Positions 1-64,000 of a DNA stretch of 64,000 nucleotides are shown here, piece after piece. This DNA comes from Geitlerinema sp. PCC 7407 (GTDB lineage: Bacteria > Cyanobacteriota > Cyanobacteriia > PCC-7407). Below the pieces are notes generated by a model that saw only the letters and a program-made list of their open reading frames with translations, was not told the origin of the DNA and ran no database searches. Location of the stretch: assembly GCF_000317045.1 (NCBI RefSeq), contig NC_019703.1, forward strand, positions 3,460,501-3,524,500, in the 5' to 3' direction. A program made the position numbers and the translations under genes. How positions within the stretch are numbered: the first letter of the stretch is position 1; every line of letters begins with the position of its first letter.

Positions 1-120
1 CGAGAGCCTGTTTCCTTTCCCATATCGAAATCGATGAAAGTAACTGGGCAAACTCTCACCCTCTAAAGGTTCAACGTATTCTAGTTGAAGTTGAGGTTGT
101 TCTAATTTGGGTTTAGGCAT
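1..120 (-). CDS. tniQ: TniQ family transposition protein, N-terminal fragment (cut by window edge)
   Basis: Reading leftward from ATG at 120 gives about 40 residues that contain EPLEGESLPSYFHRFR. This is the characteristic TniQ start, in which a Pro/Glu-Gly-Glu-Ser-Leu motif leads into a helix. In V-K CASTs the short TniQ bridges the Cas12k-guide complex and the TnsC filament. The start lies 48 bp after the tnsC stop, in the same direction, which is the standard CAST order. The gene continues past position 1, so its length cannot be judged and a longer TnsD-like form cannot be excluded. Confidence 0.85.
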   Translation of the reverse strand, partial: MPKPKLEQPQLQLEYVEPLEGESLPSYFHRFRYGKGNRLS

Positions 121-168
121 CGCTTAAATCCAGGTCGATTATTTGCTTGTGACCATTCAATGGAACAA

Positions 169-1098
169 CTATTTTCTTTTCTTACCTGCTTGTTTATGAT
201 TTGCTATTGCCAGCTTAAGTATGTCCTTAGTAATTTTGGGTGAACCTTGAATTACAGCCTCAATCGCAGCACTCCTCAGAATGGCATCAAGTGCGCGCAG
301 ACTATAGTTGGTAGACTGAATCAGAAGTTTAATCAATTCTTTTGATGTCAATCCTGATGGTTCTGGAAGTTTCAATACCTGTTTTTCCCAAATTGCTACC
401 GTTTTTGCAAACTCTGTAGCGCTCATTTTGTCAAAATGGTAGCGAAATTCAAATCTGCCATCCACTTGTTCATCTCTAGAGATGAGGGTAGTCAATCTAT
501 TAGTACCTACGAGAATAATGGACAGTTCGAGATCCTCGGTGTTGTAGATGTAGCTAAGTTCAGCTAAAGTTTCATACTTAAAGCGATTTGCCTCATCTAA
601 AATCAGTGTTTCGGTGCGGCGTAATTCAAGTGTTTCGAGCAATCGTTCTCGTAAGTCGTCTGTTGAACCTTGCAATGCGCGATTGCCCATAACCTGCAGC
701 AATCCTTTATGACATTGCTTTGGACCACAATTAGGAGTTACTTCCCAATAGACAACGGGCATGTGTCGTTGTTTACCGGATTGAGGTTGTACTGGAACAC
801 GAAGCTTATATGCCATGCAACCCATTGTTTTGCCAACTCCAGAATTACCTTCGACAATTCCAGATTCCCCCGCCAAACGTCGAGTATCTAGCCAATCATG
901 GAGATTGGTGACGGAGGTAAGTGGCACATAAAATTTCTTACGCAACCGCTTGATTTCAGCCTGTTTCTCTGGCGACAGTTGCTTGACTGATCCTAATTTT
1001 TCTGCGACTTTCACAGCGTTTGTAGCTGTCATTCCTGCATCTGTTTCTGCATCTGTTTCCGCATCTGTAGCTGGTACTTCAGCGTTTTTGGTTGTCAT
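169..1098 (-). CDS. tnsC: TnsC-like AAA+ ATPase of type V-K CAST
   Basis: 309 residues, slightly longer than the ~276-residue ShCAST TnsC. Walker A is GNSGVGKT (residues 84-91), Walker B is TLILDEAN (164-171), and a sensor-like VGTNR lies near 197-201. The family polymerises on DNA in an ATP-dependent way, marks the insertion site for TnsB and is disassembled by it. The core from about residue 40 follows V-K TnsC closely, including FYVPL, LHDWLD and IWEKQVLKLP. The N-terminus carries a low-complexity Thr-Asp-Ala-Glu repeat (residues 11-21) built on a short DNA repeat at about 1030-1075. Met23 is therefore an alternative start. No clear Shine-Dalgarno lies before either ATG. Unlike typical V-K loci, tnsC is separated from tnsB by about 930 bp. 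Confidence 0.9.
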   Translation of the reverse strand: MTTKNAEVPATDAETDAETDAGMTATNAVKVAEKLGSVKQLSPEKQAEIKRLRKKFYVPLTSVTNLHDWLDTRRLAGESGIVEGNSGVGKTMGCMAYKLRVPVQPQSGKQRHMPVVYWEVTPNCGPKQCHKGLLQVMGNRALQGSTDDLRERLLETLELRRTETLILDEANRFKYETLAELSYIYNTEDLELSIILVGTNRLTTLISRDEQVDGRFEFRYHFDKMSATEFAKTVAIWEKQVLKLPEPSGLTSKELIKLLIQSTNYSLRALDAILRSAAIEAVIQGSPKITKDILKLAIANHKQAGKKRK

Positions 1099-2030
1099 AA
1101 AATTTCTGGGTAGGTTGGCAAAAGGTTCGTGTAAAACTGGGCAGTTAGGCAGGTAGTATCTAAAGCTTGAAAAATAATGGTACTCAGGTACTATTGTTTG
1201 TGGTAAAGAATATTCAATGTGTAAAAAAACTTAATAAAGCTAGTTAGGAGAATAAGCGAAGGTTCGGTATCCTAGTGCTTGCAAGGTTTTGAAGAGGTTT
1301 TCCTGCACCATCTTTCCACTTAACAAGAGGCAGTATCTTGGCGGATTGACAAATCTTTCGCCGATCCCATTCGCCCCACAACTAAAGACGCGCTAATCGC
1401 TGAAGTCCTCCTAAAGAGGACTGGATCAAAGTGTCATTGAGGACACATTTTGAAGATTGGTGGAGATTGAGCAGATGATGCGGAGATAAGGAAAAGGGGG
1501 GACGCAGAGAGCAAGAACGTTGCCTGAAATCCCCATGTCTCCGTGTCTCGGTGTCTGTGTCGAACCCACTTCCCAACTGCCGAATGCATTTGATCAGAAT
1601 TCAGTCCGTTTTACTAACTTCTATTAGTCCTGAACTGGAAATCAGCAGAGGATGAACGAAGCGACTGAATTTCAGCAGTTTTGCCTATCAATCAGTCCCT
1701 TGCACTCAATTACAAATATAAAATGCTGCACATCGAGAAGTAGAATGACGATCGCTGGTATTCGTGTTGTTGAACGACTCGTCAGTAGGCAAAGTTTAAT
1801 GTGATTGGCGATCGCTGGAGATTTCAATAATTGTCTCTGCTTAATCCAACTTCCAATCCAAATTGCTCTTGGGCACCTGAAGTTACCTTACATTCCTCAA
1901 CAGGTTACTGGAGACGCAGAACATTCCAAGCATTAAATAGAAATTTTGATTCCAGAGGCGGATAAGAGACTATTTCCTCCATTCCAGAAACTCTGAATGC
2001 AAGAATGGTCGAAATTTAAGGACAAAGCTC
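1099..2030. other. Non-coding spacer between tnsB and tnsC (about 930 bp)
   Basis: In the V-K CASTs I know, tnsB and tnsC are adjacent or overlapping, so this spacer is abnormal. No reading frame in it looks like a real protein. It holds a perfect 7-bp stem (AGTCCTC / GAGGACT at 1404-1422). It also holds a purine-rich stretch followed by a chtctccgtgtct-type low-complexity tract (about 1480-1565), of a kind common in intergenic DNA of filamentous cyanobacteria. One HIP1 octamer lies near 1807. It may be the scar of an inserted and decayed element, and it probably carries a promoter for tnsC-tniQ, although none stands out. Confidence 0.6.
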
Positions 2031-4118
2031 CTAGAAATCCTGTATCATCTCATCCCAATCATAAACTTCTACCTCAGGTATTTCAATATCACCCTCAGAT
2101 ACTACTGTCTCCTTATCTTCTGCACTACCAGAACTCCTAGTATTCAACTCTGAACTTTCCTCCTCCATTCCTTCTGAGCTACTTGCTTCTGAACCCGAAC
2201 TATCTCCAGAGGTACTAGGGTCAGAAGTTTCACTACCATCATCACTAGGTAGTGAAACTTCTGAAGTTGGTAGTTCTTCATCTTGAAGAATACTGTCTGC
2301 TGGTACTTCATGGAAATCATCATGTTCAGATCTCCTACGCTGCTTCCTGCTTAATTTTTGGATTTCTGCAACACGAGAATCACGATAGTCAATTTCTCTT
2401 AAAACAGACAAGACAGTTTGATTCGTAACAGCTTTTCCGTCCTCCCTCAACCCTGCGTTAATTACTTCAAGTTCATCTAACGAAAGACGCTCACACTCTA
2501 AATCACGAGGATGTATGCGAGCTATAAATTTACCTAACCTGTCCTCTGACTCATAGCTGTAAGCAAACATTGTAGTAACATCTCTGGGATCATAACGGAG
2601 AGTCACGTATTCACCAGCATAGGAACTTAAGCAATCACCACGGTATATAAGGTTCTTGAAGTAAACATCTCCATATTTCTGAACCCTACGATGAGCTTCT
2701 TTCATTAAGCAAATATCTAGTTCTCTCTCATCGACAAATTCTAGAATGTCTTCTTGTGTGGCTTGCCAACGTTGATAGCGTGTTTGAGTTTTTACCTTTG
2801 GATGTTGCCTCCGGTTGTAATTATCAACGAGATACTTAACTAGAAGCATTTCAAGGTCGGTAAGGGTTAGGCAAGCCTCCTTTTCCGCATCTTTAGGGCG
2901 GTCTTTAACATTGGAGCCTTTATACCCTGGTATTTGAGAGAAAAACTCAGTGTTTAGAGTTTTAAAGATCCGTTCAATTCCGCCTCCATCTGAGGGGCGG
3001 AGACGAAGGTAATGAACAAAACCCAGTTTCTCTGAAACCTGTGAAATATGTTCACAGTCGTGCTCTGAACCTCCATCCGTAAAAAGAACACAAGGTTTTC
3101 CCTGTATCCCCCATTCATTTTCGAGGTTGTAATCTGGGCCATAGTTCTTAGGCAGAATTGCGTGGCGTAGTGCAAGAGCGACTTCTTTAGACCCAGGACC
3201 CAAGAATCCAAGATGGAACCCAACCACACATCCAGAGTAGGTATCCAAGATGATTGTCAACACGGGACACCCTATTTCAACACCATCCTTATCTACTAAT
3301 AAAACATCTGCTCTCGTGCTATCAACTTGCCAAACATCTTGGCTCCATCTCACAGGAATACTTTGTCCACAACGAGTTTTGACATGATGTTGATGTGGAG
3401 ACTGTCCTGCATGTCTTACCGTTTTATTCTCCTGATTAATCAAAGGCTCTAAGATGCGGTAGACAGCCATCTTGCTTGGGTATTGCCCATCTTGAAGACC
3501 AAATTCTAATCTGGCTAATTTCTGCACCCTTACAAAGACTTGGTATTGATTCATTCTCTGCGAGCCTTTGTTTCGATTGATGTAAGTGTCGATGATGTAA
3601 CTCGACCATTTAAAGTCCTGATATTTTTCCTCCAAACGAAACTTTTCAGGAATTGGGTATAGTTTATCGATTCGAGGAGTACCCTTATCAGCTCTTGAGT
3701 TAGAGGCGAAGGCTTCTGAGTTTTTCTCTAAATATTTGTTGATTTCCCTTTGAATCGATCGGTCACTTAAACCAAGCTGCTTAGCAGCTTCTTTTTTCCT
3801 TTGTTTACGGGTATCCTCATCCCTAGCAGCGCATATAGCTCGGATCAATTTGAGCCTGAGCTTCATATCTTTTTCTTTGGGTTCCTTCTTTTTCTTGGAG
3901 GAATAAGTGGCTTTAGTGGCATTGTCTGCTTCGTCAGAATCATCCAGGTCCTTTTCAAGCAGTTCATCCTGGTTCAGTTCTGAAGAATTTTGCGTTACAT
4001 CTGAATCTGCTTCCAACGATGTATTATTAGCCACAATATTTCTCTCAAGTCTGATTAATACACTTTTTCTACGTTGCAACGGATAGACGAGAAATGTGGA
4101 GCACATATCTCTGTCCAC
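2031..4118 (-). CDS. tnsB: TnsB-like DDE transposase of type V-K CAST, with long acidic C-terminal linker
   Basis: 695 residues if the 4118 ATG is used. A GTG at residue 29 (4034) gives a length nearer the family. The rve/DDE catalytic triad is visible as D266 (WQVDSTRADVLLVD), D348 (LFTDGGSEH) and E382 (GGGIERIFKTLN). A helix-turn-helix region lies at about residues 85-135 and a Mu-type C-terminal beta-barrel follows the catalytic core. TnsB binds the end repeats and performs strand transfer. Residues ~596-677 are a Ser/Glu/Asp-rich linker, after which EVEVYDWDEMIQDF matches the C-terminal hook that in ShCAST TnsB (about 584 aa) contacts TnsC. The extra length is mainly this linker plus the N-terminus. 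It is transcribed inward from the left end, and its start region adjoins the end repeats, so autoregulation by TnsB binding is plausible. Confidence 0.92.
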   Translation of the reverse strand: MDRDMCSTFLVYPLQRRKSVLIRLERNIVANNTSLEADSDVTQNSSELNQDELLEKDLDDSDEADNATKATYSSKKKKEPKEKDMKLRLKLIRAICAARDEDTRKQRKKEAAKQLGLSDRSIQREINKYLEKNSEAFASNSRADKGTPRIDKLYPIPEKFRLEEKYQDFKWSSYIIDTYINRNKGSQRMNQYQVFVRVQKLARLEFGLQDGQYPSKMAVYRILEPLINQENKTVRHAGQSPHQHHVKTRCGQSIPVRWSQDVWQVDSTRADVLLVDKDGVEIGCPVLTIILDTYSGCVVGFHLGFLGPGSKEVALALRHAILPKNYGPDYNLENEWGIQGKPCVLFTDGGSEHDCEHISQVSEKLGFVHYLRLRPSDGGGIERIFKTLNTEFFSQIPGYKGSNVKDRPKDAEKEACLTLTDLEMLLVKYLVDNYNRRQHPKVKTQTRYQRWQATQEDILEFVDERELDICLMKEAHRRVQKYGDVYFKNLIYRGDCLSSYAGEYVTLRYDPRDVTTMFAYSYESEDRLGKFIARIHPRDLECERLSLDELEVINAGLREDGKAVTNQTVLSVLREIDYRDSRVAEIQKLSRKQRRRSEHDDFHEVPADSILQDEELPTSEVSLPSDDGSETSDPSTSGDSSGSEASSSEGMEEESSELNTRSSGSAEDKETVVSEGDIEIPEVEVYDWDEMIQDF

Positions 4119-4154
4119 ATAAGTTCGCTTGTACTACATAGTAAAATCCGTTTC

Positions 4155-4355
4155 GGAAAAAGACAACTATTTCGTGAAATATGGGTAGCCCCTGAAAAAA
4201 CGTGTTTCTGGAAAACGACAACTAATGTGTGACACGTATACAGATTTGCCACAAGTAAGCTCGAAAAGCCTAAAACCGTTTACCTGTAAGAATTGCAGAA
4301 ATTTTCATCGCGACATTATTGTGTGAAAAAGCGACAAATAATTCGTACTTGTACA
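4155..4355 (-). repeat. CAST left end: four TnsB-type binding repeats plus terminal TGTACA
   Basis: Four copies of a ~22-bp motif are visible. On the + strand they follow the pattern GGAAAA-(G/C)GACAA-CTAAT-nnGTG: 4155-4176, 4210-4231, 4303-4325 and 4325-4346. Read inward on the minus strand each contains a (A/T)TTGTCG-like core, as in known V-K ends. The outermost copy abuts TGTACA at 4350-4355. The two outer repeats are adjacent and the two inner ones are ~55 bp apart, with a ~70 bp gap between the pairs. The inner repeats lie 40-110 bp upstream of the tnsB start. Confidence 0.85.
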
Positions 4356-4625
4356 AGAATTTCTGCCTAAATCAGGCGGGTGTTCAGAGCACCTGGACTT
4401 CACCGCAGCGATTTGCAATGCCCGCTGACAGACGCTCGACAGAAAAGACCGGAAATCTGCTTCAGCACCTTCGTGCTCGAAAATTCGACGAACTACGCTT
4501 CTCGCAGACATCCAACAGACTTAGTTTTAGGCTCTGCCAGCACAAAAATACTGGGTAATGCCAAGATTCGTGAGCCATATCGGGCAAATTCGGGATAACT
4601 GGGAGTAGTCATTTCAATTTCTCCC
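4356..4625. other. Flank of the CAST insertion, no gene recognised
   Basis: V-K CASTs usually insert about 50-70 bp from a guide-matched site, often beside a tRNA. I looked for a tRNA or tRNA fragment on both strands here and did not find a convincing one. Short possible frames between 4319 and 4598 have no recognisable features. The 5 bp next to the element (agaat, 4356-4360) are the expected target duplication. Confidence 0.5.
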
Positions 4626-4892
4626 ATGTCAGAACAATTGCCGGAGAATTCGATCATTTCAGTGGAACGACAGGGTTCGTCGCCACCCAAACTATGGGAA
4701 AGCGAAGCCTTGCTAAAAGCGATTGAGTCTGGCCTGATTAGCCGCGTTGACTCTCCCCGGGCCAAAGAACTGGCAAGGGTCGGTATGCCGTGCAAGATAC
4801 TTGCACCAAGGCAGGAATGGAGAACGGGGTATATCCGGGTGAGGGTTGAGTTTGTGCCGGGTGAGCTACCTCAAGAGCAAACCGAGCAGTAA
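4626..4892 (+). CDS. KGK-domain-like small protein, copy 1
   Basis: 88 residues. It is the first of three tandem paralogues that share the start MSE-(2-3)-P, a central (G)xPC(K/E)(I/V)L segment and the end (R/K)VEFVPxELPQ. The pattern GMPCKIL-x-P-x-x-x-W-x-x-G-Y-I-x-V-R-V-E-F matches the cyanobacterial KGK domain (PF08872 type), whose function is unknown. The eponymous Lys-Gly-Lys is RTGY here, so the motif is degenerate. Its central part (PKLWESEALLKAIESG) is the most divergent of the three. The gene is 42 bp from the next copy and probably cotranscribed with it. Confidence 0.75.
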   Translation: MSEQLPENSIISVERQGSSPPKLWESEALLKAIESGLISRVDSPRAKELARVGMPCKILAPRQEWRTGYIRVRVEFVPGELPQEQTEQ

Positions 4893-4934
4893 TAGACTGC
4901 AACGTCAAAAAGTTGTCATTTTTGGTCTTTTTCC

Positions 4935-5207
4935 ATGTCAGAAGAATTGCCAGTAGATGCAGTAATCGCAGTGAACGATGATGTTCCAATGCACGAGCGG
5001 TTCTTTACCAACGAGTGGTTTCTAGAAAAAATCCGTAGTAGTTGTGATTACAGAATTTCGTCAGCCAGCCCCATAGGCGAGCGTCTTCTTGCGGAAGGAA
5101 TACCATGCAAAGTGCTTGAACCAGGCCAATTTTGGGAAACAGGGTATATCCAGGTACGGGTTGAGTTTGTGCCGGATGAGTTACCTCAGGCATCGAGCGA
5201 ACAGTAA
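4935..5207 (+). CDS. KGK-domain-like small protein, copy 2
   Basis: 90 residues. It shares DAVIAVN near its start with copy 3, and GIPCKVLEPG plus VRVEFVPDELPQ with copy 1, so the three arose by tandem duplication. The KGK position reads ETGY. No signal peptide, membrane segment or known catalytic motif is seen, and a small cytosolic protein is the simplest reading. It sits in the middle of the array, 40 bp before copy 3. Confidence 0.75.
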   Translation: MSEELPVDAVIAVNDDVPMHERFFTNEWFLEKIRSSCDYRISSASPIGERLLAEGIPCKVLEPGQFWETGYIQVRVEFVPDELPQASSEQ

Positions 5208-5247
5208 CGGACTGAAAGTCGAAAAGTAGATATTTTGAGCTTTTTCA

Positions 5248-5529
5248 ATGTCAGAACACTTTCCATTAGATGCAGTAATCGCGGTCAACTCCGAGGTTGG
5301 CATGTACACTAAGCTTTTTAGATCTGACTGGCTAATATCTCAAATTCAAAAAGGTGCAAATGCTGAGCTAGGTGGCTCAGCTGGCAATTTTTTGTCAGAT
5401 GATGGATTGCCCTGCGAGGTTCTCCGGCCTGGAATGCATTGGCGGTCAGGAAAACTTCACATCAAGATCAAGTTTGTACCTGGTGAGCTGCCACAAGAGC
5501 AAAGCGATCAAGCTAGCGATCAGATTTAA
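5248..5529 (+). CDS. KGK-domain-like small protein, copy 3
   Basis: 93 residues. Of the three it keeps the best KGK-like signature: W-R-S-G-K at the KGK position followed by LHIKIKFVPGELPQ. It has a short extra C-terminal tail (QSDQASDQI). It is the last gene of the tandem array and is followed at 5547-5582 by a strong hairpin that probably terminates the array transcript. Function unknown. Confidence 0.75.
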   Translation: MSEHFPLDAVIAVNSEVGMYTKLFRSDWLISQIQKGANAELGGSAGNFLSDDGLPCEVLRPGMHWRSGKLHIKIKFVPGELPQEQSDQASDQI

Positions 5530-5546
5530 TTAAGCAGCTAGACATT

Positions 5547-5587
5547 AAGAGAGGCTATGGCTTATGCATCATAGCCTCTCTTATTTT
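5547..5587 (+). terminator. Hairpin terminator after the KGK array
   Basis: A perfect 13-bp stem, aagagaggctatg (5547-5559) with catagcctctctt (5570-5582) and a 10-nt loop, is followed by atttttag. It lies 18 bp beyond the third KGK gene. Confidence 0.75.
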
Positions 5588-5672
5588 TAGGTTATTTCTT
5601 TAGCTATTGAGACTATTTTCAAAACTAATACTTGATATTTATGAGTGTACAAATAGTAATTTTAAAAATACG

Positions 5673-5702
5673 AAAAAGGTGAGTTTTTAGGCTCACCTTT
5701 TC
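5673..5702. terminator. Hairpin terminator serving purM (and possibly the KGK side)
   Basis: The stem aaaaggtgag / ctcacctttt has A-rich and T-rich outer edges, so it could work in both directions. It lies 30 bp beyond the purM stop, between two convergent transcription units. Confidence 0.65.
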
Positions 5703-5732
5703 AGGAGTGTGAGAGGTGCTAGAAGCGTAAAA

Positions 5733-6764
5733 TTAAGCTTCGGGCAAACCCAAAAGCTGCTTGTTGCCAGGTACGACTTTACCGATTTGATAGGCCAGCA
5801 GACCTGACTGTGTGCAGTGCTGAATTACGGCTTCGGCGGCATCGGGTGGCACGATCAAGACAAAACCGATGCCCATATTGAAGGTGTTGAACATTTCAGC
5901 TGGAGCGACTTCACCCGTTTTTGCAAGCCATTCAAAAACCGGCAACACAGGCCAAGCCTGGACATCGATTTCAACTGTTTGATCGTCTGCCAAACAGCGG
6001 GGCAAATTCTCCGGCAGGCCGCCTCCCGTGATGTGAGCCATGCCGTGAATGGGGAGGCCAGACTGCCGCAAGGCGAGGATGGGCTTGACATAGATTTGGG
6101 TTGGCGTCAAAAAGACCTCGCCTAGGCTGGCACCGCCCAGATCCGAGGGGCGATCGCCCCAATCAAAGCCGCGATCGCGCACAATCTTGCGCACGAGACT
6201 ATAGCCATTGCTGTGCACGCCCGTACTGGCAATGCCGATCGCCACATCTCCCACACACACCTGCGAGCTATTCAGCAGCGCACTCTTTTCAGCGATGCCC
6301 ACACAAAAGCCCGCCACATCATATTCTCCGGGCGGGTAGAAATCGGGCATCTCCGCCGTTTCCCCACCCAAGAGCGCACAGTTCGCCAGCTCACACCCCT
6401 TAGCTACCCCCGAGACAACCTGGGCCAGCTGCTCCGGATCAAGTTTTCCTGTCGCCAGATAATCCAGGAAAAACAGCGGCTCTGCCCCGCAGGTCAGAAC
6501 ATCATTTACACACATTGCCACCAGATCGATTCCAATGGTGTCATGGCAATTGACCGTTTGAGCGATCTTGAGCTTGGTGCCCACGCCATCGGTTCCCGAC
6601 ACCAAAACCGGTTCTCGATAGCCGCTGGGGAGCTGAAACGCACCGCCAAATCCCCCCAAGCTTCCCATGACCTCTGGACGGTAGGTCTTTTCGACCATCG
6701 ATCGGATGCGCTCCACAAAGGCGCGCCCCGCCTCCACGTCCACTCCCGCTTCCCGGTAATCCAT
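5733..6764 (-). CDS. purM: Phosphoribosylformylglycinamidine cyclo-ligase (AIR synthetase)
   Basis: 343 residues, full length for PurM. It catalyses ATP-dependent closure of FGAM to aminoimidazole ribonucleotide in purine synthesis, in the cytosol. Family signatures include [12 protein letters not shown] near the N-terminus, the glycine-rich [12 protein letters not shown] loop and [17 protein letters not shown]. The ATG at 6764 gives the usual N-terminus [13 protein letters not shown]. It is transcribed alone, toward the KGK array, and ends just before the hairpin at 5673-5702. Confidence 0.96.
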
Positions 6765-7331
6765 AAGAATTACTAATCCTCGTCAGGCAATGATTGCCGG
6801 ATTATTCTACTGCTCTCCTCCCCCTCATGGAGAGGTTGAAATTGCCGGAACGATCTTTGCAAAGAGCGATCGCATCTAGCTTGTGTCCTTTCGCACTGGT
6901 ATAGAGACGTCAGTCTGCGTTTTCTGCCGAAAAGCGCAAAAAATCCCGGTTGGGCGATCGCAATTGCTTATTGCTGTTGTTCTTTAGGACACCTGAGGGA
7001 AAGATCTCTTACAGTCACTTATGGGGATTTCAAGCAAAATGACTGTAAATCTTTCGTGAAGTTTTCCCGGAGCGCTCAAGACCCGCAAACGCAATAGGAG
7101 AGAAACATTTCGCAATATTTTGACATTTTTCTCATGTAAAGTTTCGATAAAGTTGCGAACGGTTTCAGCGATACCCTGATCCCGGGAGCAAAAAGTTCGT
7201 GTTAATCTGTTGCAGTTCCAGACCAAAAGGCAAAACCGGAACGAGTACGAGTTAGAGAGAGCGGCTGGCTGATGCACAGCGCTTTCACCTCCGCTCAAGC
7301 TCTTTTCCCCAATGCCCTTCATCGTGGACAT
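6765..7331. promoter_or_regulatory. Divergent intergenic region between purM and the rlpA-like gene
   Basis: 567 bp without a convincing gene. It holds an inverted repeat TTACAGTCA / TGACTGTAA (7009-7017 and 7040-7048). A possible promoter for the rightward gene has a perfect -35 TTGACA at 7120-7125 and a weak -10 about 18 bp downstream. A long leader (about 180 nt) would follow. I compared it with the c-di-AMP (ydaO/yuaA) riboswitch often found before rlpA-type genes and did not find its conserved segments. Confidence 0.4.
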
Positions 7332-8399
7332 ATGAATCGAAAACTTTGGAGCGGTTTCACCACCGCCTTGCTGGTAACAGCGTTCGGCCCGCTATGCGTG
7401 GGTCACCTAGAGCCAGTCAAAGCGCTCGAGCAGGCCTCTAAGTCCAACCCATCTGCTCACACGGAAGCCACTGAGGAAGCCGAAAAGCTGGCAGAGTCTG
7501 TGGTTAAGGTTGGTACTTCCCTGTCCGATGCGATTTCCGGTGAAAACACGGCAGCTGTTGCCAAAATCCAGGCGCACACGCTCAATGGAAAGCAGGCCGC
7601 AACTGTCTACGTTCGGGACATTCCCGTCGTTACCTTTCTCAGCGACCAAACAGCAACGCTAGAAGTCTCGGGCCAAACCCAGTCTTCGGCAGACAGTGTC
7701 AAAGTCGCATCTACCGAGCCAGTGTTTTCTGGCAACAAAGAGCTCAATTCTTCTGAAGTTGCAGCTAATCCAAACGATCCTGTATGGCGAGCTACTGAAG
7801 CTGCCGCCCAGATTAACCAACTTCACCGCAACAACTTTGACGCGACGGCCATCAATGTTCGCTGGGACGCCAGCCGCAAGTTAGCTGTCATTAAAGTTGG
7901 GGAGGATGAGCTGCTCCCCATCGATCGCGAGACACAGCTCCCTGATACGACGAAAGATCCAGACCGAGACGCGATCCAGATTACCAACCGTCTCCGTCGC
8001 TTGCTTGGAAACGCGCCCCCCGTTCAAGACATTTCCGGCAAGCCAGCTCCTGCTCCTACGACCGTTGCCCTCGGTCCTGTTCGCCTCCGATTGACCGGTC
8101 TGGCCTCCTGGTACGGCCCCGGGTTCCATGGTAATCAGAGTGCAAGTGGCGAAGTTTTTAATCAGAATGCATTGACCGCTGCCCACCGATCGCTGCCGTT
8201 CGGCACGATGGTGCGCGTTACGAATCTCGACAATGGTCGCTCGGTCGTTGTGCGCATTAACGACCGTGGACCCTACAGTGGCGGACGAGTTATTGATTTG
8301 TCGGCGGGTGCCGCCCAAATGGTTGGCATGATGCAAACCGGGGTCGCTCCTGTCCAGCTAGATGTTATCGATGGTCAATCTGCTACGTCGGCACGTTAG
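7332..8399 (+). CDS. RlpA-like septal ring lytic transglycosylase (double-psi beta-barrel)
   Basis: The start at ATG 7332 (MNRKLWSGF) is preferred because it places a typical Sec signal peptide at the N-terminus, with likely cleavage after VKA. A frame-extended start at 7272 would spoil it. The protein is then 355 residues. After a long linker region, the last ~100 residues form the RlpA/DPBB domain: LASWYGPGFHGNQSASGE, AAHRSLPFGT and RINDRGPY. These include the His and Asp expected for glycan-strand cleavage. It should act in the periplasm on peptidoglycan, most likely at division or cell-cell septa. No SPOR domain is seen. Confidence 0.88.
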   Translation: MNRKLWSGFTTALLVTAFGPLCVGHLEPVKALEQASKSNPSAHTEATEEAEKLAESVVKVGTSLSDAISGENTAAVAKIQAHTLNGKQAATVYVRDIPVVTFLSDQTATLEVSGQTQSSADSVKVASTEPVFSGNKELNSSEVAANPNDPVWRATEAAAQINQLHRNNFDATAINVRWDASRKLAVIKVGEDELLPIDRETQLPDTTKDPDRDAIQITNRLRRLLGNAPPVQDISGKPAPAPTTVALGPVRLRLTGLASWYGPGFHGNQSASGEVFNQNALTAAHRSLPFGTMVRVTNLDNGRSVVVRINDRGPYSGGRVIDLSAGAAQMVGMMQTGVAPVQLDVIDGQSATSAR

Positions 8400-8958
8400 C
8401 AAGATTTTTGAGATGCCCAAGGACACAGATGCTTTGCTGAGGTTTAGTCGCTTGCGACTCCTGGGTGCATCATCCGGCGAAGCAGCCCCTTTCGCCGTCT
8501 TCATGACTAAACCACAGCTTGTTTGAGGCTAGCCCCTATCCGTAGACAGTTTTTGCAGTGTCCCAGGGCAATCGCTTGCGAGATGGGCGTCCCAGAGGAT
8601 TTACCACTTACTGACTCGCTCATAGCGCACGTTATTCAGAGAGGTGTATCTCTCTTCCGGAATAAATCAGACTCTTCCTTTAGACAGGAGTGAAGTCTAG
8701 CAGGGAAAAAGCTTGAGCTTTCTAGAAGATGTCTAGGATGCCTCTTTTAATTGATTGTTGTCTGGCAGCGGGCCATCTAGCGCGATCGCCCGCTGTTTTT
8801 GCTGGCGGATTTGGGTAAGCCGTGTCGGGTGACGGCTAGACCGCGCGATCGCCGATAGCATTGAAAGGGAAGTTGGCCAAAATTGCTGGGGAGGCGATGT
8901 GCACTACAGCGCTGAGACGGCTGATAATGATATGGGTTTACACGGCGTCATGAAGTGA
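8400..8958. other. Intergenic region downstream of the rlpA-like gene, with a structured segment
   Basis: 559 bp with no credible protein gene. Besides the folded segment at 8441-8513 it contains an imperfect gagaggtgtatctctc hairpin near 8640 and several HIP1 octamers, but no clear promoter for panC-cmk. Confidence 0.5.
8441..8513 (+). ncRNA. Candidate structured RNA (or complex terminator) after the rlpA-like gene
   Basis: An outer 9-bp stem GGTTTAGTC (8441-8449) / GACTAAACC (8505-8513) encloses an inner hairpin GGCGAA (8476-8481) / TTCGCC (8491-8496). A small cgcttgcg loop sits at the 5' side. No U-run follows, which argues against a simple Rho-independent terminator. The strand is arbitrary because the stems are symmetric. 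No known RNA family was recognised. Confidence 0.3.
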
Positions 8959-10608
8959 GTGGGGGTTGTGGTGCGACTGTTTAGTACGGTTGCAGCTTTG
9001 CGTTGCTACCTAGATCAATATCGGTTGCAACCGGAGTCGACTGATTCTTCGCAGACGCAACGGAATTTTTCTGGTCCCGGCCGGGACACTTTTCCCCAGC
9101 GAACGATTGGTTTGGTGCCGACAATGGGAGCCCTCCATGCCGGTCACTTGAGCCTCATTCAGCGATCGCGCCAAGACAACGATCTGGTGGTTGTCAGCAT
9201 TTTTGTAAACCCGCTTCAGTTCGGCCCCAGCGAGGATTTCGCGCGCTATCCACGGACGCTGGAGCAAGATATGGCCCTGTGCCGCGAGGCGGGGGTCGAT
9301 GTCATTTTTGCGCCGACGGTCGAGGAGCTGTATGGCGATCGCGTGAGCTCAACGCAGATGCTGGTGGGCAGGACTCAGGTCCTGCCACCGGCAGACATGA
9401 CGCAGGTCCTCTGCGGGCGATCGCGCCCGGGCCATTTTCACGGCGTGACCACGGTGGTCACCAAGCTTTTTAACTTGGTGCAGCCAACGCGGGCCTATTT
9501 TGGCCAGAAAGATGCTCAGCAGGTGGCCATTCTTCGCCGGATGGTTCATGACCTGAATCAGCCGGTGGAGGTGGTGGTTTGCCCGATCGTGCGCGAGAGT
9601 AGCGGCTTGGCCCTCAGCTCCCGCAATCAATACCTCAGCCCCCAGGAGCGAGACGACGCGGCAGTCCTGTATCGGGCGCTCCAGGCGGCGGTGCAGGTCG
9701 TTCGTCAGGGCACTTACGGGCGCGAAGCAATTTTGACCGCCGTCAAGCGTGAAATTGCGACGGTTCCTGCGGTCGAACTGGAATACATTGAGTTGGTTGA
9801 TCCTGTTATTCTCAAGTCTTTGGATACTGTGCAAGATTCTGGGTTACTGGCGATCGCCGCGCGCTTAGGAAATACGCGGCTGATTGATAATGTGGTGCTT
9901 CGCAATCGTCAGCCCATCGTGGCGATCGACGGTCCGGCCGGCGCAGGCAAGTCAACGGTGACGCGGCGCGTGGCGGATGCGCTTGGGCTGACCTATCTGG
10001 ATACAGGGGCCATGTACCGGGCGGTCACCTGGCTGGCGCTCACGACCGAAACGGCGATCGACGACGAACCGGCGATTGCAGAGATGGTGTATCGCTGCCA
10101 GATCGAGTTCCGGCTCGGGGAGGCAGACGCAACCTCAGGGGCGATCGCAGGCCAGCGAGTCTTTATCAATGGCGAAGACGTGACTACCGCCATCCGCAGC
10201 CCCCAGGTCACTGCGCAGGTATCCGCGATCGCCGCCCAGCCCGCCGTGCGCCAAGGCCTCATGGAGCAGCAGCGGGCCTACGGTCTCCATGGCGGACTCG
10301 TCGCTGAAGGCCGAGACATTGGCACCCACGTTTTTCCCGATGCCGAACTCAAAATCTTCCTGACTGCGTCCGTACAGGAGCGCGCCCGACGCCGCCAAAT
10401 TGACCTCAAAAATCAGGGCCACGGCGATATCGATCTCGACGAGCTCGAGCGCGCCATCTACGAGCGCGACTACAAAGACAGCACGCGAGAGTCTGCTCCC
10501 TTGATCAAAGCGCCCGACGCCATCGAGATCCAGACCGACGGTCTCACCATTGCCGACGTGGTCAATCAGATTGTCGGGCTGTATCAAGAAAGATGCGTCC
10601 AGGTCTGA
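8959..10608 (+). CDS. panC/cmk: Bifunctional pantoate-beta-alanine ligase / cytidylate kinase
   Basis: 549 residues, a fusion usual in cyanobacteria. The N-terminal ~310 residues are pantothenate synthetase: PTMGALHAGHLSLI carries the HxGH nucleotide-binding motif (residues 60-63), and VNPLQFGPSEDF and YFGQKD follow. It joins pantoate and beta-alanine for CoA synthesis. The C-terminal part, from about residue 318, is CMP kinase with P-loop DGPAGAGKST, YLDTGAMYR and the substrate-binding GRDIGT. The start is a GTG at 8959, and in-frame GTGs at 8968 and 8971 are equally possible. It is convergent with gltS across a shared terminator. Confidence 0.95.
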   Translation: MGVVVRLFSTVAALRCYLDQYRLQPESTDSSQTQRNFSGPGRDTFPQRTIGLVPTMGALHAGHLSLIQRSRQDNDLVVVSIFVNPLQFGPSEDFARYPRTLEQDMALCREAGVDVIFAPTVEELYGDRVSSTQMLVGRTQVLPPADMTQVLCGRSRPGHFHGVTTVVTKLFNLVQPTRAYFGQKDAQQVAILRRMVHDLNQPVEVVVCPIVRESSGLALSSRNQYLSPQERDDAAVLYRALQAAVQVVRQGTYGREAILTAVKREIATVPAVELEYIELVDPVILKSLDTVQDSGLLAIAARLGNTRLIDNVVLRNRQPIVAIDGPAGAGKSTVTRRVADALGLTYLDTGAMYRAVTWLALTTETAIDDEPAIAEMVYRCQIEFRLGEADATSGAIAGQRVFINGEDVTTAIRSPQVTAQVSAIAAQPAVRQGLMEQQRAYGLHGGLVAEGRDIGTHVFPDAELKIFLTASVQERARRRQIDLKNQGHGDIDLDELERAIYERDYKDSTRESAPLIKAPDAIEIQTDGLTIADVVNQIVGLYQERCVQV

Positions 10609-10640
10609 TCAAAGCCCAACGCTGCATTTTGCCAAATAAA

Positions 10641-10668
10641 AACCGGGGAAGTTTTTCCCCGGTTTTTT
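10641..10668. terminator. Bidirectional terminator between panC-cmk and gltS
   Basis: The perfect stem aaccggggaa (10641-10650) / ttccccggtt (10655-10664) with a 4-nt loop is flanked by an A-run on the left and a T-run on the right. It can serve both convergent genes. Confidence 0.85.
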
Positions 10669-10731
10669 CGTTTGATGACTTTGATAAAAGCGATCGCTTG
10701 AGGGGCAGCTTGGCCCCTCGGCTTTAGGCGC

Positions 10732-13700
10732 TTACTGCACCGACGTCAGCACTTTGGTCTCCGAAGGATTGGGATTGGCTTCGGGGGTTTCTGCCTCTGA
10801 CGGCGGCACCACCTGCCAGAACTTGGGCAGGTAGCTGCTCCAGTCCGCCAAAATCGCCTTCGCTTTCGGGCTGCCGGTGCGCTCGGCGTGAGCCTGGATC
10901 AGGGACTTCAGCTGTTCTTCACCAGCCGCCGTGATAACCCGCTGCACTTTCACGATTTCTGGGTTGACCTTCGTGGGGAAGGAGCCATCTTCATCGAGGA
11001 AGTAGGCTAGACCACCGGTCATGCCAGCACCCACGTTACGACCTGAGCGGCCCAGAACAACCACAATGCCACCCGTCATATATTCGCAGCAGTGGTCTCC
11101 GGCCCCTTCGATCACGGCTTGGCCCTTGGAGTTGCGCACTGCAAAGCGCTCGCCGGCCTGGCCGTTGGCGAACAGGACGCCACCGGTGGCGCCGTAGAGG
11201 CAGGTGTTGCCGACGATGACGTTTAGAGACGGGTCGTAGGTGGCGGCGCTAGCGGGCTTGATGATGATTTCGCCGCCGTGCATGCCTTTACCGACGTAGT
11301 CGTTGGCTTCCCCTTCGAGCTTCAGGGTCATGCCCGGCAGGTTGAAGGCCCCAAAGCTCTGGCCCACAGAGCCCTGGAAGTCGAGCTGGATATGGCCTTC
11401 GAAGCCAGAGTCGCCGTACTGCTTGGCGATCGCCCCAGCGAGACGCGCGCCGATGGTGCGATCGGTGTTGACCGCCGTCAGCGACTTTTGCACGCTGCCT
11501 TGGTCGCGCACTGCCGCCTGAATGGCGGGGTCTGCTAGGAGCTGGTCATCGAGGACCGGACCGTTGCTGTGGACGCCGCCATGGTTGAGCCAAGCGCGAT
11601 CGCTGCGGGTATCGGGCAGCTGGGTGATACAGTCGAGGTTGAGAGACTGGGTCTTGCTCAGGGTCAGATTGTCCTTCACCTTCAGCAGATCAGCCCGGCC
11701 GATCACTTCATCGAGGGAGCGGTAGCCCAGACGCGCCAGGAGCGAGCGGACCTCTTCTGCCACGAAGTAGAAGAAGTTCACGACGTTCTCCGGGATGCCC
11801 CGGAAGCGCTTGCGCAGGTCTTCCCGCTGGCTCGTGACGCCCACCGGGCAGTTGTTGGTGTGGCAGATTCGGGCCATGATACAGCCTTCGGCGATCATGG
11901 CGATGGAGCCGAAGCCGAATTCCTCAGCGCCCATCAGTGCGCCAATGAGGACATCCCAGCCGGACTTGAGACCACCGTCAACGCGCAGCACCACGCGATC
12001 GCGCAGGCTGTTTTCCATCAGGACGCGGTGCACCTCGGTCAGACCCAGTTCCCAAGGGCCGCCGGCGTGCTTGATGGAGCTGAGGGGCGAGGCACCCGTG
12101 CCGCCGTCGTGACCCGAGATTTGGATAATGTCGGCGTTGGCCTTGGCGACGCCAGCGGCCACCGTGCCGATCCCGACTTCAGCAACGAGCTTGACGGACA
12201 CCTGAGCCAGGGGGTTGATCTGGTGCAGATCAAAGATCAGCTGGGCCAAGTCTTCGATGGAGTAGATGTCGTGGTGGGGCGGCGGCGAAATCAGCGTCAC
12301 GCCGGGCTTCGATCGCCGCAGCATGGCAATGTAGGGGCTGACTTTCTTGCCGGGCAGCTGGCCGCCTTCACCGGGTTTCGCACCCTGGGCCATTTTAATT
12401 TCGATCTGCTTGGCGCTCATCAGGTATTCGGGCGTGACGCCAAAGCGGCCCGAGGCGACCTGCTTGATGGATGAGCTAGCGGTGTCGCCGTTCTTGAGGC
12501 CCCGCAGGTGGGGCAGCACGGGGGAGTTACCTTCGGCATCTACGTCCGAGAGCACCTTGAAGCGCACAGGGTCTTCGCCGCCCTCACCGGAGTTGGACTT
12601 GCCGCCGATCCGGTTCATGGCGATCGCCAGGGTTTCGTGAGCTTCTCGGGAGAGAGCCCCTAGGGACATACCGCCGGTGCAGAAGCGCTTCGCGATGTCA
12701 GCCACCGACTCCACCTCTTCGAGGGGGATCGAGGGGCGATCGCTCTGGAAGTCCAGCAAATCTCGCAGCGCCGTTGCCGGTCGGTTGGCCAGGTGGTTTT
12801 GGTAGACCTCATAGTGGTCGTACTGCTTGTCTGCCACGGCTTTGTGCAGAGACTTGACCACTTCCGGGCTGTGCATGTGGTACTCACCACCGGGCTTGTA
12901 CTGGACAAAGCCAAAGTTCTCGAGCTTCTTGGCCGTCAGCTCTGGGAAGGCCCGCTGGTGGAAGGACAGAACTTCCTGCGCGAGTTCCTGAACGCTGAGG
13001 CCGCCCAGACGAGAGGCTGTGCCGTAGAAGCCTAGGTGCAGCAGGTCGCCGCCGATACCGATGGCCTCAAAAATTTGCGCCCCGTGGTAGCTCGACAGCA
13101 GCGAAATGCCCATCTTGGACAGAATCTTCAGCAAGCCCAGCTCCACCGCTTTGCGGTAGTTGTCTTGGGCGCCGGTCAAGGAAATCGCCTCTAGCTTGCC
13201 GCGCTCCATCAGCTTTTGGGTCTTGGAGTCAGACCACCAGTGGCGGATGGTTTCCAGGGTGAGGTAGGGGCAGACAGCGCTCGCGCCGTAGCCGATCAGG
13301 CACGCGAAGTGGTGGGTGCTCCAGCACTGGGCCGTATCGCTGACGATGGAGGCCTTCATGCGCAGGCCCTGGCGAATCAGGTGGTGGTGCACAGCGCCCA
13401 CGGCCAGCAGAGGCGGGATATAGCTGTAGCCAGCGCTTAGGCCCGCTTGACCGGCTGCATCGGCGCGATCGCTCAGGACCAGCACCTGCTTGCCGCTGCG
13501 CACCGCTTCAGCTGCCTTCTGGCACAGCGCGGTGACGGCTCGCTGCAATCCCTCAGGACCATCGGCGATCGCAAACAGCGTCGACAGCGTCTCTGTCGCA
13601 AAATCCGACCGGCGAATGGCCTCTAGCTCAGCCTCGTTCAGCACGGGCGACTCCAGCTTGATCAAGCGAGCCCCCTCCGCCGAGGTCGCCAGCAGGTTGT

Positions 13701-15408
13701 GACGTCCGCCGAGCTGCATGCTCAGGGACATCACCAGGCTTTCCCGCAGCGGATCGATGGGCGGGTTCGTCACCTGAGCAAAGCGCTGCTTGAAGTAGTC
13801 GTAGAGCAGGCGGGGTTTGTCCGAGAGCACCGCCAGGGGAATGTCATCGCCCATACAGAAGGTCGGCTCCTTCCCTTGGCTGGCCATCGCCTCGATGATC
13901 ATCTCGACATCTTCAGCCGTGTAGCCAAAGGCGGTTTGCTGCGTCAGCAGCGTCGAGGCGTCCTGCAAGCAGTTTTCCCCAAAGGATTGGGGGCTGAGGA
14001 CGAAGCGGTTTTCCTTCAGCCAAGTGCCGTAGGGGTACTGAGCTGCAACCTGCTTCTTGATGTCCCAGTTCTTGAGGATTTCGCGGGTCTCCAGATTGAA
14101 CGCAATCATTTGACCTGGGCCTAGGCGGCCTTTTTCAATGATTTCCGTTTCGGGCAGGTCCACTACCCCAGCTTCCGAAGACACTGCGATGTAGCCATCC
14201 CGCGTGATGCTGTAGCGGGCAGGGCGCAAGCCGTTGCGATCGAGGGTCGCGCCGACATGCTTGCCGTTGCAGAACACCAGCAGCGCCGGGCCGTCCCAGG
14301 GCTCCTGCAAACCGCTGTAGTACTCATAAAAGTCGACGATCTCGGGATGCTCGTTGAGATCGGGCTGGTTTTGGTAGGCCTCCGGCACCATCACCATGAG
14401 GGCCTCGAGGGGGCTACGGCCAGACTGAACCAGCAGCTCCAGCACGTTATCCAGGGTCGCAGAGTCGCTGTTTTCGGGATTGACGGTGGGCTTGAGCTCA
14501 TCGAGGCGATCGCCCCAGATGGGGTGCGCCAGATCCGCCTCCCGCGCCATCATCCAGTTGATGTTGCCAAGCAGCGTGTTGATCTCGCCGTTGTGACCCA
14601 GGAAGCGCATCGGCTGGGCCAGGGGCCAGCGGGGGAAGGTGTTGGTGCTAAAGCGGCGATGGTAAACCGCAAACGGACTCTCGTAGGCAGCGTCTTGGAG
14701 GTCGGTGTAGAACTCACCTAGAACCGCCGATCGCACCATGCCCTTATAGACAATGGTGCGGTTTGAGAACGAGCAGAAGTAAAAGTCTTGCTGAATTTGG
14801 GCGGCCTGCTCTCCCAGAGCCTTGCCGACGCGGCGGCGAATCAAGAAGAGCTCGCGCTCGAGGGCATCCCCTTGAAGCGTGGGGGATTGCACCAAAATTT
14901 GTTCGATCTTCGGCTGATTTTCTCGAGCCTGCACACCCAAAATCTCGGGGCGAACCGGCACCTCACGCCAGCCGAGCACGGTCAGGCCCGAGGTAGCGCA
15001 GCTCTGCTCGACGGCTTGGCGGGCGATCGCAGCGAGCTCAGCATCTTGAGGCAAGAAAGCCATCCCCACAGCCACCTGCTCAACGGGAGGCATGGTGATC
15101 CCCTGAGCTGCACACCAGCTTTCTAGCAGGCGCCAGGGCACCGCGGTCATGATGCCGGCCCCGTCTCCAGAATCTTGGTCTGCGCTGCAGCCTCCTCGGT
15201 GCTCCAAGCAGGTCAAAGCACCCAGCGCTTTTTCCACCAGTTCATGGCTAGCCCGACCCTGCTGGTCAGCCAAGAAACCGACTCCACAGGCGTCCCGTTC
15301 TTCTACCAGCCAGCGCTGACCTGCATACCCTTGCTGGGGTTCGGGACTCTGCTGGAGAGATTGATGTGCGCTCAGATTTTCCATGATAGGAGGGTTGACT
15401 TGGTTCAT
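10732..15408 (-). CDS. gltS: Ferredoxin-dependent glutamate synthase (Fd-GOGAT), large subunit type
   Basis: About 1,558 residues from the ATG at 15408; an ATG at 15384 and a GTG at 15474 are alternatives. It transfers the glutamine amide to 2-oxoglutarate and is the main ammonium-assimilation partner of GlnA. The N-terminal amidotransferase nucleophile is the Cys of ERDACGVGF, exposed after removal of a ~40-residue propeptide. The FMN domain is seen at [10 protein letters not shown] and [17 protein letters not shown]. The 3Fe-4S cluster motif is [12 protein letters not shown] (C-x5-C-x4-C). The C-terminal glycine-rich beta-helix follows. The absence of a neighbouring gltD and the cyanobacterial setting favour the ferredoxin form over NADPH-GOGAT, though NADPH-type cannot be excluded from motifs alone. 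Confidence 0.93.
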
Positions 15409-16194
15409 ATTCAAGACCGGAGGTGACTGACTAGCTGCTATCTCGGCCTTGGTGAGGCGCTGCGACCACACCACAAGCCTTTGGTTCGAAAATCAGCGCG
15501 GAAGAGCTTTGCCGCGGCAGCAATGCAGCGCCTAGAAGCTAAGCGCTGCATGGTTAGCTATTTTTCTGTCTCAAAAGGACGATGAGGCTTGAGGGTGGCT
15601 GCGCAAGCCCAGAGCGCCTGAATGTATTGACAGAAGATTGTTGCAAGCCTGGAACTGATTGAAATTCTCTCAGCAATGCAGGCAGCCGCAAGGAAGTTGC
15701 TGGTGGCAAGCTGTTTCAACCGTAGGGTCTCTGACAGGGCTGCGAACCGCCTCTCAACAGCTGGACCGAAGTTTCGTTGCTCAAGGCTGCGGATTGAGTA
15801 GAAGTATTATAGAAGATACTTCGGTTTCGGACTCACTCACGGCGAAAACGGTTGTTCCGCTAGCGGCTTTTTGATCCCCAAGGCAACTTCGGTAGGGATT
15901 GCGGGAGAAAGCAGCTAGACCTTTCGACGTTGCGTGATGGGCGCTACAAGCTCCAGCGAGGGGAAGCGGGCGTTGATAGCTATACAAATTATGGCAAATT
16001 CGGGCGATCGCTAGGGGAGCTAGGTCATTATTCCTTGATAGTTTGGCGCTGCTAATCAGGGCTCCCAGCGATTTTCGGGAAACTGGCCTGTATCGTTTGG
16101 TGAAGAAAAGAACTTTGTCCTGAAAGGCAGACACAAATAATGTCTGACGGGGGTCATAACGGCCACGCCTTACGCTCCGCTGTGAGAGGTTTTC
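15409..16194. promoter_or_regulatory. Divergent intergenic region between gltS and the NAGPA-domain gene
   Basis: About 790 bp without a credible gene. It holds a GAAGTAT / ATACTTC inverted repeat (15801-15822) whose loop contains tatagaa. I searched for an NtcA-type GTA-N8-TAC site and a glutamine riboswitch in front of gltS and found neither. Confidence 0.4.
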
Positions 16195-18147
16195 ATGGGA
16201 TATCGTCGGACGAATTCTGGGAGAGATGATCAAGGTTCACTGAAGCCGCGCTCAGCGGTGGCAGGGCGATCGCGGCATTTGCGCTGGCTACTGCTAGGCA
16301 GCTTGGCTTTGCTCGGGCTGGCAGCAGCCTTACCCAAGCCGGATATAGCGGCAGTCCCTGCGGCGCGCGAGACCGTTACGCCCACCTGGACCGGCGTGGC
16401 AAAGGCGATCGCCCAGACACCCTCTAGCAGCGCAGCCCAACCCCTCCAGGAGGGCCGACGAATTTCGATCAATGGCCGCAGCACGAGCGCGGCTTGGGGC
16501 CAGTGGGCCGCCAGCGGCAATTCGGCTCAGCCCCGGATTGCGATTAGCGATAGCGATTTGCCGAAGGTGCTGGGAATCGACCTGCTCAACACAGACAGCC
16601 TCAGCCAGCAGCCTGTTCAGTGGTTTGCCCAGGGCGGAGTTGCGCTGCCGACGCGGCTCACGGGCCAGCATCGGTATCTGGACATCACGGACTTTGCTCG
16701 GAGCCTGGGCTGGACCACAAGCGTCAACGGCGACACGCTCCAAATCCAGACACCCACGGCCCAGGTGATCAATGTGCGAGAAGGCCGCCACAGCTGGGGC
16801 GATCGCATTGTGCTGGACGTCGATGGACCGATCCCCTTTGAGATGCAAGAACAGGCCCAAGTGCTGACCCTGAGCCTCGATGCGGCGATCGCCCCTGCCC
16901 TGGGACCCGCGATCGCCAAAATGAGCGCTGCCCCCTCTTCTGGCACCAAACCCTCCGCCACTCCCGCCAACAATCGCCGCTTCCGCAGCATCACCAGCAT
17001 CAAGCCCAACGGTCGCCAGACCCTCTTGCAGCTGAGACTACCAGCGGACTCCGCCTATCAATTTTTCACCCTGGCCAACCCCAACCGCATCGTGATTGAC
17101 GTGCGTCGCGACGCACTGCCCAACCGCAGCATCGCTTGGGCTCCCGGCGTTCGCTGGCGTCAGCAAATGGTCTCTAGCGGCCGCCGTTCCCATCCCGTTG
17201 TCTGGCTTGAGGTGGACCTGCGCCAGCGCGGCCTGAGTCTTCAGCCGATCACCAGCAGCGCCAGCACGATCGCGGGCATTGAGCCGCTGCTGCGTCTTGC
17301 ACAGCAATCACGGGCAATCGCGGCCATCAACGGCGGCTTTTTTAATCGCAACAACAAGCTGCCCCTAGGGGCTATTCGCCAAGAGGGACGCTGGCTCTCG
17401 GGTCCGATTCTCAATCGCGGGGCGATCGCCTGGGATAGCCAAGGCAACATCCAGATGGGCCGCCTCAGCCTTCAGGAAGTCTTGAGCACCGGCAGCGGTC
17501 AGCGCTTCCCCATCACCACGCTCAACAGCGGCTACATCCAGGCAGGTTTTGCGCGCTACACGCCCACCTGGGGCCCCTACACCCCCCTCAGCGACAACGA
17601 GATCTTGATTTTTGTCGAAGGCGATCGCGTCCTGCGTCAACAAACCACGGGCAAAGCAGGCAGCGGCACCGTCACCATTCCGGCCAACGGGTATCTCCTC
17701 GTCGCGCGCTCCAACCGCACTGGCGCCGCCGCTCTTCCTGCGGGCACCACCCTTACCCTCACCAACGCCACCAATCCCAGCAGCTTTGGTCAATACCCGA
17801 ACATTATGGGCGGCGGCCCCCTGCTGATCCAGAACTCTCAAATCGTCCTGAACGCAGCCGGCGAGCAGTTCAACGCCAACTTTACTCAAGGGGCCGCCGC
17901 TCGGAGCGCCCTGGGTCAGACCGCCAACGGCACGCTACTCATCGTTGCCACCCACAGCGGCGGTGAAACCGCAGGCCCTACACTGCCAGAAATGGCCCAG
18001 ATCATGCGAAATTTGGGAGCCGTCAACGCCCTGAACCTCGACGGAGGCAGCTCCACCACGCTTTACTTGGGCGGGCAACTACTCAACAAACCTCCCCAGA
18101 GCGCGGCCCGCGTTCACAACGGCTTGGGTCTTTTCTGGACCCCCTAA
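16195..18147 (+). CDS. Phosphodiester glycosidase (NAGPA-domain) family exported protein
   Basis: 650 residues. A membrane-spanning or signal segment lies at about residues 29-46 (WLLLGSLALLGLAAAL). Residues ~65-225 resemble the stalk modules (copper-amine-oxidase-like/AMIN-like) that precede such domains in cyanobacteria. The C-terminal ~280 residues are the NAGPA (PF09992-type) domain, with INGGFFNRNNKLPLGA, GGGPLL and the signature NLDGGSSTTLY. The family cleaves sugar phosphodiesters, and bacterial members are linked to cell-wall or exopolysaccharide glycans. The substrate here is unknown. A Pro/Ala-rich linker (about 245-265) separates the halves. Confidence 0.85.
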   Translation: MGYRRTNSGRDDQGSLKPRSAVAGRSRHLRWLLLGSLALLGLAAALPKPDIAAVPAARETVTPTWTGVAKAIAQTPSSSAAQPLQEGRRISINGRSTSAAWGQWAASGNSAQPRIAISDSDLPKVLGIDLLNTDSLSQQPVQWFAQGGVALPTRLTGQHRYLDITDFARSLGWTTSVNGDTLQIQTPTAQVINVREGRHSWGDRIVLDVDGPIPFEMQEQAQVLTLSLDAAIAPALGPAIAKMSAAPSSGTKPSATPANNRRFRSITSIKPNGRQTLLQLRLPADSAYQFFTLANPNRIVIDVRRDALPNRSIAWAPGVRWRQQMVSSGRRSHPVVWLEVDLRQRGLSLQPITSSASTIAGIEPLLRLAQQSRAIAAINGGFFNRNNKLPLGAIRQEGRWLSGPILNRGAIAWDSQGNIQMGRLSLQEVLSTGSGQRFPITTLNSGYIQAGFARYTPTWGPYTPLSDNEILIFVEGDRVLRQQTTGKAGSGTVTIPANGYLLVARSNRTGAAALPAGTTLTLTNATNPSSFGQYPNIMGGGPLLIQNSQIVLNAAGEQFNANFTQGAAARSALGQTANGTLLIVATHSGGETAGPTLPEMAQIMRNLGAVNALNLDGGSSTTLYLGGQLLNKPPQSAARVHNGLGLFWTP

Positions 18148-18375
18148 GACCCTCCGCCAGAGGCCTCAGCTTTGAACTCCTTTTACGGAGTGCCCACATT
18201 GCTTAAAGAGTTAGTGTAGATTTCCCATCGCAGCGAGATTACAGATGACATCGGCCCAGATCAGTTTGTTATGGTAGGCCTCAGACCCCCCTATGCGAGG
18301 CCTTGGGGATTCTTCAGACCGCCAAGTCCCTCGCCTTAAAACCGTTCACCTAGGGCTATTTTCAAGGAGAAACCC

Positions 18376-18795
18376 GTGGCTCAACCCCAAGAAATTGCTC
18401 ACGTCCCCGGCCTTGCGCTCCCAGCTCCTGGAGCACCCAAAGGCGTAGCAGCAACCGAACTTCGCCCTTGGGGTTCCTTTACGGTCCTAGAGGAAGGCAG
18501 GGGCTACAAAATTAAGCGTATCGAGGTCAAACCCGGTCACCGTCTGAGCCTCCAAATGCATCATCATCGGAGTGAGCATTGGATCGTGGTTTCAGGCACC
18601 GCCAAGGTCGTCTGCGGCGATCGCGAACTGCTGCTGTCGAGCAACCAGTCCACCTACGTCCCGCCTTGTACCAGCCATCGCCTCGAAAACCCAGGCGTGA
18701 TCTCCCTCGTGCTGATCGAAGTCCAAAACGGCGAATATCTCGGCGAGGATGACATCGTTCGCTTCCAAGACGACTATGCCCGCGCCGAAAGCTGA
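18376..18795 (+). CDS. Cupin-type mannose-6-phosphate isomerase (type II PMI domain)
   Basis: 139 residues starting at GTG 18376, chosen for the strong AAGGAG (18364-18369) 6 bp upstream. It is a single cupin domain: WGSFTVLEEG, the metal-binding LSLQMHHHRSEHWIVVSGTA and a second His in PPCTSHRLENPG. This is the C-terminal isomerase half of ManC-type enzymes standing alone. It should interconvert fructose-6-P and mannose-6-P for GDP-mannose and polysaccharide synthesis. No guanylyltransferase gene is adjacent. Confidence 0.85.
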   Translation: MAQPQEIAHVPGLALPAPGAPKGVAATELRPWGSFTVLEEGRGYKIKRIEVKPGHRLSLQMHHHRSEHWIVVSGTAKVVCGDRELLLSSNQSTYVPPCTSHRLENPGVISLVLIEVQNGEYLGEDDIVRFQDDYARAES

Positions 18796-19074
18796 ATCAG
18801 AACTCGCGCCTTGTAGGCCTGATCGCCAAGTGGCCTCTGGTTAGCCGCCCCAGCCAAGCCATCTCTAAAACCTAATAGCGTCTCTCCAAAGCCTCGCCTT
18901 CCCAGCGGGGCTTTGTTGGGTTGACAAGCTTTTTGGCGATCACCCCTCAGCCTATAAACTAAAGAACATCGCTTTTTCCGTCTGCTTCGCAGTCAGCAGA
19001 GGTCCATCAGCTGTCTCCAGCAAACAGGCGATCGCTCCGACCATTCGCTCATCCTCCGACCTTCTGATTTCCCC

Positions 19075-19428
19075 ATGGTTCATTTGAGCAAAGCAGCAGC
19101 CAACGAAATTCGGCGTTTGAAATCTCAGCAAACCAGCGAAAACGCTCGCGTTCTTCGCATTGGCATGCAATCTGGAGGCTGCTCTGACTGGTCCTACACG
19201 CTTGAATTCATTACCGAGCCCAACCCCAGTGACCAGCTCACCACCTCAGAAGACCTCACCATCGCGATCGCCGCAGACACCGCTCCCTATCTGGGCGACC
19301 TGAGTCTCGACTACTCCGAAGACCTCATGGGCGGCGGCTTCCGCTTTCACAACCCCGCAGCCGCCAGCACCTGCGGCTGTGGCCACTCCTTTAGCGTCAG
19401 CAGCAGCCTAGACTCGTCGCCAGTTTGA
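19075..19428 (+). CDS. A-type iron-sulfur cluster carrier/assembly protein (IscA/SufA/HesB family)
   Basis: 117 residues. It carries the three conserved cysteines of A-type carriers: one in SGGCSDWSY and the C-terminal pair in STCGCGHSF. It should hold and deliver Fe-S clusters in the cytosol. ATG 19075 starts MVHLSKAAANEIRRL, the usual family N-terminus. Its stop codon overlaps the -35 element of the rpsL promoter. Confidence 0.9.
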   Translation: MVHLSKAAANEIRRLKSQQTSENARVLRIGMQSGGCSDWSYTLEFITEPNPSDQLTTSEDLTIAIAADTAPYLGDLSLDYSEDLMGGGFRFHNPAAASTCGCGHSFSVSSSLDSSPV

Positions 19429-19454
19429 CAATACTCCTCAAAGCTCAGTATGAT
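19425..19454 (+). promoter_or_regulatory. Probable sigma-70-type promoter for the str cluster (rpsL)
   Basis: A perfect -35 TTGACA (19425-19430) and TATGAT (19449-19454) are separated by 18 bp, about 50 bp before the rpsL ATG. The -35 overlaps the stop codon of the upstream Fe-S carrier gene. Confidence 0.65.
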
Positions 19455-19504
19455 TAGAATTTGTTGAAAGTTGGAACGGTTGAAGACCTTACACGCCACA
19501 GCTC

Positions 19505-19879
19505 ATGCCCACCATTCAGCAGCTAATTCGTAGCGAGCGCCAAAAGGCCAAGAAGAAGACTAAGTCGCCAGCCTTGAAGAGCTGTCCGCAACGCCGAGGA
19601 GTTTGCACTCGGGTTTACACCACCACCCCCAAGAAGCCTAACTCAGCCCTGCGTAAAGTCGCGCGGGTCCGTCTAACCTCCGGTTTTGAGGTTACCGCCT
19701 ACATTCCCGGTATCGGCCACAACCTCCAAGAACACTCCGTTGTGATGATTCGGGGAGGCCGGGTCAAAGATCTGCCGGGCGTACGCTACCACATCATTCG
19801 TGGCACCCTAGACACCGCAGGCGTGAAAGACCGCCGTCAAGGTCGTTCTAAGTACGGCGCCAAGCGGCCAAAAGCTTAA
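19505..19879 (+). CDS. rpsL: 30S ribosomal protein S12
   Basis: 124 residues, full length. The decoding-centre segments [19 protein letters not shown] and [13 protein letters not shown] are intact. The lysines whose mutation gives streptomycin resistance in other bacteria are present, so the allele looks wild type. It is the first gene of the str cluster and is followed by a ~250-bp gap before rpsG. Confidence 0.98.
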
Positions 19880-20132
19880 ATTGTTAAGGCTTGGTGACAG
19901 CAAGGTTCTCAAGCGCATTGGATCCTCGCGACAGTCTCAACAGACAAGCATCAAGCCCCAAGGGCTAGTTTATTAGCCTTTTGCCTAGGAGTTTTCGATA
20001 GCTTCCAGAGCATCAGCAAATTAGCGCTGCTACAATATTCGGGCCACTGAGGGTGTGGCAGACTGAGCCTAAAGCAGGTTCAGTTTTATCATGTACATCG
20101 ACTTACAGGTTTATTCAGTTTAAGGCTCAGCT

Positions 20133-20603
20133 ATGTCTCGTCGCGGTGTTATCCAAAAACGCTCGGTTCCCCCAGATCCAACCTATAACAGCCGACTCGT
20201 GAGCATGATGATCCGTCGCATCATGCACAGCGGCAAAAAATCCACTGCACGACGGATCGTCTATGACGCCTTCAAGGTCATTGAAGATCGTGTTGGCTCC
20301 GATCCCCTAGAAGTATTTGAGCGGGCTGTACGCAACGCAACCCCTCTCGTAGAAGTTAAAGCTCGCCGGGTTGGCGGTGCGACCTACCAGGTTCCCATGG
20401 AAGTCCGCACAGACCGAGGAATTGCCCTCGCTCTGCGCTGGCTCATTCAATACGCTCGTCAGCGTCCCGGTCGCGCTATGTCCTTGCGCCTTGCCAACGA
20501 GCTCATGGACGCAGCCAACGAAACCGGTAGCGCCATCCGTAAGCGCGAAGAAACCCACAAAATGGCTGAAGCAAACAAAGCGTTTGCGCACTATCGCTAC
20601 TAA
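20133..20603 (+). CDS. rpsG: 30S ribosomal protein S7
   Basis: 156 residues, full length. It begins [16 protein letters not shown] and contains the typical [12 protein letters not shown] loop. It binds the 3' major domain of 16S rRNA and nucleates head assembly. It is the second gene of the str cluster, 118 bp before fusA. Confidence 0.98.
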
Positions 20604-20720
20604 TTTTGGAAACTGCATCCCTAAACAATTCAGTTGTGTGCGATGCAGTTTTCAATAAAAGTATAGAATCTTAACAAAGCCATAAAGTGCACATCCGCGA
20701 CAGAGACGAAGGAGTTAGCT

Positions 20721-22796
20721 GTGGCACGCACCACCCCGCTTGAGAAAGTAAGGAATATAGGTATCGCCGCGCACATTGATGCGGGCAAAACGACGACGAC
20801 GGAGCGGATTTTGTTCTACTCCGGCGTTGTCCACAAAATTGGTGAAGTCCACGAGGGCACAGCCGTCACCGACTGGATGGAACAGGAGCGGGAACGGGGT
20901 ATCACCATTACTGCTGCTGCTATCAGCACCCAGTGGAAAGACCACCAAATCAATATCATTGATACGCCTGGACATGTAGACTTCACCATCGAAGTAGAAC
21001 GCTCAATGCGTGTACTCGATGGCGTGATTGCAGTCTTCTGCTCTGTAGGCGGTGTGCAGCCCCAATCTGAAACCGTCTGGCGTCAAGCTGACCGGTACAG
21101 AGTTCCTCGCCTAGTGTTCGTCAACAAGATGGACCGTACGGGCGCGAACTTCTTCAAGGTTTATGGGCAAATTCGCGATCGCCTTCGCGCTAACGCAGTT
21201 CCCATTCAAATCCCCATCGGTGCAGAAAGCGAATTTCGCGGCATCGTAGATCTCGTGCGGATGCGCGCCAAGATCTACACCAACGACATCGGAACTGACA
21301 TCGAAGATGTTGACATTCCGGAAGATATTCGTGAACTGGCCGAAGAGTATCGCCTCAAGCTCATCGAATCTGTCGCCGAGACAGACGATGCCCTAACCGA
21401 GAAGTATCTGGAAGGGGAAGAGCTGACAGAAGAGGAAATTCGGTACGCCATTCGCAAAGGCGTCATTGCCGGCACTCTTGTTCCCATGCTGTGTGGCTCA
21501 GCTTTCAAGAACAAGGGAGTCCAGCTAATGTTGGATGCGGTAGTAGATTACCTACCCTCTCCTACTGAGGTTCCTCCTATCCAGGGCATCCTGCCCAACG
21601 GCGAATCTATAGTTCGTCATTCTGATGACAGCGAACCCATGTCAGCTCTGGCCTTCAAGATCATGGCTGATCCCTATGGCCGTCTGACCTTTGTTCGGGT
21701 TTACTCTGGCATCCTGAAAAAAGGCAGCTACGTCTACAACTCGACCAAGGGCAAGAAAGAGCGCATCTCTCGCCTGATCGTCCTGAAAGCCGATGATCGT
21801 ATTGAAGTCGACGAACTACGGGCGGGTGATCTAGGCGCAGCCTTGGGATTGAAAGACACCTTCACCGGTGACACCATCACCGACGAAGATTCTCCTGTCA
21901 TTCTCGAGTCTTTGTTCATCCCTGAGCCTGTTATTTCAGTCGCAGTCGAGCCCAAGACAAAGCAGGACATGGAGAAGCTGTCCAAGGCACTCCAATCTTT
22001 GTCTGAGGAAGATCCCACCTTCCGAGTCAGCATCGACCAGGAAACCAACCAGACTGTAATTGCTGGAATGGGCGAGCTTCACCTAGAAATTCTCGTCGAC
22101 CGGATGATGCGAGAATTCAAGGTTGAAGCCAACATCGGTGCACCTCAGGTTGCCTACCGTGAAACCATTCGCAAATCAGTTCGGGCAGAGGGAAAATTTG
22201 TCCGGCAGAGTGGCGGTAAGGGCCAGTATGGCCACGTAGTCATCGAGCTTGAGCCTGGTGACACTGGTTCTGGCTTTGAGTTCGTCTCCAAGATTGTTGG
22301 CGGTACTGTTCCTAGGGAATACGTTGGCCCGGCGGAACAGGGTATGAAAGAAGCTTGCGAATCTGGTATTCTTGCAGGCTACCCCGTCATCGATGTCAAA
22401 GTAACGATGGTAGATGGCTCCTACCACGACGTTGACTCCTCTGAAATGGCCTTTAAGATTGCTGGCTCTATGGCAATCAAAGAGGCTGTGATGAAGGCTC
22501 AACCTGTGCTGCTTGAACCCATGATGAAAGTGGAAGTCGAAGTTCCTGAAGACTTCCTCGGAGATGTCATGGGTGACCTCAACTCTCGACGGGGTCAGAT
22601 TGAGGGCATGGGCTCTGAGGACAGTATTGCTAAGGTGTCTGCAAAAGTCCCCTTGGCAGAAATGTTTGGATATGCCACCGACATTCGGTCAAAGACTCAA
22701 GGTCGCGGTATATTCTCGATGGAATTCAGCCACTACGATGAAGTTCCTCGGAACGTGGCTGAAGCAATCATCGCCAAAAGCAAAGGGAACGCATAG
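20721..22796 (+). CDS. fusA: Elongation factor G
   Basis: 691 residues. It starts at a GTG with AAGGAG about 6 bp upstream. GTP-binding motifs are AHIDAGKTT (G1), DTPGHVDF (G3) and VNKMDRTGA (G4), with domain IV signature [12 protein letters not shown]. It catalyses ribosome translocation. It lies 23 bp upstream of tuf and is surely cotranscribed. Confidence 0.98.
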
Positions 22797-22819
22797 TCAG
22801 GAAGAGGAATAGATAACTC

Positions 22820-24049
22820 ATGGCACGCGCAAAGTTTGAACGGACTAAGCCTCACGTTAACATCGGCACCATCGGTCACGTGGACCACGGCAAGACGACC
22901 CTAACGGCTGCTATCACCATGACCCTCGCGGCCGCTGGTGGTGCAAAGGCTCGTAAGTACGACGAGATCGACGCTGCTCCCGAGGAGAAAGCTCGGGGTA
23001 TTACGATCAACACGGCTCACGTGGAATACCAAACCGAGAGCCGTCACTATGCTCACGTGGACTGCCCAGGCCACGCTGACTATGTGAAGAACATGATCAC
23101 GGGTGCCGCTCAGATGGACGGTGCCATCCTGGTTGTGTCTGCAGCTGATGGTCCCATGCCCCAAACCCGTGAGCACATCTTGCTGGCGAAGCAGGTTGGC
23201 GTTCCCAACATCGTGGTCTTCATGAACAAGCAAGACCAAGTCGATGATGAAGAACTGCTCGAGCTGGTTGAGCTGGAAATTCGCGAGTTGCTGAGCTCCT
23301 ATGACTTCCCTGGCGATGATATTCCCATCGTCTCTGGCTCTGCGCTTCTGGCTCTGGAAGCGCTCACCGAAAACCCCAAGATCGCTAAGGGTGAAAACCA
23401 GTGGGTTGACAAGATTCTGTCTCTGATGGATGAGGTCGACCGCTACATTCCTACGCCTGAGCGTGCGGTTGATAAGCCTTTCTTGATGGCTGTGGAGGAC
23501 GTCTTCTCCATCACCGGTCGTGGTACGGTTGCAACCGGCAGAATTGAGCGTGGAAAGGTCAAAGTCGGTGAGACTGTTGAGCTTGTTGGTATTCGCGATA
23601 CCCGCAGCACCACGGTAACGGGTGTTGAGATGTTCCAGAAGGTTCTGGACGAGGGTATGGCTGGCGACAACGTGGGCGTTCTGCTGCGTGGTATCCAAAA
23701 AGCTGACATTGAGCGCGGCATGGTGATCGCCAAGCCCGGCTCTATCACCCCTCACACCAAGTTCGAGTCTGAGGTTTACATTCTCAAGAAGGAAGAGGGT
23801 GGTCGTCACACGCCTTTCTTCTCGGGCTATCGTCCTCAGTTCTATGTGCGGACTACCGACGTGACTGGTACCATCGCAGCTTTCACGGCTGATGATGGCA
23901 CCGATGTTGAAATGGTCATGCCTGGTGACCGTGTGAAGATGACGGTTGAGCTGATCAACCCGATCGCTATTGAGCAAGGAATGCGCTTCGCTATCCGCGA
24001 GGGTGGCCGCACCGTGGGTGCAGGCGTTGTTTCTAAGATTCTGCAGTAG
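22820..24049 (+). CDS. tuf: Elongation factor Tu
   Basis: 409 residues. GTPase motifs are [17 protein letters not shown] and MNKQDQVDD. It delivers aminoacyl-tRNA to the ribosome. A GGAAGAGGA stretch precedes the ATG. Two hairpins follow the stop codon, so much of the transcription probably ends before rpsJ. Confidence 0.98.
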
Positions 24050-24063
24050 CATCTTGAAGACAG

Positions 24064-24103
24064 GCAGAGGATACCTCAATTCTGATTGAGGCCTCTGCTT
24101 TGT
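24064..24103 (+). terminator. Terminator-like hairpin after tuf
   Basis: The interrupted stem GCAGAGG..CCTCAAT / ATTGAGG-CCTCTGC (24064-24098) is followed by tttgt. It lies 15 bp after the tuf stop. Confidence 0.65.
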
Positions 24104-24133
24104 AGAGATTGCCAGCCTTCAGATTGTTTTTGT

Positions 24134-24169
24134 AAGGCAGCGTTGAGCCTATTGCCTCAACGCTGCCTT
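24134..24169 (+). terminator. Second hairpin in the tuf-rpsJ gap
   Basis: A perfect 14-bp stem, aaggcagcgttgag (24134-24147) with ctcaacgctgcctt (24156-24169) and an 8-nt loop. No T-run follows, so it may be an RNA processing or stability element rather than a terminator. Confidence 0.5.
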
Positions 24170-24242
24170 ATAGCGGGCGTCTCGCCCTGTATTCAAGGTC
24201 AGTATTCCTTCTTCTGAACCTAAACAACCGAAATAAAATTCC

Positions 24243-24560
24243 ATGGCAACTATTCAGCAGCAAAAGATTCGGATTCGTCTGAAAGCGTTTGACCGTCACT
24301 TGCTTGATACTTCTTGTGAGAAGATTGTGGACACTGCCAATCGCACCAACGCTACAGCAATTGGCCCTATTCCTTTGCCCACAAAGCGTCGTATCTACTG
24401 CGTCTTGCGATCGCCCCACGTGGACAAAGACTCCCGCGAGCACTTTGAAACTCGGACACACCGGCGCATTATCGATATTTATCAACCTTCTTCCAAGACA
24501 ATTGACGCTTTGATGAAGCTTGATCTGCCTGCTGGCGTTGATATTGAAGTAAAACTCTAA
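24243..24560 (+). CDS. rpsJ: 30S ribosomal protein S10
   Basis: 105 residues, full length. It begins [17 protein letters not shown] and ends [12 protein letters not shown]. Its position after tuf is the usual cyanobacterial arrangement. Besides its ribosomal role it acts in Nus-dependent antitermination. A strong terminator follows. Confidence 0.98.
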
Positions 24561-24597
24561 AGTCGATCGCCCGTCACTTTATTAATTCCTTTGCAGA

Positions 24598-24635
24598 AAA
24601 AGCACCGTGTTTATTCAAAACGCGGTGCTTTTAAG
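24598..24635 (+). terminator. Terminator after rpsJ
   Basis: A 12-bp stem, AAAAGCACCGTG (24598-24609) with CGCGGTGCTTTT (24621-24632), with one G-T pair and a short AT-rich loop. It marks the end of the str-rpsJ cluster. Confidence 0.8.
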
Positions 24636-24745
24636 CTTTAAAGCAGTCTTGGGAAGTGTACCAAGGTTTTTGCCCAAAGACCCGATTCTGGTAGAGGAAT
24701 GGGCTAGAGTAAAGAAAGCTGCAAGCTTGTTTACATCACTGATAC

Positions 24746-25396
24746 ATGGCGTCTTCATCTTCGATCGCTGTTCGTGAGTTGCCCTTATTTCCTCTGCCAG
24801 AGGTTGTGCTTTTTCCTGGCAGGCCGCTTCCTTTACATATTTTTGAGTTCCGCTACAGGATCATGATGAACACGATCCTCGAGAGCGATCGCCGATTTGG
24901 TGTACTGATGTGGGACCCTGTGCAAGGTCAAGCTGCTCCTATTGGCTGCTGTGCAGAAATTGTTCAGTATCAACGCCTTCCAGATGACCGAATGAAGATT
25001 CGGACTTTGGGGCAGCAGCGTTTTCGAGTTATTGAGTACACCCGTGAAAAGCCTTATCGAGTTGGCCTGGTGGAATGGATCGAAGACGCTCCGACAGACG
25101 ATGACTTGAGACCACTCACTCATGAAGTCGATCAGCTCTTGCGAGATGTTGTGCGTCTTTCGGGCAAACTCACCTCTCAGGAAATTGAGCTGCCGGAAAA
25201 TATTCCAGATTCTCCGATCGAGCTTTCGTATTGGATTGCCAGCAATCTATATGGAGTTGCTTCTGAGCAACAGACTCTTCTGGAAATGCAGGATACAAAA
25301 GCTCGCCTAGAGAGGGAAGCAGAAATTTTGACCTCTACCCGCAATCACCTAGCAGCAAGAACAGTTTTAAAAGATACGTTTCCCGACCCAAATTGA
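24746..25396 (+). CDS. LON substrate-binding-domain protein (Lon N-terminal-like, no protease domain)
   Basis: 216 residues. The segment ELPLFPLPEVVLFPGRPLPL followed by HIFEFRYRIM is the classic start of the Lon N-terminal (PUA-like) domain, and GCCAEIVQYQ and GQQRFRVIE follow. There is no AAA+ or Ser-Lys protease part. Stand-alone versions are common in cyanobacteria and plants and are thought to bind proteins. The C-terminal third is helical. Confidence 0.88.
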   Translation: MASSSSIAVRELPLFPLPEVVLFPGRPLPLHIFEFRYRIMMNTILESDRRFGVLMWDPVQGQAAPIGCCAEIVQYQRLPDDRMKIRTLGQQRFRVIEYTREKPYRVGLVEWIEDAPTDDDLRPLTHEVDQLLRDVVRLSGKLTSQEIELPENIPDSPIELSYWIASNLYGVASEQQTLLEMQDTKARLEREAEILTSTRNHLAARTVLKDTFPDPN

Positions 25397-25494
25397 GCCA
25401 TCGAGACTCAGAAAAAAGGTACTCTCTGAAATTTTTGAGAGGACTATCATGCCTGGATTTGTGAATATGCCAAACCTGAGCAGCAAACTCCTTT

Positions 25495-26346
25495 TTAAGC
25501 CATCGATTTTGCAGGGAAGACTGCATAGCTGCCGAAGATTTTGAGTGTCTCTGTATGAGCCTTCAAAAGCTGCAAGGCTGTTTGCAGCGTCTCATGGTTG
25601 GCATCTCCTTCTAAGTCCATGAAAAAGAGATAGTCTCCAAGCGATCGCTTAGTAGGCCTTGACTCGATTCTGCTGAGATTAATATCTCGGTCGGCGAAAA
25701 TCTGGAGCGGCTGCACAAGAGCACCAGGAATATTAGCCCTGACACTAAAGGCCAAGGAAGTATGGCTCCCACCCGGAGATTCGTTCAAGCCGAGAATCCA
25801 AAAACGGGTGCAGTTGTCTGGATAGTCATTAATTGGGCAAGCAATAACCGGTAGATTGTAGAGTTCTGCTGCTCGCTGAGAAGAGATCGCGCCGACGGTT
25901 TCATCGTCACCCAGAGATTGCAGCGCTTCAGTTGTGGAGCGCGTTGGGATCAGCTGAACCTGCGGCAAGTGTTTTTCAAGCCAGCCTTGGCACTGGGCTA
26001 GAGCCTGGGGATGGGAGTATACCGTTTGAATCGTACTGAGGGTCTTTGAGTGAGACAGAAATGCGTGAACTATCGGCAAGTCAATTGCCTGCTGAATACG
26101 CAGATTGTCTAGCTGCCACAAAGTATCGAGGGTCATGGTGACACTGCCCTCAATCGAATTTTCAACAGGAACAACGGCCAGATTAGCTTTGCCCTGAGCA
26201 ACCGCTTGTAAAGTTTGAGCAATACTGGGGTAGGGGCACAGCAGAGGTAAGGTTTCTTGCTTTTTATTCAGCCAATTTGCCAATAAAAGTGCGGCTGTTT
26301 CTGTATAGGTGCCCGTCGGTCCGAGATGAGCGATCGAGAAACTCAT
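25495..26346 (-). CDS. pheA: Prephenate dehydratase
   Basis: 283 residues, monofunctional (no chorismate mutase part). The N-terminal catalytic domain starts IAHLGPTGTYTETAA and contains the VPVENSIEGSV motif. The C-terminal ACT domain (about 195-275) carries the ESRPTKRSLGDYLFF signature that binds phenylalanine. It makes phenylpyruvate for Phe synthesis and is probably feedback regulated. It is divergent from the DUF1997 gene. Confidence 0.95.
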   Translation of the reverse strand: MSFSIAHLGPTGTYTETAALLLANWLNKKQETLPLLCPYPSIAQTLQAVAQGKANLAVVPVENSIEGSVTMTLDTLWQLDNLRIQQAIDLPIVHAFLSHSKTLSTIQTVYSHPQALAQCQGWLEKHLPQVQLIPTRSTTEALQSLGDDETVGAISSQRAAELYNLPVIACPINDYPDNCTRFWILGLNESPGGSHTSLAFSVRANIPGALVQPLQIFADRDINLSRIESRPTKRSLGDYLFFMDLEGDANHETLQTALQLLKAHTETLKIFGSYAVFPAKSMA

Positions 26347-26542
26347 AGGATTACAAGTTAGTGGGAATCATTATTCACTAATTTCTCAGAAATCAGAGAT
26401 GTTGTTGGCAGATTTTCCAGCTGCTTTTTTGTTATGTCTGAAAAGGGCTCCACAGCATTTATACTGCATGAGATAGACTCAGACCTTCTGAGATAAATCG
26501 TAAAATTTTATTACAAGCAGACTGCTATTTTCCAGTTTTCCT

Positions 26543-27133
26543 ATGCTCACTCGATTCGCCGCCTCTCAATCTGTTGAATTGGCTGTACCTGAGCAGCCTA
26601 TTTCTATTGAGCATTATTTGCGTCAACCTCAGCGCCTAGTCCAAGCGCTGGTTGATCCAAGCCGAGTCGAGATTTTGAGTGGGGAGCACTTTCGGCTGAA
26701 GATGAAACCTCTCAGCTTTATGATGCTGAGCCTGCAACCAACGGTAGATATGCGCGTTTGGTCTAGCCGTCGCAATGTTATTTATCTCCAGTCCACAGGT
26801 TGTGAAATTCGCGGGATTGAATACATCAACCAGCGATTTTCGTTGGAGCTAGTGGGCGAGCTGCGGTTGAAGCAGCGGGAACAAGCAGCGTATCTGGAGG
26901 GGCGGGCGGATTTGGCCGTGAGTGTTGAGATGCCGCCAGCGCTGCAGTTTACGCCGCGGCCCTTGCTGGAAGCAACGGGCAATGGACTTTTGAAGAGTGT
27001 TTTGCTGACGGTTAAGCAGCGCCTGATGCATCAGCTGCTGCTTGACTATCGCCATTGGGTACAAACTCAAGCAGCCAACGAGCAGCTTCGAGCGTCTAGC
27101 ACGCCACTATTGGGGTTCACAGAACAAATTTAG
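26543..27133 (+). CDS. DUF1997 family protein
   Basis: 196 residues. It matches the cyanobacterial/plastid DUF1997 family as remembered: EHYLRQPQRLVQAL, VEILSGEHFRLKMKPLSFM and a C-terminal KQRLMHQLLLDYRHWV helix. Function unknown. No membrane segment is seen. Its last 27 bp overlap the 3' end of the convergent rnhB. Confidence 0.78.
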   Translation: MLTRFAASQSVELAVPEQPISIEHYLRQPQRLVQALVDPSRVEILSGEHFRLKMKPLSFMMLSLQPTVDMRVWSSRRNVIYLQSTGCEIRGIEYINQRFSLELVGELRLKQREQAAYLEGRADLAVSVEMPPALQFTPRPLLEATGNGLLKSVLLTVKQRLMHQLLLDYRHWVQTQAANEQLRASSTPLLGFTEQI

Positions 27134-27820
27134 GGGGAGTTGGTCGCTGGTGCTTGCTGGCAAGATTTGGCAGGGCGCGAAGGAGCGGCGATGCTGGGGG
27201 GTCAGACCGTGCTGCTGTAGGGCTTGGCGATGAGTTAGGGTGCCGTAGCCTTTGTGGCGGTCTAGACCGTAGTTTGGATAGCGCTTTGCTAGGCGAATGA
27301 TCAGGTCGTCCCGCCAGACTTTGGCGATGATGCTGGCGGCGGCGATCGCCAGAGAGCGGCGATCGCCTTGCACAAGGGTTTGCTGCTCTACCGCGAGATG
27401 GGGGATGCGCTGGTTACCGTCCACGAGGCAGAAGGTAGGCGCTACGCTGAGCTTGAGGAAAGCTCGGCGCATCGCCAGCAAACTCGCCTGGAGAATGTTG
27501 AGACGATCAATTTCCCCGACTGAGGCTAGGCCGATTTGGCAATCAAGGGAGACCTGCTGAATTTGGGCGAATAGGCGCGATCGCTGGGTAGCGGAGAGCT
27601 GTTTGCTGTCGGTCACGCCGAGGGTGCTCAAAAGCGCGTAGCTGTCGGGAGGCAACACGACAGCAGCAGCCACGACTGGCCCAAAGAGAGCACCCCGCCC
27701 GACCTCATCGAGTCCTACGAGCAGGCGATCGCCGTAGTCTTGATCAACCCAGGCGGAGGTCAGGGAGACTGGTAGCAGCGTCCCTGACTCAGATGGCGGC
27801 GGCTGTCGGCGTTTGACCAT
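27107..27820 (-). CDS. rnhB: Ribonuclease HII
   Basis: 237 residues. The acidic active site is visible in GLDEVGRGALFGPV and FCLVDGNQRIP, and KGYGT is also present. It nicks RNA-DNA hybrids and removes misincorporated ribonucleotides. The N-terminal ~30 residues are an extension before the catalytic domain. It lies 46 bp downstream of rne on the same strand, the usual cyanobacterial rne-rnhB pair. The 3' end overlaps the convergent DUF1997 gene by 27 bp, so antisense pairing of transcripts is possible. Confidence 0.95.
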   Translation of the reverse strand: MVKRRQPPPSESGTLLPVSLTSAWVDQDYGDRLLVGLDEVGRGALFGPVVAAAVVLPPDSYALLSTLGVTDSKQLSATQRSRLFAQIQQVSLDCQIGLASVGEIDRLNILQASLLAMRRAFLKLSVAPTFCLVDGNQRIPHLAVEQQTLVQGDRRSLAIAAASIIAKVWRDDLIIRLAKRYPNYGLDRHKGYGTLTHRQALQQHGLTPQHRRSFAPCQILPASTSDQLPLNLFCEPQ

Positions 27821-27866
27821 AGTGATTGGTCGCTTGGCGCTCTTCTAGACCAGCATCGCTGCGCGC

Positions 27867-29945
27867 TTAGCTGTCGCTTTCGTTGCCTGACTCAGCCGCT
27901 GAAGAGCGACGGCGGCGACGGCGGCGATTTTCGGGGGCGCTGCTGCGGGCTGCCTTCACGGGGCGATCGCTGCTAACAACCGCAACCACTTCGGGCTCTT
28001 CAGCGGGTGATTCTGACGATTCTGCTTCGGGCTCCTCCGCCTCGAAGGACAACAGCGTCACCGGTTCGGCTGTTGTGCCTTCTTCACCAGGCAGCACAAC
28101 AGAGACAACCGCTGTCTTGGGGTTTTTGACTTCTTGAGGCGCCAAAATCAACGGAGAAATTCCCATCAGAGCATAAACGTCTTGCTCTTCGGCAGTCATT
28201 TTGACAGTGACTTGCTCTGGTGGGGCTGAGGGTTCGGCACTGCCGCGGCGGCCTCGGCTGCGCTCTGGGCGATCGCTCCGTTCGGGGCGCTCACTGCGAT
28301 CGCTTCGCTCTAGCGTCCGCTCAGCGCGCTCCGGCCGAGGCGTAGCAGCCTCCTGATCCCCAGGCTCCTCGTCAGGTTCGCTCACAGGATTCGAGGCGCG
28401 ATCGCTCACTCCTTTGGGAGCTTCTTCTCGCCTGTCAGTGCCCCCTTCCGGGCGGCGACGGCGACGGCGACGGCTACCATTGGAGCTCGGCTGCTCTGGA
28501 GGCTGCTCATACTCCTGCGCCTCAGTTTCTGGCATCTCCGCCAAGAAATCTTCATCCTCAGACAGATCCGGCTCATCAACCACTTCCGGCGCAATCACAG
28601 GCCGGATACTCTTGCGATTGACCGTCCGGCTGCCGTAGGAATCAGAGCGCTGGGGAAAACGAGATTCGCTGCTGGAGCGATCGCCCAGGCTCTCAGCCTT
28701 GGTATCGGCATCTCCGATCAAGTGCACCAGGTGACCTAGGCCGTCGCAAGTCGGGCAGCGCCGCCCAAACAGCTCATAGATATTCTGGCCTTGGCGTTTC
28801 CGCGTCAGCTCAACCAAGCCCAGCTCCGACAGCTGGGCGATTTGGGGGCGGGCCTTATCGGCCTTCAGCGCCTTATTAAAATGCTCCAGCACCTGAAGCT
28901 GATCGCGGCGGGAGTCCATGTCGATAAAGTCGACAATAATCACGCCAGCCACGTTGCGCAGCCGCAGTTGACGAGCGATCTCCGTCGCCGCCTCGCAGTT
29001 CGTCCACAAGACCGTTTCTCGGGCCGTCGCCGAGCGCGTAAAGGAGCCCGAGTTAACGTCAATAACCGTCAGCGCCTCGGTCGGCTCAATGATAATGTAG
29101 CCCCCCGATGGCAGGTCTACCCGGGGCTTGAGAGCCTCTCGAATCGCAGCATTCACCCGGAAGTACTCCAGCAGCGGCGTGCGATCGCGATGATGGTCGA
29201 TCAGCACCCCCTGGGGAGACTTACCCCCACCCCAGTTCGTCAGATGCTGCTTAACCCGCTTCACGCCCGTACTAGAGTCCACCACAATGCGATTGACATC
29301 CGCACTGTAGACGTCGCGCAGAACCCGCTGAATAAAGTCATCATCTCGGTTCAGCAGCGCCGGAGCCCGAGTCGAGCTCGCCTCCTGCTGCACCGTCTCC
29401 CACTGACGCTGCAAAAACTCTAGATCCTCAATGATGGCTTCCTCAGCCATCCCCTCCGCCTCGGTGCGCACCAGCAAGCCCATTCCCGCAGGCTTGACCA
29501 AAATCGCCAGAGCTCGCAGGCGATTGCGCTCATTTTCATTGCGAATGCGGCGGGACAGGTTAACGCCTCGGCCAAAAGGCATCAGGACCAGATAGCGCCC
29601 GGGCATCGTAATGTTGCCTGTCAGGCGAGGCCCCTTATTGCCCGTCGGCTCCTTCATGACCTGGACCAGCACTTTTTGCTGGGGCGTCAGCAGCTCTGTG
29701 ATTGCTCCCGCAGACCGCTTCAGGCGCAGCGGTCCCAGATCGCTCACATGGATAAAGCCATTGCGCTCAGCATCCCCAATATTGACGAAGGCCGCATCAA
29801 TACCAGGCAGAACATTTTCGACCACCCCAAGGTAGATATCACTAATCTGGTGGGTGCCCTTGGCAACAATCAGCTCTTGAATCTGATCTTCTGAAAACAC
29901 AGCAGCAACACGATGCTGCTCAGCAATCACAATTTGTTTCGGCAT
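27867..29945 (-). CDS. rne: Ribonuclease E/G family endoribonuclease
   Basis: 692 residues. An S1 RNA-binding domain (IYLGVVENVLPGIDAAFVNI, from residue ~38) is followed by the catalytic domain with VIDVNSGSF and VDFIDMDSRRDQ. The Zn-link is CPTCDGLGH (CxxC). The C-terminal ~280 residues are Pro/Glu/Arg-rich and disordered, as in cyanobacteria. Near the very end a run of seven Arg followed by SSAAE matches the short basic peptide reported to bind PNPase in cyanobacterial RNase E. It cleaves mRNA and rRNA precursors. The ~690-bp upstream region may hold an autoregulatory 5'UTR. Confidence 0.95.
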   Translation of the reverse strand: MPKQIVIAEQHRVAAVFSEDQIQELIVAKGTHQISDIYLGVVENVLPGIDAAFVNIGDAERNGFIHVSDLGPLRLKRSAGAITELLTPQQKVLVQVMKEPTGNKGPRLTGNITMPGRYLVLMPFGRGVNLSRRIRNENERNRLRALAILVKPAGMGLLVRTEAEGMAEEAIIEDLEFLQRQWETVQQEASSTRAPALLNRDDDFIQRVLRDVYSADVNRIVVDSSTGVKRVKQHLTNWGGGKSPQGVLIDHHRDRTPLLEYFRVNAAIREALKPRVDLPSGGYIIIEPTEALTVIDVNSGSFTRSATARETVLWTNCEAATEIARQLRLRNVAGVIIVDFIDMDSRRDQLQVLEHFNKALKADKARPQIAQLSELGLVELTRKRQGQNIYELFGRRCPTCDGLGHLVHLIGDADTKAESLGDRSSSESRFPQRSDSYGSRTVNRKSIRPVIAPEVVDEPDLSEDEDFLAEMPETEAQEYEQPPEQPSSNGSRRRRRRRPEGGTDRREEAPKGVSDRASNPVSEPDEEPGDQEAATPRPERAERTLERSDRSERPERSDRPERSRGRRGSAEPSAPPEQVTVKMTAEEQDVYALMGISPLILAPQEVKNPKTAVVSVVLPGEEGTTAEPVTLLSFEAEEPEAESSESPAEEPEVVAVVSSDRPVKAARSSAPENRRRRRRRSSAAESGNESDS

Positions 29946-30635
29946 TCAATTTCCTCAAAGACTGGCAGCATCGAGGGCACAGAGAACTGTTGTGCAACCT
30001 AGGCTGGCAAATGTGAGATTTCTACGACGCGGAGGGTCAAACCTTAGGGGGAAGTCACAGATTGCCCACTGACCACAGATGAGGGGAAATGTGACAATCC
30101 AGAGATATCCAGGTATTGCAGTGAGGACCGAGGAGGTAATCCCACGGGATGTTTGAGCCGTTTGGAAGAAGCTCCTTAGGGGCTGATCGGATATTGAAAC
30201 CCTGACATATGCAAGGGCTCAACCCCTGAGAAGCGCCTCAATATCTACCGCTTCTTAATCTGAAAAATATCACCCCAAAAAGCTTATCGTCTCAGACGCT
30301 TTTGGAGGGCACAGCTCTGGTCCACTCAAGAGCCCTGGCTTTATGGGTTTTGCAATTGTTAGGGCCTATCAGCTGATGGGGGACTAACAATTTTTTGGCT
30401 GAATAGAATTTAGGTTGGCCCTAGATTTCGATTCAGGCAGGTTCCCGCGAGACCGTTAGGGTTTGAAGGTGGAAGTGCCCCTGCACTCGGCGCAGAGACT
30501 TTAGATGTCAATGTACCACATCTACAGAATTTCCTGTGAGATGGGCCTAGATCTTTTGCGCGAGGAAGGGGCCTAACTTCTGTTGGTTGGGATGCACCGG
30601 TCACAAACTAGGGCGATCGCCCTTGAGAGCGCGAT
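29946..30635. promoter_or_regulatory. Upstream region of rne (690 bp), probable long leader and other elements
   Basis: No protein gene is credible. RNase E genes commonly have long autoregulatory leaders, and transcription toward rne would cross this region. It also holds a hairpin oriented as a terminator on the opposite strand (30354-30396). An additional interrupted AGGGC..CTCT / AGAGCCCT fold lies at about 30305-30337. Confidence 0.45.
30354..30396 (+). terminator. Terminator-like hairpin on the + strand upstream of rne
   Basis: The outer stem ATTGTTAG (30354-30361) / CTAACAAT (30384-30391) and an inner TATCAGCTGATG palindrome are followed on the + strand by tttttt. No + strand protein gene lies upstream, so it would end a short RNA transcribed opposite to the rne leader. 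Confidence 0.5.
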
Positions 30636-33347
30636 CTAGATCGGCTGCTCAGCAGGGTCTCCCAGGCGCAGCTCAGCGCGGTGTGCCCGGATCAGCTGCA
30701 AGGGGCGAGCGGCGATCGCCTCCAGCATGTAGACCAGGTTTTCGGGCCGCAGCAGCGTACCATCGTTGCGACAGCTTCCCACGTAGCGAAAGACCGTCGT
30801 TTCGGGTGTCACCTGGAGGGCCGTCCGTACCGACTCGCTCAGCTGCTCCGGCGCGCACCACGCCAGTTCGTACAGGCGATCGCGCAGATTTACCTGCTTG
30901 AGCTTGCCAGACTTCGTTTTTTGCTCGATTTCAATCGAAGGGGCCGCCAAAACCCCCTCGCACCACTGCTGCCAGTGAGCCTGCGTTGGTATGTCCGCCG
31001 ACGCCAACGGCTCGGATCCGTCCTCGGCTTGTAGCGCCAAGAAGTACTCTGCAAACTCCAGAGACTGAGTCGCCGCTGGGGCACCCAGTGGCACCACTTC
31101 CACACAGTGAATCGGAATATCTGCGGGCAGCTGGGCCACCAGCTGTTGCCGAAACACCTCCGGATCCATCGGCCGAGTCAGCTCAAAGTCCACCAGTTCA
31201 CCGTCACTCGAGAGGCCCAGGGACAGCGCGTTGGCGACCGAAATGCGGGGGCTCGGGTGGAATCCGCCGGTAAAGGCGATGGGCAGTGACGCCCGCCGAA
31301 TCGAGCGATCGAACAGGCGCATCAAATCTAGATGGCTCACCAGCGTCATGTCACCCCGCTTGCCAAAGGTCACGCGCAGGCGCTGGGCACGCGTCTGGTC
31401 GGGGGCAAAATGTCCTTCAAACGCGGGGATCGCCGGCGGCGGCACCACCACGTTGTGCCCAAAGTCCACGCCGCACACGCCGCAGTGAGAGCAGCCCTCA
31501 AAGGAGCAGTCCGGCACCACCGCCGCCTCTAGGGCACGCTTGAGATCCTCTTGTAACCAGCTTTTCTCGATGCCGGTGTCCAGGTGGTCCCACGGCAGCG
31601 GGGCAGACAGGCGCTCATCGGCGATCGGCTCTAGGGCCGATGCGCGCTGCTGCTCCTCCATCAGGTTCCACTCGCCCTGCTCTACCTGGCGATACTTCCA
31701 GGTGAGGTCCGCTTCGGCGATCGCCTGGGTCCAAGCCCCAAAGGCCCGCTCCAGGCTCTCCCACCAAGAATCCATCCCGGCACCCAGTTCCCAAGCCCGC
31801 CGCACCACAGAGGCCAGACGGCGATCGCCCCGACCCACAAAATCCTCCATGGCCGAAATTCGCACATCCGTGAAATTTACTTTCAGGCCGCGAATAGTGC
31901 GAAAAGCGTCTCGCAGCAGGTTTTGCTTGCGCGTAAACTCCGCCGTGGACACCGAGTGCCACTGAAAGGGCGTGTGGGGCTTGGGTGTGAAATTGGAAAT
32001 GGTCAAGTTGAAGTTCAGACGCTTGCGGCCCGGATTGAAGCACTCTCGCTGGAGCCAGCGGACCGTTTCCGCAATTCCCAACACATCTTCATCCATCTCG
32101 CCCGGCAGACCGATCATGAAGTAGAGCTTGATCTTGTTCCAGCCCTGCTCATAGGCCGTTTTCACGCCCCGCAAGAGCTCTTCATTGGTCAGCCCCTTGT
32201 TGATAATGTCCCGCATTCGCTGGGTTCCGGCCTCCGGGGCAAAGGTAATCCCCGTATTCCGCGTTCCTCCCAGGATATTGGCAATATTTTCATCAAAGCG
32301 ATCGACTCGCTGGCTCGGCAAAGACAGCGAAACGTTCTCATTTTTGAGGCGGTTCTTGACCTCCAGACCCACCGCCGGCAGCGCCAGATAGTCAGAGCAG
32401 CTTAGGGACAGCAGCGAAAACTCGTTGTAGCCCGTCGCCCGCATTCCCTTCTCGATGGCGTCTACCACCGACTCTGGGGCCACGTCCCGGGCAGGGCGAG
32501 TCAGCATCCCCGGCTGGCAGAACCGACAGCCGCGGGTACAGCCCCGCCGAATCTCCACCGTCAGGCGATCGTGGATGGTCTGGACAAACGGCACCAAGCC
32601 GATGGAGTAGGCCGGGATCGGCGTAGACACCCGCCGCAAAACCCGTGCTGGGACTCCGGGCCGGTTGGGGTGGACCGAGCCATCGGGCGCCATGTCATAG
32701 AACTGCGGCACATACACCCCCGGCACCTGGGCAAGGTCTAGCAGCAGCTCAGTCCGGCTCAGCCCTGCTACCTTGCCTTCCTCGATGACCAGCCCAATTT
32801 CGGGCAGCAGTTCCTCGCCATCCCCGAGAGCAATAAAGTCGAAGAAATCTGCATAGGGCTCGGGGTTAGACGTGGCCGTTTGTCCCCCGGCAAAGATCAG
32901 GGGATAGCTGCCCTGATCCACATTCCAGGTATCCTCCGCCGCGCGATCGCGCCACGTCAGGGGGATCCCAGCCAGAGACAGCATCTCCAGAATATTCGTC
33001 GCTCCCAGCTCGTAGCTGAGATTGAAACCCAAAATGTCAAAATGCGTGAGCGATCGCCGAGACTCCACCGCGAACAAAGGCGTTTGGGTCGATCGCAGAC
33101 GCTCCGAAAGATCTGCCGCCGGTAGATAAGTGCGATCGCACAGCTGACGCGGCTGAGCATTGAGCACGTTGTACAAGATAATGTGCCCAAGATTCGATGC
33201 ACCCAGTTCGTAGACTTCTGGATAGCTCAGCACCCAGCGGACTGCGGCAGTCTCCCAAGATTTATGAATCGCTCCTAACTCATTTCCCAGATAGCGCGCA
33301 GGGCGCAGGATTTCAGGCGTGAGCAACTCTTCAACGGTAACGGCCAC
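30636..33347 (-). CDS. B12-binding-type radical SAM protein fused to a DUF2344 domain (TIGR03960/TIGR03936-like)
   Basis: 903 residues. The N-terminal half contains a B12-binding-like Rossmann region (YELGASNLGHIILYNVLN) and a radical SAM core with the cluster motif CTRGCRFC (C-x3-C-x2-C). The C-terminal ~230 residues start after a cysteine cluster (CSFEGCSHCGVCG) with LRVTFGKRGDMTLVSHLDLMR, typical of the DUF2344 domain. The family is conserved in cyanobacteria, often beside rne, as here. The reaction is unknown; RNA modification has been suggested for the genomic context but is inference. Confidence 0.88.
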   Translation of the reverse strand: MAVTVEELLTPEILRPARYLGNELGAIHKSWETAAVRWVLSYPEVYELGASNLGHIILYNVLNAQPRQLCDRTYLPAADLSERLRSTQTPLFAVESRRSLTHFDILGFNLSYELGATNILEMLSLAGIPLTWRDRAAEDTWNVDQGSYPLIFAGGQTATSNPEPYADFFDFIALGDGEELLPEIGLVIEEGKVAGLSRTELLLDLAQVPGVYVPQFYDMAPDGSVHPNRPGVPARVLRRVSTPIPAYSIGLVPFVQTIHDRLTVEIRRGCTRGCRFCQPGMLTRPARDVAPESVVDAIEKGMRATGYNEFSLLSLSCSDYLALPAVGLEVKNRLKNENVSLSLPSQRVDRFDENIANILGGTRNTGITFAPEAGTQRMRDIINKGLTNEELLRGVKTAYEQGWNKIKLYFMIGLPGEMDEDVLGIAETVRWLQRECFNPGRKRLNFNLTISNFTPKPHTPFQWHSVSTAEFTRKQNLLRDAFRTIRGLKVNFTDVRISAMEDFVGRGDRRLASVVRRAWELGAGMDSWWESLERAFGAWTQAIAEADLTWKYRQVEQGEWNLMEEQQRASALEPIADERLSAPLPWDHLDTGIEKSWLQEDLKRALEAAVVPDCSFEGCSHCGVCGVDFGHNVVVPPPAIPAFEGHFAPDQTRAQRLRVTFGKRGDMTLVSHLDLMRLFDRSIRRASLPIAFTGGFHPSPRISVANALSLGLSSDGELVDFELTRPMDPEVFRQQLVAQLPADIPIHCVEVVPLGAPAATQSLEFAEYFLALQAEDGSEPLASADIPTQAHWQQWCEGVLAAPSIEIEQKTKSGKLKQVNLRDRLYELAWCAPEQLSESVRTALQVTPETTVFRYVGSCRNDGTLLRPENLVYMLEAIAARPLQLIRAHRAELRLGDPAEQPI

Positions 33348-33553
33348 AGCTGCACTCTCTTCCTAAACGTGATCACGGGGTCATAGATCATAGGCTATCA
33401 GGAGCAGACCCAAGATAGCCGCTCTCTTTCCTTCTCTTCCCAATTCCCCCAGATCCAGCCGCTAGGCGTTTCCCAGACCACCATCTGTCCTGATCGGAAT
33501 TTTCTTCACCGACAAAATGACGAGTCAATGAGGTCTGATCGCGAGTCACTCAG

Positions 33554-33895
33554 CTACGGCAGCGTTGCTTCAAACGCAGCCACGCTCTCAAACATCGCAA
33601 AGGCGCGATCGAGCTGAGTCAGCTCAAAAATAATGCGGATAGACGGCGAAACAGAGCACAGCGCAAAACGACGATTGAGCGTATTCGCCAAGCTCAGACT
33701 AGCCACCAAAGCCATCAAGCCAGCGCTGTCTAACGACTCCACTTGCGCCATATCCACCAGTACAGCATCCCAATCCCCAGTCGAAACCACAGCGGTCAGC
33801 TCTTGCTTGAAAGCCTCTGCGTTAGAAGCATTGATATGTCCCACAGGGGAGAGCAGAGCGACATCAGGACGAATTAGAACGTTTTGCATGAGTGA
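33554..33895 (-). CDS. STAS-domain anti-sigma factor antagonist-like protein
   Basis: 113 residues from ATG 33895; frame-extended starts up to 33949 and ATG 33886 are alternatives. A single STAS domain has the phosphorylatable-serine signature VDMAQVESLDSAGLMAL. Such proteins switch partner kinases or other STAS-binding proteins by Ser phosphorylation. No anti-sigma kinase or phosphatase gene is adjacent, so its partner is encoded elsewhere. Confidence 0.85.
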   Translation of the reverse strand, partial: SLMQNVLIRPDVALLSPVGHINASNAEAFKQELTAVVSTGDWDAVLVDMAQVESLDSAGLMALVASLSLANTLNRRFALCSVSPSIRIIFELTQLDRAFAMFESVAAFEATLP

Positions 33896-34302
33896 CATTC
33901 TCGAGGATAAAGGATTCGCGAACAGCAGAGGCAAGATGTCTTCGACCATAAACCTCGCTTCTTGGACATGGCCACTGGCTAGGATTCTTTTTGCTAAATC
34001 TTTATCCGTTTTCGCTGCTTCTGTAAAGTTTTTCGTAAGTATTTGTACGGGACTGTATTACTGACTACGGTCTGCATTTCGCAGCACACTCCCACTCACA
34101 AGTAATGTTTATTGAGATACACAAGTGCATTTTTCAGCATAATTGCGGAGACTGAGAATTATATTTATTTTCGTGTTACGGGTTTATTCTGATTAGACAT
34201 TCGTTAATCGTGACTCAGATCACGATTGCATCAAGACTGCTATCACAGGGAAGCCCCTTGATTTAGCCGAAGATGTGAGGTAGTTGCAGTTTTTGAGCCC
34301 CT
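33896..34302. promoter_or_regulatory. AT-rich intergenic region with a CRP-type palindrome
   Basis: About 400 bp, AT-rich, between the divergent STAS gene and a small conserved gene. The only clear element is the GTGA-N6-TCAC palindrome, annotated separately at 34207-34228. Confidence 0.45.
34207..34228. promoter_or_regulatory. CRP-family (SyCRP1-like) operator candidate
   Basis: Perfect 8-bp arms AATCGTGA / TCACGATT are separated by 6 bp. The core GTGA-N6-TCAC is the CRP half-site spacing used by cAMP receptor proteins, including cyanobacterial SyCRP1. It is 75 bp before the small gene at 34303. Confidence 0.4.
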
Positions 34303-34497
34303 ATGCATGCCCCCGCTCCCATTCGTCGCCTAGTCGAAAAGGCTCTTCATATCCGGCGGTTGACACCAGAGATCGAGAACGAGATTAACTATGAGCTGAC
34401 CCGTCTTGGATACATCTCCGACGTTGACTACGAAGCGCTGGAGCTGCTGATGTCCGAGATGGATGCAGGACGCATCAAGCTCGTTCCCAACCTTTAA
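34303..34497 (+). CDS. Small conserved cyanobacterial protein, function unknown
   Basis: 64 residues beginning MHAPAPIRRLVEKALH. It is acidic and helical in appearance (PEIENEINYELTRLG, YEALELLMSEMD), with no cysteine cluster, signal peptide or membrane segment. I recognise it as a type of short protein repeatedly found in cyanobacteria but know no function. It is preceded by a CRP-type palindrome and transcribed away from the STAS gene. Confidence 0.65.
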   Translation: MHAPAPIRRLVEKALHIRRLTPEIENEINYELTRLGYISDVDYEALELLMSEMDAGRIKLVPNL

Positions 34498-34597
34498 GAT
34501 TTTTAGCCTTTAACTATGTTCCGGGCTGCTGGTAGAGCGGCTTGCTGAGCGCAACTCGCTTGGGCGAGAGAGCGCTGGTTTTGTTGGGCAACCGTTT

Positions 34598-34972
34598 TTA
34601 CGAAGCGGCAAACAGCCCTGAGTGAGCGTGCCAGATGCGCTGGACAAACCCCTGAAGCTGCTGTCGAGCAGCGGGATTGCTAGGAGCAGGATCCACAAGA
34701 GCACCCAACAGCGGCAATAGCTCAGTATCTAGGGCAGGGCGAAAAAGCTGGGCAGGCCATAGCAGGTCTGCGCTCTGACGCAAGTCATGAAGCGTGCGGC
34801 CCTCTAGCGGATCTGCATAGGGCGAGGCCAGGGAGGCAGCAGAGGAGGCAACGGCCAGCAGCAGCGGCCGCACCCAGCAGATTTGGCGCTCGGGAACCAT
34901 TTGAACCACTTCGCCATACAGTTGGTCTTGCTGGTGCTCCAAGCAAACAATCTGACCCGATTGAAAGTCCAT
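34598..34972 (-). CDS. Conserved cyanobacterial hypothetical protein
   Basis: 124 residues from ATG 34972 (MDFQSGQIVCLEHQQDQLYG). The frame stays open to 35035 and would add a Cys-rich start (CLNCPSLPLCLDCC), but the family-like N-terminus begins at MDFQSG. The first 40 residues look like a small beta-barrel (EVVQMVPERQICWVRPL) and the rest is helical. Function unknown. Confidence 0.6.
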   Translation of the reverse strand: MDFQSGQIVCLEHQQDQLYGEVVQMVPERQICWVRPLLLAVASSAASLASPYADPLEGRTLHDLRQSADLLWPAQLFRPALDTELLPLLGALVDPAPSNPAARQQLQGFVQRIWHAHSGLFAAS

Positions 34973-35314
34973 AGCAGTCAACGCGCAGCAGTCCAAGCAC
35001 AGAGGGAGGCTGGGGCAGTTTAGGCATTGCCTCACAGCCCTTGCGATCGCAAGTTATCTGAATTTGATTTTGACATTCTTGGTGGGCTTTCGGCCTGCTG
35101 GTTTTCATGGGACTTTGGGAGCGTGACGCGGCGATCGCCCATGAGCCACCGACCCAACGTTGCAGCATGGCCCCTCCATGGGACGGTCATGGGAAATTCC
35201 AGGGAACTCAGGTGCGGGTTCCGGAAAAAGCGCTGTAGGATGGGAGAGTGTTTTCCCAGAGCCTGGGAATTGCTTCAATCTTCATTAGTTATCTGAATAA
35301 AGAGGAGATTTATC

Positions 35315-35596
35315 GTGTCTGTCGAGACCATTGAACAGCGTTCAACGGCCCGCAAACACGCGCCCCGATACCGGGTTTTGCTGCACAACGACGATTTCAA
35401 TCCGATGGAATACGTTGTGCAAGTCTTGCTGCAAACCGTGGCAAGCCTCACGCAACCCCAAGCGGTCAGCATCATGATGGAGGCGCATACAAATGGGCTT
35501 GCGCTAGTCATTACGTGCGCGCAGGAGCATGCAGAGTTTTATTCCGAGACCCTGAAGAATCACGGCTTGAGCAGCTCAATCGAGCCAGATGAGTAG
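35315..35596 (+). CDS. clpS: ATP-dependent Clp protease adaptor ClpS
   Basis: 93 residues. The core RYRVLLHNDDFNPMEYVVQVL contains the DDxxxxE-type N-degron pocket residues, followed by AHTNGLALVITCAQEHAEFY. It binds N-end-rule substrates and hands them to ClpC/ClpA. It has the ClpS fold with a short N-terminal extension. It is followed 35 bp later by a CPBP protease gene on the same strand, probably one transcript. Confidence 0.92.
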   Translation: MSVETIEQRSTARKHAPRYRVLLHNDDFNPMEYVVQVLLQTVASLTQPQAVSIMMEAHTNGLALVITCAQEHAEFYSETLKNHGLSSSIEPDE

Positions 35597-35631
35597 CGAT
35601 CGCCTGGGGATAAAGCTGGGGTAAAACGACT

Positions 35632-36468
35632 TTGAAATCTCGCTTTGCGGTGCTGGCGGACCGGCCAGCACCGATTCGAATTGCGGCTTTTTTGGGGGTT
35701 TTGCTGGGGGCATGGTTGCCCCTGGCAGCCCCGATCTACCTCCTGGGGCAAGATGACAATCAGGTCACGATTGCCACCATGGGACTGTTGTTTGTCGAGT
35801 TTCTGGTGTGGCTAGGGCTGTGGGGCCGGTGGGTCTACGGCAGTCGCGCGGGATTTCGGCGCTATGGCTTGGGCTGGAGCCGCCAGAATGGAGTCGAGTA
35901 CTTGCTAGGGCTGGGCCTAGGTGCGGTTAGTCTAGCGATGCTGCTGGGTCTGGAAGGATGGCTTGGCTGGCTTCGCTGGCAGGAGCCGAGTTTGCCTTGG
36001 CTGCGGCTGGTGATCGAGGGGCTGATTTCTGCATCGGCGATCGCCACGGCGGAGGAGCTGGTGTTTCGCGGGTGGCTGCTCGAGGAGCTGAGCTGGGACT
36101 ATCAGCCCAATACGGCCCTTTGGGCCAATAGCGTGGCTTTTGGGGTCTTGCACTTCCTCAAGCCCCTAAACGAAATTTTGCGAACGTGGCCTGCGTTTCC
36201 AGGGTTGGTGCTGCTGGGCTTGACGCTTGTCTGGGCGCGGCGATCGCGCCAAGGCCGCCTGGGGCTGTCAATTGGGCTCCATGCAGGTTTGGTGTGGGGG
36301 TACTACGTGGCCGATGTGGGCAAGCTGCTCACCTATACGCAGCAGGTTCCCGTGTGGGTGACGGGAATTGACCGTAATCCGCTGGCAGGACTGATGGGCC
36401 TGATGTTTTTGGGGGCGATCGCCGCTGTTTTGCAGCGCCAGAGCGCCAAGAGTACCGCAGCGAAGTAG
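35632..36468 (+). CDS. CPBP family intramembrane glutamic-type endopeptidase
   Basis: 278 residues with several hydrophobic segments. Abi/CPBP motifs are EELVFRGWLLEEL (EExxxR), FGVLHFLKP and the later SIGLHAGLVWGYY, which provide the Glu/His active site in the membrane. The start appears to be TTG 35632, which gives MKSRFAVLADRP. It lies directly downstream of clpS, and both encode proteolysis-related proteins. Substrate unknown. Confidence 0.88.
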   Translation: MKSRFAVLADRPAPIRIAAFLGVLLGAWLPLAAPIYLLGQDDNQVTIATMGLLFVEFLVWLGLWGRWVYGSRAGFRRYGLGWSRQNGVEYLLGLGLGAVSLAMLLGLEGWLGWLRWQEPSLPWLRLVIEGLISASAIATAEELVFRGWLLEELSWDYQPNTALWANSVAFGVLHFLKPLNEILRTWPAFPGLVLLGLTLVWARRSRQGRLGLSIGLHAGLVWGYYVADVGKLLTYTQQVPVWVTGIDRNPLAGLMGLMFLGAIAAVLQRQSAKSTAAK

Positions 36469-36493
36469 CGTGTAACGCGGCGATCAGCGCCCC

Positions 36494-37135
36494 TCAGCGC
36501 TTGGTAGCAGCTAGGCGAGTGCCAATCAAGCAAGCACCCGTCACGCTGACGCCGCTGAGATTAGCATCGTCTAGGTCGGCGCACAGCAGATTCGCGCCGG
36601 TCAGGGTCGCCCCGGCAAGGTTGGCACCGTGCAGGTTCGCTTCTTCAAGATTTGCCTCGTTGAGCAAAGCTCCCTGGAGGTCCGCTTGGCTGAGGTCGAC
36701 GCCGCGCAAGTTCGCACCGCTGAGGTTGGCACCGCGCAGATCCACACCCCGCAGATCCACGCCTTGCAGGTTGACGCCCATGAGGTTAGCGCCATTGAGA
36801 AACGCGCCGGCCAGGGAAACCTGGCTGAGCTTGGCCCCCATCAAGTTGGCGCCGCGCAGGTTGCTGCCCCGCAAATCAGCGCCGGTTAGGTCCGCTTGCA
36901 TGAGGTTGGCGCCCCAGAGATTGGCTCGCAGGTCTGCCGCCACGAGCTGCGCCCCCATCAGGTTGGCGCCATCCAGGCGCGATCGCTCCAGCTTGGCATA
37001 GCTGAAATTTGCGCCGGTCAGGACCGCGCCGGACCAGTCCGTGCCCCGCAAGTCAGCGTTCGAGAAGTCCTCATCGCTGAGATCCACACCACCAATGTGC
37101 TTGACGTTCCCTGCGCGAATGGCCTCAAGATTCAT
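36494..37135 (-). CDS. Pentapeptide-repeat protein
   Basis: 213 residues from ATG 37135 (MNLEAIRAGNVKHIGG). From about residue 20 nearly the whole chain is pentapeptide repeats of the A(D/N)LxG type (for example LRGANLMGAKLSQVSLAGA), predicting a right-handed quadrilateral beta-helix. No signal peptide is seen, so it is cytosolic. Its start overlaps the end of the upstream DICT-domain gene by 11 bp, implying translational coupling. Function unknown; DNA mimicry, as in Qnr proteins, is possible but unsupported. Confidence 0.88.
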   Translation of the reverse strand: MNLEAIRAGNVKHIGGVDLSDEDFSNADLRGTDWSGAVLTGANFSYAKLERSRLDGANLMGAQLVAADLRANLWGANLMQADLTGADLRGSNLRGANLMGAKLSQVSLAGAFLNGANLMGVNLQGVDLRGVDLRGANLSGANLRGVDLSQADLQGALLNEANLEEANLHGANLAGATLTGANLLCADLDDANLSGVSVTGACLIGTRLAATKR

Positions 37136-38564
37136 AACGTTGACCTGTGGTGTAGAAATTCGCAGTTTGACCGGCGATCGCCTCTTGCTTGGCGTCGGCA
37201 TCGAGCAGCCAGAAGCTCGAGGTCAGTCTGGGCGGCGAGGTTGAGAGGCCCAGACCTTGCTGGAAGCCGTGGGCCAGCAGGGCTAGAGTCTCGACCAGCT
37301 TGGGGTCCCAGCGCTCTCCCTGCTGGGCGCGGCAGTCGGCTAGGGCCAGGGCAAACGGGCTCTCTGCCGCGGCCTCAGCAGCCTGCTGCTGGGCGCGGTG
37401 CGCCACAACTCGCTGCTGGAAGTGGGCAACCAGTCCCAGGATGCGCGACTCAATGGGAATCTCTTCTCCAGCCAGGCCCGCCGGCTGACCCTGGCCCTGC
37501 CACCACTCGGTTTGATGGGTAATGATTTCGGCCACCACTCGCAGGCGGGGCATGGTGCGCAGAATCTGGGCCCCAGGCACCAGAGGACAGCAGGGTGCCG
37601 CTTCTGTCTCTTCGCCCGTAGCCACCAGCAGGCTGTCCATGCCTTGCAGCGGCGCAATGCGGTGGAGCAGGCCTGCCAAACGCAAATGCTTGAGGCGCCA
37701 AGCGGGCAAATCGAGGAGCTGGCCCATCATTTCGGCGATCGCCCCGACCTCTGCCGCCGCCATGGGATTGGCGGCATCCGCCTGGTCTACGAGCTGGGCC
37801 ATCCGCAAGAAGGCCTGGACTTCATTGGAGACCAGGTTGTGATCGAGGGCGCTCCGGTGGGACGACGCCAGCTCCCGCATCTGGAGCGAGAGGTCTTGCT
37901 GGTAGGCGTGCAAGTAGTCAACGACCCGCGCCACGATCGCGCCAAAGTCTTCGGTCTCCTGGGTCTGGGCCGCCGCAGCTTTGATGGTCTGGAGCTGACT
38001 GGCCAAATGGGCTTCTAGCTCTGGGTCGTAGCGGCCGATGTGGGCGATCGCCAGCTCCATCGTCTGGGCCACCAGCGCCGGCTCAAAGGTCCAAAAGCCA
38101 TAGAACTTGCGCTCTCGGTCCTCTGTCGGCAAGCCTTCGGGGCCGTAGTCTGCCTCAGATAGCTCCTGGCACAGCACCATCGCCGTGTAGGTAGGCGAGT
38201 AAATCATCAAGTGCCATTCCTGGGCCACCGGATCGGTCGTCTCTAGGGGCACCAGGGCCACATTTGGGCGCTGGCTCGTGGGATGGTCCGCAAACCCCGT
38301 GTCTGGAGCGGCCATGATCACCACTTGGTGCGATCGCTCAGCCAGATCGCCGTAGCGATCGGCCTCTTGGAGATACCACTTCCCCTGCTGGAAAGCCGTA
38401 ATCACCAGCGGAGCCGTCTTAGCTTGCAAAATGCTGTCTTCGAGCGCGTGACACAGCGCCACCAGCGTGTTTTTGTAGTAGACACCGTAGCTAAAAGGTG
38501 CCTGATTTTTTGGGCCAGTTTCCCGAGCCAACGCCAGCCGCTGGAGAATAGAGCCTTCCAACAT
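37125..38564 (-). CDS. DICT sensory domain protein with C-terminal HD-like region
   Basis: 479 residues. The N-terminal ~230 residues match the cyanobacterial DICT domain as remembered (MLEGSILQRL, PLVITAFQQGKWYLQEA, MAAPDTGF). DICT is a proposed light-response or signalling domain usually coupled to GGDEF, HD or kinase outputs. The C-terminal part resembles a degenerate HD-GYP-like module (LRLAGLLHRIAP, ILGLVAHFQQRVVAHRAQQ, ETLALLAHGFQ) that lacks a clear HD pair. The overlap with the pentapeptide gene suggests that the two products act together. Confidence 0.75.
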   Translation of the reverse strand: MLEGSILQRLALARETGPKNQAPFSYGVYYKNTLVALCHALEDSILQAKTAPLVITAFQQGKWYLQEADRYGDLAERSHQVVIMAAPDTGFADHPTSQRPNVALVPLETTDPVAQEWHLMIYSPTYTAMVLCQELSEADYGPEGLPTEDRERKFYGFWTFEPALVAQTMELAIAHIGRYDPELEAHLASQLQTIKAAAAQTQETEDFGAIVARVVDYLHAYQQDLSLQMRELASSHRSALDHNLVSNEVQAFLRMAQLVDQADAANPMAAAEVGAIAEMMGQLLDLPAWRLKHLRLAGLLHRIAPLQGMDSLLVATGEETEAAPCCPLVPGAQILRTMPRLRVVAEIITHQTEWWQGQGQPAGLAGEEIPIESRILGLVAHFQQRVVAHRAQQQAAEAAAESPFALALADCRAQQGERWDPKLVETLALLAHGFQQGLGLSTSPPRLTSSFWLLDADAKQEAIAGQTANFYTTGQRYES

Positions 38565-38715
38565 TGTTTAATTACAATCCACGCACTACAGCCGATCCTT
38601 CGCCCAATCTAAGGCAAAACTCTCCCCAAGGGCTTCCCACAAAGGTTGAGTTTTGCGACTTTTATCCCGTGAAAACACCTTCCTTTTCGCCCGCCCAGGA
38701 GCATCAAGAAAGACC

Positions 38716-40284
38716 CTAACGACTCGCGATCGCCGTCTGCTTCTCCGGTAGCGGAGCGCTCAGAGCCGTCTCGAGATCCGTCGTTCCCAAGCGCCGCTCC
38801 AAAATCGCCATCACCTCGCGCCCAAAATCATCGGGGTTACGCTGCCAGGCCTGGAGGCACACCTCTCCAAAGAATGCCCCCATCGGCTCTGGATTCCACA
38901 GGAGCTTTTTGGCCGTCCAGGGCATCAGGCTCATTGGATCGTAGCCAGGCTTGAGGATGTCGTTTTTGAACGCATACTCTTCGAGGTGCGTGTGGGGCTG
39001 CAGGCCAATGAAGAAGATCGCTGGCTCCACCTTGTCCGCACCAAAAATTCGCTCCAGCTCCCGGTGATAAGCCACGGTCTGACGAATCGTCTCGGGGCGC
39101 TCATCGATGACGTTGAAGGAGTAGTTCACCGACACTAGGTCGTTGAAACCCGACGCCTTGAGGTCGCGGCAGTTTTCGAGCACCGTGCGCAGGTTGTAGC
39201 CCATGCGCATCTTGCGCACCAGCTCCTGGGAGCCGCTGGTGATGCCGATTTCGAAGTAGTTCATCCCGGTCTTGACCATGAGGTCGCACAGTTCCGGGTT
39301 GAGGTTGTCGGCGCGAATGTAGGCCGCCCAGTGGATGTCGGTCATCCCGGAGGCCTGGATCTTCTCGAGCAGCTCGCTGGCGTCGTCCATGTAGCGGCGC
39401 GCCGGGATGAACTGGGCATCGGTGAACCAGAAGTTGCGCACGCCGCGATCGTAGAGCTGCCGCATTTCCTTGACCACCTCGTCGGCGGGGTTAATGCGGA
39501 CCTGCTTGCCTTCAATGACGGTGTAGACGCAGTAGCAGCAGTTGTGAGGGCAGCCGCGCTTGGTTTGGACGCCGATGTAGAAGTCGCTGTCCTGGAGATA
39601 GTACTGAAACTCTGGCCAGACGGCTTCGATGTAGTCGTAGTTGCAGGCGGTTTTTTCCAGGGGGCTGGGGGGCTCGTGAATCAGGCGATCGCGGGGTTTG
39701 TCTTCGCCAGCCACATAGCAGCGCTCGCTGCGAAACTCTTGGCCCCGGAGCAGTTTTTCGAGCAGGGTTTCCCCTTCCCCCACCGAAACAATCGTGCCCG
39801 CTGGCAGCTTGTCCCCGAGCTGCTCATAGAACACACTGACGGCACCGCCGCCCACCACTGAGCGAGCCTGGGGGTTGTAGCGCTGGGCTCGCTTCATACC
39901 GCGCTTGATCAGGCCTAGGTTGCGCCACAGCTCGGTGTAGTAGGCCGTGGTGACCTTGAGGCCGCCGAGGGCGCCCCGCAGTTTGATAAAGGGGTTGCGG
40001 GCGTAGTAAAACTCAAAGGCGTTTTGCAGCGGATTGCCGCCCCGGCCACCCACAGGAGCGTAGATCTGGATGTCGCGCCAGGAGAAGACCAGCAAGTCTG
40101 GCTTGAACTGGTCGATGTGGCGATCGAGGGCCTTGGCAAAATCCAGGGGAGGAACGGTACCCAGGTCTAGAATGGACTGCTCGACATCGGGAAACAGCTT
40201 GTGGACGTGGTCTGCCAGGTAGACAACCCCAATCGGAAAGATGGGGTTGCACGGCAGGCGGACGTAGAGGATGCGATTCTCCAT
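38716..40284 (-). CDS. B12-binding-domain radical SAM protein (photosystem II high-light acclimation family, tentative)
   Basis: 522 residues from ATG 40284 (MENRILYVRLPCNPIFP), where the family N-terminus begins. The open frame reaches 40467, but that extension is not domain-like. The N-terminal half is a cobalamin-binding-like Rossmann domain and the radical SAM cluster motif is CPHNCCYC (C-x3-C-x2-C). Cyanobacterial relatives are often named PSII high-light acclimation radical SAM proteins; I give that name from memory and the reaction is unknown. A TATATAA-like -10 on the minus strand lies near 40430. Confidence 0.75.
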   Translation of the reverse strand: MENRILYVRLPCNPIFPIGVVYLADHVHKLFPDVEQSILDLGTVPPLDFAKALDRHIDQFKPDLLVFSWRDIQIYAPVGGRGGNPLQNAFEFYYARNPFIKLRGALGGLKVTTAYYTELWRNLGLIKRGMKRAQRYNPQARSVVGGGAVSVFYEQLGDKLPAGTIVSVGEGETLLEKLLRGQEFRSERCYVAGEDKPRDRLIHEPPSPLEKTACNYDYIEAVWPEFQYYLQDSDFYIGVQTKRGCPHNCCYCVYTVIEGKQVRINPADEVVKEMRQLYDRGVRNFWFTDAQFIPARRYMDDASELLEKIQASGMTDIHWAAYIRADNLNPELCDLMVKTGMNYFEIGITSGSQELVRKMRMGYNLRTVLENCRDLKASGFNDLVSVNYSFNVIDERPETIRQTVAYHRELERIFGADKVEPAIFFIGLQPHTHLEEYAFKNDILKPGYDPMSLMPWTAKKLLWNPEPMGAFFGEVCLQAWQRNPDDFGREVMAILERRLGTTDLETALSAPLPEKQTAIASR

Positions 40285-40706
40285 GGGTAGACTCTGGAAT
40301 CGGGACGTCAGAAGGGGCCTGTATCTGCGGGGGCGATCGCGTTCAACAAGAAGGCGAATCCCCCTCTCTGGGCAGGGGTCAGTGGGGTGCGCGAACAGGA
40401 GAATTCCTTTTTCCTGAGAGCCACTGTTATATAAGTTCACGATACCACCGACTTTTCCTTGCTGCATGGCGGCCAGGATTCAAAATTTGTAATCTGCCGG
40501 ATCGTCAGAGAATTTTTGGGCCGTGGGGCCTGTCAGCGCAAGGCCTGGAGGGATTCGTCGCCTTTTGGGCCTAGAGTTTTGCGGCAGAGCCAGAGCGGCA
40601 AGGGGGCAGGGGCTAGCGGTTGGTAGTCGGATTTACAGCGCACGGGGATCGGCTGGTGTTAGGTTTCCGGATGTACTTGACAATTGCCCACGGCTCCTCA
40701 ACTGCT
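40285..40706. other. Intergenic region between radical SAM and DUF1830 genes
   Basis: About 420 bp between divergent genes. A ttatataa segment near 40428-40435 could serve as a -10 for either direction. Open frames here run into the downstream gene but lack family similarity before 40707. Nothing else was recognised. Confidence 0.4.
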
Positions 40707-41072
40707 ATGGCTCAGATTCTTGATCCGCTGCCTCCCGATCGCTCCAATCCGGTGCTCTGCTGCTACGTGAATGCCACCAGCAAAATCCAAATCGCCCGCA
40801 TTACCAACATTCCCAACTGGTATTTCGAGCGGGTGGTGTTTCCAGGGCAGCGCCTTTTGTTCGAGGCGCTGCCCGATGCTCAGCTCGAAATTCACACAGG
40901 CATGATGGCCAGCGCGATTTTGTCAGATACGATTCCCTGCACCCGGCTCCAAATTGAGGACCCGAACGGGGAGGTGGGGGAGGAAAGTGCAAAAAAGACG
41001 CCAACCATGACCACGCCGCCTAGAAGCCCATCGCCCTCTCGTCAAGCTGCGTTTGCGGCGGCAGATTCCTAA
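40707..41072 (+). CDS. DUF1830 family protein
   Basis: 121 residues from ATG 40707 (MAQILDPLPPDRSNPVLCCY). The conserved core VNATSKIQIARITNIPNWYF followed by ERVVFPGQRLLFEA is the cyanobacterial DUF1830 signature. A Pro/Ser/Thr-rich tail of ~35 residues follows the domain. Function unknown. The tail is unusual in composition but in frame without interruption. Confidence 0.82.
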   Translation: MAQILDPLPPDRSNPVLCCYVNATSKIQIARITNIPNWYFERVVFPGQRLLFEALPDAQLEIHTGMMASAILSDTIPCTRLQIEDPNGEVGEESAKKTPTMTTPPRSPSPSRQAAFAAADS

Positions 41073-41434
41073 GCAATCAATGCTTTTTTCATCAAAAGTA
41101 TTGATGCCTTCTGTGTCGGTATTCTGCTTTAGTTTGAACCCTTAATAAACCATTTCAGTGAGCCGTTTGTCTGAGACCGTTGCAGCTTTAGAGATTTTTG
41201 GATAGACCGATTGCACTGCTGAGTCCTTAACGCTCCAGGCTTTTAGACTCCGGTGCGATCGCCCCTAGACAGAGTTCTCCCCTCCAGGCGATCGCCCCCG
41301 GCCTCCTCTACACGTTGATTTCTTCCGCTGTTGAGGTAAGGCCCGGAACAGGCGATCGCCTTTTTTGTGGCTTACGCTCCCAAAAACCGGGAGTATCCTG
41401 AAGACACGCAACAGGACATTTAGCCTGCAACTTC
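41073..41434. other. Intergenic region before the DUF4079 gene
   Basis: About 360 bp. It holds a short AAGCA/TGCTT hairpin with a T-run right after the DUF1830 stop (weak terminator). It also has three HIP1 octamers, the last (41350-41361) embedded in AGGCGATCGCCT followed by tttttt, which could act as a terminator-like element. Confidence 0.4.
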
Positions 41435-41872
41435 GTGGATTTACCTTCTTTTCTCTGGCTTTGGAAAATTGCTGCCTGGTCTATGGGCTTTTCGCTGCTG
41501 GCCTACCTACTCCTGGCAGGCACGGGGGGCTGGATTTTTTGGACCCGCACCCAGCAAGAGCCCCGACCGAGCTGGCTGCGATCGCTGCACTTCTGGATCG
41601 GCGGCGTGCTGGTGGCTCTGGTACTTTTGCTGCTGGCCATCGGCATCGTTGGCACCCTCGGGCACTACGGCAGCCTGGGCCACTCGTGGCACCTGCCCGC
41701 CGGCCTGGCGGTGGTTGCCTTGGTAGGCGTCTCGGCCTGGAGCGCCACCCAGATCGGCCCCCGGCGGCCCTGGGCGCGATCGCTTCACTTGACCCTCAAC
41801 GCGATTTTGTTCGTGGGCTTGGCCGCCGTGTCCTGGAGCGGCTGGGAGGTTGTCCAGAAGTATCTGCCCTAG
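41435..41872 (+). CDS. DUF4079 family membrane protein
   Basis: 145 residues from GTG 41435 (MDLPSFLWLWKIAAWS). It has four hydrophobic helices (about residues 10-32, 48-68, 80-98, 112-132). The family is a cyanobacterial relative of small cytochrome-like membrane proteins of unknown role; His residues at HF, HYG and HSWH could bind a cofactor but this is speculation. Its stop codon lies 3 bp from the stop of the convergent potC, with no terminator between. Confidence 0.75.
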   Translation: MDLPSFLWLWKIAAWSMGFSLLAYLLLAGTGGWIFWTRTQQEPRPSWLRSLHFWIGGVLVALVLLLLAIGIVGTLGHYGSLGHSWHLPAGLAVVALVGVSAWSATQIGPRRPWARSLHLTLNAILFVGLAAVSWSGWEVVQKYLP

Positions 41873-41875
41873 GTC

Positions 41876-42688
41876 CTAGCGGCGCGATCGCCGCTGCTCC
41901 CCGCGATAGCGGATCACCTCACCCACCGACGCCACCAGCCCCGACGCCATAATCAAAATCACGCTCAGGGCATTCACGTCTGGCTTGACCCCCGTGCGGA
42001 TGCGGCTAAAAATCTCCAGAGGCAGCGTCGTCGCGCCGCTCCCCGACGTGAAGCTGGCAATCAAAAAGTCATCGAGACTCAGCACAAAGGCCAGCAAGCA
42101 GCCCGAAACAATGGCCGGCATCAGCTCCGGCAGCAGCACCTGGATCAGCGCCTCCGTCGGCGTCGCCCCCAAATCGAGGGCCGCTTCTTCGAGGTGCGGA
42201 TCGAGCTTGGAAAAGCGCGTCGAGACGACGATCGCCACGTAGGACAGGCAAAACACCACGTGGGCCGCCACAATCGTCCAAAGACTCAGGGGAATGGCCG
42301 CCACCGCCAAAAAAATCAGGGTCGCCACCGCAATGGCAATATCTGGAATGATCAGCGGCAGATAGGAAAGGCCGCGATAGAGCGTCTTGCCCCAGAAGTC
42401 GTAGCGGGATAGGCCCACGGCCATCAGGGTGCCAAGGACTGCCGAGATACCCACCGCACAGATCGCCACCACCAGGCTATTTTGCAGCGCCGTCAAGATG
42501 CGCGCATCCCGAAAGAGCTGCTGGTACCACTGGAGGGTGAATCCTTCCCAAGCCGCACTGTAGGGCGATCGGTTGACGCTGTAGACAGACAGCACGCCGA
42601 TGGGCAGGTACATAAACAAAAACAGCAGTCCCGCCATGACCCAAAGCCACGATCGCCGACAGACCTCTAGTAACCAAGCTGCGTTCAT
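41876..42688 (-). CDS. potC: Spermidine/putrescine-type ABC transporter permease PotC
   Basis: 270 residues from ATG 42688 (MNAAWLLEVCRRSW). The open frame extends to 42829 but that part overlaps potB and is not domain-like. Six hydrophobic segments are visible. The BPD permease EAA-type loop is EEAALDLGATPTEALIQVLL. It forms the membrane channel with PotB. It is the last gene of the pot operon, 41 bp after potB. Confidence 0.9.
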   Translation of the reverse strand: MNAAWLLEVCRRSWLWVMAGLLFLFMYLPIGVLSVYSVNRSPYSAAWEGFTLQWYQQLFRDARILTALQNSLVVAICAVGISAVLGTLMAVGLSRYDFWGKTLYRGLSYLPLIIPDIAIAVATLIFLAVAAIPLSLWTIVAAHVVFCLSYVAIVVSTRFSKLDPHLEEAALDLGATPTEALIQVLLPELMPAIVSGCLLAFVLSLDDFLIASFTSGSGATTLPLEIFSRIRTGVKPDVNALSVILIMASGLVASVGEVIRYRGEQRRSRR

Positions 42689-42729
42689 AACCGTCTGTGC
42701 CAATACGTCAGAGAACGGGCGATCGCGCC

Positions 42730-43641
42730 CTAGCGGCGGGGCGTTGGGTCCCCGTATTTCACCAGCAGCGCCACCGCCAAACTGATGACCAAAATAATCA
42801 CCATACTGAGGGACGAGCCAAAGCCCCAATTCTGCGTCGCCCCCAGAAACTGGTTATAGATCAGGCGCGCAAGGGTCATGCTCGACGCTCCCCCCAGCAG
42901 CTCCGGATCCACAAAGTCGCCCAAGCTCGCGATAAACACCAGCAAGCAGCCCGCCGTAATGCCGGGCCAAGTCTGGGGAATCGTTATGCGCCAAAAGGCC
43001 GTGATCGGCGCGGCTCCCAGATCCGACGCCGCCTCCAGAAGCCGCCGATCTAGCTTCTCCAGAGATGCGTAGAGAATCAGCACCATGTAGGGCAAAAAGC
43101 TGTAGCTCATGCCGATGTAAACCGCGCCCGTTTGATTGAGCAGGTCCAGCGGCGGCAGGCTCAGGGCCGCCAAAACACTGTTGAGGAGGCCTGTGGGGCG
43201 CAAAATGGTGATCCAGGCATAGCTGCGCAGCAGCGAAGAGGTCCACAGGGGCAGGATAAACGCCAGCAGCAGCAGGTTGCGCCACCGCTTGGGCACCACC
43301 AAGGCGATCCAGTAGGCCACCGGAAAGCCGAAAACCAGACACACCAAGGTCGTGACCGCCGCAAAGTCGAGGGACCGCTTGATCACGTTCAGATAGACCG
43401 GCTGAAAAATCTGGAGATAGTTCTCGAGGCCCGAGGGGTTCACCACCTGGCCGGGGCGAATTCCGGGCACCAAGCTCAGCTCAAAGATCACCAGGGTCGG
43501 CAGCACCAGCAGCAGCAGCAGCCACAAACCGGATGGCCCCAGGAGCGCCACCGGGCCAAGCCATTCAGGCCAGCGCCGCTCGGGGGGAGCGATCGCCTCC
43601 GGCTCAGATTGGGAATCGGGGGGGTGCAGAAGTCTAGACAC
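42730..43641 (-). CDS. potB: Spermidine/putrescine-type ABC transporter permease PotB
   Basis: 303 residues with a ~35-residue cytosolic N-terminus and six transmembrane segments. The EAA-type loop is LEAASDLGAAPITAFWRITI, which contacts the PotA ATPase. It lies 39 bp downstream of potD. Substrate class is inferred from PotA/PotD similarity; related transporters carry other polyamines or amino compounds. Confidence 0.9.
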   Translation of the reverse strand: MSRLLHPPDSQSEPEAIAPPERRWPEWLGPVALLGPSGLWLLLLLVLPTLVIFELSLVPGIRPGQVVNPSGLENYLQIFQPVYLNVIKRSLDFAAVTTLVCLVFGFPVAYWIALVVPKRWRNLLLLAFILPLWTSSLLRSYAWITILRPTGLLNSVLAALSLPPLDLLNQTGAVYIGMSYSFLPYMVLILYASLEKLDRRLLEAASDLGAAPITAFWRITIPQTWPGITAGCLLVFIASLGDFVDPELLGGASSMTLARLIYNQFLGATQNWGFGSSLSMVIILVISLAVALLVKYGDPTPRR

Positions 43642-43680
43642 AGAGGTTTGAAGCCGGGTAGAGAAAACTGGGGTTGACCA

Positions 43681-44811
43681 CTAGCCGCTGGTGAGGCGGT
43701 TCCAGTAGCGCTCATAAAGCTCGATCGCTCCGCTCACCGGCGCGATGCCTTCACAGCGGGCCAGGACCTGATCCGGGGGAAATAGCCCCGGATCGTTGCG
43801 TAGCTCGGTCGGTAGCAGATCGGCCGCAGCGCGACTCGGCGGCGTGAAGCCTAGGCGCTGGCACAAATCGACTAGCACGCTGGGCTGCATCATGAAATTG
43901 AGCCAGGCGTAGGCGGCCTCGACATTGGGCGCAGACTTGGGGATCACCATGGTGTCGACCCACAGAGAAGAACCGCTCTGGGGAATTAGGTACTCCAGGT
44001 CTGGGTTCTCTTCGGTGACGAGCTGAGCGTCGCTAGAGTAGCTCATGGCGATCAGCAAGTCTCCGGTAATGATTTGGCTGCGCCATGCGTCGGAGGTAAA
44101 GGAGGCGATCGCCGGTTTGAGCTTCACGAGCTCCTCGTAGGCCGCCTCTAGCTGGGCGGGATCCTCCGCATTGTAGGAGTACCCCAGCATTCGCAGCGTC
44201 GCCCCCATCACCTCCCGCATGTCATTGAGGAGGGTGATCCGCCGGGAAAGCATGGGCTGATTGTCCCAGAGATAGCGCCAGTCCTCCGGCACCGTTTGCA
44301 GCTTGCGACGGTTGTAGACCAGTCCGGTGGTTCCCCAGCTCATCGGCACGCTGTGGCGATTGCCGGGGTCATAGCGGGGATCTTGGAACTGCTCGAACAG
44401 CTCCGTCAGGCCGCTCAGGCGCGAGGTCTCCAGCTCTCGCAGCAGCCCCAGCTCGAGCATGCGCCGCACCATATAGTCGGACGGGTAAATAATGCTGTAG
44501 GCCGCGCCTCCGCCCGCCTGGAGCTTGGCCAGCATCGCCTCATTAGAGTCGTACACATCCGCAATCACCTCAATGCCGGTTTGCTCGCGGAAGGCGTTGA
44601 GGAGGGCTTGGTCGGTGTAGCTCGACCAAGTGAAGATATGCAGGCGATCGCTCTCTCCCTGGGGAACCGCCTGCGTGCGGACATTCGCCAACGTCCAGCC
44701 ACAGCCCGAGAGCGCCGCCGCTGACAGCGCTGCCGCTGAAGTTCGCAAAAATTGACGACGACTCGAAGGCAGGCGAGGGGGCCGATTCGGTCGCGGTCTT
44801 GTTGGAGGCAC
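43681..44811 (-). CDS. potD: Polyamine-type ABC transporter substrate-binding protein PotD, Tat lipoprotein-like
   Basis: 376 residues. The N-terminus has a twin-arginine motif (SRRQFLRTS) followed by a hydrophobic stretch and a lipobox-like LSGC. It may therefore be exported folded by Tat and lipid-anchored. The mature part (IFTWSSYTDQALLNAF, SDYMVRRMLELGLL) matches PotD/PotF binding proteins. It captures substrate in the periplasm. It lies between potA and potB, an order different from E. coli potABCD. Confidence 0.9.
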   Translation of the reverse strand: MPPTRPRPNRPPRLPSSRRQFLRTSAAALSAAALSGCGWTLANVRTQAVPQGESDRLHIFTWSSYTDQALLNAFREQTGIEVIADVYDSNEAMLAKLQAGGGAAYSIIYPSDYMVRRMLELGLLRELETSRLSGLTELFEQFQDPRYDPGNRHSVPMSWGTTGLVYNRRKLQTVPEDWRYLWDNQPMLSRRITLLNDMREVMGATLRMLGYSYNAEDPAQLEAAYEELVKLKPAIASFTSDAWRSQIITGDLLIAMSYSSDAQLVTEENPDLEYLIPQSGSSLWVDTMVIPKSAPNVEAAYAWLNFMMQPSVLVDLCQRLGFTPPSRAAADLLPTELRNDPGLFPPDQVLARCEGIAPVSGAIELYERYWNRLTSG

Positions 44812-44856
44812 GCTCTTTTTCCTCTAAACCATCAATGAAGGGGCGTTTAAGGGGCG

Positions 44857-45981
44857 TCAGGCAGCCAGCACCAGGCAGTCCGATGCGGCCCAGTAGACAT
44901 AGACGGTGCTGTCATAGGCCGGCAAACTGCTGTTGTTGGGCTGCAGGATCGTCAGGCGATCGCCCGATTGGAGCTCCACCAAACACTGCACATGGGTCCC
45001 CAAATACATCACATGCTTCAGACGCCCCTCAAAGCAATTGGCTTGGGCATTGGGCGAATAGGGACTAATCTGAATTTTCTCGGGGCGCACACTGACCATC
45101 ACAGGCAGCGCCACCCCCTTGGCCTCTAGCTCACCAGGAGACGCAGCAACCTGCAGCCCCGTCTCTGTCTCCACCTGGAGCAGCGTGCTGTCCACCGTCG
45201 CCACTCGGCCCTTCAGCAAATTCGTATCTCCAATAAAATCCGCCACAAACGGCGTTTGAGGGCGCTCGTAAATTTCCGTGGGAGAGCCGATCTGCTCGAT
45301 ACGTCCCTCATTCATCACCGCGATGCGATCGGACAGGCTCAGGGCCTCCTCCTGATCGTGGGTCACCATGATGAACGTCACCCCCAGCTGGCGCTGCAAA
45401 TTCGACAGCTCCACCTGCATCTCCTTGCGCAGCTTGAAGTCTAGAGCGGCTAGGGGCTCATCCAGCAGGACCACCGCCGGACGATTGACCAGCGCCCGCG
45501 CCAAAGCCACCCGCTGCTGCTGGCCCCCCGATAGCTGGGAAGGATAGCGGCCTGCGTAGGCTTCCATCTTGACCAGGCGCAGAGCCTCCTGGACCCGCAG
45601 GCGAATTTCTCCGCGGCGACACTTTTTGATCCGCAACCCAAAGGCAATGTTTTCTTGGACCGTCAGGTGATTAAACAGGGCGTAGCTCTGAAAGACCGTA
45701 TTGACAGGGCGCCGGTAGGCAGGCGTATTGATCATGGACTGCTGACAAATCAGCACCTCGCCCGCCGAAGGCATCTCAAAGCCTGCAATCAGGCGCAGGG
45801 TGGTTGTCTTGCCGCAGCCGGACGGCCCCAAAATACTGAAGAATTCTCCGCGCTGGACCGCGAGGTCAATGCCGCAAACCGCTGTTTCGCCATGAAAGAT
45901 CTTGAAGACTTTACGCAGCTCAACATCTAGCAGCGAGTCTGCTGTACTAAGACGCTGATTCTGTGTGGCAGTCTGAGACAT
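44857..45981 (-). CDS. potA: Polyamine-type ABC transporter ATP-binding protein PotA
   Basis: 374 residues. Walker A is GPSGCGKTT, signature LSGGQQQRVALARAL, Walker B VVLLDEPLAALD, and the H-loop MVTHDQEEAL is present. A C-terminal TOBE domain (about 285-370) is typical of PotA. It is the first gene of the potA-potD-potB-potC operon, 45 bp before potD, and drives import by ATP hydrolysis. Confidence 0.93.
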   Translation of the reverse strand: MSQTATQNQRLSTADSLLDVELRKVFKIFHGETAVCGIDLAVQRGEFFSILGPSGCGKTTTLRLIAGFEMPSAGEVLICQQSMINTPAYRRPVNTVFQSYALFNHLTVQENIAFGLRIKKCRRGEIRLRVQEALRLVKMEAYAGRYPSQLSGGQQQRVALARALVNRPAVVLLDEPLAALDFKLRKEMQVELSNLQRQLGVTFIMVTHDQEEALSLSDRIAVMNEGRIEQIGSPTEIYERPQTPFVADFIGDTNLLKGRVATVDSTLLQVETETGLQVAASPGELEAKGVALPVMVSVRPEKIQISPYSPNAQANCFEGRLKHVMYLGTHVQCLVELQSGDRLTILQPNNSSLPAYDSTVYVYWAASDCLVLAA

Positions 45982-46913
45982 AGTGATGATCCCCCGCCAT
46001 GATTCCCTGAGACACGGAGCGCTGGCCCCGAAGTGACCGCGCGCTTTTGCTGAATCGTTGATGTCAGATTAATGCCTCACATTGTGGGCCGAGAATTTCG
46101 CTCAAGCAATGGAGGTGGCACCCGTGATCTGGACTGCGCAGCTCTGCGTTAGCGCACTGCTGGCGATCGCGCACTCGTCCATAAGTTTCCCTTAGAAAAC
46201 CCCGAAATTCATATATACCAGCAATAAATCATTATTAAGTGCTGGATTCAGTGCTGTCCCCTGCAGACTGCGGGCTCAGGGCATCGCAATTTTTAGCGCG
46301 GCTCACTTCATGCTGTGACTATCAACGAACCTCGAAATTTTCCCTGGAAATCAAAATACCGAGTGGCGTGTAGCGTCAGTCGCTTCACCACATCCCACGC
46401 CCAAAAGTGGTGGGCTTTGCTTGAAGCTCTGTAAACTGAATGACAGAACTTCCGGCAAAGTCTGTCCTTTTTCTGAGAGAGCATCGTGTGCGGACGCTTT
46501 CTAGCGTCGTTGTCTCTTGGTACCCTTTCCCTAGCTTCTTTGACCTCCTTAGATAGAAGACACTCGCAGCGCTAGAGCAGCATTATTTCCCAAGGCCCGC
46601 TAGGGGGTGGTCTTGGCCGATGAACTAGCAACCTCGAGTCACCAAGGGTAAAATTTGGACTTCGCCTAGTTGATCAGCTTTGAAGAACGAAAATTAGGAA
46701 CGAAAAATAAAAATTCGTTTTGGTTATTGAAGGAATCCCCTGAACAAGACGCTGTCCAGGGTGCGAGAAAGAGGCCAGACCGCCTTTCCTTCCGTTTCTT
46801 TCGCTAGTCGCGCCAAATCCCCTACACCTTGATCGTAGGAGTCCCCCTAGATAGGCGATCGCAGCCTTTTCGCTGCGGACTCCAACCCTCGTGTTCCCTC
46901 ACCCTGCGCACCT
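45982..46913. other. Large divergent intergenic region between potA and PBP2 genes
   Basis: About 930 bp with no credible protein. Visible structure: a GACGCT-ttct-AGCGTC hairpin near 46494-46509, a long-range TACCCTT (near 46521) / AAGGGTA (near 46645) pairing, and an AT-rich block with a repeated gaacgaaaa unit (46684-46715). A small RNA is possible. I checked for 6S, SRP and tRNA signatures and did not recognise one. Confidence 0.4.
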
Positions 46914-48710
46914 ATGACCCTCACCAGACCTCCTCTCAGCAAGCAGCCAACGGCCAATCCCCGCACCGTCGGACAGCGCTTTCAATCCCTGATTGTCATG
47001 CTGATGGTAAGCCTGCTGTTCGCCGGAGGGCTGGCCGCCCGTCTCGCCTACCTCCAGCTCATCGAAGGGCCTCGCAATCGCCAGCTCGCTGACAACAACC
47101 GCATTCGCCTGATTCCCAAGCAGCCCGAGCGCGGCCGCATCCTCGATCGCAACGGCAAAGAACTCGCAGGCAGTCGCCTCTCCTACTCTGTCTTCCTATG
47201 GCCGATCGCCCTCAACGAAAAAAATCGGTCCCAGACCCTCAAGCGGCTGTCCACCATCATCAAAGTTCCCGAGGCCGAAATCCAGAAGCGCCTTGACCAG
47301 GCAGGCTACAACTCTCCCTTCTTGGTGCGCGTTGCCCGAGGCATCAGCCCCGCCCAGGTAACCGCCATCGAAGAGTTTAGCCATGAGCTAGCAGGCGTTG
47401 AGGTCGACGCAGAAGCCGTCCGCTACTACCCCAACGGCGATCTGGCCGCTCACGTCTTGGGCTACACCGGCGAGATGAGCGACGAGGAGCTCGATCGCCG
47501 CCGCGACGAAGGCTATCGCCTAGGGGACGTGATTGGTCAGATGGGCGTTGAGGCAGCCTTTGAGGACCGGCTGCGGGGAGAATGGGGCGGTCAGCAGGTG
47601 GAGGTCGACGGCACCGGCCAAGTGGTGCGGATCTTGGGCGAAAAACCCACCCGGGCTGGCGGCGACGTGCGTCTGACCCTGGATGTGGACTTGCAAAAGG
47701 CCGCTGAGGCTGCCCTAGGGGATACCCAAGGGGCGATCGTGGCCATTGATCCCAACAATGGGGCCGTGTTGGCAATGGTCAGCCGCCCTACCTACGATCC
47801 GAACCTGTTCTCAACGCGCATTTCCGAGGAGCAGTGGCAGCGTCTCCAAAGCGAGGACACGCCCTTTGTCAACCGCGCGCTGCAGGGCTTTCCGCCAGCC
47901 AGCACCTTCAAGATCGTCACGACGGCGGCGGCGATCGAGTCTGGCAAGTATTCTGCCGACACCGTGCTGCCGACCTATCCCTACATCCAGGCAGGCGGCA
48001 TTCAGTTTTGGGACTGGAACCGGGCAGGCTTTGGCCCCCAAGGCTTTGCAGGCGCCCTGAAGTGGAGCAGCGACACGTTCTTCTACCAGATCGCCATGGG
48101 CATCCAAGGCCCCACGCTGATCGAGTGGACCCGGCGCTTTGGCTTTGGGCGCAAAACGGGCATCGAGCTGTCCAATGAGGAGGCAGCGGGTCTGGTGCCT
48201 GACGATGCCTGGAAGCGCAAAGAGCTCAATGAAGGCTGGTTCTTGGGCGACTCGATCAACATGTCGATCGGTCAAGGCTTCTTGCAGTCGACGCCGCTGC
48301 AAGTAGCGGTCATGTTCGCCGTTCCAGCCAACGGCGGCTACCTCGTCAAACCCCATGTTCTCAAAGACAATGAGGCCTCGCGGAACTGGCGTCAGTCCCT
48401 GGATCTGGAGCCTGAAACCCTAGACGTGATTCGCCAAGGCCTGCGGGATGTTGTGGACGGAGGCACCGGGGAAGCCCTCAACGTTTCCAATCTGCCACTG
48501 GTGGCGGGCAAGTCCGGCACGGCTGAAGACCCGCCCAGACCGTCTCACACCTGGTTTGGAGCCTACGCACCGCTGGACAAACCTGAGATCGTGGTAGTGG
48601 CGTTTGGGGAAAACTCGGGCAGCGGCGGGGGCGCCTTTGCGGCTCCCAAGGTGCGCCAAGTTCTGGAAGCCTATTTCAACAATCCGAAGCGTCGCCAACA
48701 AGGACAATAG
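46914..48710 (+). CDS. mrdA: Penicillin-binding protein 2 (class B transpeptidase)
   Basis: 598 residues. An N-terminal cytosolic tail of ~28 residues and one transmembrane helix (LIVMLMVSLLFAGGLAARLA) precede the PBP dimerisation domain and the transpeptidase. Catalytic motifs are STFK (serine nucleophile), SSD (SxN-type position) and KSGT. It cross-links peptidoglycan during elongation with RodA, on the periplasmic side. It is transcribed alone. The C-terminus GQ follows a short basic tail. Confidence 0.92.
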   Translation: MTLTRPPLSKQPTANPRTVGQRFQSLIVMLMVSLLFAGGLAARLAYLQLIEGPRNRQLADNNRIRLIPKQPERGRILDRNGKELAGSRLSYSVFLWPIALNEKNRSQTLKRLSTIIKVPEAEIQKRLDQAGYNSPFLVRVARGISPAQVTAIEEFSHELAGVEVDAEAVRYYPNGDLAAHVLGYTGEMSDEELDRRRDEGYRLGDVIGQMGVEAAFEDRLRGEWGGQQVEVDGTGQVVRILGEKPTRAGGDVRLTLDVDLQKAAEAALGDTQGAIVAIDPNNGAVLAMVSRPTYDPNLFSTRISEEQWQRLQSEDTPFVNRALQGFPPASTFKIVTTAAAIESGKYSADTVLPTYPYIQAGGIQFWDWNRAGFGPQGFAGALKWSSDTFFYQIAMGIQGPTLIEWTRRFGFGRKTGIELSNEEAAGLVPDDAWKRKELNEGWFLGDSINMSIGQGFLQSTPLQVAVMFAVPANGGYLVKPHVLKDNEASRNWRQSLDLEPETLDVIRQGLRDVVDGGTGEALNVSNLPLVAGKSGTAEDPPRPSHTWFGAYAPLDKPEIVVVAFGENSGSGGGAFAAPKVRQVLEAYFNNPKRRQQGQ

Positions 48711-48799
48711 GCTTTGGGGAGTCGCGAGACCGAGGACAGAGGGTTTGGCTGCAAACTTTTTGGCTGTGACTCAGGGTGCGCAGGTTTCATTTTGCTTTC

Positions 48800-49231
48800 G
48801 TGACATACTCCTACGCTGATACTGACGCATACAGCGTAGGCTTCTCAGTGACCCCTGCTATTGCATCGGGCGTATCCTGAGCTTTACTTTGAGTCCACGG
48901 AATGCCCTACCGCAGACTTTGAACAAGTACCAAAGTATGTTCAACCTCGGTACTGTCAAAGTTTTACGCATCCACAGAAACAGGAATTCGCTATTACTGG
49001 ATGCAACCGCGTACTTTGAGTTGTCGTGGTTCAGATTTTAGGGCGGCGATTAGCTCAAACCCTTGCCCTGACTATATCACACCTACTTTGTGCCATGAAA
49101 GATTTGCTCGTTTCCTCCCCCTTCCCTTCCCGCGCCTGGGGCATAGGTCAGGGGAGCGTCGTCATCTCACTCGCATTCATCTCACGCCAAGCCAAGGATG
49201 ATGGCGTGAGGCTTCTGCTGCTTTAGCTAAA
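48800..49231 (+). mobile_element. Non-autonomous IS200/IS605-like element, copy 1
   Basis: 432 bp, homologous to the segment 58191-58622 in inverse orientation. Similarity starts abruptly at gtgacatactcctacgctg and ends abruptly at ctttagctaaa, with unrelated flanks. The left hairpin is CCTACGCTG / CAGCGTAGG (48810-48818 and 48832-48840) and the right hairpin is CTCACGCCA / TGGCGTGAG (49181-49189 and 49202-49210). Different hairpins at the two ends, with no terminal inverted repeats, is the layout of IS200/IS605 elements. No transposase or TnpB frame remains. Confidence 0.65.
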
Positions 49232-49412
49232 ATGGAGATTTGGAGAGAAGTGCTAGCCTGTGCCAACCTAGAAGAAGCGTCTACCTACTGGTACATATCT
49301 AGGCTCCTTAAAGCCACTAAACTAGACTGAATAACTCTTCTATAAAGTGGCAACTATTGCCCTTCTCTTTATCCATCCTGTTCTGTTCAGCAGGGTCGCA
49401 GCAGCAATCTGT

Positions 49413-49640
49413 ATGAGCCAGTCATTTGCGTCTTTTTTCACTGTTTACGAGACCAAAGACGCGATCGAACTTCACCCCGGTTGCCGCGATATCCAGGATG
49501 TTCGCGTCATTTGTAGCTGCTTGTCTTACGAGAGTGCTTGTACGATCGCTCAGCTGTCAGCCAACCTCAAGCAGCTGCCTGTTTTAGACTATGTCGTGAG
49601 TGGCGCTCTATCTTCGGATAATCCTTCAACAGTCAGCTAG
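49413..49640 (+). CDS. Small hypothetical protein
   Basis: 75 residues from ATG 49413 (MSQSFASFFTVYETKD); the frame is open back to 49347. It contains HPGCRDIQDVRVICSCLSYES, with three cysteines. I do not recognise a family. The regular composition and plausible start make it more likely real than not. It lies just after the IS-like element. Confidence 0.45.
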   Translation: MSQSFASFFTVYETKDAIELHPGCRDIQDVRVICSCLSYESACTIAQLSANLKQLPVLDYVVSGALSSDNPSTVS

Positions 49641-49854
49641 TCCCCAGGCTATGCCTCCCTTGATCTTGGCGATCAAGGGATGACCATCGGCTGCTGTCAA
49701 AGTTTTTTACTGCGACCTTGAATCACTCCACTGGGTAGCAAAGTTTTGCTTCCTCTTTGCTGCTTCTCAAAGGACTATTTTGAGTTCGTTGAGAGATTTT
49801 CTGTCTCAGGGTATCGATGTTCGCTGCGCTGCCAAACGCAAGCGAGTCTGGACG

Positions 49855-50193
49855 CTACTGACTCTGCTGGTAGCGGCGCAAGGCTGCCCGGAAATTGTTC
49901 TTGCTAACCTTTTCTCCTAGGGCCAGGGAAAGCGATCGCCAAAGACGCGCTCCTACATCCCGGATATAGCCAGCGTCATAACCAGAAGCATGGGCAATCT
50001 CCAGGTAGGAATGGCCGTCCCAAGCATGGCGGAAGATCACTTCCTGAATATCGGTCAAGCCTCGCGATTCATTGCTTTTCAACAGGTTATCTACAATCTC
50101 AAGTGCTTCCTGAACAGTCATGGACTCCAAGACCCTAAAATTTTCTGGAAAGAGAGTTAGCTCTTCCAGCCGATGCAGTTCTTCCGTTTTCAT
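49855..50193 (-). CDS. Stand-alone vMAP N-terminal-type helix-turn-helix protein
   Basis: 112 residues. The segment LTDIQEVIFRHAWDGHSYLE, with GYDAGYIRDVGARLW and LGEKVSKNNFRAAL, matches the HTH domain that in many cyanobacteria forms the N-terminus of large NB-ARC/WD40 or vWA-MoxR-associated proteins. Here it stands alone after a ~35-residue acidic leader. It could be a DNA-binding regulator, an adaptor, or the remaining head of a larger protein, although the stop is clean. Confidence 0.7.
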   Translation of the reverse strand: MKTEELHRLEELTLFPENFRVLESMTVQEALEIVDNLLKSNESRGLTDIQEVIFRHAWDGHSYLEIAHASGYDAGYIRDVGARLWRSLSLALGEKVSKNNFRAALRRYQQSQ

Positions 50194-50730
50194 CTAGAAT
50201 CTGCAGCAAAGCGACCGCACAATTGTCGGAGACCTACCCCAAAGACTCGATTCCTAGAATTTCTTGTGCATCATAAATGCTAGTTACTTGTATTTTCCAT
50301 CTTGGAAAGCTTTCAATTAGTTAAAAAGCCCTAAAAAGCAAACTTTTTCTGACATTTTCAAGCTTTTAATTACAGAGAGATTACTTAATGTCACTTGCTA
50401 GATTGGACCAACTCTTACCAAATCTACATAAGTTTCTATGGAATTCTAGGCAGTCCATGATTTCAGGATATATCCGGACACTATTGGGCGATATCAGCAT
50501 TTTTCAGGAGAATGACGGCCAAATTTGACGGCGATCGCCATTAAGTGTTGCAGCAATTTTTACCGTTGTAGGGGTTTGGCAGAAGCGATCGCCGCTGACT
50601 GCATTGCTCTTATGCAGTTAATGCAAGTCATTTTGGGCATGGTCCACACTTCTTGATGACTGAGGCTGCTCAGGATTCCCAACCGGCCGTACACCAGCCT
50701 ACGGCTACACTCAAGGCAGCAAAACCACTT
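50194..50730. other. AT-rich intergenic region
   Basis: About 540 bp between the 5' end of the HTH gene and the 3' end of the protease gene. It is AT-rich for the first 300 bp, with HIP1 octamers near 50530 and 50586. No gene, terminator or repeat was recognised. Confidence 0.4.
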
Positions 50731-51594
50731 TTAACTTTTTTTCTCCGGCGGCATCATGGGGCGAGATTCATAGGGCAGCGGAATGTACTGCACCGTCGGA
50801 CGATTGTTTTGGGGCTGCGGATAGAGGTCCATCAGGGCATAGATAATTTTGGGTAAGCCGGCCGTCACTGGCAGCCCTAGCGCTGTCGCCTCCTCCACCG
50901 GGATTGGGTAGTCGTGGGTCACACGACCGGTCGTCAGGGCCTCAACAATCTCGTCGATCTTCTCTGGCGAAATCTTTTGGCGCGGCATGTCGTCCTCGAG
51001 CAGCGTTCGCACGAAGCGCTGAACTTGATTAATCGCCTTGCGCGACAGGTCCGCCATGATTAACGTTTGATCCTCGACGGCGCTGACGGGCTTTTGCTCA
51101 ATGACCCGCAGCACGCTGGCCGCCGGGAAGTTGCCGAGCTGCGGATCCACTGGTCCCAAAACCGCATTTTCATCCATGACAATCTCATCGGCGGCAAGGG
51201 CCAGCATCGTACCGCCGCTCATGGCGTAGTGAGGCACAAAGACGGTGACCTTAGCAGAATGACGCAGCAGGGCCCGGGCAATCTGCTCTGTGGCTAATAC
51301 CAATCCACCCGGTGTATGCAAAATCAAGTCGATGGGGACGTCCGGCGGGGTCAGGCGAATCGCGCGCAGCACCTGCTCTGAGTCCTCGATGCTGATAAAG
51401 CGGGAGACCGGAATACCCAGCAGGCTGATCGATTCTTGACGATGGATCAGCAAGATTGCGCGGCTGTTGCGCTGCTGCTCAAACTCGCGAATGCACTGGA
51501 CTCGACGGCGCTCTAAGGCCCGACGCTGAATTAGCGGCTGAAGAGAGCTTAGAACCAAAAAAATCCAAAAAAGGTCAAAGAAGTGGAAATTCAT
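50731..51594 (-). CDS. SDH-family ClpP-fold serine protease (membrane-anchored)
   Basis: 287 residues. A short N-terminal hydrophobic anchor (FFDLFWIFLVLSSLQPL) precedes a ClpP/crotonase-fold domain. IDLILHTPGGLVLATEQIA is followed by the nucleophile region HYAMSGGTMLALAADEIVMD and LGPVDPQLG. This corresponds to the serine dehydrogenase proteinase family (PF01972 type), related to SppA. The C-terminal tail is Pro-rich. Substrate unknown. It lies just downstream of the ParB-like gene on the same strand but is separated from it by 82 bp, so cotranscription is possible. Confidence 0.82.
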   Translation of the reverse strand: MNFHFFDLFWIFLVLSSLQPLIQRRALERRRVQCIREFEQQRNSRAILLIHRQESISLLGIPVSRFISIEDSEQVLRAIRLTPPDVPIDLILHTPGGLVLATEQIARALLRHSAKVTVFVPHYAMSGGTMLALAADEIVMDENAVLGPVDPQLGNFPAASVLRVIEQKPVSAVEDQTLIMADLSRKAINQVQRFVRTLLEDDMPRQKISPEKIDEIVEALTTGRVTHDYPIPVEEATALGLPVTAGLPKIIYALMDLYPQPQNNRPTVQYIPLPYESRPMMPPEKKS

Positions 51595-51676
51595 GCATTT
51601 AGACTATAAAGCCTGTTTTTTTGACCATTATTTCACTGCGATCGCCCCAGGCAAGCTGTCTACGGCCCGAGGGGCT

Positions 51677-52396
51677 CTATCCTCCGCAGGCATCTACGAT
51701 TGCTAGCAGAGTATCTGCGCCGAGGCCATGGCCTTTGAAGCGGGCTTTCAGATCTTTGAGGGATTTGAATTCGCTTTTCTTGCGCTCGGCGATCGCGTGT
51801 TTGTGGATTTTCTCCGCTGCTTTGCCTTTCACGTTGGCCTGCTGGAGCATCAAGACAAAATCAGGGGACTGAGGATTATTGAAGACTTCTAGCGGCTTGA
51901 TTGGCTTTGGCAGAGAGTTTTCAACACCCAACATTCGCTCTACCAGCTGTTGATTTTGCTGCAAAAAGTTTTCTCGTAAAGCTGCCAGCTCTTGGGTTAA
52001 GTGAGTTTCTAGGTTGGTGATTCGGTGCTCTAGGTTGGCAGCAGGCGCTTGAGGCTGGGCGATCGCCTCTGGTGCAGCAGAACCGGCGGGCGATCGCCCC
52101 AAAAGTTCTAGCTGGCTGAGAATCTCAGACTCATGTTTCGCCGCCAGGACAAAAGCATTGACCGTCTCTCCCTTTCGGGAGTCTTTTTGTTTTGCTTTTG
52201 CCGCCGCATAATACTCCAGATGACCTTCAAGGATTTCAAAGCTTTCTAAGCCGGTTCGCTTAAGCACCAGGGGTTTTACTAGGCCACCGCAGGCCAAAAT
52301 CAGCTCAGCAAGCTGATCAATCGTCGCTTCAGAAAAGTGCGATCGCGGCACACTTGAAGAAATATCTTTGACATCCACGAGCTCAAAACGAATCAT
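51677..52396 (-). CDS. ParB-like protein with divergent nucleotide motif and coiled coil
   Basis: 239 residues from ATG 52396 (MIRFELVDVKDISSS), chosen because it sits 4 bp after the stop of the ParA-fusion gene; the frame is open to 52474. The N-terminal ~90 residues resemble a ParB N-domain (ATIDQLAELILACGGLVKPL, then YEIL-like FEILEGHLEYYAAA). The CTP-binding GERRxRA signature is replaced by EGHLEYYAA, so CTPase activity is doubtful. A coiled coil (about 115-165, LEHRITNLETHLTQEL) and a helical basic C-terminal domain (KSLKDLKARFKGHGLG) follow. No classic ParB HTH is seen. Confidence 0.7.
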   Translation of the reverse strand: MIRFELVDVKDISSSVPRSHFSEATIDQLAELILACGGLVKPLVLKRTGLESFEILEGHLEYYAAAKAKQKDSRKGETVNAFVLAAKHESEILSQLELLGRSPAGSAAPEAIAQPQAPAANLEHRITNLETHLTQELAALRENFLQQNQQLVERMLGVENSLPKPIKPLEVFNNPQSPDFVLMLQQANVKGKAAEKIHKHAIAERKKSEFKSLKDLKARFKGHGLGADTLLAIVDACGG

Positions 52397-52400
52397 TCGC

Positions 52401-53816
52401 CTACATCCCCATTTTTTCAGCAACTTCCTTGGCCAGCAGCTGAAACTCCTCCGCTGACGGGGAGTCCGGCGCAAACTCTAGTACCGACTTTGGATCCGGA
52501 ATCTGTAAATCGCCAACCACAATCATTTTGTCCATGCAGTGAGACAGCGCAACACGGTCATAAATCACGCTTTCCATGAGCGGAAACTGGTAGCGATCTA
52601 CAATAGTTTGGCGCTGCTTGGGAAAAACATATTCCAGAAAGCGAGAATTCGTTGCAATCTTCGACGGCAAAACGCCTAAAATTTGAAGCGAATCTTTGCC
52701 AATCATTTCTCGAAACTCATTGGCTTCTTGAACAAAAGTTCGGACATTATTGAGACCTTGATTGGCAAAAGGCTTGAGGTCCGACGGAATAATCAGGTAG
52801 TCAGCCGCAATCAGCGCCACCTGGGCATAAAAGTCCCGAGAAGGCGGGGTGTCAATAATCACAATGTCATAGGTTGATTCGACTTGCTTGAGCTTTGATA
52901 GAAGTCGAGTTTTGCCGGAGGAGAGGCGATTTAGGGTGTCTTGGACATCAATGAGGGAAACGTGGGCCGGAATTACATCAATTTCGGGCGTGTTGAAAAA
53001 GTGCGATCGGCGAGCCACATCACCAATGGAATAGGCGTCTCCAGACTCTAAGACATGGCGAACATTTTTATCTTTTAAGTCGTCATCTTCATCAAACTGA
53101 AATTTAATCAATCCCGCAGCAAAGGTAGTATTTGCTTGAGAGTCGAGATCAATGAGCAAAACCTTTTTGCCAAGCTTGCGAAAAGCAGAGGCTAGGTTCA
53201 CAGAAATCGTGGTTTTTCCGACGCCGCCTTTGTTGTGATAAATCGCGATAACTTTCACAGTTTCTCCTCGTTCTTCAGCCTCCAGCGTCCAGTCTTTTGA
53301 CACTGGTTCAGGGCGATCGCCCCTATCAGTCGTCGCCAACGGATCAAGATCCCGCGGCCCAACCGTGCCTGCATGTAGATGCGCCAGCGTTTCGCGACCA
53401 ATCAATGCGCGAATCTGATCAATGTGTGATTCAATCTCTCTGCCTCGGCACTGAAAGACTAAGTGCAAATCTGTTTCAGTTCGAGTAAAAATTCGGATTT
53501 CTCGACCATTGGTTAAAAGACCATAGCGAGCATTGAGACTGACCAAATATCGCTTGAGTCTTTGGGAATGCTTGTCGAGATTTTGCTGAGGGCTTTTGGC
53601 CTCGATCACGAGGCTCAGTACCCCAACAGAATCCACTACAAAAGGTAGTACCTGAGTCGCGAAAGCCAAGAAGTCGAGACGAATACTGCCAAAGGCAACT
53701 TCCTGATACCAGGTATCCGGCGTGTAGCCGAGGGTTGGCAACAGGTATTGAACAATAAATTTGCTTTCAACCTCGCTTTCGTTTCGACACTGCTCTGGAT
53801 CAAAAGAGATACTCAT
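52401..53816 (-). CDS. HSDR_N-type nuclease domain fused to ParA ATPase
   Basis: 471 residues. Residues ~10-145 match the type I restriction R-subunit N-terminal domain: ESEVESKFIVQYLLPTLGY, D48 in SIRLDFLAF, E72-A-K74 in VIEAKSP, then QRLKRY and YGLLTNGREIRIF. This is a complete PD-(D/E)xK active site with the trailing Q-x(4)-Y feature. After a linker, residues ~188-470 are a ParA/MinD ATPase with deviant Walker A KGGVGKTT (196-203), LIDLDSQANTT and IIDTPPS. It forms a two-gene operon with the ParB-like gene. A restriction-type or regulated-cleavage role is inference; the domain combination itself is directly visible. Confidence 0.85.
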   Translation of the reverse strand: MSISFDPEQCRNESEVESKFIVQYLLPTLGYTPDTWYQEVAFGSIRLDFLAFATQVLPFVVDSVGVLSLVIEAKSPQQNLDKHSQRLKRYLVSLNARYGLLTNGREIRIFTRTETDLHLVFQCRGREIESHIDQIRALIGRETLAHLHAGTVGPRDLDPLATTDRGDRPEPVSKDWTLEAEERGETVKVIAIYHNKGGVGKTTISVNLASAFRKLGKKVLLIDLDSQANTTFAAGLIKFQFDEDDDLKDKNVRHVLESGDAYSIGDVARRSHFFNTPEIDVIPAHVSLIDVQDTLNRLSSGKTRLLSKLKQVESTYDIVIIDTPPSRDFYAQVALIAADYLIIPSDLKPFANQGLNNVRTFVQEANEFREMIGKDSLQILGVLPSKIATNSRFLEYVFPKQRQTIVDRYQFPLMESVIYDRVALSHCMDKMIVVGDLQIPDPKSVLEFAPDSPSAEEFQLLAKEVAEKMGM

Positions 53817-54273
53817 CAGATCGCGTCAATTATCCCAATGGGGTCCTGGCTGAGTGTCAGGACTCTTTCTAAAGTTCCCATCAAAGGAAAACTCTTAACA
53901 CCTGGGCGCAATCAGATATGAATCCTTGGAGGACCAGAAGTTAAAAAGACTGGCGTTTAGACACGCCTGAAGCAGGCCCCAGCGCTTTTGGAGAAACGAC
54001 AAAGAGGGATATCGTCCTTGACTCAAGGGCGATACCCCTCTTTGTGCACACTGAAGATTGACGGAAGATTTGCCGCTGACAGAAGCCATGCCGCTGAAGC
54101 GAGTGGGCAGGCTGGCAGGTCAGAGGGTGATTGGGCTAGGACGTGGGCTCGGTTCCAGGGAGGCCCGCCGCTCAGCTCTCAAAAATTTTGGAGGCTCGGA
54201 TGGGGTGACGTCTGGCCTGGGGTCTCTGGGACGGAGCAAGCACAGGCCAGACATCAGCCTTGAGGATGTGGGT
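53817..54273. other. Intergenic region with a large hairpin
   Basis: About 460 bp upstream of the ParA-fusion gene and downstream of the HHL1-like gene. It holds the hairpin at 53999-54045, annotated separately. Open frames across it are low in plausibility. Confidence 0.4.
53999..54045. repeat. 47-bp near-perfect palindromic hairpin
   Basis: 21-base arms, acaaagagggatatcgtcct(t) at 53999-54019 and (a)agggcgatacccctctttgt at 54025-54045, with 2 mismatches and a 5-nt loop. No T-run follows on either side. It resembles a miniature palindromic repeat more than a terminator. Confidence 0.6.
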
Positions 54274-54711
54274 TTAGTCGCGCTTTAGCAGGGAGGTGAA
54301 GCGATCGCGCACCTGTGAGAAGACGGACTGGAGAGCGCCCGCTGCGCCGGGGGCGGGCTTTTCGGCCAGCTGCACCGGCTCATCCGGAAACTCCTTGAGG
54401 CGGTAGCCGTATTCCAAGTCGTCTGTGTGCTTGCGCAGGTGGGGCGACAGGCGGAAGGCACCCTTGAGGAGCTCGTCTTCGTTCGCGAAGATCGCCTGAT
54501 TGATTTGGTTGCTGCGGCCAACGGCAATGGAGCCCACCGGGAACCAGTTTTTCTTGCCTCGAACCCGTACAAAGACCACAAACTCTGGCATACCGTCGGA
54601 CTTCATTTTGTCGTACTGGGAAGCGGCGGCTTGCCGCTTTTCGGCGCTTTTTGCCACCTTTTCCTTTTTCTGAGCATGCTTGGGGGTACCAAAGCCGAGA
54701 TTGGATGCCAT
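54274..54711 (-). CDS. HHL1-like protein
   Basis: 145 residues. The central region PEFVVFVRVRGKKNWFPVGS and the following AVGRSNQINQAIFANEDEL match the cyanobacterial relatives of plant HHL1 (hypersensitive to high light 1), which associates with photosystem II repair. The N-terminus is Lys/Ala-rich and helical. No transmembrane segment is evident here. It is divergent from the DUF4090 gene. Confidence 0.78.
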   Translation of the reverse strand: MASNLGFGTPKHAQKKEKVAKSAEKRQAAASQYDKMKSDGMPEFVVFVRVRGKKNWFPVGSIAVGRSNQINQAIFANEDELLKGAFRLSPHLRKHTDDLEYGYRLKEFPDEPVQLAEKPAPGAAGALQSVFSQVRDRFTSLLKRD

Positions 54712-54816
54712 GTTTGGTGTCTCCTAAACGTTATGCAGCAACGTCATTAACAAAAGTTTACTGGATTTTCAGACTTTGTTTTTCGGTAGGATGACTTCGT
54801 TCTCTTCGGAGCCATT

Positions 54817-55113
54817 GTGATGTCTGCTGAAAACAAATCTTCCCTCGGCGCTGACGCCGTTGACGCGGCGATCGCCCAGGGTCTAGACCTCGACGGTACC
54901 CCCATTCCAGCCGCCAAGCTCGAGCTCTATAACGAGGTCATGGGCTTTGAGGCGGGTCGCCAGCGCAGCGGTGTGAGCAACACCATGCGATCGCGGATTG
55001 TCCGCATCGGCGCCAAGCACCTGCCCCAAGAGGAGCTCAACCAAAAGCTCCTAGCCGCTGACTTCGCACCGCTAAAAGACAAAGAAATCGCCTTCTACTA
55101 CGGCGGCAAATAA
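54817..55113 (+). CDS. DUF4090 family protein
   Basis: 98 residues. ADAVDAAIAQGLDLDGTPIP and QRSGVSNTMRSRIVRIGAKH match a conserved small cyanobacterial family (DUF4090, from memory). It begins MM; the second ATG is equally possible. Function unknown. It is followed by a bidirectional terminator shared with ileS. Confidence 0.72.
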   Translation: MMSAENKSSLGADAVDAAIAQGLDLDGTPIPAAKLELYNEVMGFEAGRQRSGVSNTMRSRIVRIGAKHLPQEELNQKLLAADFAPLKDKEIAFYYGGK

Positions 55114-55118
55114 AAACA

Positions 55119-55149
55119 AAAGCCCCCGCCTTTCAGGAGCGGGGGCTTT
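55119..55149. terminator. Bidirectional terminator between DUF4090 gene and ileS
   Basis: A perfect 11-bp stem, AAAGCCCCCGC (55119-55129) with GCGGGGGCTTT (55139-55149) and a 9-nt loop, between convergent genes. Confidence 0.85.
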
Positions 55150-55179
55150 GATTTTGGGGTTGTAGTCAGGGCAGCAACC

Positions 55180-58059
55180 CTAGAAGTTGCCAGCCAGGGC
55201 TTCTACGCAGCGATCGCAGATCGTGGGATCTTCTGACGAAACGCCCACCTGGGTCGAGTAGTTCCAGCAGCGATCGCACTTTTCGCCGTCGGCGTTCACC
55301 ACACCCACGCCCAGGGCATCGGACTGAGACTGGTACTTCAGCTCCGCCAGCGGCCCAGGCGTCTCCAAGAGCTCCACCTGGGAAGCCAGGAAGAGATAGC
55401 GCAGCTCATCGACGCCGTTGGCCGCCAGGCTGCTGGCCGGGTTGAGGGCCGTCAGGGTTTGCCGCAGCGACTCGTCTGCCACGTACAGCAGCACCTTCGC
55501 CTCCAGGGAGGAGCCAATCATCTTCTCGGCCCGCGCCGTTTCCATGACCTTGTTGACCTCGGTGCGGATGCGGCGCAGCTCCTGCCAGCGCTGGGCGATC
55601 TCGGGCTGCTGCCAGCGATCGTCTAGGTGCACCCAGCCTGCCTGAAACACAGACTTGTAAGGGGTGGTGTAGGGCAGCGACTGCCAGATATCTTCGGCCA
55701 TGTGGCACAGCACCGGGGCGATCGCCCGCGCCAAGCACTCGATCGCCTGGGCCAGCACCGTCTGACAGCTGCGGCGGCGGAAGGCGTCCGGAGCGCTGAT
55801 GTACAGCCGATCTTTAGCGATGTCGAGGTAGAAGTTCGACAGGTCCACCACGCAGAAATTTTGCACCGTCTGGAAGAAGCGGAAGAACTGGAAGGTCTCA
55901 AAGGCGTCCTTCACCTCCGCAAACACCTCCGTCATCCGGTGCAGCATGTAGCGATCAAGCTCAGGCAGCTCGTCGTAGGGCACCGCGTGCTGAGCTGGCT
56001 CAAAATCGTGCAGATTGCCCAGCAAGAAGCGAGCCGTGTTGCGGATCTTGCGATACACATCGGCCAGCTGCTTGAGGATGTTCTTGCCCAGGGGGACATC
56101 CGAGGAGTAGTCCACCGACGACACCCACAGCCGCAGCACATCCGCGCCGTAGGGGGGGTCTTCTTTCTGGTTTTTGCCCCCTTCGATCACCACTGCCGGG
56201 TCAACCACGTTCCCGACGGATTTGCTCATCTTGCGGCCCTGCTCGTCCAGCGTGAAGCCGTGGGTCAAGACCGTCTTGTAGGGAGCGATGCCGTTGACCG
56301 CCACGCTCGTCAGCAAGCTGGACTGGAACCAGCCCCGATGCTGGTCCGAGCCCTCGAGGTACAGGTCCGCCGGATAGGTTAGCCCCTCGCGCTGCTGGAC
56401 CACTGCCGCCCAGGACGATCCAGAGTCAAACCACACGTCCATGGTGTCGGTTCCCTTGCGGTAGCGATGGGCCTCCGCGCGGTGCTGTTCGGGCAGCAGT
56501 TCCTCCACCGACAGCTTCCACCAGGCGTCGGAGCCCTGGTCAGCCACGATGGCCTGGACATGGGCGATCGTCTCTGCTGTCATCAGGGCGTCACCGGTCT
56601 CCTGGTCATAGAACACCGGAATGGGCACCCCCCAGCTGCGCTGGCGCGAGATACACCAGTCCGATCGTTCGCTGACCATGGAGGTGATGCGGTTTTCGCC
56701 CTGGGCCGGGATCCACTTCACCTGGGCGATCGCCTTCAGCGCATCTTCCCGGAAGCCGTCCACCGACGCAAACCACTGCTCCGTCGCCCGGAAAATCGTC
56801 GGCTTCTTGGTCCGCCAGTCGTAGGGATATTTGTGAACGTAGGGCTCCTCTTTCAGCAGCGAACCCGCCGCCTTCAGCGCCTCGACCACGGCCCCGTTGC
56901 CCTCACCCAGGACGTTTTGGCCCGCAAAAGGCCCCGCCTCCTCCGTGAAGTGGCCGTTGTCATCCACGGGCGAAAAGATCGGCAGCCCGTAGCGCTGACC
57001 CACCATGTAGTCTTCTTGGCCGTGGCCCGGCGCCGTGTGGACCAGGCCCGTCCCCGACTCGGTGGTCACATAGTCGCCGCCGATCACGACGGGACTCTCG
57101 CGATCGAACAGCGGATGGCGATAGGTGCTGTGCTCCAAGGCCTTACCGGGCACCACCGCCTTCACCGTCAGCGCCTTGCCAAAGGTCTCGGACAGGCGCT
57201 CGACCAGATCCGCCGCCACGATCAGATATTTGCGGTTGACCTGGGGCAAGTCGGCCTCAACCACGGCGTACTTCAGGTCCGGGTTCACGCTGACCGCCAG
57301 GTTGGCGGGGATGGTCCAGGGCGTCGTGGTCCAGATGGCCACCCCCAGCTCCGGCAGGTACTCGCCGAGGTCTTCTTGGACCGCTGGGGCCAGCCCCGTC
57401 ATCGGAAAAGCCGCAAACAAGCTGCGGGAGGTGTGGCCTTCGGGGTATTCCAGCTCGGCCTCTGCCAGCGCGGTTTTGGAGCTGGGGCTCCAGTGCACCG
57501 GCTTGCGGCCGCGGTAGATGTGCCCTTTCAGGACCATCTGGCCAAACACGCCAAGCTGAGCCGCCTCATACTCGGGCGAGAGGGTGAGGTAGGGATGATC
57601 CCAGTCGCCCCAGACGCCGTAGCGCTTGAAGCTTTTGCGCTGCTCTTCGACGGTCTTGAGCGCAAATTTCTTCGCCTTTTCGCGCAGGGTGATGGGAGTC
57701 AGGCCCTGGCGCTCTTCGCTGCTCATGGCCTGAAGGACTTTCAGCTCAATGGGCAGCCCGTGGCAGTCCCAGCCGGGGACGTAGGAGATCTTGCGCCCCT
57801 GGAGCAGCTGGTACTTGTTGATGATGTCTTTGAGAATCTTGTTGAGAGCGTGCCCAATGTGCAGGGAGCCATTGGCATAGGGGGGGCCGTCGTGGAGAAT
57901 AAACGGCGCACCTGGATTGTTCTGCGACAGGGTTTCATAAATCTCGTGATCTGCCCAAAACTTTTGCAGCTCGGGCTCACGCTTGACGGCGTTGGCCCGC
58001 ATGTCGAATTTGGTTTTGGGAAGGTTAACCGTGTCTTTGTAGCTCTTTGCTTCTGTCAC
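55180..58059 (-). CDS. ileS: Isoleucyl-tRNA synthetase
   Basis: About 959 residues from GTG 58059 (V-T-E-A-K-S-Y-K). The frame stays open to 58167, but the family N-terminus begins near SYKDTVNLPKTKF, so the earlier start is doubted. Class I signature PPYANGSLHIGHALNK (HIGH) and KMSKSVGN (KMSKS) are intact, and the editing domain has TTTPWTIPANLA. A C-terminal zinc finger is visible at CDRCW...CDRC. It charges tRNA-Ile. It is convergent with the DUF4090 gene. Confidence 0.96.
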   Translation of the reverse strand: MTEAKSYKDTVNLPKTKFDMRANAVKREPELQKFWADHEIYETLSQNNPGAPFILHDGPPYANGSLHIGHALNKILKDIINKYQLLQGRKISYVPGWDCHGLPIELKVLQAMSSEERQGLTPITLREKAKKFALKTVEEQRKSFKRYGVWGDWDHPYLTLSPEYEAAQLGVFGQMVLKGHIYRGRKPVHWSPSSKTALAEAELEYPEGHTSRSLFAAFPMTGLAPAVQEDLGEYLPELGVAIWTTTPWTIPANLAVSVNPDLKYAVVEADLPQVNRKYLIVAADLVERLSETFGKALTVKAVVPGKALEHSTYRHPLFDRESPVVIGGDYVTTESGTGLVHTAPGHGQEDYMVGQRYGLPIFSPVDDNGHFTEEAGPFAGQNVLGEGNGAVVEALKAAGSLLKEEPYVHKYPYDWRTKKPTIFRATEQWFASVDGFREDALKAIAQVKWIPAQGENRITSMVSERSDWCISRQRSWGVPIPVFYDQETGDALMTAETIAHVQAIVADQGSDAWWKLSVEELLPEQHRAEAHRYRKGTDTMDVWFDSGSSWAAVVQQREGLTYPADLYLEGSDQHRGWFQSSLLTSVAVNGIAPYKTVLTHGFTLDEQGRKMSKSVGNVVDPAVVIEGGKNQKEDPPYGADVLRLWVSSVDYSSDVPLGKNILKQLADVYRKIRNTARFLLGNLHDFEPAQHAVPYDELPELDRYMLHRMTEVFAEVKDAFETFQFFRFFQTVQNFCVVDLSNFYLDIAKDRLYISAPDAFRRRSCQTVLAQAIECLARAIAPVLCHMAEDIWQSLPYTTPYKSVFQAGWVHLDDRWQQPEIAQRWQELRRIRTEVNKVMETARAEKMIGSSLEAKVLLYVADESLRQTLTALNPASSLAANGVDELRYLFLASQVELLETPGPLAELKYQSQSDALGVGVVNADGEKCDRCWNYSTQVGVSSEDPTICDRCVEALAGNF

Positions 58060-58168
58060 AGCCAAATGCCAATGGGGGTCGAGTGTCCTCGCCCCATTAT
58101 CCGTTACAGACTCCCCCAGCTTCAAGTTTGGCGGGTTTGGCGAAGGAGTTTGGGCTGCCCATAGCAAG

Positions 58169-58190
58169 CAGGGGGGCGATCGCCCCCCTG
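58169..58190. repeat. Perfect 22-bp palindrome with HIP1 core upstream of ileS
   Basis: CAGGGGGGCGA / TCGCCCCCCTG is fully symmetric around GCGATCGC. It directly abuts the IS-like element copy 2 at 58191. Confidence 0.7.
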
Positions 58191-58622
58191 TTTAGCTAAA
58201 GCAGCAGAAGCCTCACGCCATCATCTTTGATTTGGCGTTGAGATGAATGCGAGCGAGCGAACGACACTCCTCTGACCTATGCCGCAGGCGCGAGGAGGGG
58301 AGATGGAGGAAACGAGCAAATCTCTCATGATACAAAACGGGTGAGATAATCAGGCTAAGGGTTTGAGCTAATCGCCGCCCTGAAACTTGAACCTTGACAA
58401 CCTGGAATAGGGGGTTCTGCCTAGAAACAGACGATTCGTCGTCGCATCTGTGGGCAGGTAAAATTCCAGCAGTACAAAGGAGAGAACAACACTCTTTGTA
58501 TTGTTCCGGTGCGGTGGGGCATCCCGTATCGTCAATAAAGCTCAGGAAACGCCCGATGGGATACCAGGGGTCACTGAGAAGCCTACGCTGCATACGTCAG
58601 TATCAGCGTAGGAGTATGTCAC
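58191..58622 (-). mobile_element. Non-autonomous IS200/IS605-like element, copy 2 (inverted relative to copy 1)
   Basis: 432 bp, the same length as copy 1, read on the minus strand. The left hairpin (58582-58590 / 58604-58612) is identical in its arms to copy 1 and has a 13-nt loop differing at two bases. The right hairpin (58212-58220 / 58233-58242) has one extra T in one arm. The middle ~150 bp has diverged strongly from copy 1 while the ends and the segment around gggcggcgattagctcaaac are well kept. No intact protein is encoded. Confidence 0.65.
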
Positions 58623-58658
58623 CTTGTATCTGTCGGTTTCTAGAGCGAGCTGCTGGGC

Positions 58659-59987
58659 CTACTCTAGGCCGCTTTCTTTTTCCTCTTCTTCTTTGCGGCG
58701 AGCGGCCTCGACGATGGAGGGATCGGGAGGGTTGGGCCGCTTGAGACGCGGATCGTCCGCGTCTGTAGCGAATTCTTCCGGTTCGGATGCGCTCTCGTCA
58801 GCGCGAACCTCGGCTTCGATGGCTTCGGGCTCCGGGGTCCAGGTTTCAACAGGAACCTGAGGCACCGGAGAGACCTCGGTTTCGATGGCTTCGAGGGTCG
58901 GCGTCGGCTCGTAGGTCTCGGCTTCAGGGTCGAGGGCCGCAGGGGGCTCGGCGGGAGGCGCATCGAAGGAAGACTCGTCGATGGGCGGCTCGGCGATCGC
59001 GTCTGGAGCAGGCTCAAAGGCTTCAGGCGTTTCGGCCCCTTCGGGCAGGTCCGTCACCACCGGGACCACTTCGGGCACGACTGCCTCGGCAGCTTCGGCT
59101 CCTTCGATCGGCGTCTCGGGCTCGGGCGGCGCAGAGCGCGCGAAGCTAGGGGGCGTTTCGAGCAGCAGGGTTTCGTCGTCGTGGGTGTCCGTTGCGATCG
59201 CCGGTGGCGTCTCCAGATCGTCATCCCAAGAATCGGCGTCATCGTCAGCCTCAGCGGCGATCGGCTCAGCGATCCCTGGAGCGGACCCAGCAGCGGCCGG
59301 TTCGTCGCGGTGGAGCGTCAGCATCGGCCGACTGGGCTTTTTGCGAGTGACGGACGCGATGAGGCCTTGCAGCTGACCCTTGAGGCGGGTCACCAGGTCA
59401 CCGGCGATCGCGCTGGCTGGCTGAGACGAGGAGGAGGGAGCCACCGACGGCTGGGGCACTGAGGCAGGCTCAGCCGGCGCTGCCGCCGGGGATGCGGGCT
59501 CTGCGTCCGGCACCTCGGCTTCTCGCGTGGCCTCAGCGGGCGGCACCGACGCAGCAGGCTCGGGCCGGACCGCCTGGACGTCGAGGGTCGGCGTGGTCGA
59601 CGGGCGACCGGAGGACTGGGAGCCTAGCTGAGGCCCAATCGGGGTTTTGGCCAGGAGGCTGTCAATTTGCGATCGCGCCTGATCCAAGAACGTGGCAGCC
59701 GACCAATCCGCCGGCAGGGGCGTCTGGCTTTCCTCCGGCACTAGGCCCCGGCGCAGCCAGAAGGTCTGCCAGGCCAGCCAGCCGAGCAGCGCGACTCCCG
59801 CCATCTCGCCCAGCAGCAGCGCTCCCCGAATCTGGCCAGCGCAGGCCCACAGCACCAAGGCATAAAACAGCCCCACTCCACTCCAGATAAAGTCATTTTT
59901 GCGATGAACCTCTGGAAAGAAGAAAGCGGCCATGTAGAGCGCGAAGCTGCCTAAACCCACAGCCAACGCCAGGAGATATGCAAGCAT
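58659..59987 (-). CDS. ycf66: Ycf66 family protein
   Basis: 442 residues from ATG 59987 (MLAYLLALAVGLGSFALYMA). The open frame reaches 60164 but the family begins here. The N-terminal ~85 residues contain three hydrophobic helices and match Ycf66 (SFALYMAAFFFPEVHRKNDF). The remaining ~350 residues are Pro/Glu/Ala-rich low complexity, much longer than in plastid Ycf66. It is a membrane protein of unknown function conserved in cyanobacteria and some plastids. Confidence 0.88.
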   Translation of the reverse strand: MLAYLLALAVGLGSFALYMAAFFFPEVHRKNDFIWSGVGLFYALVLWACAGQIRGALLLGEMAGVALLGWLAWQTFWLRRGLVPEESQTPLPADWSAATFLDQARSQIDSLLAKTPIGPQLGSQSSGRPSTTPTLDVQAVRPEPAASVPPAEATREAEVPDAEPASPAAAPAEPASVPQPSVAPSSSSQPASAIAGDLVTRLKGQLQGLIASVTRKKPSRPMLTLHRDEPAAAGSAPGIAEPIAAEADDDADSWDDDLETPPAIATDTHDDETLLLETPPSFARSAPPEPETPIEGAEAAEAVVPEVVPVVTDLPEGAETPEAFEPAPDAIAEPPIDESSFDAPPAEPPAALDPEAETYEPTPTLEAIETEVSPVPQVPVETWTPEPEAIEAEVRADESASEPEEFATDADDPRLKRPNPPDPSIVEAARRKEEEEKESGLE

Positions 59988-60352
59988 CGTCCAGACTCCC
60001 TCTCGCGTTTGAAAACTTCCAACTCTTCTATTGAAATCGAATCCCGGCCCTCTGAGCGCTGTCTTTTCAACAATTTTCGCTGCGATCGCCCTCCGCGAAG
60101 CCCCAGAAGGCCCCAGAAGACCCCAAGCTTCCAAGGTGCGATCGCCCACCCCGCATCCAGCCAAAACGTGAATATTTTTGAGGATTCATAGCAGTTTCGT
60201 TACAAAACCCCTGAATTCTTCAGAGCAAATACTTGCCAAAAATTCAGGAATCCTCGGGAATTAATTTCTTCTTCCAAATCAACTTTGGGGGATCGAGCTA
60301 ACCTGTAGGTGACTTCACGGTTCCCAGCCCACGCAGAATTAGCAAAGACGTT
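59988..60352. other. Intergenic region between ycf66 and gnd
   Basis: About 365 bp between divergent genes. It contains two HIP1-like octamers and an AT-rich stretch (60160-60290) where promoters would be expected. No clear -35/-10 pair was found. Confidence 0.4.
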
Positions 60353-61762
60353 ATGGCACAGCAGAGCTTTGGTCTCATCGGTCTCGCTGTCATGGGAGAA
60401 AACCTGGCGCTGAACGTAGAGCGCAACGGCTTCTCGGTGGCAGTGTACAACCGCACGAGCGAAAAGACAGAAGCCTTCATGGCGAATCGGGCGCAAGGCA
60501 AAAACATCAAACCCACCTACTCCATCGAAGAGTTCGTCAGCTCCCTAGAGCGGCCTCGGCGCATCCTGATCATGGTGAAGGCTGGCAAGCCCGTCGACGC
60601 CGTTATCGACCAGCTCAAGCCCCTTCTTGAGCCCGGCGACATGATCATCGATGGCGGCAACTCCCTCTACGAAGACACCGACCGGCGCGTAGCCGACCTC
60701 GAAGCCGCCCAGCTTCAGTTCATCGGCATGGGAGTCAGCGGCGGCGAAGAGGGAGCCCTCAACGGCCCCAGCCTGATGCCCGGCGGCAGCCGAGGCGCCT
60801 ACGAAACCATCGAGCCCATCGTCCGGAAAATCGCGGCCCAGGTCGACGACGGCCCCTGCGTCACCTACATCGGTCCCAAGGGCGCCGGCCACTACGTCAA
60901 GATGGTCCACAACGGCATCGAGTATGGCGACATGCAGCTGATCGCCGAAGCCTACGACCTGCTCAAGAATGCGGCGGGCCTGGATCACACCCAGCTTCAT
61001 CGGGTCTTTGGCGAATGGAACCAGACCGACGAGCTGAACTCCTTCTTGATCGAGATTACGGCCAATATCTTTAACCACATTGATCCCGACACCCAGCTGC
61101 CGCTGGTGGACGTGATCCTAGACCAGGCGGGCCAAAAGGGCACCGGCCGCTGGACCGTCCAGAGCGCCCTCGAGCTGGGCGTGTCGATCCCCACGATCAC
61201 GGCGGCGGTGAATGCGCGAATCATGTCGGCGATCAAGGGCGAGCGGGTGGCCGCCTCCAAAGTGCTGTCAGGGCCGACGGGCAAGTACGACGGCGACATG
61301 TCAGGCTTTGTGGACAAAGTGCGCGACGCCCTCTACTGCTCCAAGATTTGCTCCTATGCCCAAGGCATGGCGCTGATGGGCAAGGCGTCTCAGGAATTCG
61401 GCTACGACCTGAACCTGAGCGAGATTGCTCGGATCTGGAAGGGCGGCTGCATCATCCGGGCTGGCTTCCTAGACAAGATCAAGGCAGCTTTCAAGGACGA
61501 TCCGGCACTGCCGAATCTGCTGCTCGCGCCGGAGTTTCGCCAGACGATTCTCGATCGCCAGGAAGCTTGGCGCGAGGTGTTGGCGGTGGCGGCGCGGCTA
61601 GGGATTCCGGTGCCGGCCTTCAGCGCGTCTCTGGACTATTTCGACAGCTATCGCCGCGATCGCCTGCCCCAAAATCTCACCCAGGCCCAGCGCGACTACT
61701 TCGGGGCGCATACCTTCGAGCGCACGGACAAGCCTGGCACGTTCCACGCGGAGTGGTTCTAG
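60353..61762 (+). CDS. gnd: 6-phosphogluconate dehydrogenase, decarboxylating
   Basis: 469 residues, full length. NADP-binding start FGLIGLAVMGENLALNVERN followed by VYNRT, substrate motif GMGVSGGEEGALNGPSLMPGG and catalytic Lys in HYVKMVHNGIEYGDMQLIAE. It makes ribulose-5-phosphate, CO2 and NADPH in the oxidative pentose phosphate pathway, the main route of dark carbon use in cyanobacteria. A strong terminator follows. Confidence 0.97.
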   Translation: MAQQSFGLIGLAVMGENLALNVERNGFSVAVYNRTSEKTEAFMANRAQGKNIKPTYSIEEFVSSLERPRRILIMVKAGKPVDAVIDQLKPLLEPGDMIIDGGNSLYEDTDRRVADLEAAQLQFIGMGVSGGEEGALNGPSLMPGGSRGAYETIEPIVRKIAAQVDDGPCVTYIGPKGAGHYVKMVHNGIEYGDMQLIAEAYDLLKNAAGLDHTQLHRVFGEWNQTDELNSFLIEITANIFNHIDPDTQLPLVDVILDQAGQKGTGRWTVQSALELGVSIPTITAAVNARIMSAIKGERVAASKVLSGPTGKYDGDMSGFVDKVRDALYCSKICSYAQGMALMGKASQEFGYDLNLSEIARIWKGGCIIRAGFLDKIKAAFKDDPALPNLLLAPEFRQTILDRQEAWREVLAVAARLGIPVPAFSASLDYFDSYRRDRLPQNLTQAQRDYFGAHTFERTDKPGTFHAEWF

Positions 61763-61847
61763 GCGGTTCTAGGGTGAGGCGATCGCCCTAGAGAAGCTTC
61801 TAGAAGCTGCAACTGAGATTTTCCTCCCGACAAACTCCCTAGCTTTC

Positions 61848-61878
61848 CCCCTTGCTGGTATCAGCGAGGGGATTTTTT
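61848..61878 (+). terminator. Terminator after gnd
   Basis: A 10-bp stem, CCCCTTGCTG (61848-61857) with CAGCGAGGGG (61862-61871), a 4-nt loop and a T-run (61873-61878). Confidence 0.8.
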
Positions 61879-61900
61879 AGGGCTAGGGCAGGGAGCGGGA

Positions 61901-63670
61901 TTAGCGGCGCGTTTGGGTTTTGGAGACGGTGCGGTGGGCCTGGTGGCGCTCTTCGATGAAGTCTTGGGCTATGGCCGCATCGAGGGGCGCGGAGAACAGG
62001 TAGCCCTGGGCGGCTTCGCAGTTGAGCGATCGCAGCTGAGCGAGCTGCTTGGGGGTTTCGACGCCCTCAGCGATGATGTCCATGCCCAGGTGCCAGGCCA
62101 GGGTGACAATGGTGCGCACCAGCTCCAGCTTTTCGCCGTCGCTGTCGATGCTTTTGACAAAGGAGCGATCGATTTTGAGGGTGTCGATGGGCAGCTGGTG
62201 CAGGTAGCTCAGGGACGAGTAGCCGGTGCCAAAATCATCAATAGAGAGCTTGATGCCGCGCTCTTGGAGCTTGCGCAGCAGGAGGGCCGCCGATTCGGCG
62301 TTGTCCATCAGCACGCTCTCGGTAATTTCGAGCTTGAGGCTGCTGGCGTCAAGCTGGGTTTCTTGCAAAATGGCTTCGATTTGCTCCAGCAGGTCCTGCT
62401 GAGAAAACTGGCGGCCCGAGAGATTCACGCTCATCAGGAGCTGGGACTCGGGAAACTGGTCTTGCCAGCGGCGCAGCTGCTGGCAGGCTTCGCGCAGGAC
62501 CCACTGACCGATGGGGATGATCAGGCCAGTTTCTTCGGCCAGCGGAATAAATTCGGCGGGCGAGATCAGGCCGTGCTGGGGATGGCGCCAGCGCACTAGG
62601 GCCTCGAAGCCGACCAGATACTCGTTGCCCAGGGTGACGATGGGCTGATACTGCAAAAACAGCTCCTCCTGGTCGAGGGCGCGTCGCAGGTCGGTTTCGA
62701 GGTGCAGCTGGGCGATCGCCCGCACGTGGAGGCTGGGCTCAAACACGACATAGCGCGATCGCCCAGCCTGCTTGGCGCGGCGCATCGCTAGGCCCGCGTC
62801 GCGGACGATTTCTTCGAGATTGTGATAGTCGGGGCGGACCATGACGATGCCCACGCTGGCCGTCACAAACAGCTCATGCTCACCCAGGCGCAGGGGCTGG
62901 GCCAGCGCTTGCAGAACCTGGGTCGCAGCGTTCGTGGCGTCGGCCACATCCGCGACCTCAGTGAGCAGCAGACCAAACTCATCGCCGCCCAGGCGCGCCA
63001 CCACGTCGTGGGGCTGGACGCTGTCGATCAGGCGCTGGGCGATCGCCCGCAGCAGATCGTCTCCCAGGCCATAGCCCAGGCTGTCATTGATCACCCGAAA
63101 GCGATCGACATCCAGCACTAGCAGGGCGATCGTCTGCCTCTCAGCGGTTCGCAGCAGCCCACAAACGCGGTGCAAAATCTCTAGCAGATGGCGACGATTG
63201 GGCAGCCCTGTCAGGGGGTCATGGCGCGCGTCGTAGTGGAGCCTCGCTTCGAGGGTGTCGAGCCGCGCCCGCAGCCGCATCTGCTCCGTCCAGTCCCGCA
63301 CGATGACGAGCACGAGATCTGATTCTCCAGGCAGCGGCGACCACTCGATTTCGAGGCAGCGCAGGCCGTCTGCCCGCTGCCATTCGTAGCGATCGCAGCC
63401 GGCGCTGCAGCCGTTGAGCGCTAGAGCCACCGGGTGATCGTCGAGCAGGGGCTGGCCGAAGCGGCTCAGGGGCAACAGCTCCTGGAGGCGCTGGCCCTCG
63501 GGGGCGATCGCCCCAGGCAGCAAATCCCGAAAGGCGGCATTACTCCCCCGCAGCATCCCCGCGCGATCGATCCAGGCGATCGCCTCCCGAGTCCGATCGA
63601 GCACCTGCTGAAGCGGCATCAGCGCGGACTCAGAGCAGTCTTGGTGCTCCTGTCGATTTGCACTCTCCAT
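61901..63670 (-). CDS. PAS-GGDEF-EAL cyclic-di-GMP signalling protein
   Basis: 589 residues. A PAS-like domain occupies about residues 15-130 (IDRAGMLRGSNAAFRDLL). The GGDEF domain (about 150-310) has an intact RLGGDEFGLL. The EAL domain (about 325-575) has FEALVRWRHP, ESVLMDNAE, DDFGTGYSS and KIDRSFVKS, so both synthesis and hydrolysis of c-di-GMP look possible. No transmembrane segment is seen, so it is a soluble sensor. The dominant activity cannot be told from sequence. Confidence 0.94.
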   Translation of the reverse strand: MESANRQEHQDCSESALMPLQQVLDRTREAIAWIDRAGMLRGSNAAFRDLLPGAIAPEGQRLQELLPLSRFGQPLLDDHPVALALNGCSAGCDRYEWQRADGLRCLEIEWSPLPGESDLVLVIVRDWTEQMRLRARLDTLEARLHYDARHDPLTGLPNRRHLLEILHRVCGLLRTAERQTIALLVLDVDRFRVINDSLGYGLGDDLLRAIAQRLIDSVQPHDVVARLGGDEFGLLLTEVADVADATNAATQVLQALAQPLRLGEHELFVTASVGIVMVRPDYHNLEEIVRDAGLAMRRAKQAGRSRYVVFEPSLHVRAIAQLHLETDLRRALDQEELFLQYQPIVTLGNEYLVGFEALVRWRHPQHGLISPAEFIPLAEETGLIIPIGQWVLREACQQLRRWQDQFPESQLLMSVNLSGRQFSQQDLLEQIEAILQETQLDASSLKLEITESVLMDNAESAALLLRKLQERGIKLSIDDFGTGYSSLSYLHQLPIDTLKIDRSFVKSIDSDGEKLELVRTIVTLAWHLGMDIIAEGVETPKQLAQLRSLNCEAAQGYLFSAPLDAAIAQDFIEERHQAHRTVSKTQTRR

Positions 63671-64000
63671 TACCCCAGCCTCGATTCAGAGCGGTAGTTC
63701 ACCCTTGATCCCTGTGAGATTGCCTCAAACCCTCAAGCGCTTTCCCAAAAATCCGCGATTTTTGAGCCGCCTTTTCCTTCGCTGTGCTCCGCACTGGCCC
63801 AGTTTTTGAGATGGAAGCTCAGCAGCGGCGCATCCTGCAACGAAGGCGTCTGCGACGCGATCGCCGTGACTTTGGCTCCGGAGCAGCGCCCGCTGCCGCA
63901 GTCAGCACACTGTGTCAACATCAAGGCGATCGCTGGGTTCTTCGGACAACCAACCCTACCGAATTCCAAGATCTTTGACGATGATCTGTGACACAGCGCA
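63671..64000. other. End of window, no gene recognised
   Basis: 330 bp to the edge. A possible minus-strand frame (63733-63969, 78 codons) and overlapping plus-strand frames lack family features. It is left as intergenic or as the edge of a gene beyond the window. Confidence 0.4.

Follow-up and report, generated by a model that had tools for sequence, protein, structure and literature searches.

The window analysed here, 64,000 nucleotides of the closed 4,681,111-bp genome of Geitlerinema sp. PCC 7407 (bases 3460501-3524500; window position = genome position - 3460500), opens on what is very probably the end of a complete type V-K CRISPR-associated transposon (CAST) of 59.7 kb. This reading takes the window edge and the genome to its left as a single unit, which extends over 59,689 bp from the tRNA-Cys side to window position 4355. 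A preliminary description, made from the window alone, had proposed a type V-K CAST at its edge; in the closed genome the full set of V-K components was recovered, together with matching ends and an anchor guide. The kind of element is already known. What is unusual here is its large size, its cargo, its divergence and its apparent patchwork history.

Transposition genes and ends

The following features delimit the element and hold its transposition genes.

Window 4161-4355, minus strand: right end, with four TnsB-type sites (4161, 4216, 4311 and 4332) and a terminal TGTACA at 4350-4355; outer flank AGAAT
Window 2031-4118, minus strand: tnsB, 695 aa as the longest frame; DDE residues and C-terminal hook kept
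Window 1099-2030: non-coding gap between tnsC and tnsB, 932 bp, single-copy
Window 169-1098, minus strand: tnsC, 309 aa; Walker A GNSGVGKT, Walker B LILDE
Window 1-120, minus strand: 5' end of tniQ, which runs leftwards out of the window (whole gene genome 3460093-3460620, 175 aa)
Genome 3405167-3405288: left end, with four TnsB-type sites just inside 3405167

Read from the right end, the gene order is tnsB, tnsC, tniQ, and TnsB carries no TnsA domain (a separate tnsA gene fell outside the profile search). The preliminary description had recognised a TniQ start, TnsC and TnsB in CAST order. The three frames are open and matched the solved ShCAST proteins in phmmer (TnsB 9e-129, TnsC 5e-60 and TniQ 9e-43), ShCAST being the nearest solved relative. 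That tnsB and tnsC are intact and have kept the TnsB triad and hook and the TnsC Walker motifs was likewise confirmed in the translated frames, the hook reading VEVYDWDEMIQDF. In the relatives read in detail (L059, L085 and L116) tnsB and tnsC abut, whereas in the Geitlerinema element they are separated by 932 bp; repeats or genomic copies that would account for this gap were sought and none was found.

The end that had been recognised inside the window is indeed present, with TGTACA at its tip and four TnsB-type sites inside it. It had been labelled the left end; in published usage, however, the side upstream of tnsB is called the right end (PMC11406308, PMC9938897). A second end with TGTACA, as had been predicted, was found near tRNA-Cys with the same TnsB sites, and the two ends match in their TGT termini and repeated sites. 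The end-repeat pattern occurs four times per end and once more, as an isolated match, in approximately 124 kb. As these end repeats themselves served to derive the pattern, the number of sites at the ends is no independent test; the informative point is that one motif is common to both ends, with no additional cluster in between. Searching the 59.7 kb with the end pattern revealed no inner CAST ends. A 5-bp target-site duplication, which is expected for an unrearranged single insertion, was absent. The left flank reads AAAAG and the right one AGAAT, and the predicted copy of AGAAT at the other end does not exist. For a replicative transposon the duplication could have been lost through an adjacent deletion. 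Immediately beyond the right end, at window 4626-5529, lie three small ORFs in tandem (88-93 aa) that resemble paralogs of one another (MSExLPxDAVIAVN...).

Guide module and candidate regulator

Cas12k, tracrRNA, array, delocalised guide and cargo had been predicted to lie outside the window, and each was located to the left of position 1. The features at the tRNA-Cys side are:

Genome 3405075-3405145, plus strand: tRNA-Cys
Genome 3405372-3405398, minus strand: truncated repeat and anchor spacer
Genome 3405789-3405979, minus strand: CRISPR array with 3 repeats
Genome about 3406094-3406247, minus strand: tracrRNA region
Genome 3406549-3408825, minus strand: cas12k, 752-758 aa; NF038191
Genome 3409013-3409354 (L006:8013-8354), plus strand: hth113, open frame for a 113-aa HTH protein
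Genome 3409974-3410321, plus strand: hth115

The gene cas12k, present as a single copy in the genome, lies 51.7-54.0 kb left of the window. The preliminary description would have been abandoned if no cas12k were found within approximately 25 kb, a rule that would have misled because the Dpd cargo of approximately 41 kb stands in between. Cas12k matched NF038191 at 2.5e-227 (756 bits against a cut-off of 150) and ShCas12k at 5e-107. It lacks the catalytic Asp of RuvC-I (GVSFS here; other Cas12k proteins have GVSLG or similar, also without Asp). In the Cas12k tree it forms a clade with the proteins of G039, G141 and G206 (support 100/100) that is separate from 13 others including ShCAST-like ones.

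The interval between cas12k and tRNA-Cys contains a conserved tracrRNA region, the array of three repeats and a truncated repeat, behind which stands AGGCAGGGGTCTGCAAA. Support for the tracrRNA region comes from its 11 matches in other V-K loci, all of which share its position and strand relative to cas12k, lying 198-491 bp past the end of the cas12k match on the cas12k strand. Repeat/anti-repeat pairing alone identified a tracrRNA no better than in shuffled sequence, and the Rfam search matched the tRNA alone. Of the 17 nt of the anchor spacer, 15 agree with tRNA-Cys, and the matched stretch immediately follows a GTA PAM, at 72 nt from the element end; in a shuffled-tRNA control none of 2000 matched the anchor spacer behind a repeat end. 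In published V-K elements the anchor spacer is likewise 17 nt long, the PAM is GTN and the left end lies 46-82 nt away (PMC9938897), a range in which this distance falls. A search for targets of the array spacers among plasmids gave none that was convincing.

Three types of cas12k regulator have been described, CvkR, Arc_1 and Arc_2 (PMC9938897). Among 291 cyanobacterial genomes, strong homologs of hth113 (68-94% identity) were arranged head-to-head with cas12k in 22 of 25 cases, these pairs being counted by hand from two match lists. Against the PDB (phmmer, E up to 10) hth113 gave no match, including to CvkR, a MerR-type repressor whose structure (7XN2) is assumed to be among the searched entries. 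Judged by its sequence and gene neighbourhood, the hth113 family is a candidate fourth type of cas12k regulator, and as such a testable lead on the control of V-K CASTs.

Cargo, relics and history of the element

Between hth115 and tniQ the element contains:

Genome 3413712-3455177: Dpd and other cargo, about 41 kb
Genome 3455496-3456790, minus strand: orf246 and orf196
Genome 3456816-3457892 (L004:4816-5892), plus strand: xer, a XerC/D-type tyrosine recombinase
Genome 3457923-3458426, minus strand: frag167, behind a TnsB core broken by stops
Genome 3459050-3459964, minus strand: frag304, a decayed TnsB core

An almost complete Dpd cluster for 7-deazaguanine DNA modification and restriction is carried within the element. 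DpdA, E, F, G, H, J and K were above their NCBIfam cut-offs; the N-terminal 350 aa of DpdD, the half of the gene that was searched, matched at 6.9e-70, and DpdI was weak, far below cut-off. Among the preQ0 synthesis proteins, QueC scored above its cut-off, while the scores of QueD and QueE stayed below theirs. The candidate for DpdB is a protein of the DGQHR/DndB family, and a DpdC-like domain is fused to the N-terminus of DpdA. DpdA exceeded its cut-off in 13 of the 291 cyanobacterial genomes, and only here was a V-K TnsB found on the same contig, most of the others being drafts. A literature search revealed no published report of Dpd in a CAST, which by itself is weak evidence. The cargo also encodes a 2144-aa protein (genome 3427056-3433490, L002:6056-12490) for which Pfam, NCBIfam and PADLOC gave no match; a radical SAM protein encoded nearby shows a weak viperin-like match.

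The cassette of xer, orf196 and orf246 has the cargo on one side and the TnsB relics on the other. V-K CASTs are described as lacking a resolvase, and how their native hosts handle cointegrates is unknown (2024 review, PMC11406308). In other genomes xer homologs occurred 7 times within 10 kb of cas12k, against approximately 0.3 expected at random placement; these counts were entered manually, and an excess would also arise if mobile genes cluster in islands. In G104, G141, G144 and G117 they lie 1-2 kb upstream of a long cas12k. That the xer-orf196 cassette, recurring close to cas12k, supplies these CASTs with the resolvase they lack for their cointegrates is possible but seems quite unlikely; the cassette is a testable lead on V-K cointegrate resolution. 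A general V-K resolvase was rejected: xer was within 10 kb in 1 of 80 V-K TnsB loci, and xer with orf196 is also found outside CASTs.

Two decayed TnsB-core relics, frag167 and frag304, lie beside tniQ. Frag304 no longer has the N-terminal DNA-binding domains, the hook or the first catalytic Asp, and its placement in the tree had weak support. Core-only TnsB ORFs with similar limits, of at least two origins, were also seen in Nostoc (L059:13175-13864 and L085:13255-13959) and at tRNA-Cys loci (L148:8043-8711, L149:about 290-955 and L150:8645-9298). A conserved accessory TnsB core was considered for them and rejected. Decay is preferred because the ORFs are polyphyletic, have very long branches, contain stops in L149 and L150 and show a dN/dS of about 0.5; another role is possible. 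Between the two Nostoc CASTs the DNA identity is 72% for tnsB, 76% for tnsC and 87% for tniQ, and 94.5% for the adjoining TnsB core, another sharp change of identity inside CASTs.

A strong breakpoint is present at the other side of the element. From hth113 inward, approximately 3.4 kb (genome 3409002-3412367) are about 94% identical in DNA to G250:C23, whereas the adjoining Cas12k proteins of the two elements are 28% identical. This change from 94% DNA to 28% protein identity at cas12k suggests exchange of guide modules among V-K elements that home to one tRNA gene. Because of the breakpoint, the TnsB relics and the mismatched flanks, it is somewhat probable that the element is a mosaic, produced by repeated V-K homing to the same tRNA-Cys gene and recombination; one strong breakpoint, with relics of uncertain origin as support, suggests such a history.

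The steps of transposition can be modelled on the established biochemistry of ShCAST, mobility and expression in Geitlerinema being predicted. Cas12k with the tracrRNA and the 17-nt anchor guide would bind tRNA-Cys behind the GTA PAM, where TniQ and TnsC would assemble. TnsB would then join both ends approximately 70 bp downstream of the PAM in a copy-type transposition, which is proposed because no TnsA was seen, and the array guides could direct transfer to other replicons. Repeated homing with recombination would leave TnsB-core relics at tniQ and flanks that do not match, and would have exchanged the cas12k/left-end module.

The absence of a target-site duplication and the two mismatches of the anchor guide to the tRNA count against this explanation, and they bear on its rivals. 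If two independent elements abutted here, one contributing the cas12k/tRNA-Cys end and the other the tnsB end, the 59.7 kb would not be one mobile unit; the missing duplication and the relics beside tniQ would fit, and tandem V-K units are known elsewhere, e.g. L116. The same four-site TnsB pattern at both outer ends and the lack of inner ends make this arrangement improbable. An old insertion that has lost its mobility would be consistent with the mismatched flanks, the guide mismatches and the relic TnsB genes. However, tnsB, tnsC, tniQ, cas12k and hth113 are all open and the DDE and Walker motifs are kept, so that such a fossil appears possible but the less likely state. The distance of more than 50 kb between cas12k and tniQ might suggest that a Tn7-like element without CRISPR targeting is linked to cas12k by accident. 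Yet TnsB, TnsC and TniQ are of V-K type, and this notion, of negligible probability, is already contradicted by the agreeing end motifs and by an anchor guide that targets the gene adjoining the left end. A single V-K CAST stays the preferred reading.

Relatives and known CRISPR-associated transposons

V-K loci at the same attachment gene, tRNA-Cys, were found in G141, G206, G104, G144, G179, G158, G250 and G065, and in G141, G206, G144, G179 and G158 the anchor guide is nearly the same as in Geitlerinema. Those tested have a related long Cas12k, and some have the xer cassette or hth113/hth115. No Dpd was seen in the stretches read, which are on draft contigs, with the tns genes, where found, on other contigs. 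A first search had suggested that TnsB is missing from G104, G144, G179 and G039; orphan Cas12k without transposase was rejected for G104 and G144 as a more sensitive search gave intact tnsB-tnsC-tniQ sets on other contigs. The 17-nt anchor design is directed to tRNA-Cys in five related loci (L148, L150, L200, L202 and L203), to tRNA-Ala in L180, L201 and L205 and to tRNA-Val in L204; in L199 no anchor guide of this design was found. The tRNA-Cys elements L199 and L200, from two genera, share a CRISPR spacer (L199:8243 and L200:8337) that is identical across the 38 bases read, and their cas12k genes have a dN/dS of about 0.08.

Like known Dpd systems, the cargo combines DpdA, D, E, F, G, H, J and K matches with QueC/D/E in one cluster; it differs in the DpdC-DpdA fusion, the DGQHR/DndB-family DpdB candidate, the weak DpdI and its carriage by a CAST. 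With ShCAST/Tn7747, AcCAST and AnCAST (PMC11406308, PMC9938897) the element has in common tnsB-tnsC-tniQ from the right end, followed by cargo; a small regulator gene head-to-head with cas12k, a tracrRNA and an array; and a truncated repeat with a 17-nt anchor spacer, the left end at a tRNA gene and a GTN PAM. It differs from them in the Dpd cargo, the TnsB relics, the 932-bp tnsB-tnsC gap and the missing target-site duplication. Its Cas12k shares no more than about 38% identity with the ones compared and belongs to a separate clade, of which it provides a closed-genome example, and its regulator gene is not detectably the CvkR of known V-K CASTs. Finally, with a DNA modification-restriction cluster of approximately 41 kb, this V-K element reaches 59.7 kb, more than double the size of the well-studied AnCAST (24,963 nt).
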